From the NCBI RefSeq assembly GCF_036634175.1, contig NZ_JAZIFX010000001.1, positions 6,138,001 through 6,202,000 of the forward strand: a stretch of 64,000 nt of DNA. The letters are read 5' to 3'. The DNA is from Streptomyces sp. P9-A2 (GTDB lineage Bacteria > Actinomycetota > Actinomycetes > Streptomycetales > Streptomycetaceae). The notes beneath the pieces are model-generated. The model saw only the letters and a program-made list of their open reading frames with translations. It did no database searches and had not been told where the DNA came from. Below, in pieces: positions 1 through 64,000 of the stretch. How positions within the stretch are numbered: the stretch's first letter is position 1; each line of letters opens with the position of its first letter. A program made the translations under genes and the position numbers.

Positions 1-153
1 GCGCTCCGCCATGTCCACCACCGCCTTCTCTCGCTCAACACCCCCGCAAGCGACGCCGTCACGGCGCGCAGCTCCTACTCGCGCGGACGGCGTGCGTACA
101 ACCGCCCCCTGTCGCTGCGTCACCACTGGTCACGCTACGCGACCGACGGGACC

Positions 154-684
154 GTGAGGGGTGTGACGACGAAACCCATCAATCCCACCGACACCACCGA
201 AACCGGCCAGCCCATCACCCCCTGCGCCCCCTTGGAGGTGGTCCCGCCCCCGTCCCGCACCTTCGAGATGCGCTTCACCTCCACACCCCGCGGAGCCCGC
301 CTCGCCCGCCGCCTCGCGGCCGTCCGCCTGGACGCGTGGGGCATCCCGTACGCCACCGGCCCGCACGACGCGGTCGTGCTGATCGTCGCGGAGTTCACCG
401 CGAGCGCCGTACAGCACGGCCACGTCCCCGGCCGGGACTTCCACCTCCGCCTCCACGCGACCCCCGACGGCCGCACCGTACGCGTGGAGGTCACCGACAC
501 CCGCGCCGAACGCCACCCGCGCCGCCCCACCGCTCCGGAGGAGATGGACGGCACCGACGAGGCTGGCCGCGGCCTGCTTCTCGTATCGCGGCTTGCGACC
601 CGGTGGGACTGGCACCCGCGCCCGGACGGCCCGGGCAAGACCGTCTGGGCGGAGTACGCGCTCCTGCCCCTGTCCTGGCGGTGA
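154..684 (+). CDS. RsbW-like ATP-binding (HATPase_c_2) regulatory protein
   Basis: A 176-aa GHKL-fold protein of the small anti-sigma kinase type common in Streptomyces. The N-box is visible as AEFTASAVQHG, the G1 region as VEVTDTRAER and the G2 region as DEAGRGLLLVSRLA. There is no sensor, membrane or HisKA part, so it is a stand-alone ATP-binding module, presumably a soluble serine kinase or anti-sigma factor. The first GTG is at 154 and a second in-frame GTG lies three codons later, so the start is uncertain. It is co-directional with the large ATPase downstream, but 208 bases separate them, so a shared transcript is not assured. Its target cannot be named from the sequence. Confidence 0.8.
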   Translation: MRGVTTKPINPTDTTETGQPITPCAPLEVVPPPSRTFEMRFTSTPRGARLARRLAAVRLDAWGIPYATGPHDAVVLIVAEFTASAVQHGHVPGRDFHLRLHATPDGRTVRVEVTDTRAERHPRRPTAPEEMDGTDEAGRGLLLVSRLATRWDWHPRPDGPGKTVWAEYALLPLSWR

Positions 685-736
685 ACCGCTTCTCCCCACC
701 TCTGCAACAGTTCCCTATTGCATCGTCAACTTCCTT

Positions 737-752
737 GATAACCAGGGTTATC
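737..752. promoter_or_regulatory. Perfect 16-bp palindrome upstream of the ATPase cluster
   Basis: GATAACC-AG-GGTTATC is a perfect inverted repeat with 7-bp arms. It sits in a locally AT-rich stretch (about 700-770) between the RsbW-like gene and the ATPase start at 893. Its size and place fit a dimeric repressor operator or part of a promoter. No cognate regulator is identifiable. Confidence 0.45.
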
Positions 753-892
753 GAGCAAGTAAGCCGAAGAAATCCCGCCCGCTCCTACGGTTCCGTCCAT
801 CGACAGGCACCCGGCGGCGGCCCGGCCGCCGCCCCGGCGCCTGCCGGTGCTCGCCCCTTCCACGTCAGTACGGGAACCATGGGAGACACTTC

Positions 893-3337
893 ATGGACGA
901 CGCCACGGACCGGACCCCCGACCACGCAATGCCGCTGCCCGAGCTGGTGGAGGCCCGGCTGGCCGGCGACCGGAAGCTCACCGATCCGGTGAAGGCCCTC
1001 ATCCGTGAGGCACTCGGCGACTCGGGGAACGCCGAAGACGGCGCAGGCGCCTCCTCCGCCGGCCCCCTCTACCTGGGCAAGGTCACCGTCACCGGATTCC
1101 GCGGTGTCGGCTCCCGGACGCCGCTGAAGCTGAAGCCCAAGCCCGGAGTCACCCTCGTCGTCGGACGCAACGGCTCCGGCAAGTCGAGCATCGCCGAGGC
1201 CGTCGAGACCCTGTTCACCGGCACCAACGCCCACTACGCGGGACAGCACCCGAGCCACGCCGTCCACTGGCGCAACCTGCACCAGGGCGAACAGACCGTC
1301 GTCGAGGCCAAGCTGACCGTCGAGGGCGACCCGTCGCCGAGCACCCTCACCCGCACCTGGACCGGCGACGCCTTCACCGACTCCGAGGCCGTGCTCAGGC
1401 GGCCGGGACACGGCACCGTGCCGCTGGAACAGGCCGGCTGGGAGCGGGTGACCCGCGCCTACCGCCCCTTCCTGTCGTACGCCGACCTGGACAACCTGAT
1501 CAACGGCAAGCCGTCCGAGATGTACGACAACATCGCCGCGATCCTCGGCCTCGACCACCTCAACGCCGCCGCGCGGTGGCTGACGGCGGCGAAGAAGGAA
1601 CTCGACACCGTCGTGAACGCGGAGAAGGACAAGAAGCCGCTCCTCCACGCGGCCCTGGAGGAGGTCGGGCACGACGACCGGGCGCTCAAGGCCCTCCTGG
1701 CGATGGAGGAGAACGGTGGGCCCGACCACGCTGTGCTCGACGCCCTGATCGCCGGAGCGCCCACGTCCGACGAGGGCCGGCTGCGGGAAGCCCGGCTGGA
1801 GGCCGCCGCCGAGACCGAGGGGCCCGACCTCGACAAGGTCGGCGCCGCCGTCGACGCACTGCGGCACGCCGTCGCCGACCTCGACGACCTGAAGGGCACC
1901 GCGGCCGCCGACGCCCACAGCAGGGCCGAACTGCTCCAGGCGGCCCTCAGCCACAGCGACCGCCACGCCGACGACACGGCCTGCCCGGTCTGCGGCACAG
2001 AACAGGTCCTGGACCGGGAGTGGGCCGCGCGCGCCGAGGCGCAGATCGCCGCCCTCCTCCGCGAGGCCGCAGCCGTACGCGAGGCCGAGGCCGGCCTGCG
2101 GACCGCGACGCGCACCCTGCACAACCTGGTGCTCCTGCCTCGGGAGATCCCGGCCGTGCTCGCCGAACCGTGGGAGGCCTGGGGAGACTGCCGTCGGATC
2201 ACCGACCCCGCCGAACTCGCCGAGCGCGCGCTCAAGGCGGCGGTGACACTGACGGACGCGTGCGCGATCGTGGCCGGTGCGGCGCGCGAGGAACTGGCGG
2301 CCAAGGACGAACGCTGGCACGCGGTCGTCGGCCTGCTCGCCGAGTGGACGAAGCTCTCCCGGGAGGCCGAAGCCGCCAAGCCCCGTAGGACCGAGGTCAG
2401 CGCCGCCCTCAACTGGATCAAGAAGCTCACGACCGAGGTCCGCGACCTCCGCGTCGACGCCTTCGCTGGCCACACGCAGCGGATCTGGGAGAGGCTGCGC
2501 CAGCAGAGCAGCGTCGACCTGACCCACGTCGGCCTGCACGGCAGCGAGAGGGCCAACGTGCGCAAGCTGGTCATGGACGTCACCGTCGACGACACCGAGG
2601 CCTCCGCCCTGGGCGTCATGAGCCAGGGCGAGCTGCACTCGCTCGCCCTCTCCCTGTTCCTGCCCCGCACCGCCACGGCCGACAGCCCCTTCGGCTTCGT
2701 CGTCATCGACGACCCCGTGCAGTCCATGGACCCGGCAAAGGTCGACGGCCTGGCCCAGGTACTCGACGAACTCGGCCGCGACCGGCAGGTCATCGTCTTC
2801 ACCCACGACACCCGCCTCCCGCACGCCTTCCGCAGCCAGAACCTGCCGGTGACCGTGCTGAAGGTCGAGCGCGGCGAGAAGTCCAAGGTGCACGTCACCT
2901 GCGACACCGACCCGGTCAAGGAGGCCATCGACAACGCCATGGCCCTCGCCCAGACCACGAACTGCTCCGAGACGGCCCTACGCCACGTCCTGCCGTCCCT
3001 GTGCCGCGAGGCCCTGGCGACGGCGCTCGTCGAAGCGGCCTGGCTCCGCCGCAACCGCACCGGCCGGTCCGCCGAGTACCTCCAGTCCGCCATCGACACG
3101 ACCGAACGGCTCATCCCGCTCGCGTCGTTCGCCCTCTTCGACGACGGCCTCGTCCACCCCGACGACGACGTCAGGAACCGCCTCCGCCACCTCTACGGCA
3201 ACGAGTGCACGACCCTGATCCACCAGTGCCAGCAGGGCGCCCACCCCGGCGGCTTCCTCCCGCACCACCCGGTGGACTTCGTCCGGAAGGTCGAGGCCCT
3301 CGCCGCTCGGCTCCGCACCCCGGAGGTGAACGCCTGA
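893..3337 (+). CDS. SMC/RecN-like AAA ATPase with zinc-hook-like cysteines
   Basis: An 814-aa ABC-type ATPase. Walker A GRNGSGKSS is near residue 91, a CPVCG motif interrupts a long coiled-coil region near 363 (as in Rad50-type zinc hooks), a signature-like MSQGELHSLALSLF is near 577 and Walker B FVVIDDPVQSMD near 603. The last ~110 residues are a separate helical region. The reading frame is open much further upstream, but the ATG at 893 has GGGAG seven bases before it and gives the expected N-terminus. Proteins with this layout act on DNA ends or serve as defence ATPases. The function here is inferred, not known. Its stop overlaps the next ATG (TGATG), so the two are translationally coupled. 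Confidence 0.85.
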   Translation: MDDATDRTPDHAMPLPELVEARLAGDRKLTDPVKALIREALGDSGNAEDGAGASSAGPLYLGKVTVTGFRGVGSRTPLKLKPKPGVTLVVGRNGSGKSSIAEAVETLFTGTNAHYAGQHPSHAVHWRNLHQGEQTVVEAKLTVEGDPSPSTLTRTWTGDAFTDSEAVLRRPGHGTVPLEQAGWERVTRAYRPFLSYADLDNLINGKPSEMYDNIAAILGLDHLNAAARWLTAAKKELDTVVNAEKDKKPLLHAALEEVGHDDRALKALLAMEENGGPDHAVLDALIAGAPTSDEGRLREARLEAAAETEGPDLDKVGAAVDALRHAVADLDDLKGTAAADAHSRAELLQAALSHSDRHADDTACPVCGTEQVLDREWAARAEAQIAALLREAAAVREAEAGLRTATRTLHNLVLLPREIPAVLAEPWEAWGDCRRITDPAELAERALKAAVTLTDACAIVAGAAREELAAKDERWHAVVGLLAEWTKLSREAEAAKPRRTEVSAALNWIKKLTTEVRDLRVDAFAGHTQRIWERLRQQSSVDLTHVGLHGSERANVRKLVMDVTVDDTEASALGVMSQGELHSLALSLFLPRTATADSPFGFVVIDDPVQSMDPAKVDGLAQVLDELGRDRQVIVFTHDTRLPHAFRSQNLPVTVLKVERGEKSKVHVTCDTDPVKEAIDNAMALAQTTNCSETALRHVLPSLCREALATALVEAAWLRRNRTGRSAEYLQSAIDTTERLIPLASFALFDDGLVHPDDDVRNRLRHLYGNECTTLIHQCQQGAHPGGFLPHHPVDFVRKVEALAARLRTPEVNA

Positions 3338-3801
3338 TGCCCGGCACCTCCACCATCACCGCCCTCCTCGCGACGGTCGACGACCTCCTCACCGAAGGAC
3401 CGGGCGACAGCCCGCTGTCCCGGGCGGGCCGCGACCGCGGAGCGGCCTACGCCCTCCGCATCGCCCTGGAAGCAGCCGTCGACGCGGCCCTCACGGCCCG
3501 GGAAACCTCGCTCCGCGAGGTGAGCACGCGCGCGAAACTGCTCTGCCTGCGCCACTACGCCGGCCCTGTCCTGGCCCACCGCGTTAAAGCCCTTTGGAGC
3601 CAGCTCAGCGCCGGCTGCAAGTACCACCACGACGAACTCGGACCGACCCACGCCCAGGTGTGGGCCTGGCGGGCAGCCGTTGGGACGCTCGTCACGGAGC
3701 TTGCTGCACCCAGGACGATCCCGGAGTTCCCCCGGCAGCTCGGCGCCGAGCGCCTGCCTGCTGAGGTGACGGCGACGGCCCACGATGGGGAGCACACGTA
3801 G
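3337..3801 (+). CDS. Small all-alpha protein, HEPN-like by pattern (unknown function)
   Basis: A 154-aa protein predicted to be mostly helical. The ATG shares one base with the stop of the SMC-like ATPase and is preceded by GGAGGTGA, so the two are produced together and probably work together. The segment LSAGCKYHHDELGPTHAQ resembles the short C/HH-bearing helices attached to some bacterial ATPases that I recall as HEPN/DUF4145-like, but the canonical RxxxxH RNase motif is not evident. It could be a toxin/effector or simply an accessory subunit. I do not recognise a named family with certainty. Confidence 0.6.
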   Translation: MPGTSTITALLATVDDLLTEGPGDSPLSRAGRDRGAAYALRIALEAAVDAALTARETSLREVSTRAKLLCLRHYAGPVLAHRVKALWSQLSAGCKYHHDELGPTHAQVWAWRAAVGTLVTELAAPRTIPEFPRQLGAERLPAEVTATAHDGEHT

Positions 3802-3850
3802 GGACCGGCAGTAATGGGCTCTGGTTCGCCGGAACTGCCATGACGGCCGA

Positions 3851-3856
3851 TAGGGT
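3851..3856 (+). promoter_or_regulatory. Possible -10 element for the GrpE-like gene
   Basis: TAGGGT lies eight bases before the GTG at 3865, where no Shine-Dalgarno sequence is visible. That spacing would fit a leaderless transcript from an internal promoter. No convincing -35 is seen, so this is tentative. Confidence 0.3.
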
Positions 3857-3864
3857 TTCGAGCT

Positions 3865-5991
3865 GTGGAAATCGGATCTTTGGTTGAGCAATGTGCCGAC
3901 AGTGCCGTACATCGTATAGGTACCGTTCGCGCGCTGGACGAGAAGGAAGTCGTCGTCGAGTGGGAGGGGGATGAGAGCGAGCACTTGCCCGTGCCCGTAC
4001 CGGAGTCGGTGAGGACTCTCGTCCCGGGAACGATCCGGTACAAGGCCGCTACCGACCTCGCCGCACTCCAGAGCGAGTTCGAGAGTGACCCCGTGAAGGT
4101 GCTGGTCGGGCTGCTCCGTGAACTGCGTGAGCAGGTCACCATCACCGCTCTGCGGAAGCGTGTGGAGGGCATGGGGATCCTTGCGAACATGTCGCTCGAT
4201 GAGTGGGGCCAGATGCATCAAGTGCTCCGCGCCCAGCCCGAGGTGCACGCAACGAGCAAGGGCATGCGGTGGGGCGTGGGTAGGACGAGGTCCCGTGGCT
4301 CTCGTCAGCAGTTGTCCGCTTCCGAGGCACTTCGGAGGTTGGTGGGTAAGTCTCCCAAGCAGGCGAAGCAGTCGTTGCCCGCCGCCGTGTCCGCTGGACT
4401 GCATGAGTTGTTGCCGTATGAACAGCTCGCGGCACACGCGTGGGGCGTGCCCGTGACCGAGTGGCCGCGCCGCTGGGCGGAGCCCCATCCAGAGCGCGTC
4501 CCTGAGGAGATCCGCCTGATCGCCGTAGAGCACATCATCGAGATGTCGCGCGCCCGGAGTCGAATCGTGCTCCCTGGCATCGAACCCAGCCCGGCTGCGC
4601 TGAAGGCCGCGGAGATCCCGTCGTCCCTCGAACTCCTGCCGCTGCTCGTCCCCCTCGCTGCGATGCCTGCGTCAAGTTTCGCGGCGGACAAGGCGGCCAA
4701 GGCGCTCAGCGGTGAGCATGCGTGGAGCGCCCTGCGTGCGGTCATGGAGTGCTTCGAGCAGGCATTGTCCGTGTCCTCCGGATCCGAGGACGCCCCGGAT
4801 CAGGAAGAACGGTTGGCCCCTCTCTCGGCCAGGGCAAGAGAACTTCTGAAGACGGTGTTGATGAGGCGGCCCAAGGAGGATGACCTTCCGTGGCTGGACT
4901 TCGCGGAGGAGATGGCGTTCGGGGCCTGCGCCTTGTTGGCGGACCCCCGGACTCGGGAGCAGTCGAACGGACCTGTGCGGGAGTGGGCCCGGCACGTGGC
5001 CGACCATCCGGCTATTCCCGCCGAGCTTCGAGAAGGGGCCAGAACCGCCCAGGCCGCCGCGACGGTTGAAACCGCCGAAGTGGCGGAGACGGACAGCACA
5101 AGTGACGGCGAGAGGAAGCAGGAAGGCCGGGAGGCTGAGGCCGTACCCGAGGCGCCCAAGGTGCCTGCGGGACAGGCTGAGTCCCTGGATGTCGAAGCGG
5201 GGGGCGACGCCGCCGCCGGGGTGGAGGCCGCGCTCACGGCAGACGATTCTTCCCCGAGCATGGCGGAGGACGTCCCGGACGAGGCATCGGAGGCGGCGCA
5301 GAATGCGGCACAGGAACCCGAGCCTGACCCGCAGGCCGACATCGCGGCTCTGACCCGCCTGCTGGAGGAAGAACGCAGCAACGCCGAAGCGGCCCGGACC
5401 GAATACGAACGGCAGCGCCGGGTGGCATCGGAAGCACTGGCCGAGGCGGAAGCAACAGCGAACCGGTTGCAGCTCCGCATCGCGGACGAGGAGAAGCACC
5501 GCGCCGAGGCCGAGACGCGTGCCCACGCCGCCGAGACCAAGTGGGAATCGGCCCAGCGGGACCTGGAAGAGGCGGCCCAGCGAGCCGAAGCGATGACACG
5601 TCAGCTCCGGCGGCGGGACGACGAGCTGCGACAGTCCCGGCAGACCACACGCGGGGCATCGCAGGCGCAGTTGCGGCAGGCCAGGATCGACACGCTGCGT
5701 GTGCTCGCCACGGTCCTCGCCGAAGTCGCGGACCAGGCGGTCCACGAGGGGGAGGAGACAGGGCCGGCGAACGCTCTGTACCGGAGGGTACTGGCACGCG
5801 CGGCAGCAGCCGGGGTGCTGGACATCGGAGCACTCGGAGAAGAGACAGATTACGACCCGGTGATTCACCGGGCCCCAGGCGGACCGGCGGCACGGGTGGT
5901 GGTGGAGCGGCCCGGCTTCGTATGGCAGGGCCCGCGTGAGCCCGAGCCCATCGTGCTGGAACAGGCCATCGTCCGCCGGGCCGAGCAGTAG
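3865..5991 (+). CDS. Coiled-coil protein with C-terminal GrpE-like domain
   Basis: A 708-aa protein. Residues ~1-55 look like a small beta-barrel (SH3/Tudor/CarD-like; GTVRALDEKEVVVEWEG). A helical middle region follows, then an acidic Ala/Glu-rich linker (~390-490) and a heptad-rich coiled coil (~490-600). The C-terminus (~655-700) reads TDYDPVIHRAP and VVVERPGFVWQG, then VLEQAIVRR. That pattern and its order after a long coiled coil resemble the beta-domain of the nucleotide-exchange factor GrpE. An Hsp70-like gene follows directly, so the inferred role is a dedicated exchange factor or scaffold for that ATPase. The GrpE match is by eye only. Start is GTG with no clear ribosome site. Confidence 0.65.
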   Translation: MEIGSLVEQCADSAVHRIGTVRALDEKEVVVEWEGDESEHLPVPVPESVRTLVPGTIRYKAATDLAALQSEFESDPVKVLVGLLRELREQVTITALRKRVEGMGILANMSLDEWGQMHQVLRAQPEVHATSKGMRWGVGRTRSRGSRQQLSASEALRRLVGKSPKQAKQSLPAAVSAGLHELLPYEQLAAHAWGVPVTEWPRRWAEPHPERVPEEIRLIAVEHIIEMSRARSRIVLPGIEPSPAALKAAEIPSSLELLPLLVPLAAMPASSFAADKAAKALSGEHAWSALRAVMECFEQALSVSSGSEDAPDQEERLAPLSARARELLKTVLMRRPKEDDLPWLDFAEEMAFGACALLADPRTREQSNGPVREWARHVADHPAIPAELREGARTAQAAATVETAEVAETDSTSDGERKQEGREAEAVPEAPKVPAGQAESLDVEAGGDAAAGVEAALTADDSSPSMAEDVPDEASEAAQNAAQEPEPDPQADIAALTRLLEEERSNAEAARTEYERQRRVASEALAEAEATANRLQLRIADEEKHRAEAETRAHAAETKWESAQRDLEEAAQRAEAMTRQLRRRDDELRQSRQTTRGASQAQLRQARIDTLRVLATVLAEVADQAVHEGEETGPANALYRRVLARAAAAGVLDIGALGEETDYDPVIHRAPGGPAARVVVERPGFVWQGPREPEPIVLEQAIVRRAEQ

Positions 5992-6057
5992 GCACAACAG
6001 TTGATTTCCGCTGCCGGGGTTGAGGTTCCCGGCAGCCAGGGTCCATGGAGGACATCG

Positions 6058-7728
6058 GTGCAGCACGACAAGCCCTTGATCGGCATCGACTTCGGTACCG
6101 CGACCACCTTGGTGAGCCAACGGCTCCCCGGCGGCTCACCGGAAATAGTGCCGGTCGGTCACGGTACGTCCTGGATGCCGAGCGTGATCGCCGTCTCCGC
6201 CTCCGGTGAGCTCCTGTTCGGCGAAGGCGCCGAGGCGGCGGCCGGGGCCTCGGCGCTGCGGTCGGTGAAACAGTGCATCACTCTCGATCTGACGCCGCAT
6301 GAGCTACCGGGCCGGGAGGGGACCGACCCGATCCGGCACTCCGCTGACGACATGATCGAGCAACTGCTGAGGCACGTGCTGCTGCGTGCCAGGGCAGCCG
6401 GAGCGGACACCGAGGACGCCCACTTCCGTCTTGCCTGTCCCGCAATCTGGGACGGACCGCGGCGCAGGAGGCTCGCCACTCTGGCCAGGGCCGCGGGTGT
6501 CCCCGTGGCCGTCGGGGACGTCGTTGACGAGCCTGTGGCCGCCGGACTGGCCTGGTCGGAGGGGCTCTACTGGGAACTCGGCGAGGAACGGCCCGACGGG
6601 ACCACATTGGTCTTCGACTTCGGCGGGGGCACCCTCGACATCGCCGTGGTCGAGGTCACCGAGTCGCTCCAGGACGGCGCCCCCGAGCTCACCGTGCTCT
6701 CGGCGCGCGGTGTGGCCAGGGCCGGTGATGATCTGGACCTCCGGATCGCCCGGGATCTTGAACAGGACTTGGAGGCCCAGGGCATATCGGTGAACCGAAT
6801 GCCCGACCCTGCCACCCTCAGGGCGCTGATCCTTGCGGCAGCCCGACGGCTCAAGGTGCTGCTCTCCGACACGCGGTACGACGAACAGGCGGTTCCGGTC
6901 GGCGGCGGATACACCAACCTGCCCCTGCTCACCTATACGCGCGGACGGCTGGAAGAAGCGTTCCGGCCACAGATGCTGGAAGCCCTGGAGTACGTCAGGG
7001 CCGCCCTGTGCGAGTCACGGCTGCGTCGGCGCACTACGCCCGACATCGAGCGTCTGAAGCGTATGCCGCTGTGGGAACTGGCGACCGATGTGCAGCATGT
7101 GCTGCTCGCCGGCGGCATGTCCCAGGTGCCGCTGGTACGCCGGCTTTTCGAGGAGAACTTCTCCCACGCCCAGGTGGAGTTCGACAGATCCCTGGAATCA
7201 CCGGAACAGTCGGTCGTGACCGGCCTGGTGGTACACAACTACCATCGCCTCAACCTCCCCCGGCCCGGTTTCGACCTGGTGCTGGAATGGGACGACCTGA
7301 GCGGAGGCCGGCGCAGCGAACTGCTCTACCCGGCCTTCCAGCCCCTTTATGAGCCGCATCGGGTGGTGCGCGGTGAGGAACTGGCCCACCGCTGGCGGGG
7401 GACACCGGATGTCCATCGGGTCACCAAAGGCCGGCTCCGGGCGAAGGCCGTGGACGGGGAACCGATGGACTTCTCGGTGGACGGTACCGCACTGCCGTAT
7501 CTGCCCGTTGAACTCCACCCGAGGACAGCCTTCTCGCTTGCCCTGCGGCTCAACGGCGAGATGGTCGTACATGATTCGACGGCCCGGCCCATGATTTTCA
7601 GGGTGGAGAGGTGGCCCGTGCTCCGGAAGGGAGAGCAGGAGGCCATCCGCCTGACGCCGGTACGAAAGGGCGCCCTGGTACACCAGCGGGTGTCATTCAC
7701 CGACGTGTATTCCCATCCGTGGCAGTGA
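6058..7728 (+). CDS. Hsp70-like ATPase with short substrate domain
   Basis: A 556-aa actin-fold chaperone-type ATPase. Phosphate-1 motif IGIDFGTATT is near residue 9, phosphate-2 VFDFGGGTLDIAVV near 185 and adenosine motif LLAGGMSQVPLVRRLFEE near 350. A beta-rich C-terminal part of ~170 residues follows, without a long helical lid or an EEVD-like tail, so this is a divergent Hsp70 and not housekeeping DnaK. The GTG at 6058 is chosen because GGAGG ends six bases before it; an upstream in-frame TTG has no such site. It directly follows the GrpE-like gene and converges on the SNF2 helicase. Confidence 0.85.
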   Translation: MQHDKPLIGIDFGTATTLVSQRLPGGSPEIVPVGHGTSWMPSVIAVSASGELLFGEGAEAAAGASALRSVKQCITLDLTPHELPGREGTDPIRHSADDMIEQLLRHVLLRARAAGADTEDAHFRLACPAIWDGPRRRRLATLARAAGVPVAVGDVVDEPVAAGLAWSEGLYWELGEERPDGTTLVFDFGGGTLDIAVVEVTESLQDGAPELTVLSARGVARAGDDLDLRIARDLEQDLEAQGISVNRMPDPATLRALILAAARRLKVLLSDTRYDEQAVPVGGGYTNLPLLTYTRGRLEEAFRPQMLEALEYVRAALCESRLRRRTTPDIERLKRMPLWELATDVQHVLLAGGMSQVPLVRRLFEENFSHAQVEFDRSLESPEQSVVTGLVVHNYHRLNLPRPGFDLVLEWDDLSGGRRSELLYPAFQPLYEPHRVVRGEELAHRWRGTPDVHRVTKGRLRAKAVDGEPMDFSVDGTALPYLPVELHPRTAFSLALRLNGEMVVHDSTARPMIFRVERWPVLRKGEQEAIRLTPVRKGALVHQRVSFTDVYSHPWQ

Positions 7729-7801
7729 GGGTGCCCGGCGGTGGCCCGGAGCAGCCCTGGGTCACTGCCAGACATCCGGTCGATCACCGTCGGCTAACCG
7801 G

Positions 7802-10800
7802 TCAGTCGCCCTCGACCAGGACGAGGGCGACGGTCTCGGTGGACAGACTGAAGCGCGCGTCCCGCTCCATCTGCGCCAGGAGGGCCTCCCGCCGCGTCTC
7901 CAGGTGCGTTGCCCGGCTCTCGTAGAGGCGCCGGATGGACGGGTGGCTCACCTCGTGGGCGAGACGACGGGACCGCGAGATTTTCACGTGGAAGGTGTCG
8001 CTCACCGTGGCTCGACGGCCTTCGGCCAGCCGCGCGTTCTCGGCCTCGTAGAGCCGCTTGGTCGTGCGCTCCTGCACGGCCGCGAGGGCCTGCACCTCCT
8101 CCAGGGCCTCGGTGAGCAACGCGTCGACAGCGGCGGGTAGCGACTTGTCGGCACTGGTGAGTTCACCGCGGGCGAGAGAGGTGAGCAGCGCGGTCCCGAC
8201 CTCGGGTACCTCCCGCATCGTCCGGATGTCGACCGCGGTGGTCCACAGCTCACGGCGCGAACGGGTGCCGTCCGTACGCGCCAGCCGGACTTCCACCAGA
8301 TAGCGGGAGCCGGGTGGCAGGCCGGGTAGCCGTGCCCGCCCGTAGCGCAGGAGCGGCTCGGGTTGCTGCTCGTACCACCACTGGGCGGTGCGCACCAGCG
8401 GATGGCGGACACTGAGCAACGGAACCCCGCTTGCCGACGAGGCGCTCGCGGTCAGGCAGAAGCGCGTCGGGGAGCCGCTCTTGAGTCTGGCCAGCAGATC
8501 GCCGCGAGGGTGGGGGAAGGCGCCCGTGTCCATCGCCTCGTACATCGTTTTGAGCAGGTCGCCGCTGCCTGCGACGTCCACCAGGTCGTCCTCGTGGGGG
8601 ACGTCACGCAGCAGTCCGTATCCGCTGTCGGTGAGGAAGCACTCGACGAGTCCGCGGATCTCCTGGGGGCCCAGATAGCGCCCCCTGCCCGGACTGGTTT
8701 CGTCGAATCCCTCGATGAGCAGGCCGTCCAGGCCGGTGAGAAGGGCCTGGGCCTTGTTCAGGCTCTCCAGGTCCTTCTCGCGATCCACCCGCGCGACCGC
8801 GATCCGGTCGACCTGGCGGCGCCGCTGCTCCGGGGAGAGGTGCGGGTCCAGGACGATGCGGTGCAACTCCTTGAGGCGCCCGCGCAGGATCGGTTCGAGT
8901 TCCCCGATGGAGTCCTGGAAGACCCCAATGCGCGAGTAGAGGCGCTGGAAGATGTCGGTCTCAATGGTGCCGGGAACCTGCATGTTGAAGATGAAGATCT
9001 TCTCGTGCTGCTGCCCGAACCGGTCGAGCCGCCCGATACGCTGCTCGACCCGCATCGGGTTCCAGGGCAGGTCGTAGTTGACCAGGACGTTGCAGAACTC
9101 GAAGTCCAGGCCCTCGCTGCCCACCTCACTCACCAGCAGCAGATCGAACGCGCCGGCGCGGAAGTCCTTCATGATGCGTTCCCGCTCGGCCGGCGGGATC
9201 TTCCCGTGCATGACCCGGACCTTGAACTCCGGTGTCAGCCTCTCCTCCAGGTACTCCAGGGTGCGGGTGAAGAAGGAAAAGACCATTGCCTGCCGCATGC
9301 CCTTGGTGCGGGCACCGCGCAGCATGTCCTTGAACCGCTCGAACTTGGTGTCCACGGGGAGTTCCCGCAGCAGGGGGCGCAGCATCGAGAGGTCGTCGGC
9401 CTGCTTCGCCAGCTCGTGGGCGAGACTCTCGGGCGAGGCGGCCGATCTCGTACGGTTGCCGTTCGGGGTGTCCTCGGAGTCGTCGACGACCTCCGAGTCG
9501 TAGAGGAGTTCCTCGGCGGTCTCCTCCTCGGCCGGCCGGGGCGAGAAACGCTCCCGCAGCCGCTGCTGCATGGCCGGGATACAGCTGGCCGCCTGCCGCA
9601 GCCACATCTGTGCGGCGAAGCCGGCGGCCATGCCGCTGCGAGCGGCGCGCTCAAGGCACCAGGCGTGCAGGCCGTCGTAGAACGCACGCTCCTGCGAGGT
9701 CCAGCGGACCGCGACGTCCTCGGCTTCCCGCAGGGCCTTGCGGTCCGGGGTGTCGGCCTTGCGCGTCCGGTTGACGACACCCGCGAGGGCGTTGAGTTCG
9801 GCGATACACCGCCGCGCCTCGGCGCGTTGCCGGGGGGACAGCGGCTCACCGGTGCTCAAGAGTTCCCGGAGACGCCGGAACTCCGGTCGTCGGGCGGTGA
9901 TCTTTCCGTACGTGGAGGTCTGGACTCGCATGAGCCGGGAGTGCAGGGCTCGAGCGCCGTCCGTGGTGTCCGCGCCGCCCTCGGCGATACCGACGGCCAC
10001 CGCGTTCAGGTGGCGGTTGGGCTCGAGCTGGTTCTCGAAGACCTTGGGTTCCGGGAAGGACGCCTCGTCGAGAAGGTGAACGAGGTTGTAGAGGTCCTGG
10101 TTGCCGAGGTTGAGGGGAGTGGCAGAGAGGAAGATCAGCGCGTCGGCCCAGTCGGCGAGCAGGGCCGCCGCGGCGTGGCTCCGACTGCTCGCGTTGCGCA
10201 GATAGTGCGCCTCGTCCACGATCACAAGGTCGAACCGGGGCTGGAGCTCGGCGAGTTCATCGAGCTGCCCGGCCCGCCGAAGCCGTTCCAGAGACACCAC
10301 TCCGGCGAACGGCTCACTGGTGTCCCCGCTGCGGAACAGCTCCACCAACTTCGTCATGCCCTCTTTGTCGAGGACGCACAGATCCCGGTCGAAGCGGTCG
10401 CGCATCTCGTTCTGCCACTTGGTGACAAGGGCGGCAGGGCACACGACGAGCCCTCGGAAGTGGGTGCCACCGCGCCGTCCCGAGGGACGCCGCAGGTGGG
10501 TGCGCTGCTCCAGTTCGTTCCAGATCAAGCCGGCTTCGATGGTTTTACCGAGACCGACTTCATCCGCGATCAGCAACCGCTGGCGATCCGAACTCATCAG
10601 CTTGAGCACGGGACGGAACTGGTAGGGCCGGAAAATTGTGCGGCTCGACTGGTACGAGTACACGACATCGGTGAGGGGCGTGCTCAGCTTGGCGAGGGTG
10701 AGCGCGAGTGCGGTCCGGTCGGCGGGAGTGGGCGGACGGAGAATCCAGTCCTCGGGGTCGTCCGAACTGGGCGGAAGCGCCTCAAGATCCTCCTCGAAGG

Positions 10801-11395
10801 CCATACGGGAGCGTCCGCCGCTCGCGTCCTGCAATCTGTACTGGACGCCTCCGTCCCGCGTCGGCGTCGCCTTGATCACGGTGAAGGTCTCCCGCCTGCC
10901 CGCAAGACGGACGAGGTCGCCACGGACGAACGCGGGTGTGACCTCTTCGGGGACAGCGGCGCACCAATCCCTGTACTGAACGAGGGCCTGGTGAAGCAGA
11001 TGACCGTCGTCTATGTCACGGAGGCGCTTCCGCTGAGGGGCAACGGCATCTCCACCGTTGCTCAACGCGAACCCGACGAAGATCCGGCTGGCCCGCGATT
11101 CGAAGAGGTAGATGCCGTCGGGCAGCTTGTTTTGGGTATCGCTGCCATGTGCTTGCGGCACGGGATGCTGTCGTGCCGCGGGCACCGGGATTCGTTCGGA
11201 GCATTCCGGGCTGTCGTAGAAGAAGTGTTGCGCTTCGCTGAGCGCCTCCAGAGCCGTTGCTCCGGTCGGCTCACTCCAGGGGATGTACTGCAGCCGGAGC
11301 CGGTCGTCATCGAGTGACACAGTTGCTGCTGCAGAGCGCTTCTCGCTCTCTGATGCCGCTTTCTCCCTCACTTCATCCCCCTGTCCTATGGACAC
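7802..11395 (-). CDS. RapA/HepA-type SNF2 helicase
   Basis: A 1197-aa superfamily-2 ATPase. Motif I is ADEVGLGKTIEAGLIWNE (~277), motif II VDEAHYLRN (~392), motif III FLSATPLNLGNQDLYN, and the helicase C domain has VSEVGSEGLDFEFC (~757) with the arginine-finger region EQRIGRLDRFGQ. The NLGNQDLYNLVHLLD stretch is typical of RapA/HepA and of DISARM-type SNF2 enzymes. The N-terminal ~240 residues are family-specific, with a small beta-barrel-like part (FVRGDLVRLAGRRETFTV); the C-terminal ~350 residues are unrecognised. It probably remodels nucleoprotein or translocates on double-stranded DNA. It converges on the Hsp70-like gene with a 73-bp gap. Confidence 0.9.
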   Translation of the reverse strand: MSIGQGDEVREKAASESEKRSAAATVSLDDDRLRLQYIPWSEPTGATALEALSEAQHFFYDSPECSERIPVPAARQHPVPQAHGSDTQNKLPDGIYLFESRASRIFVGFALSNGGDAVAPQRKRLRDIDDGHLLHQALVQYRDWCAAVPEEVTPAFVRGDLVRLAGRRETFTVIKATPTRDGGVQYRLQDASGGRSRMAFEEDLEALPPSSDDPEDWILRPPTPADRTALALTLAKLSTPLTDVVYSYQSSRTIFRPYQFRPVLKLMSSDRQRLLIADEVGLGKTIEAGLIWNELEQRTHLRRPSGRRGGTHFRGLVVCPAALVTKWQNEMRDRFDRDLCVLDKEGMTKLVELFRSGDTSEPFAGVVSLERLRRAGQLDELAELQPRFDLVIVDEAHYLRNASSRSHAAAALLADWADALIFLSATPLNLGNQDLYNLVHLLDEASFPEPKVFENQLEPNRHLNAVAVGIAEGGADTTDGARALHSRLMRVQTSTYGKITARRPEFRRLRELLSTGEPLSPRQRAEARRCIAELNALAGVVNRTRKADTPDRKALREAEDVAVRWTSQERAFYDGLHAWCLERAARSGMAAGFAAQMWLRQAASCIPAMQQRLRERFSPRPAEEETAEELLYDSEVVDDSEDTPNGNRTRSAASPESLAHELAKQADDLSMLRPLLRELPVDTKFERFKDMLRGARTKGMRQAMVFSFFTRTLEYLEERLTPEFKVRVMHGKIPPAERERIMKDFRAGAFDLLLVSEVGSEGLDFEFCNVLVNYDLPWNPMRVEQRIGRLDRFGQQHEKIFIFNMQVPGTIETDIFQRLYSRIGVFQDSIGELEPILRGRLKELHRIVLDPHLSPEQRRRQVDRIAVARVDREKDLESLNKAQALLTGLDGLLIEGFDETSPGRGRYLGPQEIRGLVECFLTDSGYGLLRDVPHEDDLVDVAGSGDLLKTMYEAMDTGAFPHPRGDLLARLKSGSPTRFCLTASASSASGVPLLSVRHPLVRTAQWWYEQQPEPLLRYGRARLPGLPPGSRYLVEVRLARTDGTRSRRELWTTAVDIRTMREVPEVGTALLTSLARGELTSADKSLPAAVDALLTEALEEVQALAAVQERTTKRLYEAENARLAEGRRATVSDTFHVKISRSRRLAHEVSHPSIRRLYESRATHLETRREALLAQMERDARFSLSTETVALVLVEGD

Positions 11396-11659
11396 TGTGC
11401 CCAGGCACTCAGCGGATCATCTCCCGCCGCCTCGAAGGGGCCAGTGCGACCAGAGCCGTCAAATCGGCCAACAAGGGATGGAAATGATCTGCTGCTGGGC
11501 TGTTGCGTGGCGCCGAAACCTTCTCATGGGAGCCGGTTTGGCCCGAGTAAGACTACTTGGCGGCACTCGGTGGCCACGTGTCCCCTCTGTGAATGCCACC
11601 GGCGCTTGTCGTCCACTGCCTCAGGTCTGGAGGCGTCCTGGCGCGGTTCCGAGGGGTCG
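11396..11659. other. Intergenic region behind the SNF2 gene
   Basis: About 260 bases between the start of the leftward helicase gene and the stop of the leftward VOC gene. The helicase promoter must lie here. I see no gene, RNA or clear hairpin. Confidence 0.5.
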
Positions 11660-12460
11660 TCACAGGCCCTGCAGCAGCGAGAACCGCGCCCCCTCCGGGT
11701 CCGTCGCCGTCGCGATCCGGCCGTGGGCGCTGTCGTGGGGCCGCTTGAGGATCTGGCCGCCCAGGTGCGGGACGTGGTCCACCGTGTCGTCGACGTCGGC
11801 CACGCTGAAGTACGTCGTCCAGTGCGGTCCGTGTTCCCTCAGGAGGCCGTTGCCCACGCCGTGGATCCCGGCCACGGGCCGGCCCTCCACGCTCAGGGTC
11901 ACGTGGTCGATGTCGGTGGAGACCTCGGGTCGCACGGTGTGGCCGAACACCGTCGCGTAGAACTTGGCCACGCGTTCCGACTCGAAGGTCGTCAGTTCGT
12001 TCCAGGCGGGTGCGCCGGGAGCCCCGGTGACCGCCTGGCCCAGGTGCGCGGACGCCTGCCAGATACCGAAGACGGCGCCCGAGGGGTCGGAGCCGATCGC
12101 CAGCCGCCCGGCCTCGGCGAGGTCCAGCGGGCCGACGCCGATGGTGCCGCCGCACGCTCGCACCGTTTCCGCGGTGCGGTCCACGTCCACCGAGGCGAAG
12201 TAGGGCGTCCAGGCCACGGGGAGATCCAGATCCGGCGACAGCATCCCGATGCCGGCCACCTCGCAGCCGTCGAGCAGGGCCCGCGCGTAGGGGCCGAGTT
12301 GCTGTGGGCCGGGCCGGAACTCCCAGCCGAACAGCGCTTCGTAGAAGCTCCGGGCCCGGTCCGCTCCATGCACCATGAGACTCACCCAGCAGGGTGTACC
12401 GGGTGTGTACCGAACGGGTGCTGCACCGTCTCGGCGGGCGGACTCCCGTGCGTCGGTCAT
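11660..12460 (-). CDS. VOC-family protein with two glyoxalase-like domains
   Basis: A 266-aa protein with two consecutive VOC (glyoxalase/bleomycin-resistance) modules. The first begins near CWVSLMVHGADRARSFYEAL and the second near WNELTTFESERVAKFYATVF, each closed by a beta-strand Gly-Pro/Glu pattern (SDPSGAVFGIWQA and TDPEGARFSLLQ). Such two-module proteins are common in Streptomyces and often lack known substrates. Hydroxylase or lyase activity cannot be assigned. The start MTDARES at 12460 gives a standard N-terminus; the frame stays open far upstream but that part is low-complexity arginine-rich and looks non-coding. Confidence 0.85.
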   Translation of the reverse strand: MTDARESARRDGAAPVRYTPGTPCWVSLMVHGADRARSFYEALFGWEFRPGPQQLGPYARALLDGCEVAGIGMLSPDLDLPVAWTPYFASVDVDRTAETVRACGGTIGVGPLDLAEAGRLAIGSDPSGAVFGIWQASAHLGQAVTGAPGAPAWNELTTFESERVAKFYATVFGHTVRPEVSTDIDHVTLSVEGRPVAGIHGVGNGLLREHGPHWTTYFSVADVDDTVDHVPHLGGQILKRPHDSAHGRIATATDPEGARFSLLQGL

Positions 12461-12790
12461 CGTCACTCTCTTCTCGGCCGCCCTGGCGGTGGCCGTGTTC
12501 TTCTCGACCCGGGCGAGGGACGCGTCGCGCCGCTCTGTGGATTCGTCCCCGTGCCGGCACTGGCATCGGCCACGGCGTCGCGTGCTCCGGGCCCGCCCCG
12601 TACGGCGGTTCCTGTCTCCGGAGGATGCCCGATGTGCGGGCCCCCGTCCTTTTCGGCACGCTTGCCGGAGGATGTCGATCGGTAGTACAGCATGTGCCCG
12701 ATCCCATACGCCTCGTGATCGGGTCTGCCCGGCCGAGCAGAGTAGCCGGACCTGGGCGGGACGGCCACCCCGTACGTCAGGATGGTTCCC

Positions 12791-13642
12791 ATGAACGCCA
12801 TCATCTCCACATCCGGACTCGCCGCCGAACTGGCGGGCGGCGACCCGCCGGTGCTGCTCGACGTCCGCTGGCGGTTGAGCACGGCGGCGACGGCCGGCGA
12901 GCCGCCGTTCGACGGCCGGGCCGCCTACCGCGAGGGGCACCTTCCCGGTGCCGTATTCGTCGACCTGGACAGCGAGTTGGCCGCAGTATCGACCGGGCGG
13001 GGGCGCCATCCGCTGCCCGATCCGGAGGAGTTCGGTGCGGCGATGCGCCGGGCGGGCGTGTCGTCGGGCGTGCCGGTGGTCGTGTACGACGGCGGGACGG
13101 GCTGGGCGGCCGCCCGCGCGTGGTGGCTGCTGCGGTGGGCGGGTCACCCGGACGTGCGGGTCCTCGACGGCGGGTTGCCGTCCTGGGACGGTCCGCTCGA
13201 GACCGCGCTGCCGGAGCCGGCCGAGGGCGACTTCGTGCCCGTATGGGGGGCGGCCGGGCTGCTCGACGCCGACGGAGCGGGGGAGCTGGCCCGGTCCGGG
13301 CTGTTGCTGGACGCCCGCGCGGGAGAGCGCTACCGGGGCGAGGTCGAGCCGATCGACCCGGTCGGCGGCCACATCCCGGGCGCGGTCTCGGCGCCCACCA
13401 CCGAGAACGTCGGCCCGGACGGACGCTTCCTGCCCGCCGGGGAACTGGCCACGCGGTTCCGGGAGTTGGGCGTGTCCATGGACAAGCGGGTCGGTGTGTA
13501 CTGCGGTTCGGGGGTCTCCGCGGCGCACGAGGTGCTGGCGCTCGCGGTGGCGGGCATCCCGGCGGAGCTGTACGTCGGCTCCTGGTCGGAGTGGTCGTCG
13601 GACCCGGAGCGGCCGGTCGCGGTCGGACCGGACCCGCAGTAA
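12791..13642 (+). CDS. Two-domain rhodanese (3-mercaptopyruvate/thiosulfate sulfurtransferase)
   Basis: A 283-aa protein with two rhodanese domains. The catalytic loop YCGSGVSAAHE, with Cys near residue 237, resembles the CG(S/T)GVT loop of 3-mercaptopyruvate sulfurtransferases rather than the CRKG loop of thiosulfate enzymes. N-terminal domain landmarks are LLDVRW and YREGHLPGAVFVDLD. The enzyme transfers sulfane sulfur to cyanide or thiols in the cytoplasm. An ATG at 12782 is in frame, but the ATG at 12791 has AGGA eight bases before it and is preferred. It stands next to sepH as in other Streptomyces. Confidence 0.88.
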   Translation: MNAIISTSGLAAELAGGDPPVLLDVRWRLSTAATAGEPPFDGRAAYREGHLPGAVFVDLDSELAAVSTGRGRHPLPDPEEFGAAMRRAGVSSGVPVVVYDGGTGWAAARAWWLLRWAGHPDVRVLDGGLPSWDGPLETALPEPAEGDFVPVWGAAGLLDADGAGELARSGLLLDARAGERYRGEVEPIDPVGGHIPGAVSAPTTENVGPDGRFLPAGELATRFRELGVSMDKRVGVYCGSGVSAAHEVLALAVAGIPAELYVGSWSEWSSDPERPVAVGPDPQ

Positions 13643-13736
13643 GCCGGAAGGGTGAAAGGGGCACTCGCGCATGACGAGCGCCCCTTTCATGGCAGCTCAG
13701 GCCGGTTCGTCCGATGCGGTGGCCGCTCCCGCGGGG

Positions 13737-14777
13737 TCACTCCTGCTTCTTGCGCCGGGTCCCGAACACGATCTCGTCCCAGCTCGGCACCGCCGCGCGG
13801 CGGCCCGGACGCACCCCGTCCGCCTCCGCCTGACGGTCCGTGGAGCCGACGAGACGGTCCCGGTGACTGGTGACGGCGCGGGGCATCAGGACATCGGCGT
13901 AGGCGGAACCGGCCGAGGCCGCGGGAGCCGGCGGCTCCTCCGCCTCGGGTTCGCCGTCCGGCTCCTCGGCGGCCGGCTCGGGGGCCCGCTCGGGAACCAC
14001 CAGGTCGCCCCGGAAGCTCGGCACCGCCTCCAGCAGACTGGTGAGCGAGTCCCGCTCACCGCCGGCCGTGGCCACCAACTCCTCATCGGGTTCGAAGTCC
14101 TGACCCGGTGGCAGGCTCTGTCGCTCACGGTCACCCGGACGGTCGCGGGGCAGCCGGGCGATGCGCGGCACGAACGGGAAGCTGGGCTCGGGCGTCGCGG
14201 CGAGATCGTCGGACTCGCCGATCAGTGAGCGCGCCTCGTCGTCGACGGCCTGGACGAGCCGCCGGGGCGGGTCGTACGTCCAGCTGGCCGAGTGCGGTTC
14301 ACCCGCGACCCGGTAGACCAGCAGTACTTCCCAGGTACCGTCGTCGCGGCGCCAGGAGTCCCACTGCACGGTGTCCTTCTCCGCGCCGCGCAGCGTCAGC
14401 CGTTCCTGCACGGCCTCGCCCAGCGGCGGACCGGAGTTCTCGCCGGGGCGGCGGACGGGGGTCTTGCGGGCACGTTCCGCCATGAAGGCGCGCTCGGCGA
14501 GGACGGGGCCCTCGAAGCGGCGGACGCGGTCCACGGGGATGCCGGCCATCTGGGCGACCTCTTCCGCGGTCGCACCGGCTCGTATGCGTGCCTGGATGTC
14601 GCGGGGGCGGAGATGGCTCTCCACCTCGATCTCGATCTGGCCGAGGCGGGGACGGTCGCCGCGCACCGCGGCGCGCAGGCGTTCGTCGATCGGAAGCATG
14701 TACTCCGTGCTGTCCGCAGCCTTCAGCACCAACCGTGTGCCGTCATTCGAGACGGCCACGACACGCAGTTCGGGCAT
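13737..14777 (-). CDS. sepH: Septation protein SepH (DUF3071)
   Basis: A 346-aa protein starting MPELRVVAVSNDGT. It has the conserved N-terminal DUF3071 domain with a helix-turn-helix-like segment (AGATAEEVAQMAGIPVDRVRR) and WDSWRRDDGTWEVLL further on. The acidic/proline-rich disordered C-terminus ends in RRKKQE. SepH directly stimulates FtsZ assembly during sporulation septation in Streptomyces (established knowledge). The start at 14777 has GGGAGGT just upstream; a longer frame to 14864 has no ribosome site. It lies convergent to the sulfurtransferase. Confidence 0.93.
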   Translation of the reverse strand: MPELRVVAVSNDGTRLVLKAADSTEYMLPIDERLRAAVRGDRPRLGQIEIEVESHLRPRDIQARIRAGATAEEVAQMAGIPVDRVRRFEGPVLAERAFMAERARKTPVRRPGENSGPPLGEAVQERLTLRGAEKDTVQWDSWRRDDGTWEVLLVYRVAGEPHSASWTYDPPRRLVQAVDDEARSLIGESDDLAATPEPSFPFVPRIARLPRDRPGDRERQSLPPGQDFEPDEELVATAGGERDSLTSLLEAVPSFRGDLVVPERAPEPAAEEPDGEPEAEEPPAPAASAGSAYADVLMPRAVTSHRDRLVGSTDRQAEADGVRPGRRAAVPSWDEIVFGTRRKKQE

Positions 14778-15258
14778 GGGGACCTCCCGGGTGGTGCCTG
14801 CCGACGTCACGTGCGTCGCTGCTTCCGCTAGTCGAGTGTGACCTGCCCGGGTGCAGCCTGCCACAACCTTGCCGAGTTGCCCGGCGTGTCGGGCGTGGGC
14901 CCCGGCTCGCCGTTATGGCACGGTTACTTATTCGCAACGCTGAGTGAGCAGCTGCGTCACCCTGTGCAACTGGCCCCCTCCCTGACGGTCCTCAAGGGAC
15001 TCGAGCACCCTGACGGGCGGCCGGACCCAGGGCTCGCAACAGTACTCCATTCGGGCCAAGTGCGCGGATCGGCGCGCTGTCCCGACTTTCCGCAAGGGGC
15101 GCTACTTGGCCGCGCCGGCCCGGATCCGCCGAATCCGGGCGTGGGGAACCTCACGCAATCACCAGAAATGGAACTAATGGTTTCGGTCGGGCGTCCACTT
15201 GTCGTGCAGTTGATCGTTCGTGTGCGGGAATGTGCGGGAAGGCAGGCAAGATCCAGGA
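14778..15258. other. Divergent intergenic region, sepH / serine-glycine-rich membrane gene
   Basis: About 480 bases with no convincing ORF. It must hold the sepH promoter on the left. A short tandem repeat of GTGCGGGAA occurs at about 15221-15240, just before the rightward gene. No RNA gene or strong hairpin seen. Confidence 0.5.
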
Positions 15259-16161
15259 ATGCGTGAAAGGCCGGTTGTCGCGGGTGAGCACGGTGGAACG
15301 GAGGAGGGGAAGCGCGCGCGGATCGATCTGAGCGTGCCGCAGGTCGCGGGCAGCGGGGTGGCCGCGGTGCTGGGCGCTCAGCTCGCCTCGTCCTTCGGCG
15401 TCTACGGGACGATCATCGGCGCCGGAGTCATGAGCATCGTCGCCACCTGCGGCGGAACGGTCTTCCAGCACTTCTTCAAGCGCACCGGTGAGCAGCTCCG
15501 GGTGGCCGCCACGGCACCGGGCCGGGCGTCCGCGGCACCGGCCGGGAGGCAGCCCGCGCGGGCGCCGGGCGAGTTCACCGAGGGCACCGTGTACCGGGGC
15601 CGGGCCAGGGGAGTGCGGCAGGGCTGGAAGCGGACCGTGGTCGCGGCCGCGCTGGTGTTCGGGGTCACGATGGCCGGAATAACCGTCTACGAACTCGCCT
15701 CGGGCCAGAGCCTCAGCGGCGCACCGAACACCACCGTCGGCAACGCGGTCACCGGTGAGAACACGTCCGGCTCCGGTGACTCGTCCGGCTCCGGCGGTTC
15801 GTCCGGCTCCGGCGGTTCGTCCGGCTCCGGCGGTCCGGACGAGCAGGGCTCCGGTACCTCCGGCGACTCGGGGACGCCGGACGACTCCGGCACCTCGGAG
15901 GACTCCGGTGACTCGGGCGGGGACGGACCGGTCCCCGCGCCCTCCGCGACGCCTCGGGGCGAGGGTGCGGCCACCGGCTCCGGCGGCGGCGCGCCGGACG
16001 GCGGGGACCCGCCGGCGGGCACCCCGGACGGCACCGGGAACCAGGACTCCGACGGCACCGCGAGCCCGGAACCGGACGCGTCCGCTACGTCCCCAGGACC
16101 CTCCGCAGATAGTCGTTCCGGAACAGGCGTTCCGGATCGAGGCGATCCCGCAGTGCCGTGA
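15259..16161 (+). CDS. Membrane protein with Ser/Gly/Asp-rich extracytoplasmic tail
   Basis: A 300-aa protein of unknown function. Two hydrophobic stretches are visible: residues ~32-65 (VAAVLGAQLASSF and IIGAGVMSIVATCGG) and ~130-150 (VVAAALVFGVTMAGITVY). After the second, ~150 residues are almost only Gly, Ser, Asp, Pro and Thr, with GSGGSS repeats, as in wall-spanning linkers. Start chosen at ATG 15259 after CAGGA; the listed frame opens earlier. Its 3' end overlaps the leftward lactone oxidase gene by 77 bases, a tail-to-tail overlap that may make the two transcripts interfere. Confidence 0.75.
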   Translation: MRERPVVAGEHGGTEEGKRARIDLSVPQVAGSGVAAVLGAQLASSFGVYGTIIGAGVMSIVATCGGTVFQHFFKRTGEQLRVAATAPGRASAAPAGRQPARAPGEFTEGTVYRGRARGVRQGWKRTVVAAALVFGVTMAGITVYELASGQSLSGAPNTTVGNAVTGENTSGSGDSSGSGGSSGSGGSSGSGGPDEQGSGTSGDSGTPDDSGTSEDSGDSGGDGPVPAPSATPRGEGAATGSGGGAPDGGDPPAGTPDGTGNQDSDGTASPEPDASATSPGPSADSRSGTGVPDRGDPAVP

Positions 16162-17413
16162 ACTCGGCGAAACGCGGATACACCCGGGAGAAGTACTCGG
16201 CGTCCTGGGTGTTGATCTTCCCCCAGTGGGGCCGGCCCTCGTGGGCGGTGAAGATGCGCTCCGCCGCCGTGAAGTACCCCTGATAGGGGGTCCCCCGGAA
16301 CATGTGGACCGCGATGTACGCGGTGTCGCGGCCGGAGGCCGTGGACAGGGTGATGTCGTCGGCCGGGGCCGTGCGCACCTCGACGGGAAAGCTGACCCGC
16401 AGGGGGGAGCGGTCGACCATGGCTTTCAGTTCACGCAGCGTGTCCACCAGGGCCTCGCGCGGCACCGCGTACTCCATCTCCACGAAGCGCACCCGGCGCG
16501 GCGATGTGAACACCTTGTACGGGAGGTCGGTGTAGGTCCGCGCGGACAGGGCCCTGCTGGAGACGCGCGCGATGGCGGGGACGGTCGCGGGCACCGCGCG
16601 GCCGACCCAGTTCGCCGCCTGGAAGACGCCGTTGGAGAGGAACTCGTCGTCGATCCAGCCCCGGACGGGATGCACCGGCCGTTCCGGCCCGGCGCTGCGG
16701 TTGTTCCGTTTGGTGTTGGTGCTCCCGGTGTGCGGGAACCAGTAGAACTCGAAGTGCTCGTTCTCGGCGTGCAGTTCGTCGAACTCGGCGAGCACCCGGT
16801 CCAGGGGCATCGGCTCCTCGCGGGCCGTGAGCAGGAAGACCGGCTCGACCGCGAAGGTGATCGCGGAGACGATACCGAGGGCGCCGAGACCGATCCGGGC
16901 GGCGGCGAAGACCGCGCGCTCCTCGGCGGTCCCCTCCTCCGAGCAGGTGAGCACCGAACCGTCGGCGGTGACCAGCTCCAGACCCCGGATCTGCGCGGCG
17001 AGGGAGGCCGAGTCGCGGCCGGTCCCGTGGGTGCCGGTGCTGGTGGCCCCGGAGACGGTCTGCTCCATGATGTCGCCCATGTTGGTGAGCGACAGCCCTT
17101 CCCGCGCGAGAGCCGTGTTGAGCCGTTTGAGCGAAGTGCCGGCCCCGACCGTGACGGTGCCGGCCGCGCGGTCGATGTCACGGATGCCCGCCAGCAGATG
17201 AGGGCGGATCTGCACGCCGTCGGTGGCCGCGATCGAGGTGAAGGAGTGCCCGGTGCCCACCGCCTTCACCGGGAGGCCGTCCTCCGCGGCACGGCGTACG
17301 GCCGCCGCCAGTTCGTCGACGGAGGCCGGCGTGACCTCCCGCGCGGGGCGGGCGAGGACGGTACCTCCCCAGTTACGCCATGTTCCGTTCCTCGTGCTCG
17401 CCGTGCTGCCCAA
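16085..17413 (-). CDS. FAD-linked D-arabinono-1,4-lactone oxidase family protein
   Basis: A 442-aa member of the vanillyl-alcohol/aldonolactone oxidase family. The FAD-binding PP-loop region is AVGTGHSFTSIAATDG with GHS near residue 55, followed by VGAGTSLKRLN and TSTGTHGTG. The C-terminal ALO domain ends with HWGKINTQDAEYFSRVYP and LDPERLFRNDYLRRVLG, close to the usual family signature. Substrate is probably an aldonolactone or sugar acid. The start is uncertain: the frame opens with TTG at 17413, 40 bases inside the upstream MFS gene, so translation is likely coupled to it. Confidence 0.85.
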   Translation of the reverse strand: MGSTASTRNGTWRNWGGTVLARPAREVTPASVDELAAAVRRAAEDGLPVKAVGTGHSFTSIAATDGVQIRPHLLAGIRDIDRAAGTVTVGAGTSLKRLNTALAREGLSLTNMGDIMEQTVSGATSTGTHGTGRDSASLAAQIRGLELVTADGSVLTCSEEGTAEERAVFAAARIGLGALGIVSAITFAVEPVFLLTAREEPMPLDRVLAEFDELHAENEHFEFYWFPHTGSTNTKRNNRSAGPERPVHPVRGWIDDEFLSNGVFQAANWVGRAVPATVPAIARVSSRALSARTYTDLPYKVFTSPRRVRFVEMEYAVPREALVDTLRELKAMVDRSPLRVSFPVEVRTAPADDITLSTASGRDTAYIAVHMFRGTPYQGYFTAAERIFTAHEGRPHWGKINTQDAEYFSRVYPRFAEFTALRDRLDPERLFRNDYLRRVLGT

Positions 17414-18632
17414 CGGAGCCTCCCCGACCCGGAGCCGGCCGCTTGAGCCGGCGGTACCCGAGGAAACCGACCGCGACCGCGACGGCTCCGGACACCGCCG
17501 GAACCCCGTACCCGGCGCGCGCCCCGGCCGCGTCGATCACCCAGCCGGACGCGGCGGAGCCGAGAGCGACCCCGACCGCGAGCCCGGTGCTCACCCAGGT
17601 CATGCCCTCGGTGAGCTGTGCGCGTGGTACGTGCTCTTCGATGAGGGACATTGTCGTGATCATCGTGGGAGCGATGGACAGACCCGCAACGAACAGCGCC
17701 ACGGCCAGAAACGGCAGGTTCCCGACCAGTAGGAGGGGGATCATACTCACGGCCATGGCACATACGCCCAGCAGCCAGCGGCGCTCGGGCGCCCCGGCGA
17801 AGCGCATCAGCCCGAACGTCAGGCCCGCCACGCAGGAGCCCAGCGCGTACACGGCGAGCACCACACTGGCGGCGGCCTTGTGCCCGCGCTCCTCCGCGAA
17901 GGCCACGGTGACCACGTCCACGCCGCCGAAGATCGCCCCCGTCGCCGCGAAGGTGACCACCAGGACCTGCAGACCCGGCGAGCTCAGCGCCGTGCCGCCG
18001 CCCGCGCCCTTGGCGCCGTCGCCGGTGCGCCCGCGCGGGTGCGGGTCCGGTTCGGTGGCGCGCTGGGCCGTCAGCCAGAAGACGCCGACCGCGAGGAAGC
18101 AGGCCGCGAGCAGCGGACCGGCCTCGGGGAACCACGCCGTGGACAGCCCGATGGAGATGATCGGGCCGAAGACGAAGCACATGTCGTCCACCACGGACTC
18201 GAAGGAGTACGCGGTGTGCAGCTGCGGGGTGCCGCGGTACAGGGCGGCCCAGCGGGCCCGGATCATCGCGCCGAGGCTCGGCACGCAGCCGATGCCGGCG
18301 CAGGCGACGAAGAGCACCCAGTCCGGCCAGCCGTAGTGCGCGGCGAACAGCAGCAGCGCCGCGGCGGCGAGCGCGAGCGACGTCGCCGGACGCAGGACCC
18401 GCCGCTGCCCGTACTGGTCCACCAGGCGGGAGATCTGCGGGCCCGCCAGCGCGGCGGCCAGGGCGACGGTCGCCGACAGGGCGCCGGCGAGCCCGTACCG
18501 GCCGGTCAGCTGGGAGATCATCGTGACCACGCCGATGCCCATCATGGACAGCGGCATCCGGCCGATGAACCCCGCGGCCGAGAAGGCCTTGCTGCCGGGG
18601 GCCGCGAACAGGGCGAGATAAGGGCTGGGCAC
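17373..18632 (-). CDS. MFS transporter
   Basis: A 419-aa protein with about twelve hydrophobic helices and a soluble linker near the middle (ATEPDPHPRGRTGDGAKG, ~195-212). The motif between helices 2 and 3 reads RLVDQYGQRRVLRPA, the MFS loop pattern. Substrate not evident; an efflux role is likely. It overlaps the lactone oxidase start by 41 bases and so forms an operon with it. Its promoter lies in the short divergent region shared with ferrochelatase, where a 20-bp tandem repeat and an iron-box-like palindrome occur, so iron-linked control is possible. Confidence 0.87.
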   Translation of the reverse strand: MPSPYLALFAAPGSKAFSAAGFIGRMPLSMMGIGVVTMISQLTGRYGLAGALSATVALAAALAGPQISRLVDQYGQRRVLRPATSLALAAAALLLFAAHYGWPDWVLFVACAGIGCVPSLGAMIRARWAALYRGTPQLHTAYSFESVVDDMCFVFGPIISIGLSTAWFPEAGPLLAACFLAVGVFWLTAQRATEPDPHPRGRTGDGAKGAGGGTALSSPGLQVLVVTFAATGAIFGGVDVVTVAFAEERGHKAAASVVLAVYALGSCVAGLTFGLMRFAGAPERRWLLGVCAMAVSMIPLLLVGNLPFLAVALFVAGLSIAPTMITTMSLIEEHVPRAQLTEGMTWVSTGLAVGVALGSAASGWVIDAAGARAGYGVPAVSGAVAVAVGFLGYRRLKRPAPGRGGSVGQHGEHEERNMA

Positions 18633-18643
18633 GAGGTCTCCGG

Positions 18644-18683
18644 AGATCTCGGTAAGGCGCGACAGATCTCAGTAAGGCGCGAC
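18644..18683. repeat. 20-bp tandem repeat before the MFS gene
   Basis: Two head-to-tail copies of a 20-bp unit (18644-18663 and 18664-18683) that differ at one base; the shared core is TAAGGCGCGAC. They lie 11 bases upstream of the leftward MFS start, inside its 5' leader, and could be a regulator-binding array. Confidence 0.7.
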
Positions 18684-18704
18684 CATAGACGATACGGCTT
18701 ACTG

Positions 18705-18720
18705 GTTAGGCAACCCTAAC
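18705..18720. promoter_or_regulatory. Iron-box-like palindrome (IdeR/DmdR type) between MFS and ferrochelatase
   Basis: GTTAGG-CAAC-CCTAAC is a perfect inverted repeat. With its flanking G it reads GGTTAGGCAACCCTAA, close to the Streptomyces DmdR1 / mycobacterial IdeR box (TTAGGTTAGGCTAACCTAA). It lies about 80 bases before hemH and 73 before the MFS gene. Iron-dependent repression of one or both genes is inferred. Confidence 0.55.
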
Positions 18721-18799
18721 GTCTCCTGGGTGTGAGGTCGCGGCCCGGTCGGCCCCCCGCCGTTGCCCTGCCGCCCGCGACGGGTGGCAGGATCGAGAC

Positions 18800-19927
18800 A
18801 TGCCTGACGAGCTCGATCCCACCCCCTACGACGCCCTGCTCCTGCTCTCCTTCGGCGGCCCCGAAGGCCCGGACGACGTGGTCCCGTTCCTGGAGAACGT
18901 GACGCGCGGGCGCGGTATCCCCAAGGAACGCCTGAAAGAGGTCGGGGAGCACTACTTCCTGTTCGACGGGGTCAGCCCCATCAACGAGCAGAACCGCGCC
19001 CTGCTGGACGCCCTGCGCAAGGACTTCGCCGGCCACGGCCTCGGCCTCCCGGTCTACTGGGGCAACCGCAACTGGGCGCCCTACCTGACCGACACCCTGC
19101 GCGAGATGGTGCGCGACGGCCGCCGCCGCATCATCGTCCTGGCCACCAGCGCCTACGCCTCGTACTCCGGCTGCCGCCAGTACCGCGAGAACCTCGCCGA
19201 CTCCCTGGCGACGCTGGAGGCCGAGGGCCTGGAGCTGCCCCGGGTCGACAAGCTGCGGCACTACTTCAATCACCCCGGCTTCGTGGAGCCCATGGTCGAC
19301 GGGATCGTCCGCTCGCTCGCCGACCTGCCCGAGGAGGTGCGCGAGGGCGCGCACATCGCCTTCTGCACCCACTCGATCCCCATCGCCTCCACCGACACCT
19401 CGGGACCCGTCGAGCAGCACGGCGACGGCGGCGCGTACGTGGCACAGCACCTGGACGTGGCCCGGCTGATCACCGACGCCGTGCGGGAGCGCACCGGAGT
19501 GGAACACCCCTGGCAGCTCGTCTACCAGTCCCGCTCCGGCGCCCCGCACATCCCCTGGCTGGAGCCCGACATCTGCGACCACCTCGAGGAGCGGCACGCG
19601 GCCGGGGTCCCGGCCGTGGTCATGGCCCCCATCGGATTCGTCTCCGACCACATGGAGGTCCTCTACGACCTCGACACCGAGGCCACGGCCAAGGCCGGGG
19701 AACTGGGGCTGCCGGTGCGCCGCTCGGCGACCGTGGGTGCCGACCCGAGGTTCGCCGCCGCGATCCGCGACCTGGTCGTGGAGCGCGCCGCCACCGAACG
19801 CGGCCAGGAGGTCACCCCCTGCGCCCTGGGCGAACTCGGCGCGAGCCACAACCTCTGCCCGGTGGGCTGCTGTCCGGCCCGTGCCCCGCGTCCCGCCGCC
19901 GCGGGTGCCGACAGCCCCTACGCCTGA
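18800..19927 (+). CDS. hemH: Coproporphyrin/protoporphyrin ferrochelatase
   Basis: A 375-aa ferrochelatase that inserts Fe2+ into (copro)porphyrin. Seen: [19 protein letters not shown] at the N-terminus, catalytic His in [10 protein letters not shown] (~190), the acidic metal-path Glu in [13 protein letters not shown] (~283) and a C-terminal cysteine cluster (TPCALGEL, then [11 protein letters not shown]) that in actinobacterial enzymes holds a [2Fe-2S] cluster. Actinobacteria use the coproporphyrin-dependent route, so CpfC is the more exact name. It sits nine bases before the inositol phosphatase gene and is probably co-transcribed with it. Confidence 0.95.
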
Positions 19928-19935
19928 GGAGCACC

Positions 19936-20751
19936 GTGACCGACCCCCTGCACGCGGAACTGCTGCAACTGGCCCGCGAGGCGGCACGCCGCGCGGGCGA
20001 GCTGCTGCGGGACGGCCGCCCGGCCGACCTCGAGGTCGCCGCGACCAAGTCCAGCCCGATCGACGTCGTCACCGAGATGGACATCGCGGCCGAGAAACTG
20101 ATCACCGGGCTGATCGCCGAGCACCGGCCCGACGACGGTGTCCTCGGCGAGGAGGGCGGCTCGACGGAGGGCACCAGCGGCGTCCGCTGGGTGATCGACC
20201 CGCTCGACGGCACGGTCAACTACCTGTACGGGCTGCCCACCTGGTCCGTCTCCATCGCCGCCGAGCAGGACGGCGAGACCGTCGTTGGGGTGGTCGCCGC
20301 CCCGATGCGGGGCGAGACGTATCACGCGGTCCGCGGCGGCGGGGCGCGGGCCACCGGCGCGTGGGCGGGCGAACGCACGCTGACCTGCCGCCCGGCGCCG
20401 CCCCTGGACCAGGCGCTGGTCTCGACCGGCTTCAACTACGTCACCGAGGTCCGTGCCCACCAGGCCGGTGTCGCGCAGCGGCTGATCCCGCTGCTGCGGG
20501 ACATCCGGCGCGGCGGCTCGGCCGCGGTCGACCTCTGCGACCTGGCCTGCGGCCGGCTCGACGGCTACTACGAGCGCGGGCTGCACCCCTGGGACCTGGC
20601 CGCGGGGGACCTGATAGCCCGGGAGGCGGGCGTGCTGACCGGTGGACGGCCCGGTGAGCGCCCTTCATGGGACCTCGCGGTCGCGGCCACCCCGGGTGTC
20701 TTTGAGCCCCTCCAGCGGCTGCTGGAGGACTTCGGCGCCTGGCACGACTGA
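19936..20751 (+). CDS. Inositol monophosphatase family phosphatase
   Basis: A 271-aa lithium-sensitive-type phosphatase. Metal-binding motifs are visible: EEGG (~75), WVIDPLDGTVNYLYG (~85-99) and the C-terminal HPWDLAAGDLIAREAG. Probable substrates are inositol-1-phosphate, histidinol-phosphate or related sugar phosphates; members of this family serve mycothiol and phosphatidylinositol synthesis in actinomycetes. GTG start at 19936 has GAGGAG five bases upstream. Operon partner of hemH. Confidence 0.92.
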   Translation: MTDPLHAELLQLAREAARRAGELLRDGRPADLEVAATKSSPIDVVTEMDIAAEKLITGLIAEHRPDDGVLGEEGGSTEGTSGVRWVIDPLDGTVNYLYGLPTWSVSIAAEQDGETVVGVVAAPMRGETYHAVRGGGARATGAWAGERTLTCRPAPPLDQALVSTGFNYVTEVRAHQAGVAQRLIPLLRDIRRGGSAAVDLCDLACGRLDGYYERGLHPWDLAAGDLIAREAGVLTGGRPGERPSWDLAVAATPGVFEPLQRLLEDFGAWHD

Positions 20752-20877
20752 TGGGCTCTCCGGGACGCCGGTCCCGGGGAACCCGGAGAACCCGGAGAGC
20801 GATGAAGCGGGCCCCGGCGCTGGATTCGCCGGGGCCCGCTCATGTCGAACTGATTGCATCGGGTTGCATCGGGCTGA

Positions 20878-21051
20878 TCAGACGCGGGCCACGCCGACCT
20901 CCACACCGTGCTCGGCGGCGAGCCGGCGCAGGTCGTCGAGCTCGCTCTGCTCCACCTCGACGAGGAAGTCGTCGCCCTCGTCGCGGGCCCGGGACAGATC
21001 GGACTCGGTCGTCCTTATGCGCTGCAGAAGTCCTGCGGTGAAAGCGTCCAT
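20878..21051 (-). CDS. Small acidic conserved protein (57 aa)
   Basis: A 57-aa protein starting MDAFTAGLLQRIRTTESDL, probably two helices, acidic in the middle (ARDEGDDFLVEVEQSELDDL). It matches my memory of a short conserved Streptomyces protein found between the inositol phosphatase and cutR. The start at 21051 follows GAGGGGG; the frame upstream is open but arginine-rich and unlike a real N-terminus. Function unknown. Confidence 0.75.
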   Translation of the reverse strand: MDAFTAGLLQRIRTTESDLSRARDEGDDFLVEVEQSELDDLRRLAAEHGVEVGVARV

Positions 21052-21473
21052 GCTGCGCCCCCTCGTCCTGGGTCGTGGGTCGATGGCACGGGGGTGTGCC
21101 GATTCGAAAGGGGCGATCACGTCTGCGGTGGATGACCGGCGCCGCTCGGCCGGGGGGCTACGGCTTCGGGCATCCGGGTCCGCTCTGCGGAAACGGACCG
21201 AAGCGCACCGCATGGTGGCGCGGTGCGAGCAGAGCGTGATCGCGGGATGTAAACCCGTCCTCCCCAAGCTCCCTTCCGCGGAAACCTCACCGGACGAGAA
21301 AATCTCGTATTCCCCTCCCGTCCCCGGGATGTTCTCCGGTCTTCCGCCCCCGCGCCACCGCCCGTTTCCCGCTCCCGTGCCGGCCCGCCATCCGCCCGTT
21401 TCCCGGAGCTGTGGCCGTCCGCCGGGGCCTGCTGTCCGGCCCCGTTCCCTCCCGCCGCCCGCCCGTTCCCCGG
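21052..21473. other. Long region upstream of cutR
   Basis: About 420 bases of divergent intergenic sequence. No ORF here has coding character. It carries the promoter of the small leftward gene and probably the start of the cutRS leader. Confidence 0.5.
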
Positions 21474-21495
21474 CTTACAGCCGACTTACGGCCGA
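21474..21495 (+). promoter_or_regulatory. 11-bp tandem repeat, possible CutR box
   Basis: CTTACAGCCGA is followed directly by CTTACGGCCGA, so two 11-bp half-sites sit one helical turn apart. That is the usual geometry for OmpR-type response-regulator dimers. They lie ~90 bases before cutR, which suggests autoregulation (inference). Confidence 0.5.
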
Positions 21496-21586
21496 AAAGG
21501 GCAGGATGGAGGCAACACACTCACCAGGACCCTGCGCGCGTGCGCTCCGGAGCGCTGCCCGGCAGGACGTAGGAAGGACAAGCGAC

Positions 21587-22240
21587 GTGCGCGTACTCGT
21601 CGTCGAGGACGAGCAACTGCTCGCCGATGCGGTGGCTACCGGACTGCGCCGGGAGGCCATGGCCGTCGACGTCGTGTACGACGGTGCGGCCGCCCTCGAG
21701 CGCATCGGCGTCAACGACTACGACGTGGTCGTCCTCGACCGCGACCTCCCCCTCGTGCACGGCGACGACGTGTGCCGCAGGATCGTCGAACTGGGCATGC
21801 CCACGCGCGTGCTGATGCTCACGGCCGCCGGCGACGTCAGCGACCGCGTCGAGGGCCTGGAGATCGGCGCCGACGACTATCTGCCCAAGCCCTTCGCCTT
21901 CAGCGAGCTCATCGCGCGCGTACGCGCCCTGGGACGGCGTACCAGCGTGCCGCTGCCGCCGGTGCTGGAGCGTGCCGGGATCAAGCTCGACCCCAACCGC
22001 CGCGAGGTCTTCCGCGACGGCAAGGAGGTCCAGCTCGCGCCCAAGGAGTTCGCCGTCCTGGAAGTGCTCATGCGCAGCGAGGGCGCCGTCGTCTCGGCCG
22101 AACAGCTCCTCGAGAAGGCATGGGACGAGAACACCGACCCGTTCACCAACGTGGTGCGGGTGACCGTCATGACCCTGCGCCGCAAACTGGGCGAGCCGCC
22201 GGTCATCGTGACCGTGCCCGGCTCGGGCTACCGGATCTGA
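21587..22240 (+). CDS. cutR: Response regulator CutR (OmpR family)
   Basis: A 217-aa OmpR/PhoB regulator. Receiver landmarks are VVEDEQLLADA, the phospho-acceptor Asp in VVVLDRDLPL (~51) and the switch Lys in YLPKPFAFSEL. The winged-helix domain ends RKLGEPPVIVTVPGSGYRI. The GTG at 21587 has AGGAAGGA upstream and gives the 217-aa length of the known CutR. Established: CutRS was first described in S. lividans and affects antibiotic production and envelope protein quality control. cutS follows four bases later. Confidence 0.95.
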   Translation: MRVLVVEDEQLLADAVATGLRREAMAVDVVYDGAAALERIGVNDYDVVVLDRDLPLVHGDDVCRRIVELGMPTRVLMLTAAGDVSDRVEGLEIGADDYLPKPFAFSELIARVRALGRRTSVPLPPVLERAGIKLDPNRREVFRDGKEVQLAPKEFAVLEVLMRSEGAVVSAEQLLEKAWDENTDPFTNVVRVTVMTLRRKLGEPPVIVTVPGSGYRI

Positions 22241-22244
22241 TCCC

Positions 22245-23492
22245 GTGGCCACCACTCCCACCCCCACACCACCGCCCCCGCCGGCACCTCCGAAGCCCAC
22301 CTGGGACCCCCGACGTCCCGTACCGCCCTTCCCCTGGCTGCGCCCGACCATCCGGATACGGCTCACGCTGCTCTACGGCGGCATGTTCCTGATCGCCGGG
22401 ATCCTGCTGCTGTCGATCATCTACCTGCTCGCCGCGAACGCGCTGAACGTGGGCAGCGACCTGCCCTTCGAGATCGTGTCCGGGCAGGTGTCCAGCGACA
22501 TCTGCCAGCTGCGCAGCACCCGGCTGCCCGCCGAGGAGCTGAACGCCGCGCTGAACGCCTGTGTCAACGAGCAGCGCCAGCACGCGCTGGACAACCTGCT
22601 CAGCCGCTCCCTGCTCGCCCTGCTCGGCCTCGCCGTCATCGCCTTCGCCTTCGGGTACGCCATGGCCGGCCGCGTCCTGTCGCCGCTGGGCCGGATCACC
22701 CGCACCGCGCGCGCGGTGGCGGGCTCCGACCTGTCCCGCCGGATCGAGCTGGACGGCCCGGACGACGAGCTCAAGGAGCTGGCCGACACCTTCGACGACA
22801 TGCTGGAGCGGCTGCAGCGTGCCTTCACCGCCCAGCAGCGCTTCGTGGGCAATGCCTCGCACGAGCTGCGCACCCCGCTGGCGATCAATCGCACGCTGCT
22901 CGAGGTGCACCTCTCCGACCCGGACGCGCCGGTCGAGCTCCAGCAGCTCGGCAGGACGCTGCTGGCCACCAACGAGCGCAGCGAGCAGCTCGTGGAGGGC
23001 CTGCTGCTGCTCGCCCGCAGTGACAATCAGATCGTCGAGCGCAAGTCCGTGGATCTCGCGGAGGTGGCCTCCCAGGCCATCGACCAGGTGCACGCCGAGG
23101 CGCAGGCCAAGGGTGTGGAGATCCGCGGAGCGCGGAAGCCCGCGGTCGTCCGGGGCAACGGCGTCCTGCTGGAGCGGATCGCCCTGAACCTGCTCCAGAA
23201 CGCCGTGCGCTACAACGTGGCCGAGCGGGGGTGGGTGGAGGTCACCACCGACGTCGAGCACGGACAGGCGGTCCTGGTGGTGTCCAATACGGGCCCGGTG
23301 GTACCGGCGTACGAGATCGACAATCTGTTCGAGCCCTTCCGGCGGCTGCGTACCGAGCGGACGGGCAGCGACAAGGGGGTCGGCCTGGGGCTCTCCATCG
23401 TCCGGTCGGTGGCGCGGGCCCATGGCGGGCACATCTATGCCCAGCCGCGTGAGGGCGGTGGGCTCGTGATGCGGGTCACCCTGCCGATCTGA
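22245..23492 (+). CDS. cutS: Sensor histidine kinase CutS
   Basis: A 415-aa membrane kinase. A proline-rich cytoplasmic start is followed by TM1 (~43-65, MFLIAGILLLSIIYLLAAN), an extracytoplasmic loop with two cysteines (SSDICQLRS and NACVNEQ), TM2 (~125-145), HAMP, HisKA with NASHELRTPLAINRTL, and HATPase with NLLQNAVRYN and GVGLGLSIVRSVARAHGG. The two loop cysteines are noteworthy because CutS homologues are thought to sense disulfide status outside the membrane. It partners the preceding cutR. Confidence 0.95.
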   Translation: MATTPTPTPPPPPAPPKPTWDPRRPVPPFPWLRPTIRIRLTLLYGGMFLIAGILLLSIIYLLAANALNVGSDLPFEIVSGQVSSDICQLRSTRLPAEELNAALNACVNEQRQHALDNLLSRSLLALLGLAVIAFAFGYAMAGRVLSPLGRITRTARAVAGSDLSRRIELDGPDDELKELADTFDDMLERLQRAFTAQQRFVGNASHELRTPLAINRTLLEVHLSDPDAPVELQQLGRTLLATNERSEQLVEGLLLLARSDNQIVERKSVDLAEVASQAIDQVHAEAQAKGVEIRGARKPAVVRGNGVLLERIALNLLQNAVRYNVAERGWVEVTTDVEHGQAVLVVSNTGPVVPAYEIDNLFEPFRRLRTERTGSDKGVGLGLSIVRSVARAHGGHIYAQPREGGGLVMRVTLPI

Positions 23493-23537
23493 CATCATGT
23501 CGCCGACGCGACGGGGTGTTCGCTTTGGGCGGAATCG

Positions 23538-23554
23538 CCGGAGGGCCCCTCCGG
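23538..23554 (+). terminator. GC-rich hairpin after cutRS
   Basis: CCGGAGGG-C-CCCTCCGG is a perfect inverted repeat 45 bases after the cutS stop, without a T-run. Streptomyces terminators often look like this. Confidence 0.6.
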
Positions 23555-23669
23555 TGCCCGCCTGTGGGATCGATCACAGGGGGGATGTTCGACCCGCCGA
23601 CACTCCGTGATCATGAAGTCCCCGGAAGGCCGGGTATATCCCGGTTTTCAGGGGCTTCGATTACGGGAA

Positions 23670-23714
23670 GTACACGGTGAGGCGGCTTTGAAGTGCCGCG
23701 TTCGGACCGTGTAC
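23670..23714 (+). promoter_or_regulatory. Nested hairpin in the leader of the DUF4193 gene
   Basis: Outer arms GTACACGGT and ACCGTGTAC (9 bp, perfect) enclose an inner GCGGC / GCCGC stem. The structure lies ~170 bases before the DUF4193 start, in a ~390-base region with no ORF. It may be a terminator, an operator or part of a structured leader RNA. No known riboswitch is recognised. Confidence 0.45.
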
Positions 23715-23885
23715 GGTCCCCCTCGCCATCCAAGCCGAACACTCATGAGGGGTTCGGTTGGGTGTCGATTGAGTAACAGACCTTGATGTGAGGCAAAATC
23801 TCCGCCTCGGGTCGGGCACAAGTCCGGCCCCTCGCGCGTTACGTGCGCTGAAGAGACCGCATACACCCAGAGGGGGAGAGCGACC

Positions 23886-24182
23886 ATGGCAACCGATTAC
23901 GACACTCCGCGCAAGACCGACGACGACGTCGACTCGGACAGTCTCGAAGAGCTGAAGGCCCGCCGCAACGACAAGTCGGCCTCGGCCGTGGACGTCGACG
24001 AGTTCGAGGCCGCGGAAGGCCTCGAGCTGCCCGGCGCAGACCTGTCGAACGAAGAGCTGGCCGTCCGGGTCCTGCCCAAGCAGCAGGACGAGTTCACCTG
24101 CATGAGCTGCTTCCTGGTGCACCACCGCAGCCAGCTGGCCCGGGAGAAGAACGGCCAGCCGATCTGCCGCGACTGCGACTGA
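23886..24182 (+). CDS. DUF4193 zinc-ribbon-like protein
   Basis: A 98-aa acidic protein of the actinobacterial DUF4193 family. The C-terminus has two CxxC pairs, CMSCFLVHHRSQL and ICRDCD, the likely zinc site. The N-terminus is Asp/Glu-rich and disordered. A strong ribosome site (GGGGGAG) lies upstream. Function unknown; near-universal conservation in actinobacteria suggests a basic role, possibly with RNA polymerase or ribosomes (inference). Confidence 0.9.
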   Translation: MATDYDTPRKTDDDVDSDSLEELKARRNDKSASAVDVDEFEAAEGLELPGADLSNEELAVRVLPKQQDEFTCMSCFLVHHRSQLAREKNGQPICRDCD

Positions 24183-24195
24183 GGGCGGGTCGGCC

Positions 24196-25188
24196 GTGAC
24201 TGGCTCGACCCCTCCTCGGAAGCGCCGCTTCCTTTCGAAGGGAGCGGACTCGGGGCCGCAGGACGGCCCCCGGCGCGACGCGCGCGACCACGAGCGAGGC
24301 TCAACCGATACCGGCTCGGCCGATACCGGGGCGGCCTCGCTCGGACCCGCAACCGATCGCGGTGACCTCCCGGCACCCGTGGAGGTCACCGCCACCGCCC
24401 CGGTGGCCCGCAGACGTGCCGCGGCGTTCCGGGACAAGGCCAGGGAAGGCGCCCGGAAGGGCGGTGACCGCGCGCGTGCGGGCCTGGCGTATCTCGTGGA
24501 CCGGATCATCGAACTCACCCCGCGGGTGCCCGTACGGGACCTGGAGACGCTGCGCAGGCAGTTCCCCGGGCTGGGTCCCGAGGAACTCGCGGAGAAACTC
24601 GTGGCGGGCGCCTCCAGGGCCACGGCGACGGTCGGGGCCGGCGTGGGCGCGGCGGCCGCGATGCCGGTGCCTCCCGCGATGCCGACGGAGCTGGCAGCCG
24701 AGATCACCGGCGTCGCGGCGATCGAACTCAAGCTGATCGCCGAACTCCACGAGGTCTACGGCGTACGCCCGGCCGGCCACCTAGGGCAGCGCAGCACCGT
24801 GTACCTGAACTCCTGGTCGCAGGAGCGCGGGATCGAGGCGACCAAGCCCTCGACCGTGAGTGCGGCACTGAACAGCCGCATGAAGCGCGAACTGCGTCAG
24901 CGGATCATGAAGCGCACCCTCCGCAACCTGCCGAACCTGATGCCGTTCCTGGTGGGAGCCGCCGTCGGCGCGCTCATGAACCGCCGGGACACCAGAAAGC
25001 TCGCCACCCGTATCCAGGCCGACCTCCGCAAGATCCAGGTGCCCTGGGACGCGTTGCCCGCCCTCCCCGCCCTCGAGACCCCGGCCGACGCCCTGGAGAT
25101 GGACAAGCTCACCGGCGGTGCCCTCCGCAAGGCACTCGGCAGCCTCGACGGTCACCCGGACGGGAGCGACGGCCCCGGGAGGGGCTGA
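24196..25188 (+). CDS. Conserved Streptomyces protein with hydrophobic segments
   Basis: A 330-aa protein I recall as conserved at this locus but without a named function. The N-terminal ~60 residues are disordered. Hydrophobic stretches occur near 150-172 (ATVGAGVGAAAAMPVPPAMP) and 250-262 (LMPFLVGAAVGALM). It has a basic region RMKRELRQRIMKRTLRN. A peripheral or membrane-associated role is likely; EcsC-like is an alternative guess from the helical pattern. GTG start at 24196, fourteen bases after the DUF4193 stop, so the two form an operon. Confidence 0.75.
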   Translation: MTGSTPPRKRRFLSKGADSGPQDGPRRDARDHERGSTDTGSADTGAASLGPATDRGDLPAPVEVTATAPVARRRAAAFRDKAREGARKGGDRARAGLAYLVDRIIELTPRVPVRDLETLRRQFPGLGPEELAEKLVAGASRATATVGAGVGAAAAMPVPPAMPTELAAEITGVAAIELKLIAELHEVYGVRPAGHLGQRSTVYLNSWSQERGIEATKPSTVSAALNSRMKRELRQRIMKRTLRNLPNLMPFLVGAAVGALMNRRDTRKLATRIQADLRKIQVPWDALPALPALETPADALEMDKLTGGALRKALGSLDGHPDGSDGPGRG

Positions 25189-25323
25189 GGGAGGGGCTGA
25201 CCCGGCCGATCCGGGTACGGCAGCACCGCGGAAACGGAACAGGCCGGTGGGCGACGAACCTCGTCGGGCTCCCCGATCCCACTACTCACCGGACGACAGC
25301 CGGCCCGGGTGCTTCCCGCCGCG

Positions 25324-25785
25324 CTACGCGGCGGCCTTCGCCGCACGCAGGGCCTCCGCCAGCCGTTCCGGCTCGCGCGTCGACAGGAAGGCGTACGGCG
25401 TCGGGTCCTCCGGGTCGGTGATCTCCACCCGCAGCGCCCCCGGCACATAGGCCCGCAGCAGCATGAAGCAGCGCGGATCCGCCCGGTGGGTGCGCCAGGC
25501 ACGAGCCTCCTCGGCGTCCAGAACTTCCATCGCGCCCAGCGCCGACACCGGGATCTTCGCCTCACCGGCGATCAGCAGGCCGCCCACGACCCGGATCCGC
25601 ACCGAGCCGTACGCGCTGGCCACCACCGCGGCCACCACGCTGCCGCCGGCCAGGCCGCCGAGCATCGGCAGGATGCCCAGAGGCAGCACGATCAGCGCCA
25701 TCGAGACACCTGAGAGCAGGCAGATCAGCCACCAGGAGCGGGGAGCGGTCAGGCGTTCTTCGTAGGGCAGGGCGGAGAGCTGCAT
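25324..25785 (-). CDS. DUF3093 membrane protein
   Basis: A 153-aa protein with two adjacent transmembrane helices near the N-terminus (WWLICLLSGVSMALIVLPLG, then a glycine/alanine-rich helix) and a C-terminal PH-like domain (VEITDPEDPTPYAFLSTREP). It matches the actinobacterial DUF3093 family, usually encoded beside dut. No ribosome site precedes the ATG at 25785, so it may be translated leaderless. Function unknown. Confidence 0.85.
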   Translation of the reverse strand: MQLSALPYEERLTAPRSWWLICLLSGVSMALIVLPLGILPMLGGLAGGSVVAAVVASAYGSVRIRVVGGLLIAGEAKIPVSALGAMEVLDAEEARAWRTHRADPRCFMLLRAYVPGALRVEITDPEDPTPYAFLSTREPERLAEALRAAKAAA

Positions 25786-25837
25786 GGATCCAAGCTTGGC
25801 ACGGTGCCGGCCCAGGGCCGCAGCCAGGGCGGTCGGC

Positions 25838-25997
25838 GTGGAGTGCTGTCGGGCGGGGCGGTGGTGGGTGACGGGCGAGTCGGGGCGGTCTGCGTGGAGC
25901 GCTGTCGGGCGGGGCGGTGGTGGGTGACGGGCGGGTCGGGGCGGTCGGCGCGAAGCGCTGTCGGGCAGGGCGGTGGTGGGTGACGGGCGGGCGGGTA
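25838..25997 (+). repeat. 56-bp tandem repeat, ~2.9 copies
   Basis: Units begin at 25838, 25894 and 25950 and share the core GGGCGGTGGTGGGTGACGGG. They fill the divergent gap between the DUF3093 and thioesterase genes, so copy number may change promoter spacing for one or both. Confidence 0.85.
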
Positions 25998-26009
25998 AGG
26001 TCTGCGCCT

Positions 26010-26594
26010 GTGAGTGGTACTTCCTCGACTCTTCCTCCCCCCGCCGACGCGGTGCCGCCGGTGCGCCACCCGGATGCTCCCGCACCGGGTGAGCTGCTCG
26101 GCGCCCACTACGACCAGTGCTTCGGCTGCGGCGGCGAGCAGCCCCACGGGCTGCACATCGAGGCGCGGGCCGGCGAAGGCGTGTCGGTCACCGCCGTGTT
26201 CACCGTGCGCCCCGTCCACCAGGGCGCCCCCGGCCTCGCGCACGGCGGGGTGCTCGCCAGTGCCCTGGACGAGACGCTCGGCGCGCTGAGCTGGCTGCTG
26301 CGCACGATCGCCGTGACCGGCAGGCTCGAGACCGACTACGTCCAGCCCGTGCCGGTCGACGCCACCCTCCATCTGGAGGCGGAGGTGACCGCGGTGGCCG
26401 GACGGAAGATCTACTCCACCGCGACCGGACGCATCGGCGGACCCGACGGCCCGGTCGCGGTCCGTGCCAAGGCGCTGTTCATCGAGGTCAAGGTCGACCA
26501 CTTCGTCGACCACGGCCGCGAGGAGGAGATCCAGGCGGCCATGGACGACCCGGACCAGGTCCGTCGCGCCCGCGCCTTCGAGGTGAACCCGTGA
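26010..26594 (+). CDS. PaaI-type hotdog thioesterase
   Basis: A 194-aa hotdog-fold protein. The core runs from HYDQCFGCGGEQPHGLHIEA through GAPGLAHGGVLASALDETLG, the catalytic helix pattern of PaaI thioesterases (HGG followed by an acidic D/E), to TDYVQPVPVDATLHLEAEV. It likely hydrolyses acyl-CoA. The GTG at 26010 has no ribosome site and could be leaderless. The stop overlaps the dut start by four bases (GTGA), so the pair is coupled. Confidence 0.88.
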   Translation: MSGTSSTLPPPADAVPPVRHPDAPAPGELLGAHYDQCFGCGGEQPHGLHIEARAGEGVSVTAVFTVRPVHQGAPGLAHGGVLASALDETLGALSWLLRTIAVTGRLETDYVQPVPVDATLHLEAEVTAVAGRKIYSTATGRIGGPDGPVAVRAKALFIEVKVDHFVDHGREEEIQAAMDDPDQVRRARAFEVNP

Positions 26595-27166
26595 CCGGAC
26601 CGCACGGCGACGCGCGCTCCGACGGCCGGCTCGAGGTGCTGATCCGGCGCGTCGACCCGGACGTACCGCTTCCGGTGTACGAGCACCCCGGTGACGCGGG
26701 TGCCGATCTGCGGACCACCGAGGCGTGCGAGCTGGCACCCGGGGAACGGGCCGTCCTGCCCACCGGAGTGTCTGTGGCGCTGCCGGAGGGGTACGCGGCC
26801 TTCGTGCACCCGCGATCCGGACTGGCCGCGCGCTGCGGCGTCGCCCTGGTGAATGCCCCGGGGACGGTTGATGCCGGGTACCGTGGGGAGATCAAGGTGA
26901 TCGTGGTGAATCTCGACCCGCGTGAGACTGTGCGGTTCGAGCGTTTCGACCGGATTGCCCAACTGGTCGTTCAGCAGGTCGAGCGGGTCCGTTTCGTGCC
27001 GGTCGCGGAGCTGCCCCGCTCGGTGCGGGCCGAGGGGGGCTTCGGATCCACCGGCGGCCACGCCGCGGTGGAAGGTAAGAGCGGCACAAGCGTTCAGGCC
27101 GCCGTCGGCGGCACAGCGGGTGGGAATCGATACGCTTCGGTCGTAGCCGACCGGGAAGGACAATGA
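26591..27166 (+). CDS. dut: dUTP diphosphatase
   Basis: A 191-aa trimeric dUTPase that makes dUMP and keeps uracil out of DNA. Five motifs are visible: PGDAGADLRT, HPRSGLAARCG, GTVDAGYRGEI, RIAQLVVQ and the C-terminal GGFGSTGG arm. The tail beyond the arm (~35 residues) is longer than in most homologues and looks disordered. GTG start overlaps the thioesterase stop; the DUF3710 gene follows after one base. Confidence 0.95.
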   Translation: MTGPHGDARSDGRLEVLIRRVDPDVPLPVYEHPGDAGADLRTTEACELAPGERAVLPTGVSVALPEGYAAFVHPRSGLAARCGVALVNAPGTVDAGYRGEIKVIVVNLDPRETVRFERFDRIAQLVVQQVERVRFVPVAELPRSVRAEGGFGSTGGHAAVEGKSGTSVQAAVGGTAGGNRYASVVADREGQ

Positions 27167-27167
27167 C

Positions 27168-27929
27168 GTGTTCGGACGTCGCAAGAAGAGGGATGCCGCC
27201 GAGGACGCGGCCGGCGAGGCCGAGCAGGTCGTCGACGGTGTCGACACGGAGGCGGACGGTGGGGCCGAGCGGCTGAGGCTCGAGCCGGCGCCGCGGCCCG
27301 ACGGGCCCTGGGACGGCTCCGAGGTGAGAGAGCCCGGCGAGGGCAGGGTCGACCTGGGCGGTCTGTTCGTGCCCGGAGTGGACGGCATGGAGCTGCGGGT
27401 CGAGGTCGCCGGCGACGCGATCGTCGCGGCCACCGTCGTGCTGCGCGACAGCGCCATCCAGCTGCAGGGTTTCGCGGCCCCCAAGCGTGAGGGCATCTGG
27501 GGCGAGGTCCGTGAGGAGATCGCGGCCGGCATCACCCAGCAGGGCGGCATCATCGACGAGGTCGAGGGACCGCTGGGCTGGGAGCTGCGGGCCCAGGTGC
27601 CGGTGCAGCTGCCGGACGGTACGGGCGGTTTCCAGGTCGTCCGGTTCGTCGGCGTGGACGGCCCGCGCTGGTTCCTGCGCGGGGTGATCTCGGGTCAGGG
27701 CGCGGTGCAGCCGCAGGCCGCCGGGCTGCTGGAGCAGATCTTCCGGGACACGGTCGTGGTGCGCGGGGAGGGCCCGATGGCGCCGCGTGACCCGATCGTC
27801 CTGAAGCTGCCGGACGACGCGCAGATGGTCCCCGAGGGCGTGCAGCAGGAGGAGGCCCCCGAGGGCTCCCGCTTCGCGGGCGGCATGGGACAGCTGGCGC
27901 GCGGACCGGAGATCACCGAGGTCCGCTGA
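27168..27929 (+). CDS. DUF3710 protein
   Basis: A 253-aa actinobacterial DUF3710 protein. An acidic N-terminal ~60 residues precede the conserved domain (RVDLGGLFVPGVDGMELRV, GPRWFLRGVISGQGAV, FRDTVVVRGEGPMAPRDPI). The family is typically encoded next to dut and OB-fold/DUF3159 genes. Function unknown. GTG start, one base after dut; last gene before a strong terminator. Confidence 0.9.
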   Translation: MFGRRKKRDAAEDAAGEAEQVVDGVDTEADGGAERLRLEPAPRPDGPWDGSEVREPGEGRVDLGGLFVPGVDGMELRVEVAGDAIVAATVVLRDSAIQLQGFAAPKREGIWGEVREEIAAGITQQGGIIDEVEGPLGWELRAQVPVQLPDGTGGFQVVRFVGVDGPRWFLRGVISGQGAVQPQAAGLLEQIFRDTVVVRGEGPMAPRDPIVLKLPDDAQMVPEGVQQEEAPEGSRFAGGMGQLARGPEITEVR

Positions 27930-27953
27930 TCGCGTAGCGCTTCACAGCCACGG

Positions 27954-28018
27954 CGGCGGGGCCGCGCCCGACCGGGACACTGTCGACCGACAGTGTCCCA
28001 CCGGGTGCGGCCCCGCCG
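27954..28018 (+). terminator. Very long hairpin terminator after the dut operon
   Basis: A ~28-bp stem with few mismatches: the inner arms GGGACACTGTC and GACAGTGTCCC pair perfectly across a 4-base loop, and the outer arms CGGCGGGGCCGC / GCGGCCCCGCCG extend it. It lies 25 bases past the DUF3710 stop. Confidence 0.85.
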
Positions 28019-28039
28019 CCGTCGGCGGGTTCCCCGACA

Positions 28040-28136
28040 GGAACCCCGACAGGAACCCCGACGGCCCGCCCGCAGCCGCCCGTCAGGGTTCGTCAAGCCC
28101 GGTCGGGGTTCCGCCAAGCCCGTCAGGGTTCCGTCA
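28040..28136. repeat. Short direct and inverted repeats before kdpD
   Basis: GGAACCCCGAC occurs twice (28040, 28052) and its exact complement GTCGGGGTTCC at 28102-28112. TCAGGGTTC-GTCAAG-like units also recur. The cluster sits 140-230 bases before kdpD and could be regulatory or a repetitive intergenic element. Confidence 0.6.
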
Positions 28137-28271
28137 AGGACGGGTCACCGCATCCCGGCCGCCGTCTTCGGCCGCCCCGGACGAACGTAGGGTCGACTCC
28201 GCGCAGACAGCGGTGAACCGGTGACCGGCAACCGGTGACCGCACTGCCCGGGACCGGAAGACAATGAGGGC

Positions 28272-30977
28272 ATGGGACGCGGCAGACTTCGGATTCACCT
28301 CGGCGCGGCACCGGGCGTCGGCAAGACGTACGCGATGCTGTCCGAGGCGCAGCGCCGTGTCGAACGGGGCACCGACTGTGTGATCGGGTTCGTCGAGCAC
28401 TACGACCGGCCGCGTACCAGGGCACTGCTGGAGGGCCTGGAACAGATACCGCGCCGGGAGCTGGAGCACCGCGGCGCCGTCCTCCCCGAGATGGACCTCG
28501 ACGCCGTCCTCGCCCGCCGCCCCCAGGTGGTCCTCGTCGACGAACTCGCCCACACCAACGTGCCCGGCTCGCGCAACGCGAAGCGCTGGCAGGACGTGGA
28601 GGAGCTGCTGGCCGCCGGGATCGACGTGCTGTCGACCCTCAACATCCAGCACCTGGAGTCCCTCGGCGACGTCGTGGAGTCGATCACCGGCGTCCGGCAG
28701 CAGGAGACCGTACCGGACGAGGTGGTGCGGCGGGCCGACCAGACGGAGCTGGTCGACATGACGCCCGAGGCGCTCCGCCGCCGGATGGCGCACGGCAACG
28801 TCTACCAGCCGGACAAGGTCGACGCGGCCCTGTCGAACTACTTCCGTCCCGGCAACCTCACCGCGCTCAGGGAACTCGCGCTGCTGTGGGTGGCCGACCG
28901 GGTCGACGAGTATCTCCAGCGGTACCGCAGCGAGCACGACGTCTCGGCGATCTGGGGGTCACGCGAACGGATCGTGGTCGGTCTGACCGGCGGTCCCGAG
29001 GGCCGCACCCTGATCCGCCGTGCCGCGCGGCTGGCCGAGAAGGGCGCCGGGGGAGAGGTGCTCGCGGTCTACATCGCCCGCGGGGACGGTCTCACCGCGG
29101 CCTCGCCCGGTGAGCTGGCCGGGCAGCGGACCCTGGTGGAAAGCCTGGGCGGTACCTTCCACCATGTGGTCGGGGACGATGTCCCGGCCGCCCTGCTCGC
29201 CTTCGCGCGCGCGGTGAACGCCACCCAGATCGTGCTGGGCTCCTCGCGCCGCAAGACGTGGCAGTACGTCTTCGGCCCCGGCGTCGGCGCGACCGTCGCG
29301 CGGGACTCCGGTCCCGACCTGGACGTGCACATCGTGACCCACGAGGCGATCGCCAAGGGACGCGGACTGCCGGTGGCCCGGGGCGCCCGGCTCGGGCGGT
29401 CGCGGGTGGCGTGGGGCTGGGCGGTCGCAGTGGCGGGGCCCCCGGTGCTGGCCGTGCTGCTCAGCGCCTTCGACCCGGGCCTGGCCAACGACATGCTGCT
29501 GTTCCTGTCGCTGACCGTGGCCGCGGCGCTGCTCGGCGGGCTCCGGCCGGCCCTGGCCTCGGCGGCGTTCGGCTCGCTGCTGCTGAACTACTTCTACACG
29601 CCGCCCCTGCACCGCTGGTCGGTCTCCGACCCGAAGAACATCATCGCCATCGTGATCTTCGTCGCCGTCGGCGCTGCGGTGGCGTCCGTCGTCGACCTCG
29701 CGGCCCGCCGCACGCACCAGGCGGCCCGGCTGCGCGCCGAGTCGGAGATCCTGTCGTTCCTCGCCGGTAATGTGCTGCGCGGCGAGACGGGTCTGGAGGA
29801 GCTGCTGGAACGGGTCCGCCAGACGTTCGGCATGGAGTCGGCGGCGCTGCTGGAACGCGCGGGTGACGTCGAACCGTGGACCTGCGCCGGACGGACCGGC
29901 ACCGGACCGGCCCTCGGGCGGCCTGACGACGCCGACGTGGACGTTCCGGTGGGGGACCACATGGCGCTCGTGCTGACCGGCCGGGTCCTGCCCGCCGAGG
30001 ACCGCCGGGTGCTGGGTGCCTTCGCCGCCCAGGCCGCCGTCGCCCTGGACCGCCGCCGGCTGCGCGCCGAGGCGGACCGGGCGCGCACCCTCGCCGAGGG
30101 CAACCGCATCCGCACCGCCCTGCTGGCCGCCGTCAGCCACGACCTGCGCACCCCGCTGGCCGGGATCAAGGCGGCGGTCTCCTCGCTGCGCTCCGAGGAC
30201 GTCGACTGGTCGCCCGAGGACCGGGCCGAGCTGCTCGAGGGGATCGAGGGCGGTGCCGACCGCCTGGACCACCTGGTGGGCAACCTGCTCGACATGTCCC
30301 GCCTGCACACCGGCACGGTCACCCCGCTGATCCGCGAGGTCGACCTGGACGAGGTGGTGCCCATGGCGCTCGGCGGGGTGCCCGAGGGCAGCGTCACCCT
30401 GGACGTCCCGGAGACCCTTCCCATGGTCGCCGTCGACCCGGGCCTGCTGGAGCGGGCGATGGCCAACCTGATCGAGAACGCCGTCAAGTACGCTCCCTCC
30501 GGTACCCCCGTCCTGGTGGCCGCCAGTGCGCTCGCCGACCGGGTCGAGGTGCGGGTGGTCGACCGCGGCCCCGGCGTCCCCGACGACGCGAAGGACCGCA
30601 TATTCGAGCCTTTCCAGCGCTACGGCGACGCCCCGCGCGGAGCCGGGGTGGGCCTCGGCCTGGCGGTGGCCCGCGGCTTCACCGAGGCCATGGGCGGCTC
30701 CCTGAACGCCGACGACACCCCGGGCGGCGGCCTCACCATGACACTGACCCTCCGCGCGGCGACGCCGGCGGCGACAACGCCGGCGGCGCAAGCAAAGGCG
30801 GCGACGCAAGCAACGGCCGCGACGCAAGCAGCGTCGGAGACGCAAGCGACGGCCGTGACGAGGGCCCCCACGGCGACCCGCGCGGCGCCCGCGGGTCTCG
30901 CCGGCCCGGCGGAGCCCGTTCGCCCAGCAGAATCGGGGCCCGCAGGCCCCGCAGAACCGGAAAGGCACTCCTCATGA
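28272..30977 (+). CDS. kdpD: Sensor histidine kinase KdpD
   Basis: A 901-aa kinase with the full KdpD layout. The N-terminal KdpD domain has Walker A GAAPGVGKT (11-19) and VDELAHTN; a Usp-like domain spans ~230-360, four TM helices ~385-480, then GAF, HisKA (AVSHDLRTPL, His near 622) and HATPase (NLIENAVKYAP, GVGLGLAVARGF). It senses K+ limitation or turgor and controls kdpFABC through KdpE. Unusual: a ~55-residue C-terminal tail of Ala/Thr/Gln low complexity. No kdpFABC genes are in this window. Stop overlaps kdpE (ATGA). Confidence 0.95.
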   Translation: MGRGRLRIHLGAAPGVGKTYAMLSEAQRRVERGTDCVIGFVEHYDRPRTRALLEGLEQIPRRELEHRGAVLPEMDLDAVLARRPQVVLVDELAHTNVPGSRNAKRWQDVEELLAAGIDVLSTLNIQHLESLGDVVESITGVRQQETVPDEVVRRADQTELVDMTPEALRRRMAHGNVYQPDKVDAALSNYFRPGNLTALRELALLWVADRVDEYLQRYRSEHDVSAIWGSRERIVVGLTGGPEGRTLIRRAARLAEKGAGGEVLAVYIARGDGLTAASPGELAGQRTLVESLGGTFHHVVGDDVPAALLAFARAVNATQIVLGSSRRKTWQYVFGPGVGATVARDSGPDLDVHIVTHEAIAKGRGLPVARGARLGRSRVAWGWAVAVAGPPVLAVLLSAFDPGLANDMLLFLSLTVAAALLGGLRPALASAAFGSLLLNYFYTPPLHRWSVSDPKNIIAIVIFVAVGAAVASVVDLAARRTHQAARLRAESEILSFLAGNVLRGETGLEELLERVRQTFGMESAALLERAGDVEPWTCAGRTGTGPALGRPDDADVDVPVGDHMALVLTGRVLPAEDRRVLGAFAAQAAVALDRRRLRAEADRARTLAEGNRIRTALLAAVSHDLRTPLAGIKAAVSSLRSEDVDWSPEDRAELLEGIEGGADRLDHLVGNLLDMSRLHTGTVTPLIREVDLDEVVPMALGGVPEGSVTLDVPETLPMVAVDPGLLERAMANLIENAVKYAPSGTPVLVAASALADRVEVRVVDRGPGVPDDAKDRIFEPFQRYGDAPRGAGVGLGLAVARGFTEAMGGSLNADDTPGGGLTMTLTLRAATPAATTPAAQAKAATQATAATQAASETQATAVTRAPTATRAAPAGLAGPAEPVRPAESGPAGPAEPERHSS

Positions 30978-31663
30978 CCCGTGTGCTGGTGGTCGACGAC
31001 GAACCGGCGATCGTGCGCGCCCTGGTGATCAACCTCAAGGCCCGCTCGTACGAGGTCGACTCCGCCCACGACGGTGCGGAAGCCCTCCGTCTGGCCGCCG
31101 CCCGCCACCCCGACGTGGTCGTCCTGGACCTGGGCCTGCCCGACATGGACGGCGTCGAGGTGATCCGGGGCCTGCGCGGCTGGACCCGGGTGCCGATCCT
31201 GGTGCTGTCCGCCCGGCACGCCTCCGACGAGAAGGTCCAGGCGCTCGACGCGGGAGCCGACGACTACGTCACCAAGCCCTTCGGCATGGACGAACTGCTG
31301 GCCAGGCTGCGGGCCGCCGTGCGCCGCGCCGAGCCCTCCGGCGAGAACGAGGACGAGGGCGACCTGGTGGTGGAGACCGACGGGTTCACCGTCGACCTGG
31401 CCGCGAAGAAGGTGCACCGCGACGGCAGGGACGTACGGCTGACCCCCACCGAATGGCATCTGCTGGAGGTGCTCGTACGCAACGGCGGCCGGCTCGTGGC
31501 ACAGAAGCAGTTGCTCCGGGAGGTCTGGGGGCCGTCGTACGGCACGGAGACGAACTACCTGCGCGTGTACATGGCGCAGCTGCGCCGCAAGCTGGAGGCC
31601 GACCCGGCCCACCCGAAGCACTTCATCACCGAGCCGGGCATGGGCTACCGCTTCGAGCGGTGA
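30974..31663 (+). CDS. kdpE: Response regulator KdpE
   Basis: A 229-aa OmpR-family regulator. It has VVDDEPAIVRALVINL, phospho-acceptor Asp in VVVLDLGLPDMDG (~52), the switch Lys in YVTKPFGMDELLARL and the winged-helix end RRKLEADPAHPKHFITEPG. Its start overlaps the kdpD stop by four bases, so the pair is translationally coupled. Direct targets here are unknown, since the K+ ATPase genes are elsewhere. Confidence 0.95.
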   Translation: MTRVLVVDDEPAIVRALVINLKARSYEVDSAHDGAEALRLAAARHPDVVVLDLGLPDMDGVEVIRGLRGWTRVPILVLSARHASDEKVQALDAGADDYVTKPFGMDELLARLRAAVRRAEPSGENEDEGDLVVETDGFTVDLAAKKVHRDGRDVRLTPTEWHLLEVLVRNGGRLVAQKQLLREVWGPSYGTETNYLRVYMAQLRRKLEADPAHPKHFITEPGMGYRFER

Positions 31664-31677
31664 GTGACCGCCCACGG

Positions 31678-31760
31678 TGCGCGCCACCCGCAGTGCGCGC
31701 CACCCGCAGTGCGCGCCGCGCGCGGTGCCTGCCGTGCACGCGGTGCGCGCCGCGCGTGTG
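31678..31760. repeat. GTGCGCGCC direct repeats after kdpE
   Basis: Units of GTGCGCGCCACCCGCA-like sequence recur with decay across the kdpE/OB-fold gap. Their role is unclear; they could fold into weak hairpins. Confidence 0.5.
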
Positions 31761-31846
31761 GTGGGTGCGCGTGGCGGGGAACGGCCGGTTCGGGCCGGGC
31801 GGGCAGCGGGTACGTAACCCTCGGAGCGCCCCGGTACGCTTCACGT

Positions 31847-32245
31847 ATGGGTGCTGTTCCTCGCTCGGAGAAACCGGCGGGCCGGTTCCGGCGCATGCTC
31901 GACCGGCTCTCCTCGTCGCAGGAGGACCTGGAGTCCGAGGAACTGCGCGAGGACACCGAGACCGCCGGCTGTACACGGATAGGTGACTGCCAGGACCGGC
32001 AGATAGTGACGGTTACTGGTACCTTGCGCACGGTCACGCTGCGGCCGCGCGCGGGAGTCCCGGCCCTGGAGGCCGAACTGTTCGACGGCTCCGCCGCGCT
32101 GGATGTGGTGTGGCTCGGCCGGCGCTCCATCGTCGGGATAGAACCGGGGCGCAAGCTGATCGCATCGGGCAGGATCTCCCTGAGCAGAGGCCGCCGGGTG
32201 CTGTTCAACCCGAAATACGAACTGAGACCCCTCGGACGGGAGTAG
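31847..32245 (+). CDS. OB-fold nucleic-acid-binding protein
   Basis: A 132-aa protein with an OB-fold (IVTVTGTLRTVTLRPRAG, ALDVVWLGRRSIVGIEPGRK, SRGRRVLFNPKYELRPL) of the type annotated as tRNA_anti-codon/OB-fold in actinobacteria. An acidic N-terminal region precedes it. The ATG at 31847 has TACGCT six bases upstream, a plausible -10 for a leaderless mRNA. It is encoded just before DUF3159, a conserved pairing. Substrate unknown. Confidence 0.87.
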   Translation: MGAVPRSEKPAGRFRRMLDRLSSSQEDLESEELREDTETAGCTRIGDCQDRQIVTVTGTLRTVTLRPRAGVPALEAELFDGSAALDVVWLGRRSIVGIEPGRKLIASGRISLSRGRRVLFNPKYELRPLGRE

Positions 32246-32248
32246 CCG

Positions 32249-33028
32249 GTGACGTCACTCGACAAGCCGACAACCGAAGACACATCCGCGGACGATGCCA
32301 GGGCGGTGACCGAGGCCGCCCTGTTCGAGGCGTTCGGCGGGGTGCGGGGCATGGTCGAGACGGTGCTGCCCGGTCTGCTGTTCGTCAGCATCTACACGAT
32401 CAACAAGAACCTGCACATGGCGGCGATCGCGGCACTCGTCGTGTCGCTGGCGATGGTCGTGGTCCGGCTGGCGAGGAAGGACACCGTCAAGCACGCCTTC
32501 AGCGGCGTCTTCGGCGTCGGCTTCGGCGTGGTCTTCGCGATGATGACCGGCAACGCCAAGGACTTCTACCTGCCGGGCATGCTCTACACCACGGGCCTGG
32601 CCCTGGCGTACATCATCACCGCGATGGCCGGTGTCCCGCTGATCGGCCTGATGCTGGGCCCGATCTTCAGGGAGAACCTCTCCTGGCGCACCCGTAACCC
32701 GGGCCGCAAGAAGGCTTACACCAAGGCCAGTTGGGCCTGGGGTCTGATCTTGCTCGGCAAGAGCGCGATCCTGTTCCCGCTGTACTGGTGGGCGGACACG
32801 ACACAGCTGGGCTGGGTGCTGATCGCGCTGAAGATCCCGCCGTTCCTGCTCGCGGTGTACCTGACGTGGGTGTTCCTGGCGAAGGCGCCGCCGCCGATCG
32901 ACGTGTTCGCGGAGATGGAGGCGGAGGAGCGCGCCGAGGAGGAGCGCAAGGCCGCGCGCGAGCAGGAGAAGGCGCGGTACGCGGAGGACGGCGAAGCGAC
33001 GACCACAGGCCGGCACCGCCGCCCCTGA
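32249..33028 (+). CDS. DUF3159 membrane protein
   Basis: A 259-aa protein with five to six hydrophobic helices (for instance VLPGLLFVSIYTI and YIITAMAGVPLIGLMLGPIF) and a charged, coiled C-terminus (EMEAEERAEEERKAAREQEK). It is the actinobacterial DUF3159 family, intracellular septation/channel-like proteins of unknown role. GTG start three bases after the OB-fold stop; same operon. Confidence 0.9.
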   Translation: MTSLDKPTTEDTSADDARAVTEAALFEAFGGVRGMVETVLPGLLFVSIYTINKNLHMAAIAALVVSLAMVVVRLARKDTVKHAFSGVFGVGFGVVFAMMTGNAKDFYLPGMLYTTGLALAYIITAMAGVPLIGLMLGPIFRENLSWRTRNPGRKKAYTKASWAWGLILLGKSAILFPLYWWADTTQLGWVLIALKIPPFLLAVYLTWVFLAKAPPPIDVFAEMEAEERAEEERKAAREQEKARYAEDGEATTTGRHRRP

Positions 33029-33041
33029 GCCGCCTCGTTCT

Positions 33042-33091
33042 GTACACGAGTGGGGGCGCCCGGAGATCTCCGGGCGCCCCCACTCGTGTAC
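33042..33091. terminator. Perfect 50-bp palindrome, bidirectional terminator
   Basis: Each 25-base half begins GTACACGAGTGGGGGCGCCC and pairs without mismatch with the other half. It lies 13 bases after the DUF3159 stop and 58 before the stop of the convergent TrkA gene, so it can end transcription from both sides. Confidence 0.92.
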
Positions 33092-33149
33092 TCACGCGCC
33101 ACCGCCACCGCCACCGCCATCAGCACCGGGCCGGTACCAGCGCACGGTG

Positions 33150-33827
33150 TCAGCGCACGGTGTCGGTCCTGCGTACCGACAGAAGGTCCTCCAGCTGCTC
33201 CTCGCGGGCCTGGGCGGCCACGAAGAGCAGCTCGTCGCCCGCCTCCAGGGAGTCCTCCCGGGTCGGGGTGAGGACGCGCGTCCCCCGGATGATCGTGACC
33301 AGCGAGGTGTCCTGGGGCCACTGGACGTCGCCGACCTGGGTGCCGGCCAGCGCCGACTCCTCGGGCAGGGTCAGCTCGACCAGGTTGGCGTCCCCGTGGC
33401 TGAAGCGCAGGAGCCGGACCAGGTCGCCGACGCTGACCGCCTCCTCGACCAGGGCCGACATCAGGCGCGGGGTGGAGACGGCCACGTCCACGCCCCAGGA
33501 CTCGTTGAACAGCCATTCGTTCTTGGGGTTGTTCACCCGGGACACGACGCGCGGAACGCCGTACTCCGTCTTGGCCAGCAGGGAGACGACCAGGTTGACC
33601 TTGTCGTCGCCGGTCGCGGCGATGACGACGTTGCAGCGCTGGAGCGCCGCCTCGTCCAGGGAGGTGATCTCGCAGGCGTCGGCGAGCAGCCACTCGGCCT
33701 GCGGAACGCGCTCGACCGAGATGGCGGTCGGCGCCTTGTCGATGAGCAGGACCTCGTGCCCGTTCTCCAGCAGCTCACCCGCGATCGAGCGACCCACCGC
33801 GCCGGCCCCGGCAATGGCGACCCTCAT
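33150..33827 (-). CDS. TrkA-N/TrkA-C potassium-channel regulatory protein (second of pair)
   Basis: A 225-aa RCK protein. The NAD-binding Rossmann start is MRVAIAGAGAVGRSIAGELL, then IAATGDDKVNLVVSLLAKTE. The TrkA-C end has LEAGDELLFVAAQAREEQL. Such proteins gate Trk/Ktr-type K+ uptake in response to nucleotides. Its ATG shares the A of the upstream stop (TGATG), so the two subunits are made together, probably as a heteromeric ring. Mycobacterial CeoB/CeoC are the closest named pair I recall. Confidence 0.92.
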   Translation of the reverse strand: MRVAIAGAGAVGRSIAGELLENGHEVLLIDKAPTAISVERVPQAEWLLADACEITSLDEAALQRCNVVIAATGDDKVNLVVSLLAKTEYGVPRVVSRVNNPKNEWLFNESWGVDVAVSTPRLMSALVEEAVSVGDLVRLLRFSHGDANLVELTLPEESALAGTQVGDVQWPQDTSLVTIIRGTRVLTPTREDSLEAGDELLFVAAQAREEQLEDLLSVRRTDTVR

Positions 33828-34501
33828 CACTGACCGCCCTCCTCTTCTTCGGGTCCTTTGGCGAACGCCGCCTCGACCCGGTCGATCTCGTCCGTGCGCA
33901 TCATCACGTGCACCAGGTCCCCTTCCTGCAGCACCGTCTGGGAGCTGGGCAGGACCGCCTCGCCGAGCCGGGTGAGGAAGGCCACGCGGACGCCGGTCCA
34001 GTCCTGCAGTCTGCTGATCCGGTGCCCCACCCAGGCCTGCGAGGTGTGCACCTCGGCGAGCTGCACACCGCCGGTCGGATCGCGCCACAGCGGCTCGGCG
34101 CCCGAGGGGAGCAGCCTGCGCAGCATCTGGTCGGCCGTCCAGCGGACCGTCGCCACCGTGGGGATGCCCAGGCGCTGGTAGACCTCCGCGCGGCGGGGGT
34201 CGTAGATGCGGGCGGCGACGTTCTCGATGCCGAACATCTCGCGGGCCACCCGCGCGGCGATGATGTTGGAGTTGTCCCCGCTGGAGACGGCGGCGAAGGC
34301 GCCCGCGTCCTCGATGCCCGCCTCGCGCAGGGTGTCCTGGTCGAAGCCGATCCCGGTGACCCGGCGGCCGCCGAACGAGGAGCCCAGCCGGCGGAAGGCG
34401 GTCGGGTCCTGGTCGATGACGGCGACCGTGTGCCCCTGCTCCTCCAGGGTCTGGGCCAGGGCGGAACCCACGCGCCCGCACCCCATGATCACAATATGCA
34501 T
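33827..34501 (-). CDS. TrkA-N/TrkA-C potassium-channel regulatory protein (first of pair)
   Basis: A 224-aa RCK protein starting MHIVIMGCGRVGSALAQTLE, with the acidic end of strand 2 (AVIDQDPTAF) that binds nucleotide ribose and the Rossmann core VSSGDNSNIIAARVARE. The C-terminal TrkA-C ends LQEGDLVHVMMRTDEIDRV. It heads the two-gene leftward operon. No channel subunit lies beside it in this window; the APC permease further right may be a functional neighbour (inference). Confidence 0.92.
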   Translation of the reverse strand: MHIVIMGCGRVGSALAQTLEEQGHTVAVIDQDPTAFRRLGSSFGGRRVTGIGFDQDTLREAGIEDAGAFAAVSSGDNSNIIAARVAREMFGIENVAARIYDPRRAEVYQRLGIPTVATVRWTADQMLRRLLPSGAEPLWRDPTGGVQLAEVHTSQAWVGHRISRLQDWTGVRVAFLTRLGEAVLPSSQTVLQEGDLVHVMMRTDEIDRVEAAFAKGPEEEEGGQ

Positions 34502-34635
34502 CGCGTCACACCGCGCTTCCTGCAGGCCCGTCGACCTTCATGACCATGGTGCTCATGTCTCTCTTTCGGCTCGCCGGGCAACCCGTGGCGGCCCGAGTAC
34601 GGGCCGCCGGGCAATATCATGCCGGGACGGCGCGG

Positions 34636-34683
34636 CCCCGGTACCCTCCGGGGGCCGACCGTCACGCCCGGAGGGTACCGGGG
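34636..34683. terminator. 17-bp inverted repeat with GGGCCGACC spacer
   Basis: CCCCGGTACCCTCCGGG at 34636 pairs exactly with CCCGGAGGGTACCGGGG ending at 34683. The hairpin stands between the small leftward gene and the TrkA pair and could end transcription of the former. Confidence 0.7.
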
Positions 34684-34695
34684 GCCGACCGTCGT

Positions 34696-34727
34696 GCCCG
34701 GATGCCCGGATGCCCGGATGCCCGGGA
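34696..34727 (+). repeat. 8-bp microsatellite (GCCCGGAT)n
   Basis: Three perfect GCCCGGAT units plus a partial fourth follow the hairpin. It is a candidate slippage site with no visible coding consequence. Confidence 0.8.
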
Positions 34728-34752
34728 CCAACGTATCCGCGCGGGGAGGCGG

Positions 34753-34848
34753 TCAGCGGCGGGTGATGCTGCGCACGCTCGCCAAGGTCAGGGCCCCGAG
34801 GCCGAGCAGCGTGGCGAGGGCACCGATCAGTTCTGCGGGCGCGTGCAT
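34753..34848 (-). CDS. 31-aa single-span membrane peptide
   Basis: A very small gene preceded by a strong GGAGG ribosome site (about six bases before the ATG at 34848). The product starts MHAPAELIGALATLLGLG, continues as a hydrophobic helix and ends RSITRR*. The positive-inside tail suggests a single-span membrane peptide. It is too short for routine gene calling. Function unknown; it may modulate the neighbouring transport proteins. Confidence 0.65.
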   Translation of the reverse strand: MHAPAELIGALATLLGLGALTLASVRSITRR

Positions 34849-34902
34849 GGGAACCTCCACGGGGCGGCTGGGCCGAACGGACGGGGCACGGCCGCCCGTC
34901 CG

Positions 34903-34940
34903 GGCCGGCCGCCCCGGACGACGGACCGGGGCGGCCGGCC
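34903..34940. terminator. 15-bp perfect hairpin upstream of the APC permease
   Basis: GGCCGGCCGCCCCGG and CCGGGGCGGCCGGCC pair across an 8-base loop. It lies upstream of the small leftward gene, so it would sit in that gene's leader or insulate the permease gene. Confidence 0.7.
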
Positions 34941-35139
34941 GTGACGGACAGCGGCCCAGTCATATAGGCATGAAACCGATGCGCAGCACAGAAACCGCAG
35001 CGCCGCCACCCGGGATTTCACCCGGAGAGCAGAGGCCGTACGCCCGCACCACGGCGGTGACGCGAGTGTCGTAGGGAAGCCGTATGGATCCGGGTGGCGG
35101 AGGGGTCGCCCCCTGTCCGAAGGCCTACGATCCACTGTT

Positions 35140-37185
35140 GTGTCCAAACTGACCGACGTGCCCAAACGCATTCTCATCGGGCGCGCGTTGCGCAGCGACC
35201 GGCTGGGCGAAACGCTTCTTCCCAAGCGCGTCGCACTCCCCGTCTTCGCATCCGACCCGCTGTCCTCCGTGGCGTACGCGCCCGGTGAGGTTCTGCTCGT
35301 CCTCTCCGTCGCGGGTCTGTCGGCCTACCACTTCAGCCCCTGGATCGCGGTCGCGATCGTCGTCCTGATGGTCACCGTGGTGGCCTCCTACCGCCAGAAC
35401 GTGCATGCCTACCCCAGCGGCGGCGGCGCCTACGAGGTGGCGACCGTCAACCTCGGTGCCCGGGCGGGCCGGACGGTCGCCAGCGCCCTGCTCGTGGACT
35501 ACGTCCTCACCGTGGCCGTGTCGATCTCCGCCGGCATCGAGAACCTGGGCTCGGCGATCCCGTTCGTCGTCGAGCACAAGGTGGCCTGCGCGATCGCCGT
35601 GATCGTGCTGCTGACGCTGATGAACCTGCGGGGCGTGCGGGAGTCGGGCACCCTCTTCGCGATCCCGACCTACGTGTTCGTCGCCGGTGTGTTCACCATG
35701 ATCGCGTGGGGCACCTTCCGCTCGGTGGTGCTCGGCGACGAGATGCGGGCACCGACGGCGGACTACGAGATCAACCCCGAATACCCGGGCCTGACGGGCT
35801 TCGCCCTGGTCTTCCTCCTGCTGCGCGCCTTCTCCTCCGGCTGTGCCGCGCTCACCGGCGTCGAGGCGATCTCCAACGGCGTACCGGCCTTCCGCAAGCC
35901 CAAGTCCAAGAACGCGGCGACCACACTCGCGCTGATGGGCCTGCTCGCCGTCACCATGTTCTGCGGCATCATCGCGCTGGCCGCCGCGACCGACGTCCGC
36001 ATGGCCGAGAAACCCGCCACGGACCTGTCCCACAACGGGGTACCGCTCGGCCCGGACTACGTGCAGCACCCGGTGATCTCGCAGGTCGCCGAGGCCGTGT
36101 TCGGCGAGGGCAGCCTGCTGTTCCTCGTCCTGGCCGCCGCCACCGCGCTGGTGCTGTTCCTCGCCGCCAACACCGCATACAACGGCTTCCCCCTGCTCGG
36201 CTCGATACTCGCCCAGGACCGCTACCTCCCGCGCCAGCTGCACACCCGCGGCGACCGGCTCGCCTTCTCCAACGGCATCGTGCTGCTCGCCGGTGCCGCC
36301 ATTCTGCTGGTGTGGGCCTACGACGCCAGCACCACGCGCCTGATCCAGCTCTACATCGTCGGCGTCTTCGTGTCCTTCACCCTCAGCCAGATCGGCATGG
36401 TCCGGCACTGGAACCGCCTGCTGGCCACCGAGAAACAGCAGGCCGCACGCCGTCACATGATCCGCTCCCGGGCCATCAACGCCTTCGGCGCCTTCTTCAC
36501 CGGCCTGGTCCTGGTCGTCGTGCTCGTCTCCAAGTTCACCCACGGCGCCTGGGTCGCGCTGCTCGGCATGTGCGTCTTCTACGTGCTGATGACAATGATC
36601 CGCAGGCACTACGACCGCGTCGCCGAGGAGGTCGCCGCCCCCGAGGGGCCCAGCGCCGACATGGTGCGCCCCTCCCGCGTCCACTCGATCGTCCTGGTCT
36701 CCAGGATCCACCGCCCCACGCTGCGCGTCCTCGCCTACGCCAAGCTGATGCGCTCCGACAGCCTCGAGGCGCTCAGTGTCAACGTCGACGCCGCGGAGAC
36801 CCGGGCCCTGCACACGGAATGGGAGCGGCGCGGCATCGAGGTGCCCCTGAAGGTCCTGGACTCCCCGTACCGCGAGGTCACCCGGCCGGTCATCGAGTAC
36901 GTCAAGAACCTGCGCAAGGAGTCCCCGCGGGACGTGGTGTCCGTGTTCATCCCCGAGTACGTGGTCGGCCGCTGGTACGAGCAGCTGCTGCACAACCAGA
37001 GCGCGCTGCGGCTGAAGGCCCGGCTGCTGTTCACACCGGGCGTGATGGTGACCTCGGTGCCGTACCAGCTGCAGTCCTCCGAGGCGGCCAGGCAGCGCGC
37101 CCGCAAGCGGCAGAACTGGGCGGCGCCGGGCTCGGTGCGGCGCGGTCCGGCGGAGCGGTCGAAGGACTCCTCCCCGCACACGTAG
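35140..37185 (+). CDS. APC-family permease with large C-terminal cytosolic domain
   Basis: A 681-aa amino-acid/polyamine/K+-type permease. The start has LPKRVALPVFASDPLSSVAYAP, typical of the subfamily that also contains KimA-like potassium importers. About twelve helices span residues ~35-480. The remaining ~200 residues are soluble and resemble a Usp-like domain (SIVLVSRIHRPTLRVLAYAK, DVVSVFIPEYVVGRWYEQLL). Substrate is uncertain: amino acid, or K+ given the TrkA-type neighbours. GTG start at 35140; TACGAT about ten bases before it is a possible -10. Confidence 0.88.
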   Translation: MSKLTDVPKRILIGRALRSDRLGETLLPKRVALPVFASDPLSSVAYAPGEVLLVLSVAGLSAYHFSPWIAVAIVVLMVTVVASYRQNVHAYPSGGGAYEVATVNLGARAGRTVASALLVDYVLTVAVSISAGIENLGSAIPFVVEHKVACAIAVIVLLTLMNLRGVRESGTLFAIPTYVFVAGVFTMIAWGTFRSVVLGDEMRAPTADYEINPEYPGLTGFALVFLLLRAFSSGCAALTGVEAISNGVPAFRKPKSKNAATTLALMGLLAVTMFCGIIALAAATDVRMAEKPATDLSHNGVPLGPDYVQHPVISQVAEAVFGEGSLLFLVLAAATALVLFLAANTAYNGFPLLGSILAQDRYLPRQLHTRGDRLAFSNGIVLLAGAAILLVWAYDASTTRLIQLYIVGVFVSFTLSQIGMVRHWNRLLATEKQQAARRHMIRSRAINAFGAFFTGLVLVVVLVSKFTHGAWVALLGMCVFYVLMTMIRRHYDRVAEEVAAPEGPSADMVRPSRVHSIVLVSRIHRPTLRVLAYAKLMRSDSLEALSVNVDAAETRALHTEWERRGIEVPLKVLDSPYREVTRPVIEYVKNLRKESPRDVVSVFIPEYVVGRWYEQLLHNQSALRLKARLLFTPGVMVTSVPYQLQSSEAARQRARKRQNWAAPGSVRRGPAERSKDSSPHT

Positions 37186-37251
37186 ACTGGACGGCTGTTG
37201 TCGCGGGCCATCGCCCGCACCTTCGCCCCCAAGTTGTGGAGTCACCCCGCC

Positions 37252-38580
37252 ATGCAGGCAGAACCGAGGAAATCACTGGTGGGGGAGGAGTACGAGGTCG
37301 AGATCGGCCCCGTCGCCCACGGCGGCCACTGCATCGCCCGTACGTCCGAGGGCCAGGTGCTGTTCGTCCGGCACGCGCTGCCCGGCGAGCGGGTCGTCGC
37401 GCGGGTGACCGAGGGCGAGGAGGGCGCCCGCTTCCTGCGCGCGGACGCGGTGACGGTGCTGGACGCCTCCAAGGACCGGATCGACGCCCCCTGCCCGTAC
37501 GCCGGGCCCGGCCGCTGCGGCGGCTGCGACTGGCAGCACGCCAAGCCGGGAGCGCAGCGCCGGCTCAAGGGCGAGGTCGTCGCCGAGCAGCTCCAGCGGC
37601 TCGCCGGGCTCACGCCCGAGGAGGCCGGCTGGGACGGCACCGTCGTGCCCGCCGAGGGCGACAAGCTCCCCGCCGGCCAGGTCCCGGCGTGGCGCACGCG
37701 CGTGCAGTACGCGGTGACCGCCGACGGCCGCGCGGGCCTGCGCCGGCACCGCTCGCACGAGGTCGAGCCGATCGACCACTGCATGATCGCCGCGGAGGGC
37801 GTCAGCGAACTCGGCATCGAGAAGCGGGACTGGACCGGCATGGACTCCGTCGAGGCGATCGCCGCGACCGGCTCCCAGGACCGCCAGGTCGTCCTGACCC
37901 CGAAGCCGGGCGCGCGCCTCCCGCTGGTCGAACTCGACCGCCCGGTCTCCGTCCTGCGCATCGACGAACGCACCGGCCAGGTCCACCGCGTCCACGGCCG
38001 CCCCTTCGTCCGCGAACGCGCCGACGGCCGCACCCACCGGGTCGCCAACGGCGGCTTCTGGCAGGTCCACCCGCAGTCGGCGGACACCCTGGTCACCGCG
38101 GTCATGCAGGGCCTGCTGCCCCGCAAGGGCGACATGGCCCTCGACCTGTACTGCGGCGCCGGCCTGTTCGCGGGCGCCCTCGCCGACCGGGTCGGCGACA
38201 CGGGAGCCGTCCTCGGCATCGAGTCCGGCAAGCGCGCCGTCGAGGACGCCCGGCACAACCTCGCCGACTTCCCCCGCGTCCGCATCGAACAGGGCAAGGT
38301 CGACTCCGTCCTGCCCCGCACGGGCATCACCGAGGTCGACATCGTCGTCCTGGACCCGCCTCGCGCGGGCGCCGGCCGCAAGACGGTCGAGCACCTGTCG
38401 TCGCTGGGCGCGCGGAAGATCGCCTACGTGGCCTGCGACCCGGCCGCGCTGGCCCGCGACCTGGCGTACTTCCGGGACGGGGGGTACCGGGTGCGAACCC
38501 TGCGGGCGTTCGACCTGTTCCCGATGACGCACCATGTGGAGTGCGTGGCGATCCTTGAGCCGGTCAAGAAGGACGCCTGA
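37252..38580 (+). CDS. TrmA/RlmD-family uridine-5 RNA methyltransferase
   Basis: A 442-aa SAM-dependent enzyme that methylates C5 of uridine in rRNA or tRNA. An N-terminal TRAM domain (VEIGPVAHGGHCIAR) is followed by Fe-S-type cysteines CPYAGPGRCGGCDWQH (~81-93), the SAM motif ALDLYCGAGLFAGAL, DIVVLDPPRAGAGRK and the nucleophile in YVACDPAALARDL (Cys near 395). The ATG at 37252 is preferred because it begins the family's N-terminus; an earlier TTG is in frame. It follows the permease by 66 bases. Confidence 0.92.
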   Translation: MQAEPRKSLVGEEYEVEIGPVAHGGHCIARTSEGQVLFVRHALPGERVVARVTEGEEGARFLRADAVTVLDASKDRIDAPCPYAGPGRCGGCDWQHAKPGAQRRLKGEVVAEQLQRLAGLTPEEAGWDGTVVPAEGDKLPAGQVPAWRTRVQYAVTADGRAGLRRHRSHEVEPIDHCMIAAEGVSELGIEKRDWTGMDSVEAIAATGSQDRQVVLTPKPGARLPLVELDRPVSVLRIDERTGQVHRVHGRPFVRERADGRTHRVANGGFWQVHPQSADTLVTAVMQGLLPRKGDMALDLYCGAGLFAGALADRVGDTGAVLGIESGKRAVEDARHNLADFPRVRIEQGKVDSVLPRTGITEVDIVVLDPPRAGAGRKTVEHLSSLGARKIAYVACDPAALARDLAYFRDGGYRVRTLRAFDLFPMTHHVECVAILEPVKKDA

Positions 38581-38635
38581 CCTGCGGTTTTGTCAGTGTG
38601 CATTATGTGCGGTGTGGGCGTTACGGGCGATATCT

Positions 38636-38673
38636 TGACGCTGAAATGACGCTCGTGACGCTCATTTGACGCT
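38636..38673 (+). repeat. Four TGACGCT heptamers
   Basis: TGACGCT occurs at 38636, 38647, 38656 and 38667, spaced 11, 9 and 11 bases. The array lies in the AT-richer gap (38581-38813) before the DUF4238 gene and may bind a regulator or mark an element border. Confidence 0.65.
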
Positions 38674-38813
38674 CGTTCTGATGGGGTGTCAAGTGTGTTG
38701 TTGGGCTGGTCAGGGCATCTGAAGGGGCTGGGGTGGCAGAGGTCTTGTCTGCAGGAACGCTGACTCCATGAAAAGGCCATGACGATGTGAGGGGGTGCCC
38801 GTAAAGTCATGAC

Positions 38814-39791
38814 ATGGGCAAGTTCTTCAAAAGGCCGAAGCTGAAGCGCCGCCACCACACCGTGCCGCGTCTGCTTCTGCGACGCTTCGCCGATGGCGAG
38901 CAGATCATCCGCGTGCCTCTTGACGGGGGCGAGCGCCGTTCGGTCGGGATCGCCGACGTCACCGTCCGCCGCGACTTTTATTCGATGCTGGATCAGGAAG
39001 GCCAGCTCGACGACACTGTGGAGGATCTGCTCGCCGAGCTTGAGGACAAGGCGGCGAAGGTCATCCGCAAGGTCATCAACGGGGCGTGGCCCCTGCCGAT
39101 CGACGAGCGGGCGGTCCTCGCCGAGTGGATCGCGGCACAACACGCGCGGATCCCTGCTGCCCGTGCGAGAAACAACGAGATCGCCGATCATCTTGGCAAG
39201 GTCCTGATTGCCATGGGTGGCAAGCCCGAGATCCGCAAGCGCCTCGAAGGGAACGCCGCAGAGCCCGTCCCGGACGAGAAGGTCGAGGCGCTCTGAGAAG
39301 AGCTAACGGACTTCGAGGGCTACTACGCCGAGATGTCAGTCAACGACCACATGGCGGCGATGGGCGAGTCCATGAAGACGGCGTACGAGGTGTTCATGGC
39401 GCGCTCCTGGGGTCTGATCAAGTTCGAGCGCCGCACGCTGCTCATCCCAGATCATCCGGTGACGCTGGTGCGCGAGGAGAACATGCCGAGGTTTTTGGGC
39501 GTCGGCATCGGCAACGCAGCTGCGATCCTGATGCCCATCGATCGCCGGGCGGCCATCATCATGGCGTCGCCGGGACACGATGACTTCGATGTGCGAACCC
39601 ATACCAAGCTGGCCAAGGAGCTGAACCAGTGCTTCGCATGCAACGCGCGCAGGGAACTGTTCCACCACCCCGACGACACCCCTTTGCAGGGAGTTGAACT
39701 GCCGCCAGCGCGGGACCGCGAGATGCAGGTCAGTCAGCCGCCACAGCGGTACCTGATGCCCGACGGGCCCTCCGACGCCTTCGGGGCTTGA
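38814..39791 (+). pseudogene. DUF4238 gene split by one in-frame UGA and capped by an IS end
   Basis: The first part (38814-39296) gives MGKFFKRPKLKRRHHTVPRL, the HH-VP-x-LRRF start of DUF4238 proteins. It ends at a TGA at 39294-39296, but the same frame continues without shift (EELTDFEGYYAEMSVNDHMA) to 39791, and the continuation carries the second half of the family (FERRTLLIPDHPVTL). So one stop codon separates two coding halves. The last codons, ending in the TGA at 39789-39791, come from the terminal repeat of the next IS, so the natural C-terminus may also be lost. DUF4238 is common in accessory regions; function unknown. Readthrough is possible but a nonsense mutation is simpler. Confidence 0.75.
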
Positions 39792-39814
39792 CCCTGGATC
39801 GTGGACACCGTTTG

Positions 39815-40170
39815 CTATGCGGCAGTGGCCAGCGTAATCGATCGTTGTTCGTAGGCGATCGGGCTGATCTGGCCGAGTGCGGAGTGTCTCCTTCTCGTGT
39901 TGTAGCGAGTGACCCACCGGAACACCGCAAGGCGGGCCTCACGCGCTCCTGACCAGCGTTTCCTTCTCTGCAGGGTCTCCCGTTTCAGGCTTGCGTTGAA
40001 GGATTCGGCGGCGGCGTTGTCCGCCGACGTTCCGACGGCTCCGCGTGATCTGGTGACGCCGAGTTCACGGCACACGTTCGCGAACTCCTTCGATGCGTAC
40101 TGGGCGCCGTTGTCGCTGTGGAATATCGCCCCGTCAAGGGTTCCGCCGCGGGTACGGGCTGCGGATCTGA
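39815..40170 (-). pseudogene. 3' part of IS3 orfB (rve integrase domain)
   Basis: The C-terminal part of the DDE integrase. It begins SAARTRGGTLDGAIFHSDNG (second catalytic Asp) and runs through SADNAAAESFNASLKRETL (catalytic Glu) to the TAG at 39815. It was separated from its 5' part by the IS5-like insertion. A near-identical second copy lies at 59646-59936. Confidence 0.9.
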
Positions 40171-40248
40171 GAGTGCGGGATGTGAGCTGATGTCCGTTTC
40201 GGGGTTGGGTCTGGGTGAGGAGCCCTGGTCGGCGGGGCGAGTGGACGG

Positions 40249-40671
40249 TCAGGGACGGGGCTGAGCGAACAGGCCGGGCTCGGGTTCGGTGAGAATGCCC
40301 CGTGTGACCAGGCGTTTCAGCTTGGACCGGATGCCTTCGGTGTTCTTCGGGACGATGGGCAGGTCGAGGGCCTGGCAGAGGTCGCGGGCTCGCAGCGGCT
40401 TTCCGGTGTCGGCGAAGGCGGTGAGGATCTGCTGGTAGGCCGGGTGGTCCGGGACGTCGGGTCGGGCCGGTTCGTCGGCGGGGGCCGGTGCGGGGATGTC
40501 GAGGAGGGTCTTGCGGGTGATGCGCAAGTTCTCGCTCTCCGCGTCGAGTTCGCCCAGCCGGGCGGTGAGGTCCTCAATGCGGGAGCGAATCTCTCCAGCC
40601 TGCTCGCCGAGTTCGGCCTCACGGGCCTCGACGTACTCCAGGACGGCCCTGACCTGCGGGTTGTCGCTCAC
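40249..40671 (-). CDS. Passenger ORF of the IS5-like element (coiled coil + winged helix-like)
   Basis: A 140-aa protein whose GTG overlaps the transposase stop by four bases. The N-terminal half is a coiled coil (YVEAREAELGEQAGEIRSRI); the C-terminal half resembles a winged helix (PLRARDLCQALDLPIVPKNT, then KLKRLVTRGIL). Such accessory ORFs could regulate transposition or target choice. No family name can be given. Confidence 0.8.
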   Translation of the reverse strand: MSDNPQVRAVLEYVEAREAELGEQAGEIRSRIEDLTARLGELDAESENLRITRKTLLDIPAPAPADEPARPDVPDHPAYQQILTAFADTGKPLRARDLCQALDLPIVPKNTEGIRSKLKRLVTRGILTEPEPGLFAQPRP

Positions 40672-41498
40672 GCTGTCCTCCGGGAGGCGAGGGTGGATCC
40701 GGTGAGGCGGCGGGCCATGACGGAGGTCATCGCCCAGAACACCCGGGAGCGGGAGCTGGCGGGCCGGTGCTCGTAGTCGCGCACGAGACGGCGGTAGAAC
40801 ATCAAGATCCCGTTGGTCTGCTCGATGATCCACCGCTTGGCCTGCGGGACGAAGCCGGTGTCGGCCGGGTTGCGCTCGACTATCTCCACGTCGATGCCGT
40901 ACCGCTTGCCGTGATCGACCACGGTCTTCTTGAACCCCTGGTCGACCAGGGCTTTTTCGACCCTGTCGGTCTGTGCGGCCACGCCGTCCAGCAAGGCGGT
41001 GCCCGCGGCGTTGTCGTGCGCGGACGCCGGCAGCACGACGGCCTCGACGACCAGGCCCAAAGTGTCCACGGCCAGGCATCTCTTCCTGCCCGGCACCCGT
41101 TTCGCGGCATCCCTGCCGGTCGTGGTGGCCGGCACCCCGACGGAGACGTGGATGCTCTGGGTGTCCATGACGATCAGGCTCGGGTCGGCTAATCGCTTCT
41201 TCTTCTCCCGCAGATGCCACCGCAGCAGGTCGTGCACGGTCTGGTCGGTGCCGTCGTCGCGCCAGAGGTAGAAGTAGTACTTCACCGCGCCGGGCGGAGG
41301 CATGTCGTGGGGCAGGAACTCCCACTGGCAGCCGGTGCGGTTCTGGTACAGGATCGCGTTCACGATCTCCCGCATCGCGTATTTGCCCTGGTGACCGCTG
41401 ACCGAGGGGTGCTGGGCCTTCCATGCCGTGATCACCGGCTCGGCCAACGCCCACTGCTCGTCGGTGAGATCACTCGGATACGGCTTGCGCATGTCCAT
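40668..41498 (-). CDS. IS5-family transposase (intact)
   Basis: A 276-aa DDE transposase. MRKPYPSDLTDEQWALAEP is the usual DUF4096 start. DDE landmarks are VMDTQSIHVS, the AVDTLGLVVEAVV region and the Glu region EIVERNPADTGFVPQAKRW followed by RRLVRDYEHRP. No frameshift is seen, so the element may be active. The ATG at 41498 is chosen; a TTG four codons earlier is in frame. Confidence 0.92.
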   Translation of the reverse strand: MDMRKPYPSDLTDEQWALAEPVITAWKAQHPSVSGHQGKYAMREIVNAILYQNRTGCQWEFLPHDMPPPGAVKYYFYLWRDDGTDQTVHDLLRWHLREKKKRLADPSLIVMDTQSIHVSVGVPATTTGRDAAKRVPGRKRCLAVDTLGLVVEAVVLPASAHDNAAGTALLDGVAAQTDRVEKALVDQGFKKTVVDHGKRYGIDVEIVERNPADTGFVPQAKRWIIEQTNGILMFYRRLVRDYEHRPASSRSRVFWAMTSVMARRLTGSTLASRRTA

Positions 41499-41602
41499 GC
41501 CGCAACCCAAGCGAACCTCGAACGTCCGACCGGCAGCGATGCCCCAACGTCACACCATCGAGCGATGACAAGCCGGACGGAAGGTCACATCCCGCACTCT
41601 GA

Positions 41603-42136
41603 GGGCGTCGGTGATCAGCCCGGTGCGCATGTGGTCGGCGATCGACCAGCCCGCCAGCCGTTTCGAGCACAGGTCCAACACCGTTGCCAGGTAGAGGAAT
41701 TGGCCGTCGCCGATGGGCAGGTAGGTGATGTCTCCGACGTACTTGGTGTTCGGCTCACTCGCGGTGAAGTCACGCCGCAGCAGATCGGGCACCGGCGTCG
41801 CGGACGGCTCGGGGACGGTGGTTCGGACCTTCTTGCGCAGGTGCACGCCCTGCAGGCCGATCCGGGCCATCACACGCGCGACCCGTTTGTGGTTCACCTC
41901 GATCCCGGCGTCCCACAACTCGGCCGTGATCCGCGGGACGCCGTAGGTACCGTCGGACTCCTTGTGGATCTCCCGTATCCGCCGGGCCGGGCGGGCATCG
42001 GACCGCGCCCGCTCGATGCGGGCCGGGGCGCCCTTCAGCCACCGGTAGAACCCGGACCGGGAGACCTCCAGGACCCGGCACAGCCGCTTGACGCCGAAGG
42101 CGCCGCGATGATCATCAACGAACTGGAAACGGCTCA
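41603..42136 (-). pseudogene. 5' part of IS3 orfB
   Basis: The N-terminal part of the integrase (FQFVDDHRGAFGVKRLCRVL, ESDGTYGVPRITAELW, first catalytic Asp in YVGDITYLPIGDGQFLYLA). It stops at ITDALR where the IS5-like element enters. Its natural start GTGAGCCG overlaps the orfA stop, precisely where the ISAzo13-like element sits. Confidence 0.9.
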
Positions 42137-43909
42137 GGAGCCGTAATTTAACTACTGCCGGAGTTGATCTCGTTGTCGTGGTGCTCGATCACGCGCTTCA
42201 AGGCTTCGAGCGTGCGGGGAGGGCGGGTCCGGCGGAAGACGAGGACTCTGGCGAGTTCGGGCCCGGCGAAGGCCAGCATCGGCTTGGACCTCCCGGCGTG
42301 GTAACTCAGCACGTTGCGCTTGCGGCCCATCAGCTCGGCCGCGAGGGTCAGGGTGACGGTGTTGCGGCTGCGGAGCACGGCGACCAGGACGCGGTGGCGG
42401 TGATCGAGGGTGCCGAAGCCGGGGTTGCGGCCGCGGCCGTCCCTGCCTGCGCTCTGGCGTTCGACTTCGGTCAGGACCTGTTGGCATGGTTCGAGCTGGA
42501 GCACGAGCTGTTCGAACTGTTCTCGGGGCATGCCCGTGAGTGCGGGGTGGGTGAGGAGGAAGGTGGCCTCGGTCGGGACCGGAGGTCCCGACTCGTCGCG
42601 TGGATCTTCCGGAAGCTGCTGGTCGGGGTCCTGCGGGGCGATGGTGTAGTTCCACTCGCCGTGGAACTCGTCCCGTTTGACCCGCCGCTCGGCGCTCTTG
42701 CGTTCAGCTCGGGTGAGCACGCGGCCGGTGGGGTAAGCATTCTCGTCCAGTGCGGCATGAACGGTCAGTCCGGTGCTGGTGCGGGTGGCTGAGATGGTCT
42801 CCAGCAGCACTTCGTAGCTGGTCAGAGGCTGCCCGCGCAGGCTGTGGGTGATCCGGGAGAACAGCCGGTGTTCCACTTTGTTCCATTTTGAAGTACCTGG
42901 CGGGAAGTGCATGACGGTGATGCTCAGTCCGCACTCGTCTGCGAAGTCGGCCAGGCCCATCTTGAACAGGCGGGAGTCGGCCGAGTTGGCCCCTCCGGAA
43001 TCGGCGGTGACCAGCAAGCGGTCCACGCTGGGGTAGTCGAGGCGCCCTTGGATCTTCCACCAGCGGCGCAGGGACTCCACCGCGAAGGCGGCGGTGTTTC
43101 GGTCGGTGCCCACGTTTACCCAGCCGCTGTCGCGCCCCAGGTCGTAGATGCCGTACGGAATGGCGACCGGGGTGTCGGGGCCGACGAAGTCGTGGTCCGG
43201 GGCGGTGATCGGCTGGCCTTTGGGGCGGTAGGTGCGGCCGGGCCGGGCGAAGTCGCCGATCGGTTCCTTCTGTTTCGTGTCCACGCTCACCACCGGCAGG
43301 CCCCCCGCCAGGAAGCGTTCGGCGGCGGTGTTGATGTGACGGAACTGGGCGTCTCGGTCGGGCACCTGACTGCCGGCTTGAGTCTTGGCCATGCCCTGCA
43401 GGCTGAAGCCCATCGCACGCAGTAGGCTGCCGACCACTGGGGCGCTGACCGGATGACCGGCATCGGTCAACTCCCGGGACAAGTCCCGCAGCGAGGCAGT
43501 GGTCCAGCGCAGCGGGGACACCGGATCACCCACCTCACGCGGCTCGATCAACAACTCGAGAGCCGCCACCAGACCGGGATCGCGCTCGGCGGCAGACTTG
43601 CGCCCGCCGCCGGGTCTGCGCACCCGCCCCAACGCCTGTGTTCCGCCCGCGAGTTCCTCACGCCCTCGTGCGACGGTCGACTCCGAGACCTCCGCCAGCC
43701 TGGCCACGGCCGCGATCCCTCCATGCCCCAGCGCCTCGGCCTCGGAAGCCAGATACAGACGGCGCTGCCGCTCGTCCAGATGCGGCAGCACCGCCGCGAA
43801 CTTCGTATCCAGTACCGCCAGGACTTCATCCGGAATCGCCACAACAGCTCAACTACCACACAGAACCGAGATATTGACCCGAATCCGGCAGTAGTTAAAT
43901 TACGGCTCC
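42137..43909 (-). mobile_element. ISAzo13-like element at the orfA/orfB junction
   Basis: Perfect 25-bp terminal repeats (left starts GGAGCCGTAATTTAACTACT, right is its complement, 43885-43909) and a TCA target duplication (42134-42136, 43910-43912) define an exact 1773-bp insertion. Confidence 0.92.
42148..43842 (-). CDS. ISAzo13-family transposase
   Basis: A 564-aa transposase. An N-terminal HTH part (GIAAVARLAEVSESTVARGR) precedes the RNase-H-type core: PVVSVDTKQKEPIGDF (first Asp), LLVTADSGGANSADSRLFKM (second Asp) and TSKWNKVEHRLFSRITHSLR (Glu). These fit the ISAzo13 pattern. The frame is complete and fills the element; possibly active. Confidence 0.93.
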   Translation of the reverse strand: MAIPDEVLAVLDTKFAAVLPHLDERQRRLYLASEAEALGHGGIAAVARLAEVSESTVARGREELAGGTQALGRVRRPGGGRKSAAERDPGLVAALELLIEPREVGDPVSPLRWTTASLRDLSRELTDAGHPVSAPVVGSLLRAMGFSLQGMAKTQAGSQVPDRDAQFRHINTAAERFLAGGLPVVSVDTKQKEPIGDFARPGRTYRPKGQPITAPDHDFVGPDTPVAIPYGIYDLGRDSGWVNVGTDRNTAAFAVESLRRWWKIQGRLDYPSVDRLLVTADSGGANSADSRLFKMGLADFADECGLSITVMHFPPGTSKWNKVEHRLFSRITHSLRGQPLTSYEVLLETISATRTSTGLTVHAALDENAYPTGRVLTRAERKSAERRVKRDEFHGEWNYTIAPQDPDQQLPEDPRDESGPPVPTEATFLLTHPALTGMPREQFEQLVLQLEPCQQVLTEVERQSAGRDGRGRNPGFGTLDHRHRVLVAVLRSRNTVTLTLAAELMGRKRNVLSYHAGRSKPMLAFAGPELARVLVFRRTRPPRTLEALKRVIEHHDNEINSGSS

Positions 43910-44248
43910 TCACCAGCGCGTCTCGCCGGCGAAATACTTCGCTGCCCTCCGCAGGATCTCCCGCTCGGTCTCCAGCTCCCTGATCCGGGCCCTGAGCTGC
44001 TTGTTCTCTTCCTTCAGCACATCGTCGGAGGGTACATCGACGGCCTGCTCGACCCGCGGCAAGCGACTCGTGCCCGCCGCGCGGCCCTGCCGGGCCCGCT
44101 CGACCCGCACCCAGTTCCGCAGCGTTTCCCGGCTGACTCCGAGGTCCTTGCTGACACCCTCGAACGTATTCTTCGGGTCCGACAGGTACAGCGCGACAGC
44201 GTCCGCCTTGAACTCCGCCGAGTACACCTTCATCACCATCAGTGACAT
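43910..44248 (-). CDS. IS3-like orfA (HTH)
   Basis: A 112-aa HTH-plus-leucine-zipper protein (VYSAEFKADAVALYLSDP, VSRETLRNWVRVERA, EENKQLRARIRELETEREIL). It ends AGETRW* exactly at the ISAzo13 insertion, where the -1 frameshift to orfB would normally occur, so the fused transposase can no longer be made here. Confidence 0.9.
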   Translation of the reverse strand: MSLMVMKVYSAEFKADAVALYLSDPKNTFEGVSKDLGVSRETLRNWVRVERARQGRAAGTSRLPRVEQAVDVPSDDVLKEENKQLRARIRELETEREILRRAAKYFAGETRW

Positions 44249-44308
44249 CTCTTCCTCTGGACCCTCAAGGTCCAGTGTCCAAGGTGTCCACGATCCGGGG
44301 TGAAGCCC

Positions 44309-45041
44309 CGCTGCCGGTGTAGCCGCCGTCGGCCCACACCAGCTCCAGCCGGTGGTGGGCGTCGGCCACCCGCGCCAGCAGTTCCTTCGCGGCGGTGCGG
44401 TCCCCGGTATCCGCGGCGGTGACCATCACGCCCAGCAGCAGGCCGAGGGTGTCGACCACGACGTGCCGTTTGCGCCCGTTGACCAGTTTGCCGCCGTCGA
44501 AGCCGCGGCTGTCGGTGCCGACCACGGCGTCCGCCTTGATGGACTGGGAGTCGATCACTCCGGCCGTCGGCTCCGCGTCCCGGCCCAGCTTCTCGCGGAC
44601 CTTCGCGCGCAGCCGGTCGTGGAACTCCTGGACCAGGGCGTGGTCGCGCCAGCGGCGGAAGAACGCGTACACCCGGTCCCACGGCGGGAAGTCGGCGGGC
44701 ATCGCCCGCCACTTGATCCCGTTGTCGACGAGGTAGCGGACCGCATCGAGCACCTGCCGGTGGCAGTACCCCTCGGGCCGGCCGCCCCGCCCCTGGAGCC
44801 AGGCCGGCACCGGCAGCAGCGGCCGGACGGCCGTCCACTCCGCGTCCGTCATGTCGGTCGGGTACCGGCGCTGCCGCTCGGGCCGGTCGGCCGCGTTGCC
44901 GTACACGTGCGCGAGGCAATCACACGATGGAGCAGCCGGGTTGGACTGCCCGCCCATCGACACGGAAGACTGCGGCACCGGGGCCTCCTGTTGCTCTATG
45001 GATTCGACACCCACGAGCTGTTCAGGAGGCCCCGCCTTCAT
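44309..45041 (-). pseudogene. IS5-type transposase, 3' end lost
   Basis: It encodes the first ~244 residues of a transposase (DMTDAEWTAVRPLLPVPAWL, GVIDSQSIKADAVVGTDSRG, VDTLGLLLGVMVTAADTGDR, ELVWADGGYTGS). It then runs into the IS3-like terminal repeat and stops ~15 codons later. The missing C-terminal part (~40-50 residues) is not on the far side of the IS3-like element, so a deletion or rearrangement followed insertion. Its upstream end (45042-45122) recurs inverted near 57.6 kb. Confidence 0.85.
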
Positions 45042-45124
45042 GCCCTCACCCCGGCAGGATCACCCGACCGGGAACCCGCGTTCGACCACCACCGCTCAAG
45101 ATCGAAAAGACAACAGCTTCTCAG

Positions 45125-46965
45125 CTTGACTCTGTCGGGGATCTTGGAGTTTCGCGGTGCGGCAGCGTGGTCAACGGGCATGCTCGGGTAGTTCCGGTTA
45201 CCGATGCAGCTGTCGAGGTGCCCGTTGTCCCTCCGTCCCCGTTCCGGTGAGCAAGTCCCGCCTCTGACCGTGCAGATCGCGCGGGCGAGCAACCCGGACG
45301 GCACGACGGCAATATGGGTGCGGGACCGCCTCGACGGGCTGTGGCGCGACGAGGACTTCGCCGACTGGTACCCGCGTGACGGGCGTCCGGGCCTCTCGCC
45401 CGCTCAACTGGCCACTGTCTGCGTGCTGCAGTTCCTGCTCGGCCTGTCGGACCGGCAGGCTGCCGAGGCGGTGCGCTGCCGCATCGACTTCAAGTACGCG
45501 ATGGCCATGGAGCTGGACGACTCCGGCTTCCACCACAGCGTGCTGGCCGACTTCCGCGACCGCCTCACCGAAGGCGACCGAGCTGACCACCTCCTCGACC
45601 TCGTACTTGCCCGTCTCAAGGAGTCCGGCCTGGTGCGCGAGCGCACCACACAGCGCACCGACTCCACCCACGTCCTGGCCGCGGTGCGCGACCTGACCCG
45701 CCTGGAACTGATCACCGAGGCGGTACGCGCCGCACTGGAAGAAGTCGCCGGCACCTCTCCTCACCTGCTGGACGAACTGGTCGACGAGGACTGGGCACGC
45801 CGCTACGGCCGACCGGTCCGCCTGGGCAAGAACCCCACCAAGCCCCAGACCAGGATCCTCGCCACCGGAAACGACGCCGTCCGGCTCCTGGAACACCTCT
45901 ACCAGCACGGTTCAGACCGCACATCCGGCCCCCGTGTCCAGGCCCTGCGCCAGATCATGGTGCAGAACTACCACCGCGACACCGCAGGCCGCCTGCGCTG
46001 GCGCACCGCCGAGACGGAAGGCGGGCCCGGACTGCCGCCCTCATCCCAGGCGATCGTCTCTCCCTACGACACCTCGGCCCGCTACGCACGCCACGGACAC
46101 ATCATCAGCTGGAAGGGGTTCTCCGCTCACCTGACCGAGACCTGCGCCCCCGACGGCCCCAACGTGATCACGGACGTGGCCACCACTGCGGCCACCACGC
46201 ACGACAGTAAAGTCTTGCCCGGCATCCACACCCGCCTGCACCGCCGCGGCCTGCTGCCCGCCGAGCACTTGGTCGACAGCGGCTACACCTCCCTGGTCCA
46301 CCTGGACCAGGCCACCCGACAACATCAGGTCACCGTCACCGGACCGCTGCCCGGCAACCCCACCCGCCAGCACCGCCGAGGCGAGGGCTTCGGCCGGGAC
46401 GACTTCCACATCGACTACGACCGCCGGCAAGTCACCTGCCCCCAGGGCCAGGTCAGCCAGGGCTGGCACGGCCCCTACCCGACCTCCTCACCCACCGCGG
46501 CCCCGCTGATCGTGGCGAAGTTCGCCAAGAGCCAGTGCCACCCTTGCCCCGTCCGCGCCCGGTGCACCAGCTCGCGCGACGGCTCACGGAACGTCGGCTT
46601 TCCGCCGCGCAAGCTCCGTGACCTCCAAGTCCGCGTCCGGGACGAGCAGCAGACGCCTGAATGGAAGACCCGCTACGCGGTCCGCTCCGGAGTAGAGGGC
46701 ACGGTCAACGAGTTCGCCCACGGTCACGGCATGCGCCGCTGCCGCTACCGCGGCCAAGAGAAAGCCCACGTCCAGCACGTCCTGACTGCCATCGCCGTCA
46801 ACATCGAGCGCCTCAGCAGACTGCCACCGACCACGCAAGCGCCCCCGTCCCGCCAGCCGACCGCCTTCCAAAACTACCTCGACCAGCACAAAATCCCCCG
46901 GCCGAAGTCCTGGCGAAAACTCGGCAGTTAACCCCGGAAGTTCCAAGATCCCCGACAGAGTCAAG
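45125..46965 (+). mobile_element. IS1182-type element
   Basis: Inverted repeats CTTGACTCTGTCGGGGATCT (45125) and its complement (to 46965) are perfect over ~24 bp. One transposase fills the interior. No obvious target duplication. Confidence 0.88.
45204..46931 (+). CDS. IS1182-family transposase
   Basis: A 575-aa transposase with the IS1182 layout: N-terminal DUF772-like part ([20 protein letters not shown]), core [20 protein letters not shown] (first Asp), [14 protein letters not shown] (second Asp), a CPVRARC cysteine-containing insert, and the C-terminal [20 protein letters not shown] (Glu). Complete frame; may be active. Confidence 0.93.
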
Positions 46966-47024
46966 AGTAGGGTCGGGGGCTGGAAACGGAGCGGAAGCCA
47001 CCGCGCCAGTCCCCGACCCTACTC
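46965..47024. repeat. 19-bp inverted repeat beside the IS1182 end
   Basis: GAGTAGGGTCGGGGGCTGG (46965-46983) pairs with CCAGTCCCCGACCCTACTC (47006-47024) with one mismatch. It could be a terminator or the remnant of another element end. Confidence 0.65.
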
Positions 47025-47638
47025 AGGTGCCGGTGAGGGATGCTGTGCATGCGGGGTGCCTCGCTGCACCCTCACCGGCCTCAGCCGCGCTGCCGTCGTG
47101 TGTCGTCGACCAGAATCAGCCGCGGCGGTCGGCCCGTGGCGGCGGCTTCGGAGCCCTCAGCTTGGGAAGCTCGGGTTTTCCGGCGGTAGTTGCTGCGCTG
47201 ACCTGCGGCGGATCGGCGTTGGAGCTCTGGTCGCTCCGGTGGCCGGTCCCCGTTGTTCCCCGTGGTTCACCGCAGGATCTGGCACGCCAATGGTATGACC
47301 CGTTCGCTCTGCCGCTCTCAGGGCTGAGGCTCGGGTTCGGGTGTCTGAGCCTCAGCCCACGAAAGTCAGCCACGATGATGGGTGCGTCGACGAATCAGGC
47401 GCGCGTGTGTCTCGCTGCACCCCCACCGGGTCTCAGCCACGCTGCTTGATGTCGTCCGTCAGGGCAAGCGGCGCCGGCGGAACCGTTGAGGGGGAAGGCA
47501 TTGAGCAAATGACGTAGTTGTCCGCCACTGTTCGTCTGGGTCATCGTTGAATTAAAAGGCAACATTGCCACTGGTAAATCATTGCTGATTCTATCAATGA
47601 GTCTTTGCCAGTAACGGATCATGACGTTGCGTGATCGT
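47025..47638. other. Non-coding patch between IS elements
   Basis: About 600 bases without a convincing gene. Two diverged copies of one ~45-base segment (TCGCTGCACCC then CTCAGCC, near 47060 and 47407) suggest old IS ends. An AT-rich stretch at 47540-47620 differs from the surrounding composition. Confidence 0.5.
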
Positions 47639-48465
47639 TCAGATGGTGCGGTCGTACTCGAGCTGGAGCAGGACGAGGGCTGCAGCGGCGATCTGCGTGA
47701 TCCGGCTGGGGTCGGGCTGACCCTGCGCAGGGCCTTGAAGGTGGTCTTGAGCAGGGAGTTGGCGCGCTCGCAGACGCCGTGGATGTCGCGGATGACCTTG
47801 TTGTAGGTCTGCTGGGTCTCGGTCGGCTTGCCGCCCGCGGGCTTCTTGTGCGGGTGGCGGAAGCCGTCGCCGGCGTTCTCGTAGCCGAGGTCGACCAGGG
47901 GCGGCATGTCCAGTTCGGCGGCGATGCGGCCCAGAGCGTCGATCAGGCCGTGGCGGCGGGCGCAGGTGGTGTCGTGCTCGCGGCCCGGCCGGACCGGTGA
48001 GACCCAGATCGGCCAGCCGTCCGGGGTGGCGATGACCTGCACATTTCCTCCGTGGTGCTTGTGCTTCCCGGACCACCACAGGTCCGCGCCGTTGGGGCCG
48101 GGGGCGGCGACGCGGTCGGTGCGGATGACGGTGCCGTCGAGGTTGAGATGCGTCAGCCCGGCCGCCTTCGCGCGCTCCAGCGCGGTCGCGAGGTCCGGTG
48201 CCCCGGCGGACAGCACGGTCAGTCCTTCGTGGAGGTAGCAATAGGCGGTGGAGGTCGACAGTCCGTTGTCGCAGGCGAGTTGGGACAGGCGGGTGCCGTC
48301 GATGAACCAGCGCAGGATGAGCACCGCCTGCTTGAAGCACCCCGGTGCACGCCGTCCCTTGCGGGTCCTGGCCGCGATCCGGTGGCCGTGCAGCAGTCGG
48401 GCCAGGTGCTCGGCGGTGGACCGCTTCACATCGAGCACGGCGGTGTATGTGACACTGGTCGGCAC
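47639..48465 (-). pseudogene. Frameshifted DDE transposase (IS5/DDE_Tnp_4-like)
   Basis: From GTG 48465 the product reads through NLDGTVIRTDRVAAP, WWSGKHKHHGGNVQVI and DLGYENAGDGF to CERANSLLKTTFKALRRVS. The frame then shifts: the expected end PDPSRITQIAAAALVLLQLE is in another frame and stops at 47639, while the original frame runs on into unrelated residues. One indel near 47720 explains this, so the gene is probably inactive. Confidence 0.8.
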
Positions 48466-48466
48466 G

Positions 48467-48521
48467 TAAGGCCCCTCGGTCGGATCTTTCTGTCGCAAGA
48501 TCGTTCCTACCAGGGGCCTTA
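48467..48521. repeat. TAAGGCCCCT inverted repeat upstream of the decayed transposase
   Basis: TAAGGCCCCT at 48467 and AGGGGCCTTA at 48512 flank a 35-base loop. It may represent the IS terminal region. Confidence 0.6.
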
Positions 48522-48896
48522 TGCCTGCCCGGACTTGGGGATGCCATGGGCCGCAGTGCCGGCATTGCGATCACAGCGAGCAACCACCGCTTACCGGGAA
48601 GGGCTCAATGCTCGCCGATGTGCTGATTGGTCCACCAGCGAGTAGCCTTAGGAATGCAGGTGCTAATTGCCGCCGCACCCAGCTGCCATCCACCCCTGTG
48701 AAAGTGACTTTCCTGGGTAGGATTGTGGTATACGACATGGCGGGCGAAAGTCGAGTGTAGCAGTTGGCTAGCGCCGTACCGCCATTGAATCGTAAACGCG
48801 ATTTCCCGCAGGTTCAGGTATTTCATGGGCTCACTCGATTGGATGCAATATATCCATGCGAAGCCTGCCCTGGAATCATGTGGTAAGGAGAGCGTC
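48522..48896. other. AT-richer leader of the tachylectin-like gene
   Basis: About 375 bases with no gene and lower GC than its neighbours, probably recently acquired DNA. A 13-bp palindrome GAAAGT-G-ACTTTC (48700-48712) with a second GAAAGT near 48746 could be an operator. Confidence 0.45.
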
Positions 48897-49727
48897 ATGG
48901 GCTTTACTCAACTCGCTTCGGGTGACATCGGAATTATCTATGGCATACATAACGATGGGCGTCTGCTGTTCTACAAGGACGAGTCGCGTGACGGAAGCAA
49001 CGCAGCCGACGGGTCGACTGGATGGTCTCGCAACACCGGCCACCAAATCGGCCAGCACTTCGAAGGTGCCAGGCTGCTCACCGGCAGTGGCGACGGAACC
49101 CTGTACGTGGTGCACCAGGACGGGCGTCTGCTGTTCTACAAGGACGAGTCGCGTGACGGAAGCAACGCAGCCGACGGGTCGACTGGATGGTCTCGCAACA
49201 CCGGCCACCAAATCGGCCAGCACTTCGAAGGTGCCAGGCTGCTCACCGGCAGTGGCGACGGAACCCTGTACGTGGTGCACCAGGACGGGCGTCTGCTGTT
49301 CTACAAGGACGAGTCGCGTGACGGAAGCAACGCAGCCGACGGGTCGACTGGATGGTCTCGCAACACCGGCCACCAAATCGGCCAGCACTTCGAAGGTGCC
49401 AGGCTGCTCACCGGCAGTGGCGACGGAACCCTGTACGTGGTGCACCAGGACGGGCGTCTGCTGTTCTACAAGGACGAGTCGCGTGACGGAAGCAACGCAG
49501 CCGACGGGTCGACTGGATGGTCTCGCAACACCGGCCACCAAATCGGCCAGCACTTCGAAGCGATCAAGCAAATCGTTGGCGGCGGAGACGGAGTTCTCTA
49601 CGCCGTGCACCAGGACGGGCGCCTGCTGTTCTTCAAGGACGATTTCCGCGACGGGAGTAACGCACCCGACGGCTCAACAGGATGGTCGAAGGGCTCAGGA
49701 AACCAGGTTGGACAAGGTTGGGCTTAA
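48897..49727 (+). CDS. Tachylectin-like five-bladed beta-propeller protein
   Basis: A 276-aa protein built of five 55-residue repeats, each with DGRLLFYKDESRDGSN, GSTGWS and GHQIGQHFE. Tachylectin-2 and its bacterial relatives are five-bladed propellers that bind N-acetyl sugars; five repeats here match that blade number. There is no signal peptide or membrane helix, so it is cytoplasmic or leaves by a non-classical route. The ATG at 48897 has AAGGAG nearby and is preferred to an earlier in-frame start. Ligand and role are unknown; it is isolated between a decayed IS and a hairpin repeat. Confidence 0.85.
   Translation: MGFTQLASGDIGIIYGIHNDGRLLFYKDESRDGSNAADGSTGWSRNTGHQIGQHFEGARLLTGSGDGTLYVVHQDGRLLFYKDESRDGSNAADGSTGWSRNTGHQIGQHFEGARLLTGSGDGTLYVVHQDGRLLFYKDESRDGSNAADGSTGWSRNTGHQIGQHFEGARLLTGSGDGTLYVVHQDGRLLFYKDESRDGSNAADGSTGWSRNTGHQIGQHFEAIKQIVGGGDGVLYAVHQDGRLLFFKDDFRDGSNAPDGSTGWSKGSGNQVGQGWA
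48948..49727 (+). repeat. 165-bp tandem repeat x5 coding the propeller blades
   Basis: The marker GTCTGCTGTTC recurs at 48961, 49126, 49291 and 49456, with a GCCTGCTGTTC variant at 49621: exact 165-base steps. The first four units are almost identical in DNA, including third codon positions; the fifth is diverged and forms the end cap. This points to recent tandem amplification. Confidence 0.95.
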
Positions 49728-49826
49728 CATGGCCTTCGAGGTCGGGGCCTCCCGCCCCGGCTTCGACTGTGCCTTCGAACTGCCATTTCAACCGATGGCC
49801 TCTGTCGCGATGTAACCCCTCGATGG

Positions 49827-49954
49827 CATCAGGCGGCTGATTGTTGAGAGCGCGGCCCGGACGCCGGCCGGGCAGGAGCGGGGCGGAGACAGGAGTGCAG
49901 GCCTGGCCGGGGGCCGGGCCGCGCGCGGGGAGCGGAGCGAGCCGCCTTGAACCC
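49827..49954. repeat. Left copy of an AGGCGGCT...AGCCGCCT hairpin repeat
   Basis: It starts CATCAGGCGGCTG, contains CGCCGGCCGGGC and ends GAGCCGCCTTGA, so the ends pair. A shorter relative in the same orientation lies at 57464-57535. The two bracket the 49.8-57.5 kb island. Confidence 0.6.
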
Positions 49955-49971
49955 GTAAATAAGGTTGTAAC

Positions 49972-51066
49972 TCAGTCGTCGGATGTGATGCGCCACAAGG
50001 GAGCTGCGTACTGCTCCGGACGGTTGCTGATGAGCAGTTGGCGTAGGGCGTCCCTGTAAGAGCCACTGAGGTTCAGGGCCTCGGTGATGTGGCGGAACGT
50101 CGTGTGGGTGACTCCGCGGGTTCGGGCCTCGCTCTGGAACTGGTCGAGCCGAGACAGCGCGTCGTCGGGGTCCAGCTCCGTCGGTGGCCGCTCAGTGAGC
50201 CAGGATGCCTTGTTGCGTTCGTAGTCGATTTCCGAGAAGCCGCAGATCTCGCGGCTGTATGCCTCGGCCTGATCCAGGGTGGCGGTCGTCATGATGGCGC
50301 GGGCCAGGCTGTTGCGGCTCACCGCGTCGTCCAGGTCGACCTCGTGGACCGTGGGTCCTTCGTCGGTGAGGGAGACGGGAAGGCCGGCGTCGCGCACCTC
50401 GCAGATGCCGCGGGCTCCTCGGGCTGTTGCGGCGAGCATGGCGGTGGCCTCCGAGGGGTGCCACTCCAGGATGCTGCCGATCGCCTCCACGTCCTCGGCC
50501 GTGAAGGTATGGACGAGGGTGCCGAGCAGGGGGCGCAGATCGTCGGGAGGGATTTCGCCGTCCAGCCCGGGGCCTGCGACCAGGAGCCGGATCGGGGCGT
50601 TGACCTGGCAGCAGGCGGCGAGGGTGAGGGCGTCGGCGAGTGGGCTTTTGAGGGTGGGTTCGTCGCCCTGGGCGAGGATGTCGCCGCCGACGTCGAGCAG
50701 ATCGATCGATGCCGGTGCGAGGTGGGACACCAGCTCTTCGAGTTGGCGGGTGATGCCCTCGACGCCGTGGTGAGGGTCGAGCAGGGCCAGCGTGTGCGGG
50801 AGCTCTGCCGCGAGGCGGGGGAGTGTGGAGCCCGCCGGGGCGATCGGTTGGGCCTCGGCCGGCACCGACCAGACGGACTGAGTGATGGGCTCGAGCCCTG
50901 TGAAGCTGTCGGCTCCTCGCGGTCCCGGGAGCGGGTCGATCAGGAGGCGGTCCCATGCGTACGTGAGGATCACCGCCTGGTCCTCGGCGCCGTAGAAGGC
51001 GGCGTGAAGCATGGAGGCGGCGACTGCGTCGCCCCCTCCTCCTGCTGCGACGATCAACCGCGTCAT
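49972..51066 (-). CDS. DUF1152 family protein
   Basis: A 364-aa protein starting MTRLIVAAGGGGDAVAASML, a glycine-rich nucleotide-binding-like turn. Further landmarks are SIDLLDVGGDILAQGDEPTL and the core LLVAGPGLDGEIPPDDL. It fits DUF1152, whose members resemble small-molecule enzymes of unknown substrate. The frame extends 21 codons upstream but the ATG at 51066 gives the family start. It is divergent from the GntR gene and shares its operator region, so it is a probable GntR target. Confidence 0.8.
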   Translation of the reverse strand: MTRLIVAAGGGGDAVAASMLHAAFYGAEDQAVILTYAWDRLLIDPLPGPRGADSFTGLEPITQSVWSVPAEAQPIAPAGSTLPRLAAELPHTLALLDPHHGVEGITRQLEELVSHLAPASIDLLDVGGDILAQGDEPTLKSPLADALTLAACCQVNAPIRLLVAGPGLDGEIPPDDLRPLLGTLVHTFTAEDVEAIGSILEWHPSEATAMLAATARGARGICEVRDAGLPVSLTDEGPTVHEVDLDDAVSRNSLARAIMTTATLDQAEAYSREICGFSEIDYERNKASWLTERPPTELDPDDALSRLDQFQSEARTRGVTHTTFRHITEALNLSGSYRDALRQLLISNRPEQYAAPLWRITSDD

Positions 51067-51090
51067 GCGTTCAGAGTACGGGTTCACGGG

Positions 51091-51116
51091 TTGGCCACTC
51101 ACCCTATAGTGGCCAA
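51091..51116. promoter_or_regulatory. GntR operator in the DUF1152/gntR divergent region
   Basis: TTGGCCACT and AGTGGCCAA are perfect 9-bp arms around eight bases containing CTATA. A further GCCACT half-site follows at about 51125-51130. The same AGTGGC/GCCACT words recur after the gntR gene. Confidence 0.7.
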
Positions 51117-51151
51117 AGGTCATAGCCACTTGGACGAGGAAGGGAGGGGAG

Positions 51152-51892
51152 ATGCCTCAGATCGAAGAGGCTCAGCCGAAGTATCTCCAGATCGCCCACT
51201 ACATCCGCGACCAGATCCTCCGGGGCGACCTGCGACCGGGGGACGAGGTCCCCTCGGAACGGCAGCTCGCCGCGGACTGGAAGGTGTCCCGACCCACGGC
51301 CGCGCGATCGCTGGAGGCGCTGAGCCATCAGGGCCTGGTCGAGAAGCGCCAAGGCTCAGGAACGTACGTGCGCAGCCTCGAAGTAAACCGGCGTGCACGC
51401 GAGTTGTACGGGCGCGCCCGGCAGACCGGGAAGATTTACACGCCCGGGGAGTACGCGGTGATCACTTCGGCCGGGTGGCTGGAGGCTCCGGAACATGTCG
51501 CCGAGGCCCTGGGTCTGGTGAAGGACCGCCGAGCCGTGCACCGCCGGCGCGTGACCAACAACCAGGACGGCCCGATCAACCTGTCCACCTCGTGGTTCGC
51601 TGCGGACATCGGCCAGCGCGCGCCCAAGCTCACGGACCCCGAGCGGATCCAGGAGGGGACGCTCATGTACGTCGAGCGGATGACTGGACGTCAAGGCAGT
51701 TATGCCGAGGACCGTATGTGTGCTCGGGCCGCCACGGACGAGGAGGCGGCCGACCTGCGGTTGGAGCCGGGATCCGCAGTTCTCATCGTCCATCACGTCG
51801 TCTTCGACCTCCAGGACCGCCCTCTGGAGTTCGCCGAAGCCACCTATCCGCCGCACCGCTGGGCGTTCGAGCAGGGCTACCCGCTCACCTGA
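51152..51892 (+). CDS. GntR-family regulator with UTRA domain (HutC subfamily)
   Basis: A 246-aa regulator. The winged helix is QIAHYIRDQILRGDLRPGDE with recognition region SERQLAADWKVSRPTAARSL and GLVEKRQGSGTYVR. The C-terminal UTRA ligand domain spans ~85-240 (AEDRMCARAATDEEAADLRL, LEFAEATYPPHRWAFE). It probably represses itself and both neighbours through the flanking AGTGGC-N4-GCCACT boxes. The ligand is unknown. Related regulators control conjugative functions of Streptomyces plasmids, but no transfer genes are visible here. Confidence 0.9.
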   Translation: MPQIEEAQPKYLQIAHYIRDQILRGDLRPGDEVPSERQLAADWKVSRPTAARSLEALSHQGLVEKRQGSGTYVRSLEVNRRARELYGRARQTGKIYTPGEYAVITSAGWLEAPEHVAEALGLVKDRRAVHRRRVTNNQDGPINLSTSWFAADIGQRAPKLTDPERIQEGTLMYVERMTGRQGSYAEDRMCARAATDEEAADLRLEPGSAVLIVHHVVFDLQDRPLEFAEATYPPHRWAFEQGYPLT

Positions 51893-51929
51893 CGACTCGC
51901 CAGTTGCGGCGAACCGCTTGCATCCTTGA

Positions 51930-51969
51930 AGTGGCTAATGCCACTATCCACGAAGTGGCTAAGGCCACT
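51930..51969. promoter_or_regulatory. Two AGTGGC-N4-GCCACT operators
   Basis: AGTGGCTAATGCCACT (51930-51945) and AGTGGCTAAGGCCACT (51954-51969) are 24 bases apart, centre to centre. They lie between gntR and the small zinc-motif gene, so the regulator likely also controls the downstream operon. Confidence 0.75.
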
Positions 51970-51990
51970 CGGAGGGGAAGGGGGCACGAC

Positions 51991-52164
51991 GTGACGAGTC
52001 GGCGGCCGGTGCAGGACGCGCGGTTAGCTTGCCGGGGGTGTCGGGGGCGCGGTTGGAAGCGCGTCGGTTCCCGGACGGCGCTGGCGCTCTCCACGGCCAA
52101 CGACCGCAGCCGTGCCACGTCGAAGCGGCGCTGTCTCGACTGCGACGGCAGCGGCAAGGAGTGA
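51991..52164 (+). CDS. 57-aa protein with two CxxC motifs
   Basis: A small basic protein starting at GTG 51991 after GGAGGGGAAGGGGG. It contains ACRGCRGRGWKRV and RCLDCDGSGK, two CxxCxGxG-like knuckles as in DnaJ zinc fingers, so it probably binds one Zn2+. It is encoded right after the GntR boxes and six bases before the next gene. Function unknown. Confidence 0.7.
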   Translation: MTSRRPVQDARLACRGCRGRGWKRVGSRTALALSTANDRSRATSKRRCLDCDGSGKE

Positions 52165-52170
52165 GCACGC

Positions 52171-52608
52171 ATGGCCTACACGATCGACCGTCACCCCTGC
52201 GAGGACTCACCTCGGCTCGGAGCGATGACCTTGCATCCGGAGCCCGAGTCCGTACCCCGCGCCCGGCGCTGGTTCCGGAAGTTCATCGCTCCCTACAACC
52301 CGGCCTGCTCGGTCGACGACTGCACACTGATGATCTCGGAGCTGGTGACCAACGCCATCCGCTACGGGAGGTCGGATGACCCCTGGCTGGTGCGGGTCGA
52401 GTGGTACCGCGAGGAAACCTCGCTCCGCGTCGACGTGCACAACCCGGGATTCCCGGCGAACGTACGGCTGCGGCACCCGGACGCCAACGAAGCTCACGGG
52501 CGGGGACTGCTCCTGGTCGATTCCATCGCCGACTCCTGGCACTCCGGGCCCAGCTGCCTCGGCGGAACGGTCGTCTCCTTCGTGGTCGCTGATGCCTGGC
52601 CGGCGTGA
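52171..52608 (+). CDS. RsbW-like ATP-binding regulatory protein
   Basis: A 145-aa HATPase_c_2 protein. The N-box is DCTLMISELVTNAIRYG, G1 VDVHNPG and G2 ANEAHGRGLLLVDSIADSW. It is of the same type as the protein at 154-684 but clearly a different lineage. It forms a likely operon with the zinc-motif gene under GntR control. Confidence 0.87.
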   Translation: MAYTIDRHPCEDSPRLGAMTLHPEPESVPRARRWFRKFIAPYNPACSVDDCTLMISELVTNAIRYGRSDDPWLVRVEWYREETSLRVDVHNPGFPANVRLRHPDANEAHGRGLLLVDSIADSWHSGPSCLGGTVVSFVVADAWPA

Positions 52609-52653
52609 TGGGATAGCCCACCTCTGTGAACCGCCCCGGGTTCGGTAGAGATC

Positions 52654-53583
52654 TCAGTTTGTGGTGATGACCTGTGGTTTTGCGGCTGTGAGGTAGTAAG
52701 CGGCCTCGTATTCGACGGGTGGGACGTGGCCGATCTCACCGTGGAGTCGGCGGTGGCAGTACCAGTCGACCCACTCGGCGGTGGCGAGTTCGACCTGGGA
52801 GAGCGTTGTCCAGGGGCGGCCGGGCTTGACCAGCTCGGTCTTGAACAGGCCGATCGTGCTTTCCATCAGGGCGTTGTCATAGGCGTCACCGACCGAGCCG
52901 ATCGATGCCGCAATGCCGGCCCGGTCGAGATGCTCCGCGAGCGCGAACGATGTGTATTGCGACCCCGCGTCGCTGTGATGTATCAACTCGCCCTGCTGGT
53001 GCGGGAATCCGTCCCGGCCGCGTTGCCATAGAGCCATTTCCAGGGCGTCCAGGACGAGCCGGGTCTCCTTGGTGGTGGAGGCGGACCAGCCGACGATCCT
53101 GCGGGAGAAGGTGTCCACGACGAACGCGACGTAGACGACGCCGCTCCAGGTCGCGACGTGGGTGAAGTCGGCGACCCAGCACCTGTTGGGGGCTGTGGCG
53201 ACGAAGTCGCGGTCGAGCAGGTCCGGGGCCCGCTCGGCGGCCGGATCGGTGATCGTCGTGACCACCTTCTTACCGCGGACGGCGCCGGTGATGCCGAGCT
53301 CGCGCATGAGCCGCTCGACGGTGCAGCGTGCTACGGCATGACCTTGCCGGTTCAGCTCCCGCCAGATCTTCCGGGCCCCGTACACGCGGTAGTTGGACGC
53401 GTAGACCTCTTGGATCCGCTCCATGAGTTCCTCGTCGCGCACGGAACGGGCGGAGGGCGTCTTGAGGCGCTTCTTGTGGGCGTAGTAGGTGGACAGGGCG
53501 ATCTTGCAGTCGTGTTCGGTGAGGGTTCTGCAGATCGGCTCGACGCCGCCGAAGCGGTCCCGGTGCTCGTCGATGAAGGCTAC
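52654..53583 (-). CDS. IS3-family orfB integrase
   Basis: A 309-codon frame that overlaps the orfA stop and is probably made by -1 frameshifting; an internal GTG at 53442 is the first ordinary start. HTH_21 (YRVYGARKIWRELNRQGHAV) is followed by the rve core: RCWVADFTHVATWSGVVYVA (Asp), HSDAGSQYTS (Asp) and GDAYDNALMESTIGLFKTEL (Glu). The frame is complete. Confidence 0.9.
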   Translation of the reverse strand, partial: VAFIDEHRDRFGGVEPICRTLTEHDCKIALSTYYAHKKRLKTPSARSVRDEELMERIQEVYASNYRVYGARKIWRELNRQGHAVARCTVERLMRELGITGAVRGKKVVTTITDPAAERAPDLLDRDFVATAPNRCWVADFTHVATWSGVVYVAFVVDTFSRRIVGWSASTTKETRLVLDALEMALWQRGRDGFPHQQGELIHHSDAGSQYTSFALAEHLDRAGIAASIGSVGDAYDNALMESTIGLFKTELVKPGRPWTTLSQVELATAEWVDWYCHRRLHGEIGHVPPVEYEAAYYLTAAKPQVITTN

Positions 53584-53861
53584 GAGCGTGTGTGTGGCCG
53601 GTCGAGCTCGGCCGCGAAGAAACTGGCCGCGGCCTTCAGGATCTCGTTGGCCCGCTTCAGCTCGGCGTTCTCCTTCTTCAGCGCCTTGAGCTGGGCGGAT
53701 TCCTCCGTCGTCGTCCCCGGACGCGTCCCGGTGTCGATCTCGTGCTGCTTCACCCAGTTCCGCAGCGTCTCCCGTGAGCCGATGCCCAGCTTCTCGGTCA
53801 CCGCCTGCAAAGCGGCCGTCTCATTCGAGTAGTCGCCCCGTACCTCAGCGACCATGCGCAC
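53580..53861 (-). CDS. IS3-family orfA with a stop near the usual start
   Basis: A 93-aa HTH/zipper protein (ALQAVTEKLGIGSRETLRNW, QLKALKKENAELKRANEILK). The likely ancestral start at 53906 reads Met-Ala-STOP-Pro-Ser-Ser-Tyr-Pro: a TGA at 53898-53900 interrupts the third codon, probably from CGA. Translation must then start at an internal GTG or ATG, losing ~15 residues before the HTH. Confidence 0.82.
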   Translation of the reverse strand: MRMVAEVRGDYSNETAALQAVTEKLGIGSRETLRNWVKQHEIDTGTRPGTTTEESAQLKALKKENAELKRANEILKAAASFFAAELDRPHTRS

Positions 53862-53994
53862 CGCACGTCGGCGCAGCTCAAGCGGGTAAGAGGAAGGTCA
53901 TGCCATGACTCGGATCCTTACACGTGTTCGAGTCTCCACCAAACCCGGGGCGGTTCACCTTTCGCCCGCGCTGATCTCGGCGCAGCGTTGCCGT

Positions 53995-55776
53995 TCACGG
54001 GGTGGGAAGCAGCCCTGCGGCTCTCAGCAGTTGACGCAGTTGTTCAAGGGGGTCCGCGGTCGCTCCTGGAACTGTCGGGAGCAGGCCGGCCATGCGCATG
54101 GCTTCGCGCAACTGGGCGAGTTCCGGCGTGGCAGCAGTGGTCTCCGGTGAAGTCACCAGGCCGAGTGCCCGCATGGCGTCGGGCAGGCCGGCTCCGGTGC
54201 GACCGGGGTCGCCGAAGTCCAGCGGCGTACAGGAGGCGCGGATGAGTTGGAACAGGCGGTTGACGCGGTTGGCGTCTCGCCTGCTGTAGCCGTCGCGGAA
54301 GTCGGGGTGGTGGGCGAGTACCAGTGCGGCCAGGCCGGCGACGTGCGGGGTGGCCATGGAGGTGCCGTCCATCGCCTCGTAGTTACGGGCCGGGACCGTC
54401 GACACAATCGCCACCCCTGGAGCGCACACATCGACCTCGGGGCCGTGGGAGGTGAAGACAGCGGAGAAGTAGCCTTGCGCGTCCGGTTGACCCCAGACCT
54501 GTGTGGCGTGGTAGGTGTCGGGCGGAAACTGGCCGAGCCTGCCGATCGCGGCGACGGTGAGGACGGACGGAAGCTGTCCAGGGAAAGACACTGGGCCACT
54601 GGAGTTGCCCGCGGCCACGATGCAGGCGATCCCGGCCTGGCGGGCCTGCTCGATCTTCTGGGCGACGAAGGCGGAGGGTTGGTCGCCGCCGAGACTGAGG
54701 TTGACGACATCGATCTCGTTCTGGATGCAGTAGTCGAGGGCTTTGATGATCTCGCTGTACTGGCCGCCAGGAAAGATCCGGCAGGCGTGCAGCTCGGCTT
54801 CGACGGCGATGCCGAGCACCCCGATCCCGTTGTCGGCGGCGCCGATCACACCGGCGCAGTGCGTCCCGTGGCCGACGACATCCACCGACCACTGCGTGGC
54901 GTCGTCACCGACAAGGTTGATGCCCGCGGTGACACGATCGTGCAGCTCGGGGTGGGACGTCGCAGTCCCGGAGTCGATGATAGCGATCTTGATGCCCTGC
55001 CCGCGGTAGGTGGGCGGGATGCGGTCCAGCCCCATCGCCGACAAGCCCCAGCCGCAGACCTGGCGCTGGGGAAACCCGGGGAAGGTCTCGCTCAGGGGGT
55101 GCAGGACGATCACGTTGTCGGAGTCGGTGGAGAGCTTGGGACGGGCGATCCAGCGTTCCCAGTAGTCGCCGGCGGGTTTGACATAGACACCGTTCACGGT
55201 GGCCGGATCATGCATGGTCAGTGTCACCACCGCCCGCCCGTCCGGACCGGTGGTCGCCCGAAAGGTCCCCTCGCCGCTCAGCACGATGATCATGGCATCT
55301 GCGAGCGTGCCGCCATCACTGGCCGAGACCACGAAGGGCACCTGGGTCGGCGAGGCCGCGGCCAACTGCACACCGGGGTTGGAGCGGCGACGCACAGGAT
55401 CTCCGGCGTACGGCTGCGTGGCCGCCTGCGTGTCGGCCACCGGATACGGAGAGGCCACTCGGAGGTGATGGTTCGGTTCGATGTGCAGCTGGGGGTCCCG
55501 GTCCATGGCCGCTGCACGGTGCGACGGCATTTCCACGACAGCCACCTCGGGGAACTGAGGCGTGCCCTCCAGGGAAGGATGCTCGGCCGGAACGATGCAG
55601 TCGTGCACGTTCACTTCTGGATCCTGCTGCAACTGGTCGAACAGGACGCCGCTTTCCACGGGCGTGAACCCGGCAGGCAGCAGACGTTCCGGGAGCGGAG
55701 CGACCAGGTACTGCTTCGGCCGGTTGCGGAGCCCTAGGGTTTGGCCGCAGTGGGCATCGTGTGGTGTGTCGGACAT
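53995..55776 (-). CDS. Subtilisin-like serine peptidase with internal I9-like and Ig-like parts
   Basis: A 593-aa S8 peptidase without a signal peptide. Residues ~60-105 (FPEVAVVEMPSHRAAAMDRD, then HIEPNHHL) look like an I9 propeptide. ~145-225 resemble a carboxypeptidase-regulatory beta-domain (FVVSASDGGTLADAMIIVLS). The S8 core has Asp in IAIIDSGT (~266), His in VVGHGTHCAG (~303) and Ser in MDGTSMATPHVAG (~472). The C-terminus carries two copies of an LREAMRMAGLLPT / LRQLLRAAGLLPT repeat. All catalytic residues are present. It is the last gene of a four-gene operon, starting two bases after the stand-alone I9-like gene. Confidence 0.88.
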   Translation of the reverse strand: MSDTPHDAHCGQTLGLRNRPKQYLVAPLPERLLPAGFTPVESGVLFDQLQQDPEVNVHDCIVPAEHPSLEGTPQFPEVAVVEMPSHRAAAMDRDPQLHIEPNHHLRVASPYPVADTQAATQPYAGDPVRRRSNPGVQLAAASPTQVPFVVSASDGGTLADAMIIVLSGEGTFRATTGPDGRAVVTLTMHDPATVNGVYVKPAGDYWERWIARPKLSTDSDNVIVLHPLSETFPGFPQRQVCGWGLSAMGLDRIPPTYRGQGIKIAIIDSGTATSHPELHDRVTAGINLVGDDATQWSVDVVGHGTHCAGVIGAADNGIGVLGIAVEAELHACRIFPGGQYSEIIKALDYCIQNEIDVVNLSLGGDQPSAFVAQKIEQARQAGIACIVAAGNSSGPVSFPGQLPSVLTVAAIGRLGQFPPDTYHATQVWGQPDAQGYFSAVFTSHGPEVDVCAPGVAIVSTVPARNYEAMDGTSMATPHVAGLAALVLAHHPDFRDGYSRRDANRVNRLFQLIRASCTPLDFGDPGRTGAGLPDAMRALGLVTSPETTAATPELAQLREAMRMAGLLPTVPGATADPLEQLRQLLRAAGLLPTP

Positions 55777-55778
55777 GC

Positions 55779-56090
55779 CTAGGTTCCTCCGTCATCTGTT
55801 TGCGGACTTCCGCCGCCGGTGTCGTAGTGCTCAAGTGGTTGGTCGGGCTCGATGACGATCTGGTCGGGGTACTGGGCGCGCAGTCGGTCGGCGCGCTCGG
55901 GTGGCATCGAGACGGCGAGGACGGAGGGCCGGGCGGGTGTTCCGCTGACCGTGCTGACGGTGATGCCCTCCTCCGCGCCGAGTTCCGCCGCGACGCGTGA
56001 GAGGAGTTCGGTGTCCGTTCCGCCCACCATGTACCGCGCGATCCGGGATCGGGGCTGGCCCGATCCCGGATCGCGGTTGCCGGGAGTCAC
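55779..56090 (-). CDS. Stand-alone I9-like propeptide/inhibitor
   Basis: A 103-aa protein. The part from RYMVGGTDTELLSRVAAELG through VLAVSMPPERADRLRAQYPD to IVIEPDQPLEHY has the size and strand-helix pattern of S8 propeptides (I9). It closely parallels residues ~60-105 of the adjacent peptidase. A free I9 domain could act as a folding chaperone or inhibitor in trans. GTG start at 56090 overlaps the upstream stop (GTGA); an internal ATG at 56030 is the alternative. Confidence 0.72.
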   Translation of the reverse strand: MTPGNRDPGSGQPRSRIARYMVGGTDTELLSRVAAELGAEEGITVSTVSGTPARPSVLAVSMPPERADRLRAQYPDQIVIEPDQPLEHYDTGGGSPQTDDGGT

Positions 56091-56431
56091 CACGGCGGGA
56101 GCACGGGGGCCACGGCTGCGGCGAGAGCGATGCCTTGGCTGACACCGTTCATCACCGCATAGCACTCGGCGTAGTCACCGGTCCGGTAGAGCTGGACCGC
56201 TCGTGTCACCAGCGGGACGAGGCCGTTCATCTCAAGCATCTGCGGGACGACTCGCTCGAGCCACGCGTGCGCCCGCACGAGCAGCGCAGCGCACTGGGTG
56301 CGACTGACCTCACCCGGTGAGCTCGGCATGCCGACCCCGCCTCCCCATGGAGAGGACGTCGCTGCCTGACCGAACCTGTTGCCGTGTCCGGTGTCGGCGG
56401 CGCTGCTGGACCAGGCGCCAAGATCCGTCAT
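56087..56431 (-). CDS. 114-aa protein of unknown function
   Basis: A helical protein with a Gly/Ser-rich first 40 residues, then CAALLVRAHAWLERVVPQML and VTRAVQLYRTGDYAECYAVM, a TPR-like helix pair, ending in a hydrophobic QGIALAAAVAPVLPPW. No family recognised. It sits between the repeat protein and the I9-like gene, with a 4-base overlap to the latter. Confidence 0.65.
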   Translation of the reverse strand: MTDLGAWSSSAADTGHGNRFGQAATSSPWGGGVGMPSSPGEVSRTQCAALLVRAHAWLERVVPQMLEMNGLVPLVTRAVQLYRTGDYAECYAVMNGVSQGIALAAAVAPVLPPW

Positions 56432-56444
56432 TCTGACGTCCTGT

Positions 56445-57281
56445 TCAGTACTGTCGGCCGTACTGGCCGGCCATGCCGGGCTGCTGTCCGCCGGGGGAGG
56501 CGTTGAACATGCCGGCGATCTCGGAGATCGTCTTGATCACCTGGCCGACCTGCTGGACCGTCTGGGCCGCCTGCTGCGGCGAGCCGAGGCCGAGGTCGTC
56601 CCAGATGTCCTGCGGGCGAGTCTGCTGTTGGCCGTCCTGGCCGGCCATGCCGGATTGCTGTCCGCCGGGGGAGGCGCTCGCCAGTGCGAGCACGATGGGC
56701 AGGTAGGGGGCGACTTGCTTGGCCACGCGCAGGACATCCGGTGCGGCTGAGCTGACCGCCTGGCCGGCCGATCCGAATGCCGAGCCGATGGCGTCCCAGA
56801 TGTCCTGCGGGCGGGTCTGCTGTTGGCCGTCCTGGCCGGCCATGCCGGATTGCTGTCCGCCGGGGGAGGCGCTCGCCAGTGCGAGCACGATGGGCAGGTA
56901 GGGGGCGACTTGCTTGGCCACGCGCAGGACATCCGGTGCGGCTGAGCTGACCGCCTGGCCGGCCGATCCGAATGCCGAGCCGATGGCGTCCCAGATGTCC
57001 TGCGGGCGGGTCTGCTGTTGGCCGTCCTGGCCGGCCATGCCGGGCTGCTGTCCGCCGGGGGAGGCGTTGAACATGCCGGCGATCTCGGAGATCGTCTTGA
57101 TCACCTGGCCGACCTGCTGGACCGTCTGGGCCGCCTGCTGCGGCGAGCCGAGGCCGAGGTCGTCCCAGATGTCCTGCGGGCGGGCCTGCTGCCCCATCGT
57201 GGACGGCCCGTACGACTGCGCCTGCCCGTGTGTTCCCTGGCCGATGGTGCTGGCAGACTGGAACGGGGAATTGACCGACAA
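56445..57281 (-). CDS. Repeat protein with A-B-B-A architecture
   Basis: A 278-aa protein. After a 33-residue start come unit A (~58 aa: RPQDIWDDLGLGSPQQAAQT, VGQVIKTISEIAGMF), two copies of unit B (65 aa: RPQDIWDAIGSAFGSAGQAV, VAKQVAPYLPIVLALASA) and a final A. Each unit ends SPGGQQ(P/S)GMAGQ. B contains a hydrophobic helix, A an amphipathic one, which suggests membrane or self-assembly contact. The start is a TTG at 57281 behind GAGGAGGAA; no ATG/GTG fits better. First gene of the peptidase operon. Function unknown. Confidence 0.7.
   Translation of the reverse strand: MSVNSPFQSASTIGQGTHGQAQSYGPSTMGQQARPQDIWDDLGLGSPQQAAQTVQQVGQVIKTISEIAGMFNASPGGQQPGMAGQDGQQQTRPQDIWDAIGSAFGSAGQAVSSAAPDVLRVAKQVAPYLPIVLALASASPGGQQSGMAGQDGQQQTRPQDIWDAIGSAFGSAGQAVSSAAPDVLRVAKQVAPYLPIVLALASASPGGQQSGMAGQDGQQQTRPQDIWDDLGLGSPQQAAQTVQQVGQVIKTISEIAGMFNASPGGQQPGMAGQYGRQY
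56467..57189 (-). repeat. DNA repeats coding the A-B-B-A protein
   Basis: Two 195-bp B units are tandem (markers at 56621, 56816, 57011) and the A units recur 564 bases apart (56467 and 57031), nearly identical in DNA. This is homogenised or recently duplicated coding sequence. Confidence 0.9.
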
Positions 57282-57463
57282 GGGTTCCTCCTCGGATGAC
57301 GGCCGGTGCTCGGCGTGGTTGCCTCTGTGGGCACCGACCACGGAGCAAACATGAGCAAAGCGGACATTACGGCCGTCGTGTGACGCCGGCAAGTTGAGGC
57401 ACCTGCTCGGAGAACAGCCGGAGTTGCCGTTGCGCACTCCGACCCGCTGCACCCCTTCTCCGA

Positions 57464-57535
57464 CATCAGGCGGCTGTTTGCTGTGCGCGCGGCATGGGCG
57501 CCGGCCGGGCTGGAGCGGAGTGAGCCGCCTTGATC
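57464..57535. repeat. Right copy of the AGGCGGCT...AGCCGCCT hairpin repeat
   Basis: CATCAGGCGGCTGTTTGCTG through CGCCGGCCGGGC to GAGCCGCCTTGA. It is related to 49827-49954 but shorter. It lies between the repeat-protein operon and IS5 remnants. Confidence 0.6.
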
Positions 57536-57540
57536 AGGTA

Positions 57541-57676
57541 AGAAGCTGTTGTCTTTCCGAGTGTGATCGCCGGGTTTCCGCTGGTCAAGCTGAGAAGCTG
57601 TTGTCTTTTCGATCTTGAGCGGTGGTGGTCGAACGCGGGTTCCCGGTCGGGTGATCCTGCCGGGGTGAGGGCATGG
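57541..57676 (+). mobile_element. IS5 terminal remnant, inverted copy of the 45.1 kb end
   Basis: AGAAGCTGTTGTCTTT appears at 57541 and again at 57593. From 57592 the sequence continues, through GCATG (57671-57675), as the exact complement of 45042-45125, the upstream end of the truncated IS5-type transposase. At the ATG it switches to IS3-like orfB sequence. Confidence 0.85.
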
Positions 57677-58196
57677 GTTCTACCGGTGGCTGAAGGGCGC
57701 CCCGGCCCGCATCGAGCGGGCGCGGTCCGATGCCCGCCCGGCCCGGCGGATACGGGAGATCCACAAGGAGTCCGACGGTACCTACGGCGTCCCGCGGATC
57801 ACGGCCGAGTTGTGGGACGCCGGGATCGAGGTGAACCACAAACGGGTCGCGCGTGTGATGGCCCGGATCGGCCTGCAGGGCGTGCACCTGCGCAAGAAGG
57901 TCCGAACCACCGTCCCCGAGCCGTCCGCGACGCCGGTGCCCGATCTGCTGCGGCGTGACTTCACCGCGAGTGAGCCGAACACCAAGTACGTCGGAGACAT
58001 CACCTACCTGCCCATCGGCGACGGCCAATTCCTCTACCTGGCAACGGTGTTGGACCTGTGCTCGAAACGGCTGGCGGGCTGGTCGATCGCCGACCACATG
58101 CGCACCGGGCTGATCACCGACGCCCTCAGATCCGCAGCCCGTACCCGCGGCGGAACCCTTGACGGGGCGATATTCCACAGCGACAACGGCGCCCAG
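57676..58196 (+). pseudogene. IS3 orfB fragment, second copy (5' part)
   Basis: Matches 42080-41603 and then 40170-40126 of the minus-strand copy without the IS5-like insertion, so it shows the intact junction (ITDALRSAARTRGGTLDG). It lacks orfA and the first ~25 residues of orfB and is interrupted by IS30 at 58197. Confidence 0.9.
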
Positions 58197-59645
58197 CCCG
58201 GACTCAACCGGTCGTTGCAACACCGGCTTCCTGAATCGATAGTAGATGCCCGTTGAGGGCTTCGGCGGGTGTCTTCCAACCGAGGGTCTTGCGGGGCCTG
58301 CTGTTGAGTGCGAGAGCAACAGCCTGGAGATCTTCGGGATCCCATCGCGACAGGTCGGTGCCCTTGGGAAAGTACTGTCGCAGCAGCCCGTTGGTGTTCT
58401 CGTTCGTGCCTCGCTGCCAGGGGCTGTGCGGGTCGGCGAAGTAGACCTGCAACCCTGTGCCGAAGCGGAGTTGGGCATGCTGAGCCAGCTCCTTGCCACG
58501 GTCCCAGGTCAATGAGCGACGCAGCTGCTCGGGCAGCGTGGTAATCGTGGCGGCGATCGCGTCCCTGACGGCCTCGGCGCCCAGGCCTGCCAGCGCCGGC
58601 CCGTTCTTCACCCGCGGCTCGATACCGAAGCCTTCCATCCGGGGCAGATGCAGAAGCATCGTGAACCGCGTCGTGCGTTCCACCAGCGTGCCGATCGCGG
58701 ACTTGCCGGTGCCGATGATCAAGTCTCCCTCCCAGTGCCCTGGGACCGCACGGTCTTCAGCTTCGGCCGGCCGCTGACTGATCATCACCTCGGGCGTGAC
58801 GTGCCCGCCCGCCCGCCGTCGGGAGCGGGAGCGGGGAACCCGCAGCGCACGGCCGGTGCGCAGGCAGGCGACCAGCTCGCGCTTGAGCGCCCCGCGTCCC
58901 TGGACGTAGAGGGCCTGGTAGATCGCCTCGTGCGAGATACGCATGGACTCATCATCGGGGAAGTCCGCCTTGAGCCGGTGGGCGATCTGCTCCGGACTCC
59001 ACGCCGTCGCCCACCGCCGGTCCTGACGCCGGGGCTTGTTGCGTCCTTTCCACCGCGGCGTCTGCGGCCCGGCCACCGGCGTCCCGTCCGGACGCCGGAC
59101 CTCTCCGGCGAGCCGGTCCTGCACATACTCACGCAGCCGCTCATTGGCCACCAGCTTCGGCGTCTTGGGACGCCGCGCCATCAGCTCCGCCTTCCACTGC
59201 GCGATCGAGGCCCGGTAGGTGAGCTGTCCGCCGCGGGTGGCCGCGTTGCGCCGCAGTTCCCGCGAGACGGTCGACGGATCCCTGCCCAGCCGGCGTGCGA
59301 TCTCGCGCACGCCCACGTCCTGGGCGTTGAGCAGCGCGATCTCCTCGCGTTCCGCGAAGGACAGGTACCGGCCTGATGGCGGGCTGAGCTGGATCGACGG
59401 CATGCCGCCACGCTCACGGAACCACCGGGATCCCACTACCGGGGATACGCCGCACGTGACGGCAGCGTCCTCGCTGGCCATCCCCTCGGCGATCTTCACC
59501 CAGAACGCCCGCTCCACTTCCCGACGGATCGGAGGCCGCCCCGGCGAACGCATCGCCGGACGCCCCGTCACCGCCGTCGCCCAGCCCTCTGGTCTTCCCA
59601 CGCGACACCTCCGTGATCAAGGTGTTGCGACGATCAATTGAATCC
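58197..59645 (-). mobile_element. IS30-family element
   Basis: Imperfect ~26-bp inverted repeats (GGACTCAACCGGTCGTTGCA at the left; the right end read inward is GGATTCAATTGATCGTCGCA). A possible 6-bp target duplication GCCCAG occurs at 58191-58196 and 59646-59651. Confidence 0.87.
58204..59601 (-). CDS. IS30-family transposase
   Basis: A 465-aa transposase. HTH_38 (YLSFAEREEIALLNAQDVGV, IARRLGRDPSTVSRELRRNA) is followed by the integrase core: PGHWEGDLIIGTGKSAIGTL (Asp), LTWDRGKELAQHAQL (Asp) and SPWQRGTNENTNGLLRQYFP (Glu). It is complete. The extra N-terminal ~60 residues are typical of actinobacterial members. Confidence 0.93.
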   Translation of the reverse strand: MGRPEGWATAVTGRPAMRSPGRPPIRREVERAFWVKIAEGMASEDAAVTCGVSPVVGSRWFRERGGMPSIQLSPPSGRYLSFAEREEIALLNAQDVGVREIARRLGRDPSTVSRELRRNAATRGGQLTYRASIAQWKAELMARRPKTPKLVANERLREYVQDRLAGEVRRPDGTPVAGPQTPRWKGRNKPRRQDRRWATAWSPEQIAHRLKADFPDDESMRISHEAIYQALYVQGRGALKRELVACLRTGRALRVPRSRSRRRAGGHVTPEVMISQRPAEAEDRAVPGHWEGDLIIGTGKSAIGTLVERTTRFTMLLHLPRMEGFGIEPRVKNGPALAGLGAEAVRDAIAATITTLPEQLRRSLTWDRGKELAQHAQLRFGTGLQVYFADPHSPWQRGTNENTNGLLRQYFPKGTDLSRWDPEDLQAVALALNSRPRKTLGWKTPAEALNGHLLSIQEAGVATTG

Positions 59646-59936
59646 GCCCAGTACGCATCGAAGGAGTTCGCGAACGTGTGCCGTGAACTCGGCGTCACCA
59701 GATCACGCGGAGCCGTCGGAACGTCGGCGGACAACGCCGCCGCCGAATCCTTCAACGCAAGCCTGAAACGGGAGACCCTGCAGAGAAGGAAACGCTGGTC
59801 AGGAGCGCGTGAGGCCCGCCTTGCGGTGTTCCGGTGGGTCACTCGCTACAACACGAGAAGGAGACACTCCGCACTCGGCCAGATCAGCCCGATCGCCTAC
59901 GAACAACGATCGATTACGCTGACCACTGCCGCATAG
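59646..59936 (+). pseudogene. IS3 orfB fragment, second copy (3' part)
   Basis: Encodes QYASKEFANVCRELGVTRSR to TLTTAA*, nearly identical to 39815-40123. The element's right terminal repeat follows (59942-59968). Its 5' part was parted from it by the IS30 insertion. Confidence 0.9.
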
Positions 59937-59968
59937 CAAACGGTGTCCACGATCCAGGGTCAAGCCCC

Positions 59969-60358
59969 CCGCACCTTCACCCGCCGCTACGCACACGCGC
60001 TCCTCCCCGGTGGCCTGCCCGGCCCGGTCGGCACCACCGAGGTGGCCGACCCGGCGGCCCGCACCAAGCACGAGGTCGACGTCATCGCCCTGGCCCTGGG
60101 CGAGCGCCCGCAGGCCCCCCCCCGCGCTCGGATCGCCCTGATCGGCGAGGCCAAGGCCACCGCCGCTCGCCGCGGAACCGGCGATCTGCAACGCCTGGAG
60201 CATATCCGCAGTCTGCTCACCGACCAGGGCTACCACGCGACGGGCGCCACGCCGGCCCCGTTCTCCCTCCACGGCTTCCATCCGATCTCGTTGACGCAGC
60301 GGCGCGCCGCGATGATCTCCTGTTGGTCAACCTGCCGGGTCTCTACGGGATCGGGTAG
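59969..60358 (+). pseudogene. C-terminal remnant of an ATPase with PD-(D/E)xK-like domain
   Basis: Directly after the IS3-like end the frame reads RTFTRRYAHALLPGGLPGPV, KHEVDVIALA and IALIGEAKATAARRGTGDLQ. The D...ExK spacing is that of the DUF234/PD-(D/E)xK domain found at the end of archaeal-type STAND/AAA ATPases. One base is missing near 60280: the correct end DLVDAAARRDDLLLVNLPGL continues in a second frame to a TAG at 60356-60358. The ATPase part is absent, lost to the IS-linked rearrangement. Confidence 0.72.
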
Positions 60359-60599
60359 GCCGAGCAACTTACTCGCCCCGGCCCTCCGGCGAGCACGTTC
60401 GAAGATCGTGAATGTCGCTTTCTGTGCGCGGAACGACGTGATCAATCGCCGCTGACCTGCGGTTTCTCGGTGATGTCGGCGGCCTGACCTGTTTTCTTGG
60501 CGGCGTCCCCTGTTCTTGGCGCGGGGGCGCCGTCGGGGGTTGTGGCGGCGCGGAGTGGAGGTCCCGGGGAGGGATTCGAAACCCGCCTCGTCAGAACCA
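60359..60599. other. Intergenic region after the ATPase remnant
   Basis: About 240 bases with no gene. GGGATTCGAAACCC near 60570 resembles a tRNA T-arm but no tRNA can be folded around it. Confidence 0.45.
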
Positions 60600-60629
60600 T
60601 TGACGGGAATATATATAACTTCGTATCTT
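60600..60629 (+). promoter_or_regulatory. Candidate sigma-70-type promoter for the FAD monooxygenase
   Basis: TTGACG (60600-60605) and TATCTT (60624-60629) with an 18-base AT-rich spacer. It leaves a ~60-base leader before the ATG at 60695. The MarR protein downstream could act here. Confidence 0.55.
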
Positions 60630-60694
60630 CCTCGTGGCGCACGCCACAGCGCACCTGATCGCGGGGCAACACCGCGGAGCCGAAGGGAACTGCT

Positions 60695-61828
60695 ATGAGC
60701 CGAGGTTCGATTCTGGTTGTCGGTGGAGGCATTGGCGGTCTTGCGACTGCCATCGCCGTTCAGCAGAAGGGCTTCGACACGACGGTCGTCGAGCTCCACT
60801 CCGACGTCCACTCGTCTGTCTACGGCGTCGGCATCATCCAGCCGATGAACGCTCTGCGGGCGCTCGACATGATCGGCTGCGCCCAGGACTGCATCGCGGC
60901 CGGCTACCCGGCCAAGCGCTGGGGTGGTCTCTACTCGACCGACGGCACCTTCATCAAGGAGATGCCGGGCACGCCCGTCCCCGGTGTCGACCTGCCTCCG
61001 ATGAACGGCCTCACCCGTCCGAAGCTGCACGAGATCCTGACCTCTCACGCCGTCGAGGCGGGCGTGACCATCCGTTACTCGACGACCTTCACGGAACTCA
61101 AGGACGACGGCGCCGGCGTCGACGTCACCTTCACCGACGGATCCACCGGTCGCTTCGACATCGTCGTCGGTGCCGACGGCGTCTACTCCCAGACCCGCGG
61201 CTACGTCGTCGAGGGCGAGGTCGCGCCCTACTACATCGGCCAGTCGGCCTACCGCGTCAACATCCCGCTCCTGCCCGAGATCGACAGCATCATCCTGCAG
61301 GCCAGCTCCGAGGGCATGGCCGGTCTCGTCCCGATCGGCAAGGACCTGGCCTACCTCTTCTACAACGCCCACATGGAGAAGCAGACGCCTGACTCGGGCA
61401 TGGACAGCGCCGAGAAGCTGCGCGAGTACCTCGCGCCGTTCGGTGGCTTCATGGGCCGCATCCGCGACGAGTTCATCACCGACGACTGCGACATCGTGCT
61501 GCGGCCGGAGGAGTCCCTGATCGTGGACGCCCCGTGGCACAAGGGCCGCATCGTCCTGATGGGCGACGCCGTCCACGCGATCACGCCGCACCTCGGACAG
61601 GGCGCCGCCCAGGCGATCGAGGACGGCGTCGTGCTCGCCGACTGCCTCGCCAAGCACGACGACCTCGAGGCGGCCTTCGCGGAGTACACCGACCGCCGCT
61701 TCGAGCGCTGCAAGCTCGTCGTCGACACCTCGCTCGACATCGCGGAGTGGGAGATGGGCCGCAAGCCGGGCTTCGACAACATCGCCGCCACCGATCACGT
61801 CCTCGAGGTCATGGCCCAGCCGCTCTGA
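60695..61828 (+). CDS. Class A FAD-dependent monooxygenase
   Basis: A 377-aa flavoprotein hydroxylase. The dinucleotide fold is VVGGGIGGLATAIAVQQKGF, the DG motif FDIVVGADGVYSQTR and the FAD ribityl motif GDAVHAITPHLGQGAAQAIE. These mark aromatic-ring hydroxylases of the salicylate/3-hydroxybenzoate type that use NAD(P)H and O2. The exact substrate is not readable. The gene is intact although the catabolic genes further right are decayed. A MarR gene follows 40 bases downstream. Confidence 0.9.
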   Translation: MSRGSILVVGGGIGGLATAIAVQQKGFDTTVVELHSDVHSSVYGVGIIQPMNALRALDMIGCAQDCIAAGYPAKRWGGLYSTDGTFIKEMPGTPVPGVDLPPMNGLTRPKLHEILTSHAVEAGVTIRYSTTFTELKDDGAGVDVTFTDGSTGRFDIVVGADGVYSQTRGYVVEGEVAPYYIGQSAYRVNIPLLPEIDSIILQASSEGMAGLVPIGKDLAYLFYNAHMEKQTPDSGMDSAEKLREYLAPFGGFMGRIRDEFITDDCDIVLRPEESLIVDAPWHKGRIVLMGDAVHAITPHLGQGAAQAIEDGVVLADCLAKHDDLEAAFAEYTDRRFERCKLVVDTSLDIAEWEMGRKPGFDNIAATDHVLEVMAQPL

Positions 61829-61868
61829 GCTGTGCCGCCGCGCGCGGCGGTTCGTTACGATAAGCGGG

Positions 61869-62345
61869 ATGAGCCTTCCCTCTCACCAGCGTGAGCTGGC
61901 CGACGTCCTGCGCGAGCTCGGGTGGACCGTCCACCGGCGGTCACCCGAGCGCGCGGGCGTCGGCCCGATCCCGACCACCGAACTGGCACTGCTCAAGCAG
62001 GTCATCGACGCACCGGGATCCACCATCGGCGAGCTGGCGCAGGCGCTGGGACTGCGCCAGCCCAACGTGAGCGCGGCGATCCGGGTCCTGGCCGGTCGCG
62101 GCTTCGTGGTCAAGGAGACCAGTCCCAAGGACCGTCGCATCACGCTGGTCAGGCCCACCGCACTCGGGCGTTCGGAGCACGAGGCGATCGCGGACAGCTG
62201 GGCAGCGCCGATCCGGGAGGCCCTGGAGGGACTCAGCGCGGATCACCGGGAGGCGATCGAGCGGGCGGCGGAGGCACTGGCGGCTCTCCACGAACGTCTC
62301 CGGGTCATCGAGCCGGGCGAGGCGCAGGTCGAGGCCTCGGTCTAG
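61869..62345 (+). CDS. MarR-family regulator
   Basis: A 158-aa winged-helix protein. ALLKQVIDAPGSTIGELAQA, then LRQPNVSAAIRVLAGRGFV (recognition helix) and the wing SPKDRRITLVRPTALG are clear MarR signatures. It probably represses the preceding monooxygenase gene in the absence of an aromatic ligand. Confidence 0.9.
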   Translation: MSLPSHQRELADVLRELGWTVHRRSPERAGVGPIPTTELALLKQVIDAPGSTIGELAQALGLRQPNVSAAIRVLAGRGFVVKETSPKDRRITLVRPTALGRSEHEAIADSWAAPIREALEGLSADHREAIERAAEALAALHERLRVIEPGEAQVEASV

Positions 62346-62368
62346 CCGCCGTAGCCACGCCCGTGTCC

Positions 62369-63015
62369 CGCCGCAGCTCAGGTGGACTCGCCTTGCAGCA
62401 CGCGCGGTCTGTGCCGGGAGATCGCCGGCTCCCAGCCCCAGGACGGTGCGTGCGGTGTGGCCGTCCATGGGCCTCGGCATCGACGTGCACCGTCGTCAGG
62501 GCCGGCGTCGACAACTCGGCGTACTGCGTCGCGTCGTAGCCGATCGCTGCCAGATCTTCCGGCACGCGCAGGCCGAGATCGATCCCGGCCCGGAGCACCC
62601 GGACGGAGGGCCGTCTCGTCGACGAAGGCCGCGACCGCGGTGATGCCGCGATCCTCCGACAGCAGGGACTCGAGCGCCCGCGCCGCCTTGCGCCGGGAGG
62701 CGGGCAGGAGGAGCGACCGCAACGGAGAGAGTCCCAGGGGCCGGGCGGTCTCCTGGGCGAAGTGGAGCCTGACGGTACTCAACGGCGGGTGGTCGTCGGA
62801 GATCGCCATGGCGACGCGAGTGTGGCCGCGCTCGGCGAAGTGACGGATCTGGGTCGCGGTGTGAGACGCGAGTCCGGACTCCCAGCCACCGTCCTCGAGT
62901 TCGTGTCCGGTGAGATGGCGCTGGGCGAACCGGATGACAGCCCGAGGTGAGACGGTGTCCTGGATCTGCTTGAGCGAGTCGTCGGTGAGCTCTTGGTGCT
63001 GCGCCAGCAGCAGGT
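62369..63015 (-). pseudogene. Decayed LacI-family regulator
   Basis: Sensor-domain pieces occur in three frames. LTDDSLKQIQDTVSPRAVIR, HTRVAMAISDDHPPLSTVRL and ITAVAAFVDETALR lie in one; VLRAGIDLGLRVPEDLAAIG and STPALTTVHVDAEAHGR in a second (62471-62600); HTARTVLGL and GDLPAQTARAARR in a third. At least two frameshifts are needed to join them. The HTH is missing at the 5' end, where a metF-like fragment begins. Confidence 0.75.
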
Positions 63016-63029
63016 GATCGTGGCGTGCC

Positions 63030-63517
63030 GGAGCGGAGTCCTGGAGAGCCACGGGGTGCGCCGCATCAGCATCGCGGGCTACCCCGAGGGGCACCCCGAC
63101 ATCAGCAGAGAGGTGCTGTGCTCCGCCCCTCGAGGCGAAGGCCGCGGCCCTGCGCGAGGCGCGCATCCCCGGCGATGTCATCACGCAGTTCGGCTTCGAC
63201 GTCGACGCCGTCCTGGGCTGGATCGCCGAGGCGCGTGAGCGCGGCGTCCACGTGCCCGTCCGGGTGGGCGTACCGGGCCCCGCCGGCGTCCGACGGCTGC
63301 TCCGTTACGCCGCACGTTTCGGCATCGGCACCAGCGTCGGCATCGCCAAGAAGTACGGCCTTTCCCTCACCAACCTGGTGAGCACTGCGGGACCGGACCG
63401 CTTCATACACGCCCTGGCCGAGCGGCTCCGGCCGGAGTGCACGGCGAGGTGAGGCTGCACTTCTACACGTTCGGCGGCCTGCGAGCCACATCGACGTGGA
63501 TCCACGACTTGATCGGC
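63030..63517 (+). pseudogene. Fragment of a methylenetetrahydrofolate reductase-like gene
   Basis: SHGVRRISIAGYPEGHPDIS, then in a second frame GDVITQFGFDVDAVLGWIAE and PVRVGVPGPAGVRRLLRYAA with KYGLSLTNLVSTAGP, then in a third frame HGEVRLHFYTFGGLRATSTW. These are the C-terminal landmarks of MetF/MTHFR (ITQFGFD, GVPGPA). At least two indels disrupt it and the N-terminal half is absent. It reduces 5,10-methylene-THF when intact. Confidence 0.75.
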
Positions 63518-64000
63518 CTCGATGTCGGGCAGCACCGCACTCAGGTGGTCGACCGCGAAGACGGTCCGCTGGAAGAAGGTGCCTCCCTCCGGATCGTCGG
63601 AGTGCTCTTGCCGAGGCACTGCGAGCCGGGTTCGACCTCGAGTTCACCCTGCGCGACATGTCGGTCCCCAAGCGGGAGGCGATCTCCGCCTCGAGGTCCG
63701 ACCACTGCCTGCTCGACCTGCTCTGGCGTCACCGCCGCGGCGAGCTGACCGTCGACATCGCGATGGTGATCTCCAACCACCCCGAAACCGCCGAGGAGGT
63801 GCGCTCGTTGGGCATCCCGTTCTTCCACGTGCCGTCGGCCGGAGCGGACAGGTCGGCCGCCGAGGCCGAGCACCTGCGGCTGCTGCGGGGCAACGTCGAC
63901 TTCGTCGTTCTCGCCCGCTACACGCAGGTCCTCTCCGGCGACTTCATCAGCCGGCTCGGCGTGCCGATCATCAACATCCATCACTCCTTCCTGCCTTCAG
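63515..64000 (+). pseudogene. purU-like formyltetrahydrofolate deformylase with inverted internal piece, runs off the window
   Basis: From ~63601 the plus strand reads LAEALRAGFDLEFTLRDMSV, SDHCLLDLLWRHRRGELTVD, VISNHPETAEEV and IINIHHSFLPS (end of window), the catalytic part of PurU. The preceding part of the same protein (DDPEGGTFFQRTVFAVDHLS, then AVLPDIEA) is encoded on the minus strand at ~63520-63605. So a ~90-bp segment is inverted in place and the first ~30-50 residues (ACT domain start) are missing. PurU releases formate from 10-formyl-THF. Confidence 0.75.

What the first reader, a model, noticed from the sequence alone, without database searches (positions are those of the whole stretch)
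893..11395. Five-gene cluster: SMC-like ATPase, helical partner, GrpE-like factor, Hsp70-like ATPase, RapA-type helicase
The sequence shows coupled starts between the ATPase and the small protein, then a GrpE-like protein and an Hsp70-like ATPase, and a convergent SNF2 helicase only 73 bp away. SMC/zinc-hook ATPases and DISARM/RapA-type SNF2 enzymes are known parts of anti-phage systems. A private chaperone and exchange-factor pair joined to them is not a combination I recall as described. Inference: the chaperone module may assemble or switch the nucleic-acid machines.
Basis: partly seen in the sequence, partly recalled or inferred. Interest (0 to 1): 0.85.

Follow-up and report, generated by a model that had tools for sequence, protein, structure and literature searches.

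The report
Helicase with private Hsp70–GrpE pair
A rare gene set in soil bacteria ties a DNA-motor protein to its own chaperone and chaperone-recycling factor; the three stay together in three bacterial families, often near anti-virus genes, and are probably an untested anti-phage machine, while the two genes beside them belong to something else.

Summary
The five genes are real and correctly placed, but they are two modules. Three form a conserved unit: a long GrpE-like exchange factor (3865–5991), a lidless Hsp70 (6058–7728) and a convergent RapA/DrmD-type SNF2 ATPase (7802–11395). This trio, with helicase and Hsp70 stops between 35 bp overlapping and 80 bp apart, is in all 11 loci found with the long exchange factor, in three actinobacterial families. 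A GrpE-like/Hsp70 pair without the helicase nearby makes up 17 of 28 Hsp70 matches. The SMC-like ATPase and its small partner are separable: no SMC-like match in 4 of 11 trio loci, pieces only in one, and both genes on two Streptomyces plasmids without annotated chaperones. In 6 of 11 trio loci type I R-M, GmrSD, BREX or candidate defence genes lie within about 7 kb; in the other five a bulk scan found none of these. It is not DISARM. Best reading: a new three-gene, probably anti-phage module in which a private Hsp70 cycle serves an SNF2 motor; the mechanism is inferred. Ten searches of an open-access library found no report of this combination; preprints and newer catalogues could not be checked.

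The parts
3865..5991 (+). Exchange factor with GrpE-type C-terminus (708 aa): N-terminal SH3/tudor-like barrel (res. 6-51), winged-helix-like part (57-136), helical region (152-409), disordered linker (413-486), long helix (489-627), GrpE-type end (634-705)
6058..7728 (+). Hsp70 with DnaK-type nucleotide-binding domain and beta substrate-binding domain, no helical lid (556 aa; ORF opens at 6001)
7802..11395 (-). RapA/DrmD-type SNF2 ATPase (1197 aa), convergent with the Hsp70 gene
   Evidence: PF00176 and PF00271; PADLOC DrmD 1.7e-125; NCBIfam DrmD 314.8 bits, under its cut-off of 610; best solved relative RapA, 2e-39
893..3337 (+). SMC/Rad50-like ATPase: separate neighbouring module, not part of the trio
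   Evidence: SMC_N, AAA_21, AAA_23; Walker B in 120, Walker A in 114, CPxCG in 109 of 120 listed relatives; no match beside the trio in L010, L012, L020, L063
3337..3801 (+). Small helical-looking partner of the SMC-like ATPase, start overlapping its stop
   Evidence: no Pfam, PADLOC or NCBIfam match; also follows the SMC-like gene on two Streptomyces plasmids, 48% identical

Best explanation
The core is a three-gene module: an SNF2-type ATPase that probably translocates on DNA, a lidless Hsp70, and a dedicated exchange factor whose GrpE-type C-terminus is joined to barrel, winged-helix-like and helical parts. Shown: the three genes keep one arrangement across three families; the helicase motifs are invariant in the five sequences compared; the Hsp70 keeps DnaK's nucleotide-binding motifs; the exchange factor resembles GrpE in sequence profile and fold. 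Inferred: it acts against phages or other invading DNA. The long exchange factor, seen only where the helicase is present, would tether the Hsp70 cycle to the helicase or to the protein-DNA complexes the helicase meets. Hsp70 binding and GrpE-driven release would then either strip invader replication or transcription complexes (as DnaK/DnaJ/GrpE take apart lambda's initiation complex; recalled) or hold and release the helicase in a controlled way. I think stripping somewhat more likely than gating. No nuclease or methylase belongs to the trio, so it would disassemble or block rather than cut, or work beside neighbouring restriction systems.
For: Exchange factor, Hsp70 and convergent helicase together in 8 of 8 loci found with the exchange-factor profile, in two further families (L020; L063) and in the window: 11 of 11, stop-to-stop -35 to +80 bp. 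Starting from the helicase, 5 of 295 genus genomes match at 1e-100 and all 5 are trio loci. In a class draw of 394 genomes the Hsp70 profile matches 2 and the helicase profile 8; the 2 are among the 8. Long exchange factor (659-851 aa as open frames) in all 11, short one (106-376 aa, plus one over-long frame) in the 17 without helicase. Trio helicases are one side of a 100/100 branch. Invariant Walker A, DEAH and motif VI residues; K71, E158, D187, T192 of the Hsp70 invariant in 24 sequences (their role is recalled from DnaK). Defence genes near 6 of 11 trio loci.
Against: No experiment. In 5 of 11 trio loci a bulk scan found no R-M, BREX or GmrSD neighbour. The Hsp70-GrpE-like pair often occurs without the helicase and without such neighbours (17 of 28 matches), so its basic job may not be defence. 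No J-domain partner was identified. The genes converge, so they are not one operon. The Hsp70 tree needs two changes of the 'helicase' label, so a single origin of the trio is not shown.
Confidence: 0.55

Rival explanations
1. All five genes are one defence system: SMC-like ATPase, small partner, chaperone pair and helicase act together.
For: SMC-like and small genes stand just upstream of the trio in 6 of 11 loci: window, L005, L006, L007, L009, L011.
Against: No SMC-like match beside the trio in L010, L012, L020, L063 and only pieces on both strands in L008. An 830-member family, far larger than the 35 exchange-factor relatives. On two plasmids the pair is followed by a UvrD-type helicase instead. 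GC3 of the SMC-like gene (0.94) differs from the trio's (0.79-0.85).
Confidence: 0.08
2. The trio is a stress, repair or RNA-polymerase-recycling module rather than defence: a RapA-like motor with a chaperone pair that rescues stalled complexes.
Against: Sparse occurrence: 5 of 295 genus genomes for the helicase at 1e-100, 8 loci in the species collection for the exchange factor. More than one chromosomal site within Streptomyces. Four kinds of defence neighbour in 6 of 11 loci.
Confidence: 0.2
3. Chance company in a defence island: the helicase is one system and the GrpE-Hsp70 pair another.
For: The pair occurs without the helicase (17 of 28 matches) and six related helicases occur without the pair; the genes converge.
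Against: Same tight arrangement in three families whose proteins are 37-45% identical to the window's Hsp70 and helicase, always with the long exchange factor; trio helicases form one group. Hsp70 and helicase distances correlate (r 0.995 over 11 loci, driven by the deep splits; 0.69 among 7 close Streptomyces loci).
Confidence: 0.1

Closest known systems
DISARM, DrmD subunit
   Same: The helicase is of the DrmD kind: PADLOC DrmD 1.7e-125 over residues 172-1073.
   Different: 314.8 bits against NCBIfam's DrmD cut-off of 610; no DUF1998 (DrmB-type) domain within 300 kb; Hsp70 and GrpE-like partners are not DISARM parts as described in the passages read of PMC9142583.
RapA (bacterial RNA-polymerase-associated SNF2 ATPase)
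   Same: Closest solved relative of the helicase, E 2e-39.
   Different: Only parts of the ATPase core match well; linked to a chaperone pair and often to defence genes.
GAP1-N2 GTPase conflict systems with HSP70 and GrpE (Kaur et al. 2020, PMC7159879; passages)
   Same: Private Hsp70 and GrpE in an actinobacterial conflict system; about 14% of GAP1-N2 neighbourhoods according to the passage.
   Different: Those are centred on GTPases, with DnaJ or TPR fusions; no SNF2 helicase is mentioned with them in the passages seen.
CoCoNuT type IV restriction systems (PMC11090510; passages)
   Same: Hsp70-like domains in a defence system.
   Different: Fused to or encoded with McrB/McrC homologues, nucleotide motifs described as degenerate; GrpE is not mentioned in the main text (0 occurrences). 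Here the DnaK motifs are kept.
DrmD-like SNF2 plus UvrD/HelD-like pairs in other actinobacteria (L047-L052)
   Same: Sister helicase group. Trio locus L063 shares PDC-S68 with L052 (42%) and its UvrD gene with L051.
   Different: Partner is a UvrD/HelD-like protein in 6 of 6; no Hsp70 or exchange factor in the stretches fetched.

Membership tests
DISARM | DrmD-type helicase above the curated cut-off | tested here: not met
   314.8 bits against 610
DISARM | DUF1998 protein DrmB, a core component, encoded nearby | tested here: not met
   PF09369 has 4 places in the genome, the nearest 309 kb beyond the window's right end
DISARM | DrmA helicase and DrmC nuclease encoded nearby | tested here: inconclusive
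   not among the 25 of 95 families shown for 45 neighbours; the rest of that list was not shown
Hsp70 | HSP70 Pfam family above gathering score | tested here: met
   59.8 bits, cut-off 20.6
Hsp70 | DnaK-type nucleotide-binding residues kept | tested here: met
   K71, E158, D187, T192 invariant in 24 relatives, aligned with DnaK; their roles are recalled
Hsp70 | Beta substrate-binding domain followed by helical lid | tested here: inconclusive
   beta domain present and aligned with DnaK/BiP (425-437 residues, rmsd about 7, several rows); no lid helices in the model
GrpE | PF01025 match | tested here: not met
   no match; PF01025 finds two other places in this genome, not this gene
GrpE | GrpE fold: long helix plus beta domain | tested here: met
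   four best VIA-align rows are GrpE; profile match 2.4e-4; Foldseek first hit GrpE at 0.011
GrpE | Accelerates nucleotide exchange of its Hsp70 | not testable with these tools
   gene lies just upstream of the Hsp70 in 28 of 28 matches, which is only suggestive
GAP1-N2 GTPase conflict systems | GAP1-N2 GTPase gene in the neighbourhood | not tested
   no model of that domain was searched
CoCoNuT | McrB/McrC homologues encoded with the Hsp70-like domain | not tested
   not searched for specifically
Anti-phage defence system | Protects cells from phage | not testable with these tools
   only neighbourhood evidence, 6 of 11 loci

The most novel reading that the evidence does not exclude
The trio is a defence machine in which a dedicated Hsp70 cycle powers or gates an SNF2 translocase: the multidomain exchange factor docks on the helicase, on DNA or on RNA polymerase and makes client release happen at the invader's nucleoprotein complex, so that phage replication or transcription machinery is dismantled without cutting DNA.
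Probability: 0.35. Interest if true: 0.88.

Novelty: new variant of a known kind. Interest (0 to 1): 0.62.

Why it matters
DrmD, DpdE and BrxH-type helicases sit in many defence systems, and how they act and are kept in check is largely open (recalled). A locus that gives such a motor its own Hsp70 and exchange factor makes two questions testable: can a chaperone cycle be the effector or the safety catch of a nucleic-acid defence system, and can nuclease-free defence work by taking protein-DNA complexes apart? The exchange factor itself, a GrpE-type end joined to barrel and winged-helix-like parts, would be a new way to place nucleotide exchange at a client site.

Tried and rejected
Five-gene system: rejected on the separability of the SMC-like/small module. 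DISARM membership: rejected on score and on the DUF1998 search. Viral origin: viral contigs gave only 9 DnaK-like matches at 23-31% identity. Plasmids: one weak Hsp70 match; the helicase matches 678 records, all under 60% identity and none covering 80%.

Weak or negative results: the exchange-factor query against 200 family genomes found only the own genome, with only 5 candidates scored per genome. The species scan used two peptide patterns from Streptomyces sequences and missed the trios in L020 and L063. A draw of 197 genomes from L020's family gave no second case. Pair-only loci were searched for a common third gene: the shared genes found were mostly between two closely related contexts (L066, L067), with some generic matches; two loci have WD40/NTPase proteins and one an NB-ARC/TPR protein nearby. 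PADLOC on 38 of 43 neighbour ORFs of five Streptomyces trio loci (the SMC-like frames and one overlapping frame dropped) gave only PDC-S30 (2) and C3a206 (1) at 1e-20. Control: 92 of 144 listed ORFs, from 10 of the 16 pair-only loci, gave mad3 (2), caspase, HEAT-ARM, pVip-kinase, subtilase and mad8 (1 each), and no R-M, BREX or GmrSD. The one-sided Fisher value of 0.0085 for 6/11 against 0/10 overstates the case: the loci are related, the six were found by targeted scans and the others by bulk scans, and flanks differ.

Biases: the helicase profile A4 and Hsp70 profiles A2 and A3 contain trio members, so their scores for those genomes are inflated; L063 is in none of the three. Absence of the helicase in pair-only loci was judged only within stretches of 5.3 to 20 kb. 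The two class draws report the same number of genomes and the same listed handles, but the full lists were not shown. 'Winged-helix-like' and 'HelD-like' are my readings of sequence and secondary structure; Pfam was run on one HelD-like gene (L052, UvrD-type domains).

Literature: 10 searches. Passages only were seen of PMC11090510, PMC7159879, PMC13175485 and PMC9142583; everything else was seen as a listing with the start of the abstract. A 2025 preprint by Mordret et al. was seen only as an entry in a reference list.
Full report
OBSERVATION. The genome has 8.39 Mb in 2 contigs and the window is C1:6138001-6202000. The stop of the SMC-like gene and the start of the small gene overlap by one base; the Hsp70 and SNF2 genes converge with 73 bp between their stops. 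GC3 is 0.94 for the SMC-like gene, 0.86 for the small one and 0.79, 0.81 and 0.85 for exchange factor, Hsp70 and helicase, against 0.92 for the genes at 154-684 and 12782-13642.

WHAT TRAVELS TOGETHER. The exchange factor has 35 relatives in the protein collection, all named ones Streptomyces. A scan of the species collection with its profile gave 8 loci, all Streptomyces, and all 8 carry exchange factor, Hsp70 and convergent helicase in that order. Hsp70 profiles found the same trio in a genome of another family (L020; helicase 41% and Hsp70 37% identical) and in a third family (L063; helicase 45%, Hsp70 40%). With the window this makes 11 of 11, stop-to-stop -35 to +80 bp. Starting from the helicase, 5 of 295 genus genomes match at 1e-100 and all five are trio loci. 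In class draws of 394 genomes the Hsp70 profile matches 2 and the helicase profile 8; the 2 are among the 8. The other 6 show no Hsp70 or exchange factor within the 12.8-20 kb fetched, and each has a UvrD/HelD-like gene nearby. Trio helicases form one side of a 100/100 branch; on the Hsp70 tree the helicase label needs two changes, so one origin is neither shown nor excluded. In family f6, 12 of 121 genomes hold 18 Hsp70 matches, all 18 inspected. Each of the 28 Hsp70 matches examined in all has the GrpE-like gene just upstream on the same strand, but 17 of 28 have no helicase in the stretch fetched, and there the exchange factor is short (106-376 aa, apart from one over-long frame of 647 aa in L066). 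So the constant pair is GrpE-like plus Hsp70, and the long exchange factor goes with the helicase.

WHAT DOES NOT BELONG. The SMC-like and small genes stand beside the trio in the window, L005, L006 (SMC-like match from residue 212 on), L007, L009 and L011, and in L008 with the SMC-like gene in pieces; neither is found in L010 or L012. No SMC-like match was found in L020 or L063 (the small gene was not searched there). The search for the SMC-like protein returned 830 relatives. Two Streptomyces plasmids carry SMC-like, small and a UvrD-type helicase gene in line, one with an extra small CDS between the first two, with no Hsp70 or GrpE among the annotated neighbours; the annotation table of that collection is incomplete.

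WHERE IT SITS. Just upstream of the window are hsdM, hsdS and hsdR (L003 12712-18787), ending 5.1 kb before the exchange factor. HsdR and neighbours also precede the cluster in L007 and L009; GmrSD lies 0.2 kb from the helicase in L010; L020 has GmrSD at 0.4 kb, BrxL at 4 kb and PglX at 6 kb; L063 has a GajB-like UvrD and PDC-S68 in line with the exchange factor. That is 6 of 11. The other five Streptomyces loci gave only PDC-S30 and C3a206, and 10 of 16 pair-only loci gave no R-M, BREX or GmrSD gene. The right flank sseA-sepH is seen in the window, L005, L006 and L008, and not in the stretches of L007, L009, L010, L011 or L012, so the trio sits at more than one site. No viral contig gave a close relative.

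MECHANISM. Shown: linkage, fold, kept motifs. Likely: a role against mobile DNA. Inferred: the exchange factor's extra parts couple Hsp70 release to the helicase or its target. Private Hsp70-GrpE in conflict systems is in print (Kaur et al. 2020; passages), as are Hsp70-like parts of CoCoNuTs (passages). None of the papers returned by the ten searches was seen to join them to a DrmD/RapA-type protein. PADLOC-DB here is of 2023 and the library holds no bioRxiv collection, so a recent description cannot be excluded.

VERDICT. A real, conserved three-gene module with two separable neighbours; a new combination of defence-associated parts; function untested.

Noticed in passing
L003 12712-18787 (genome C1 6130712-6136787), just left of the window: A complete-looking type I restriction-modification operon (hsdM, hsdS, hsdR) next to the cluster, followed by an XRE/DUF5753 regulator (L003 19059-19994) and an HATPase gene (window 154-684).
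   Followed up: partly
window 42148-43842 and 45204-46931: Two transposase genes (ISAZ013-type and DDE_Tnp_1_6), far from the cluster.
   Followed up: no
genome C1 1444143-1445721: A second Hsp70-like/GrpE pair in the same genome; it may belong to the GTPase-centred conflict systems with HSP70 and GrpE described by Kaur et al. 2020.
   Followed up: no
L047-L052: Sister DrmD-like SNF2 helicases with a UvrD/HelD-like neighbour in 6 of 6 genomes, some with McrBC-like, GmrSD or PDC-S68 genes near: possibly another unnamed two-helicase system.
   Followed up: partly
L082 7926-14468 and L083 7944-14482: SMC-like ATPase, small protein and UvrD-type helicase in line on two Streptomyces plasmids: possibly a system of their own.
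   Followed up: partly
L064-L079: Stand-alone GrpE-like/Hsp70 pairs in family f6, up to three per genome, some near WD40/NTPase or NB-ARC proteins; their job is unknown.
   Followed up: partly
L065 3001-3765, L069 6764-8389 and L077 8740-10212: Three of the 18 Hsp70 matches in family f6 carry an in-frame TAG in the search rows, so some copies may be decayed.
   Followed up: no
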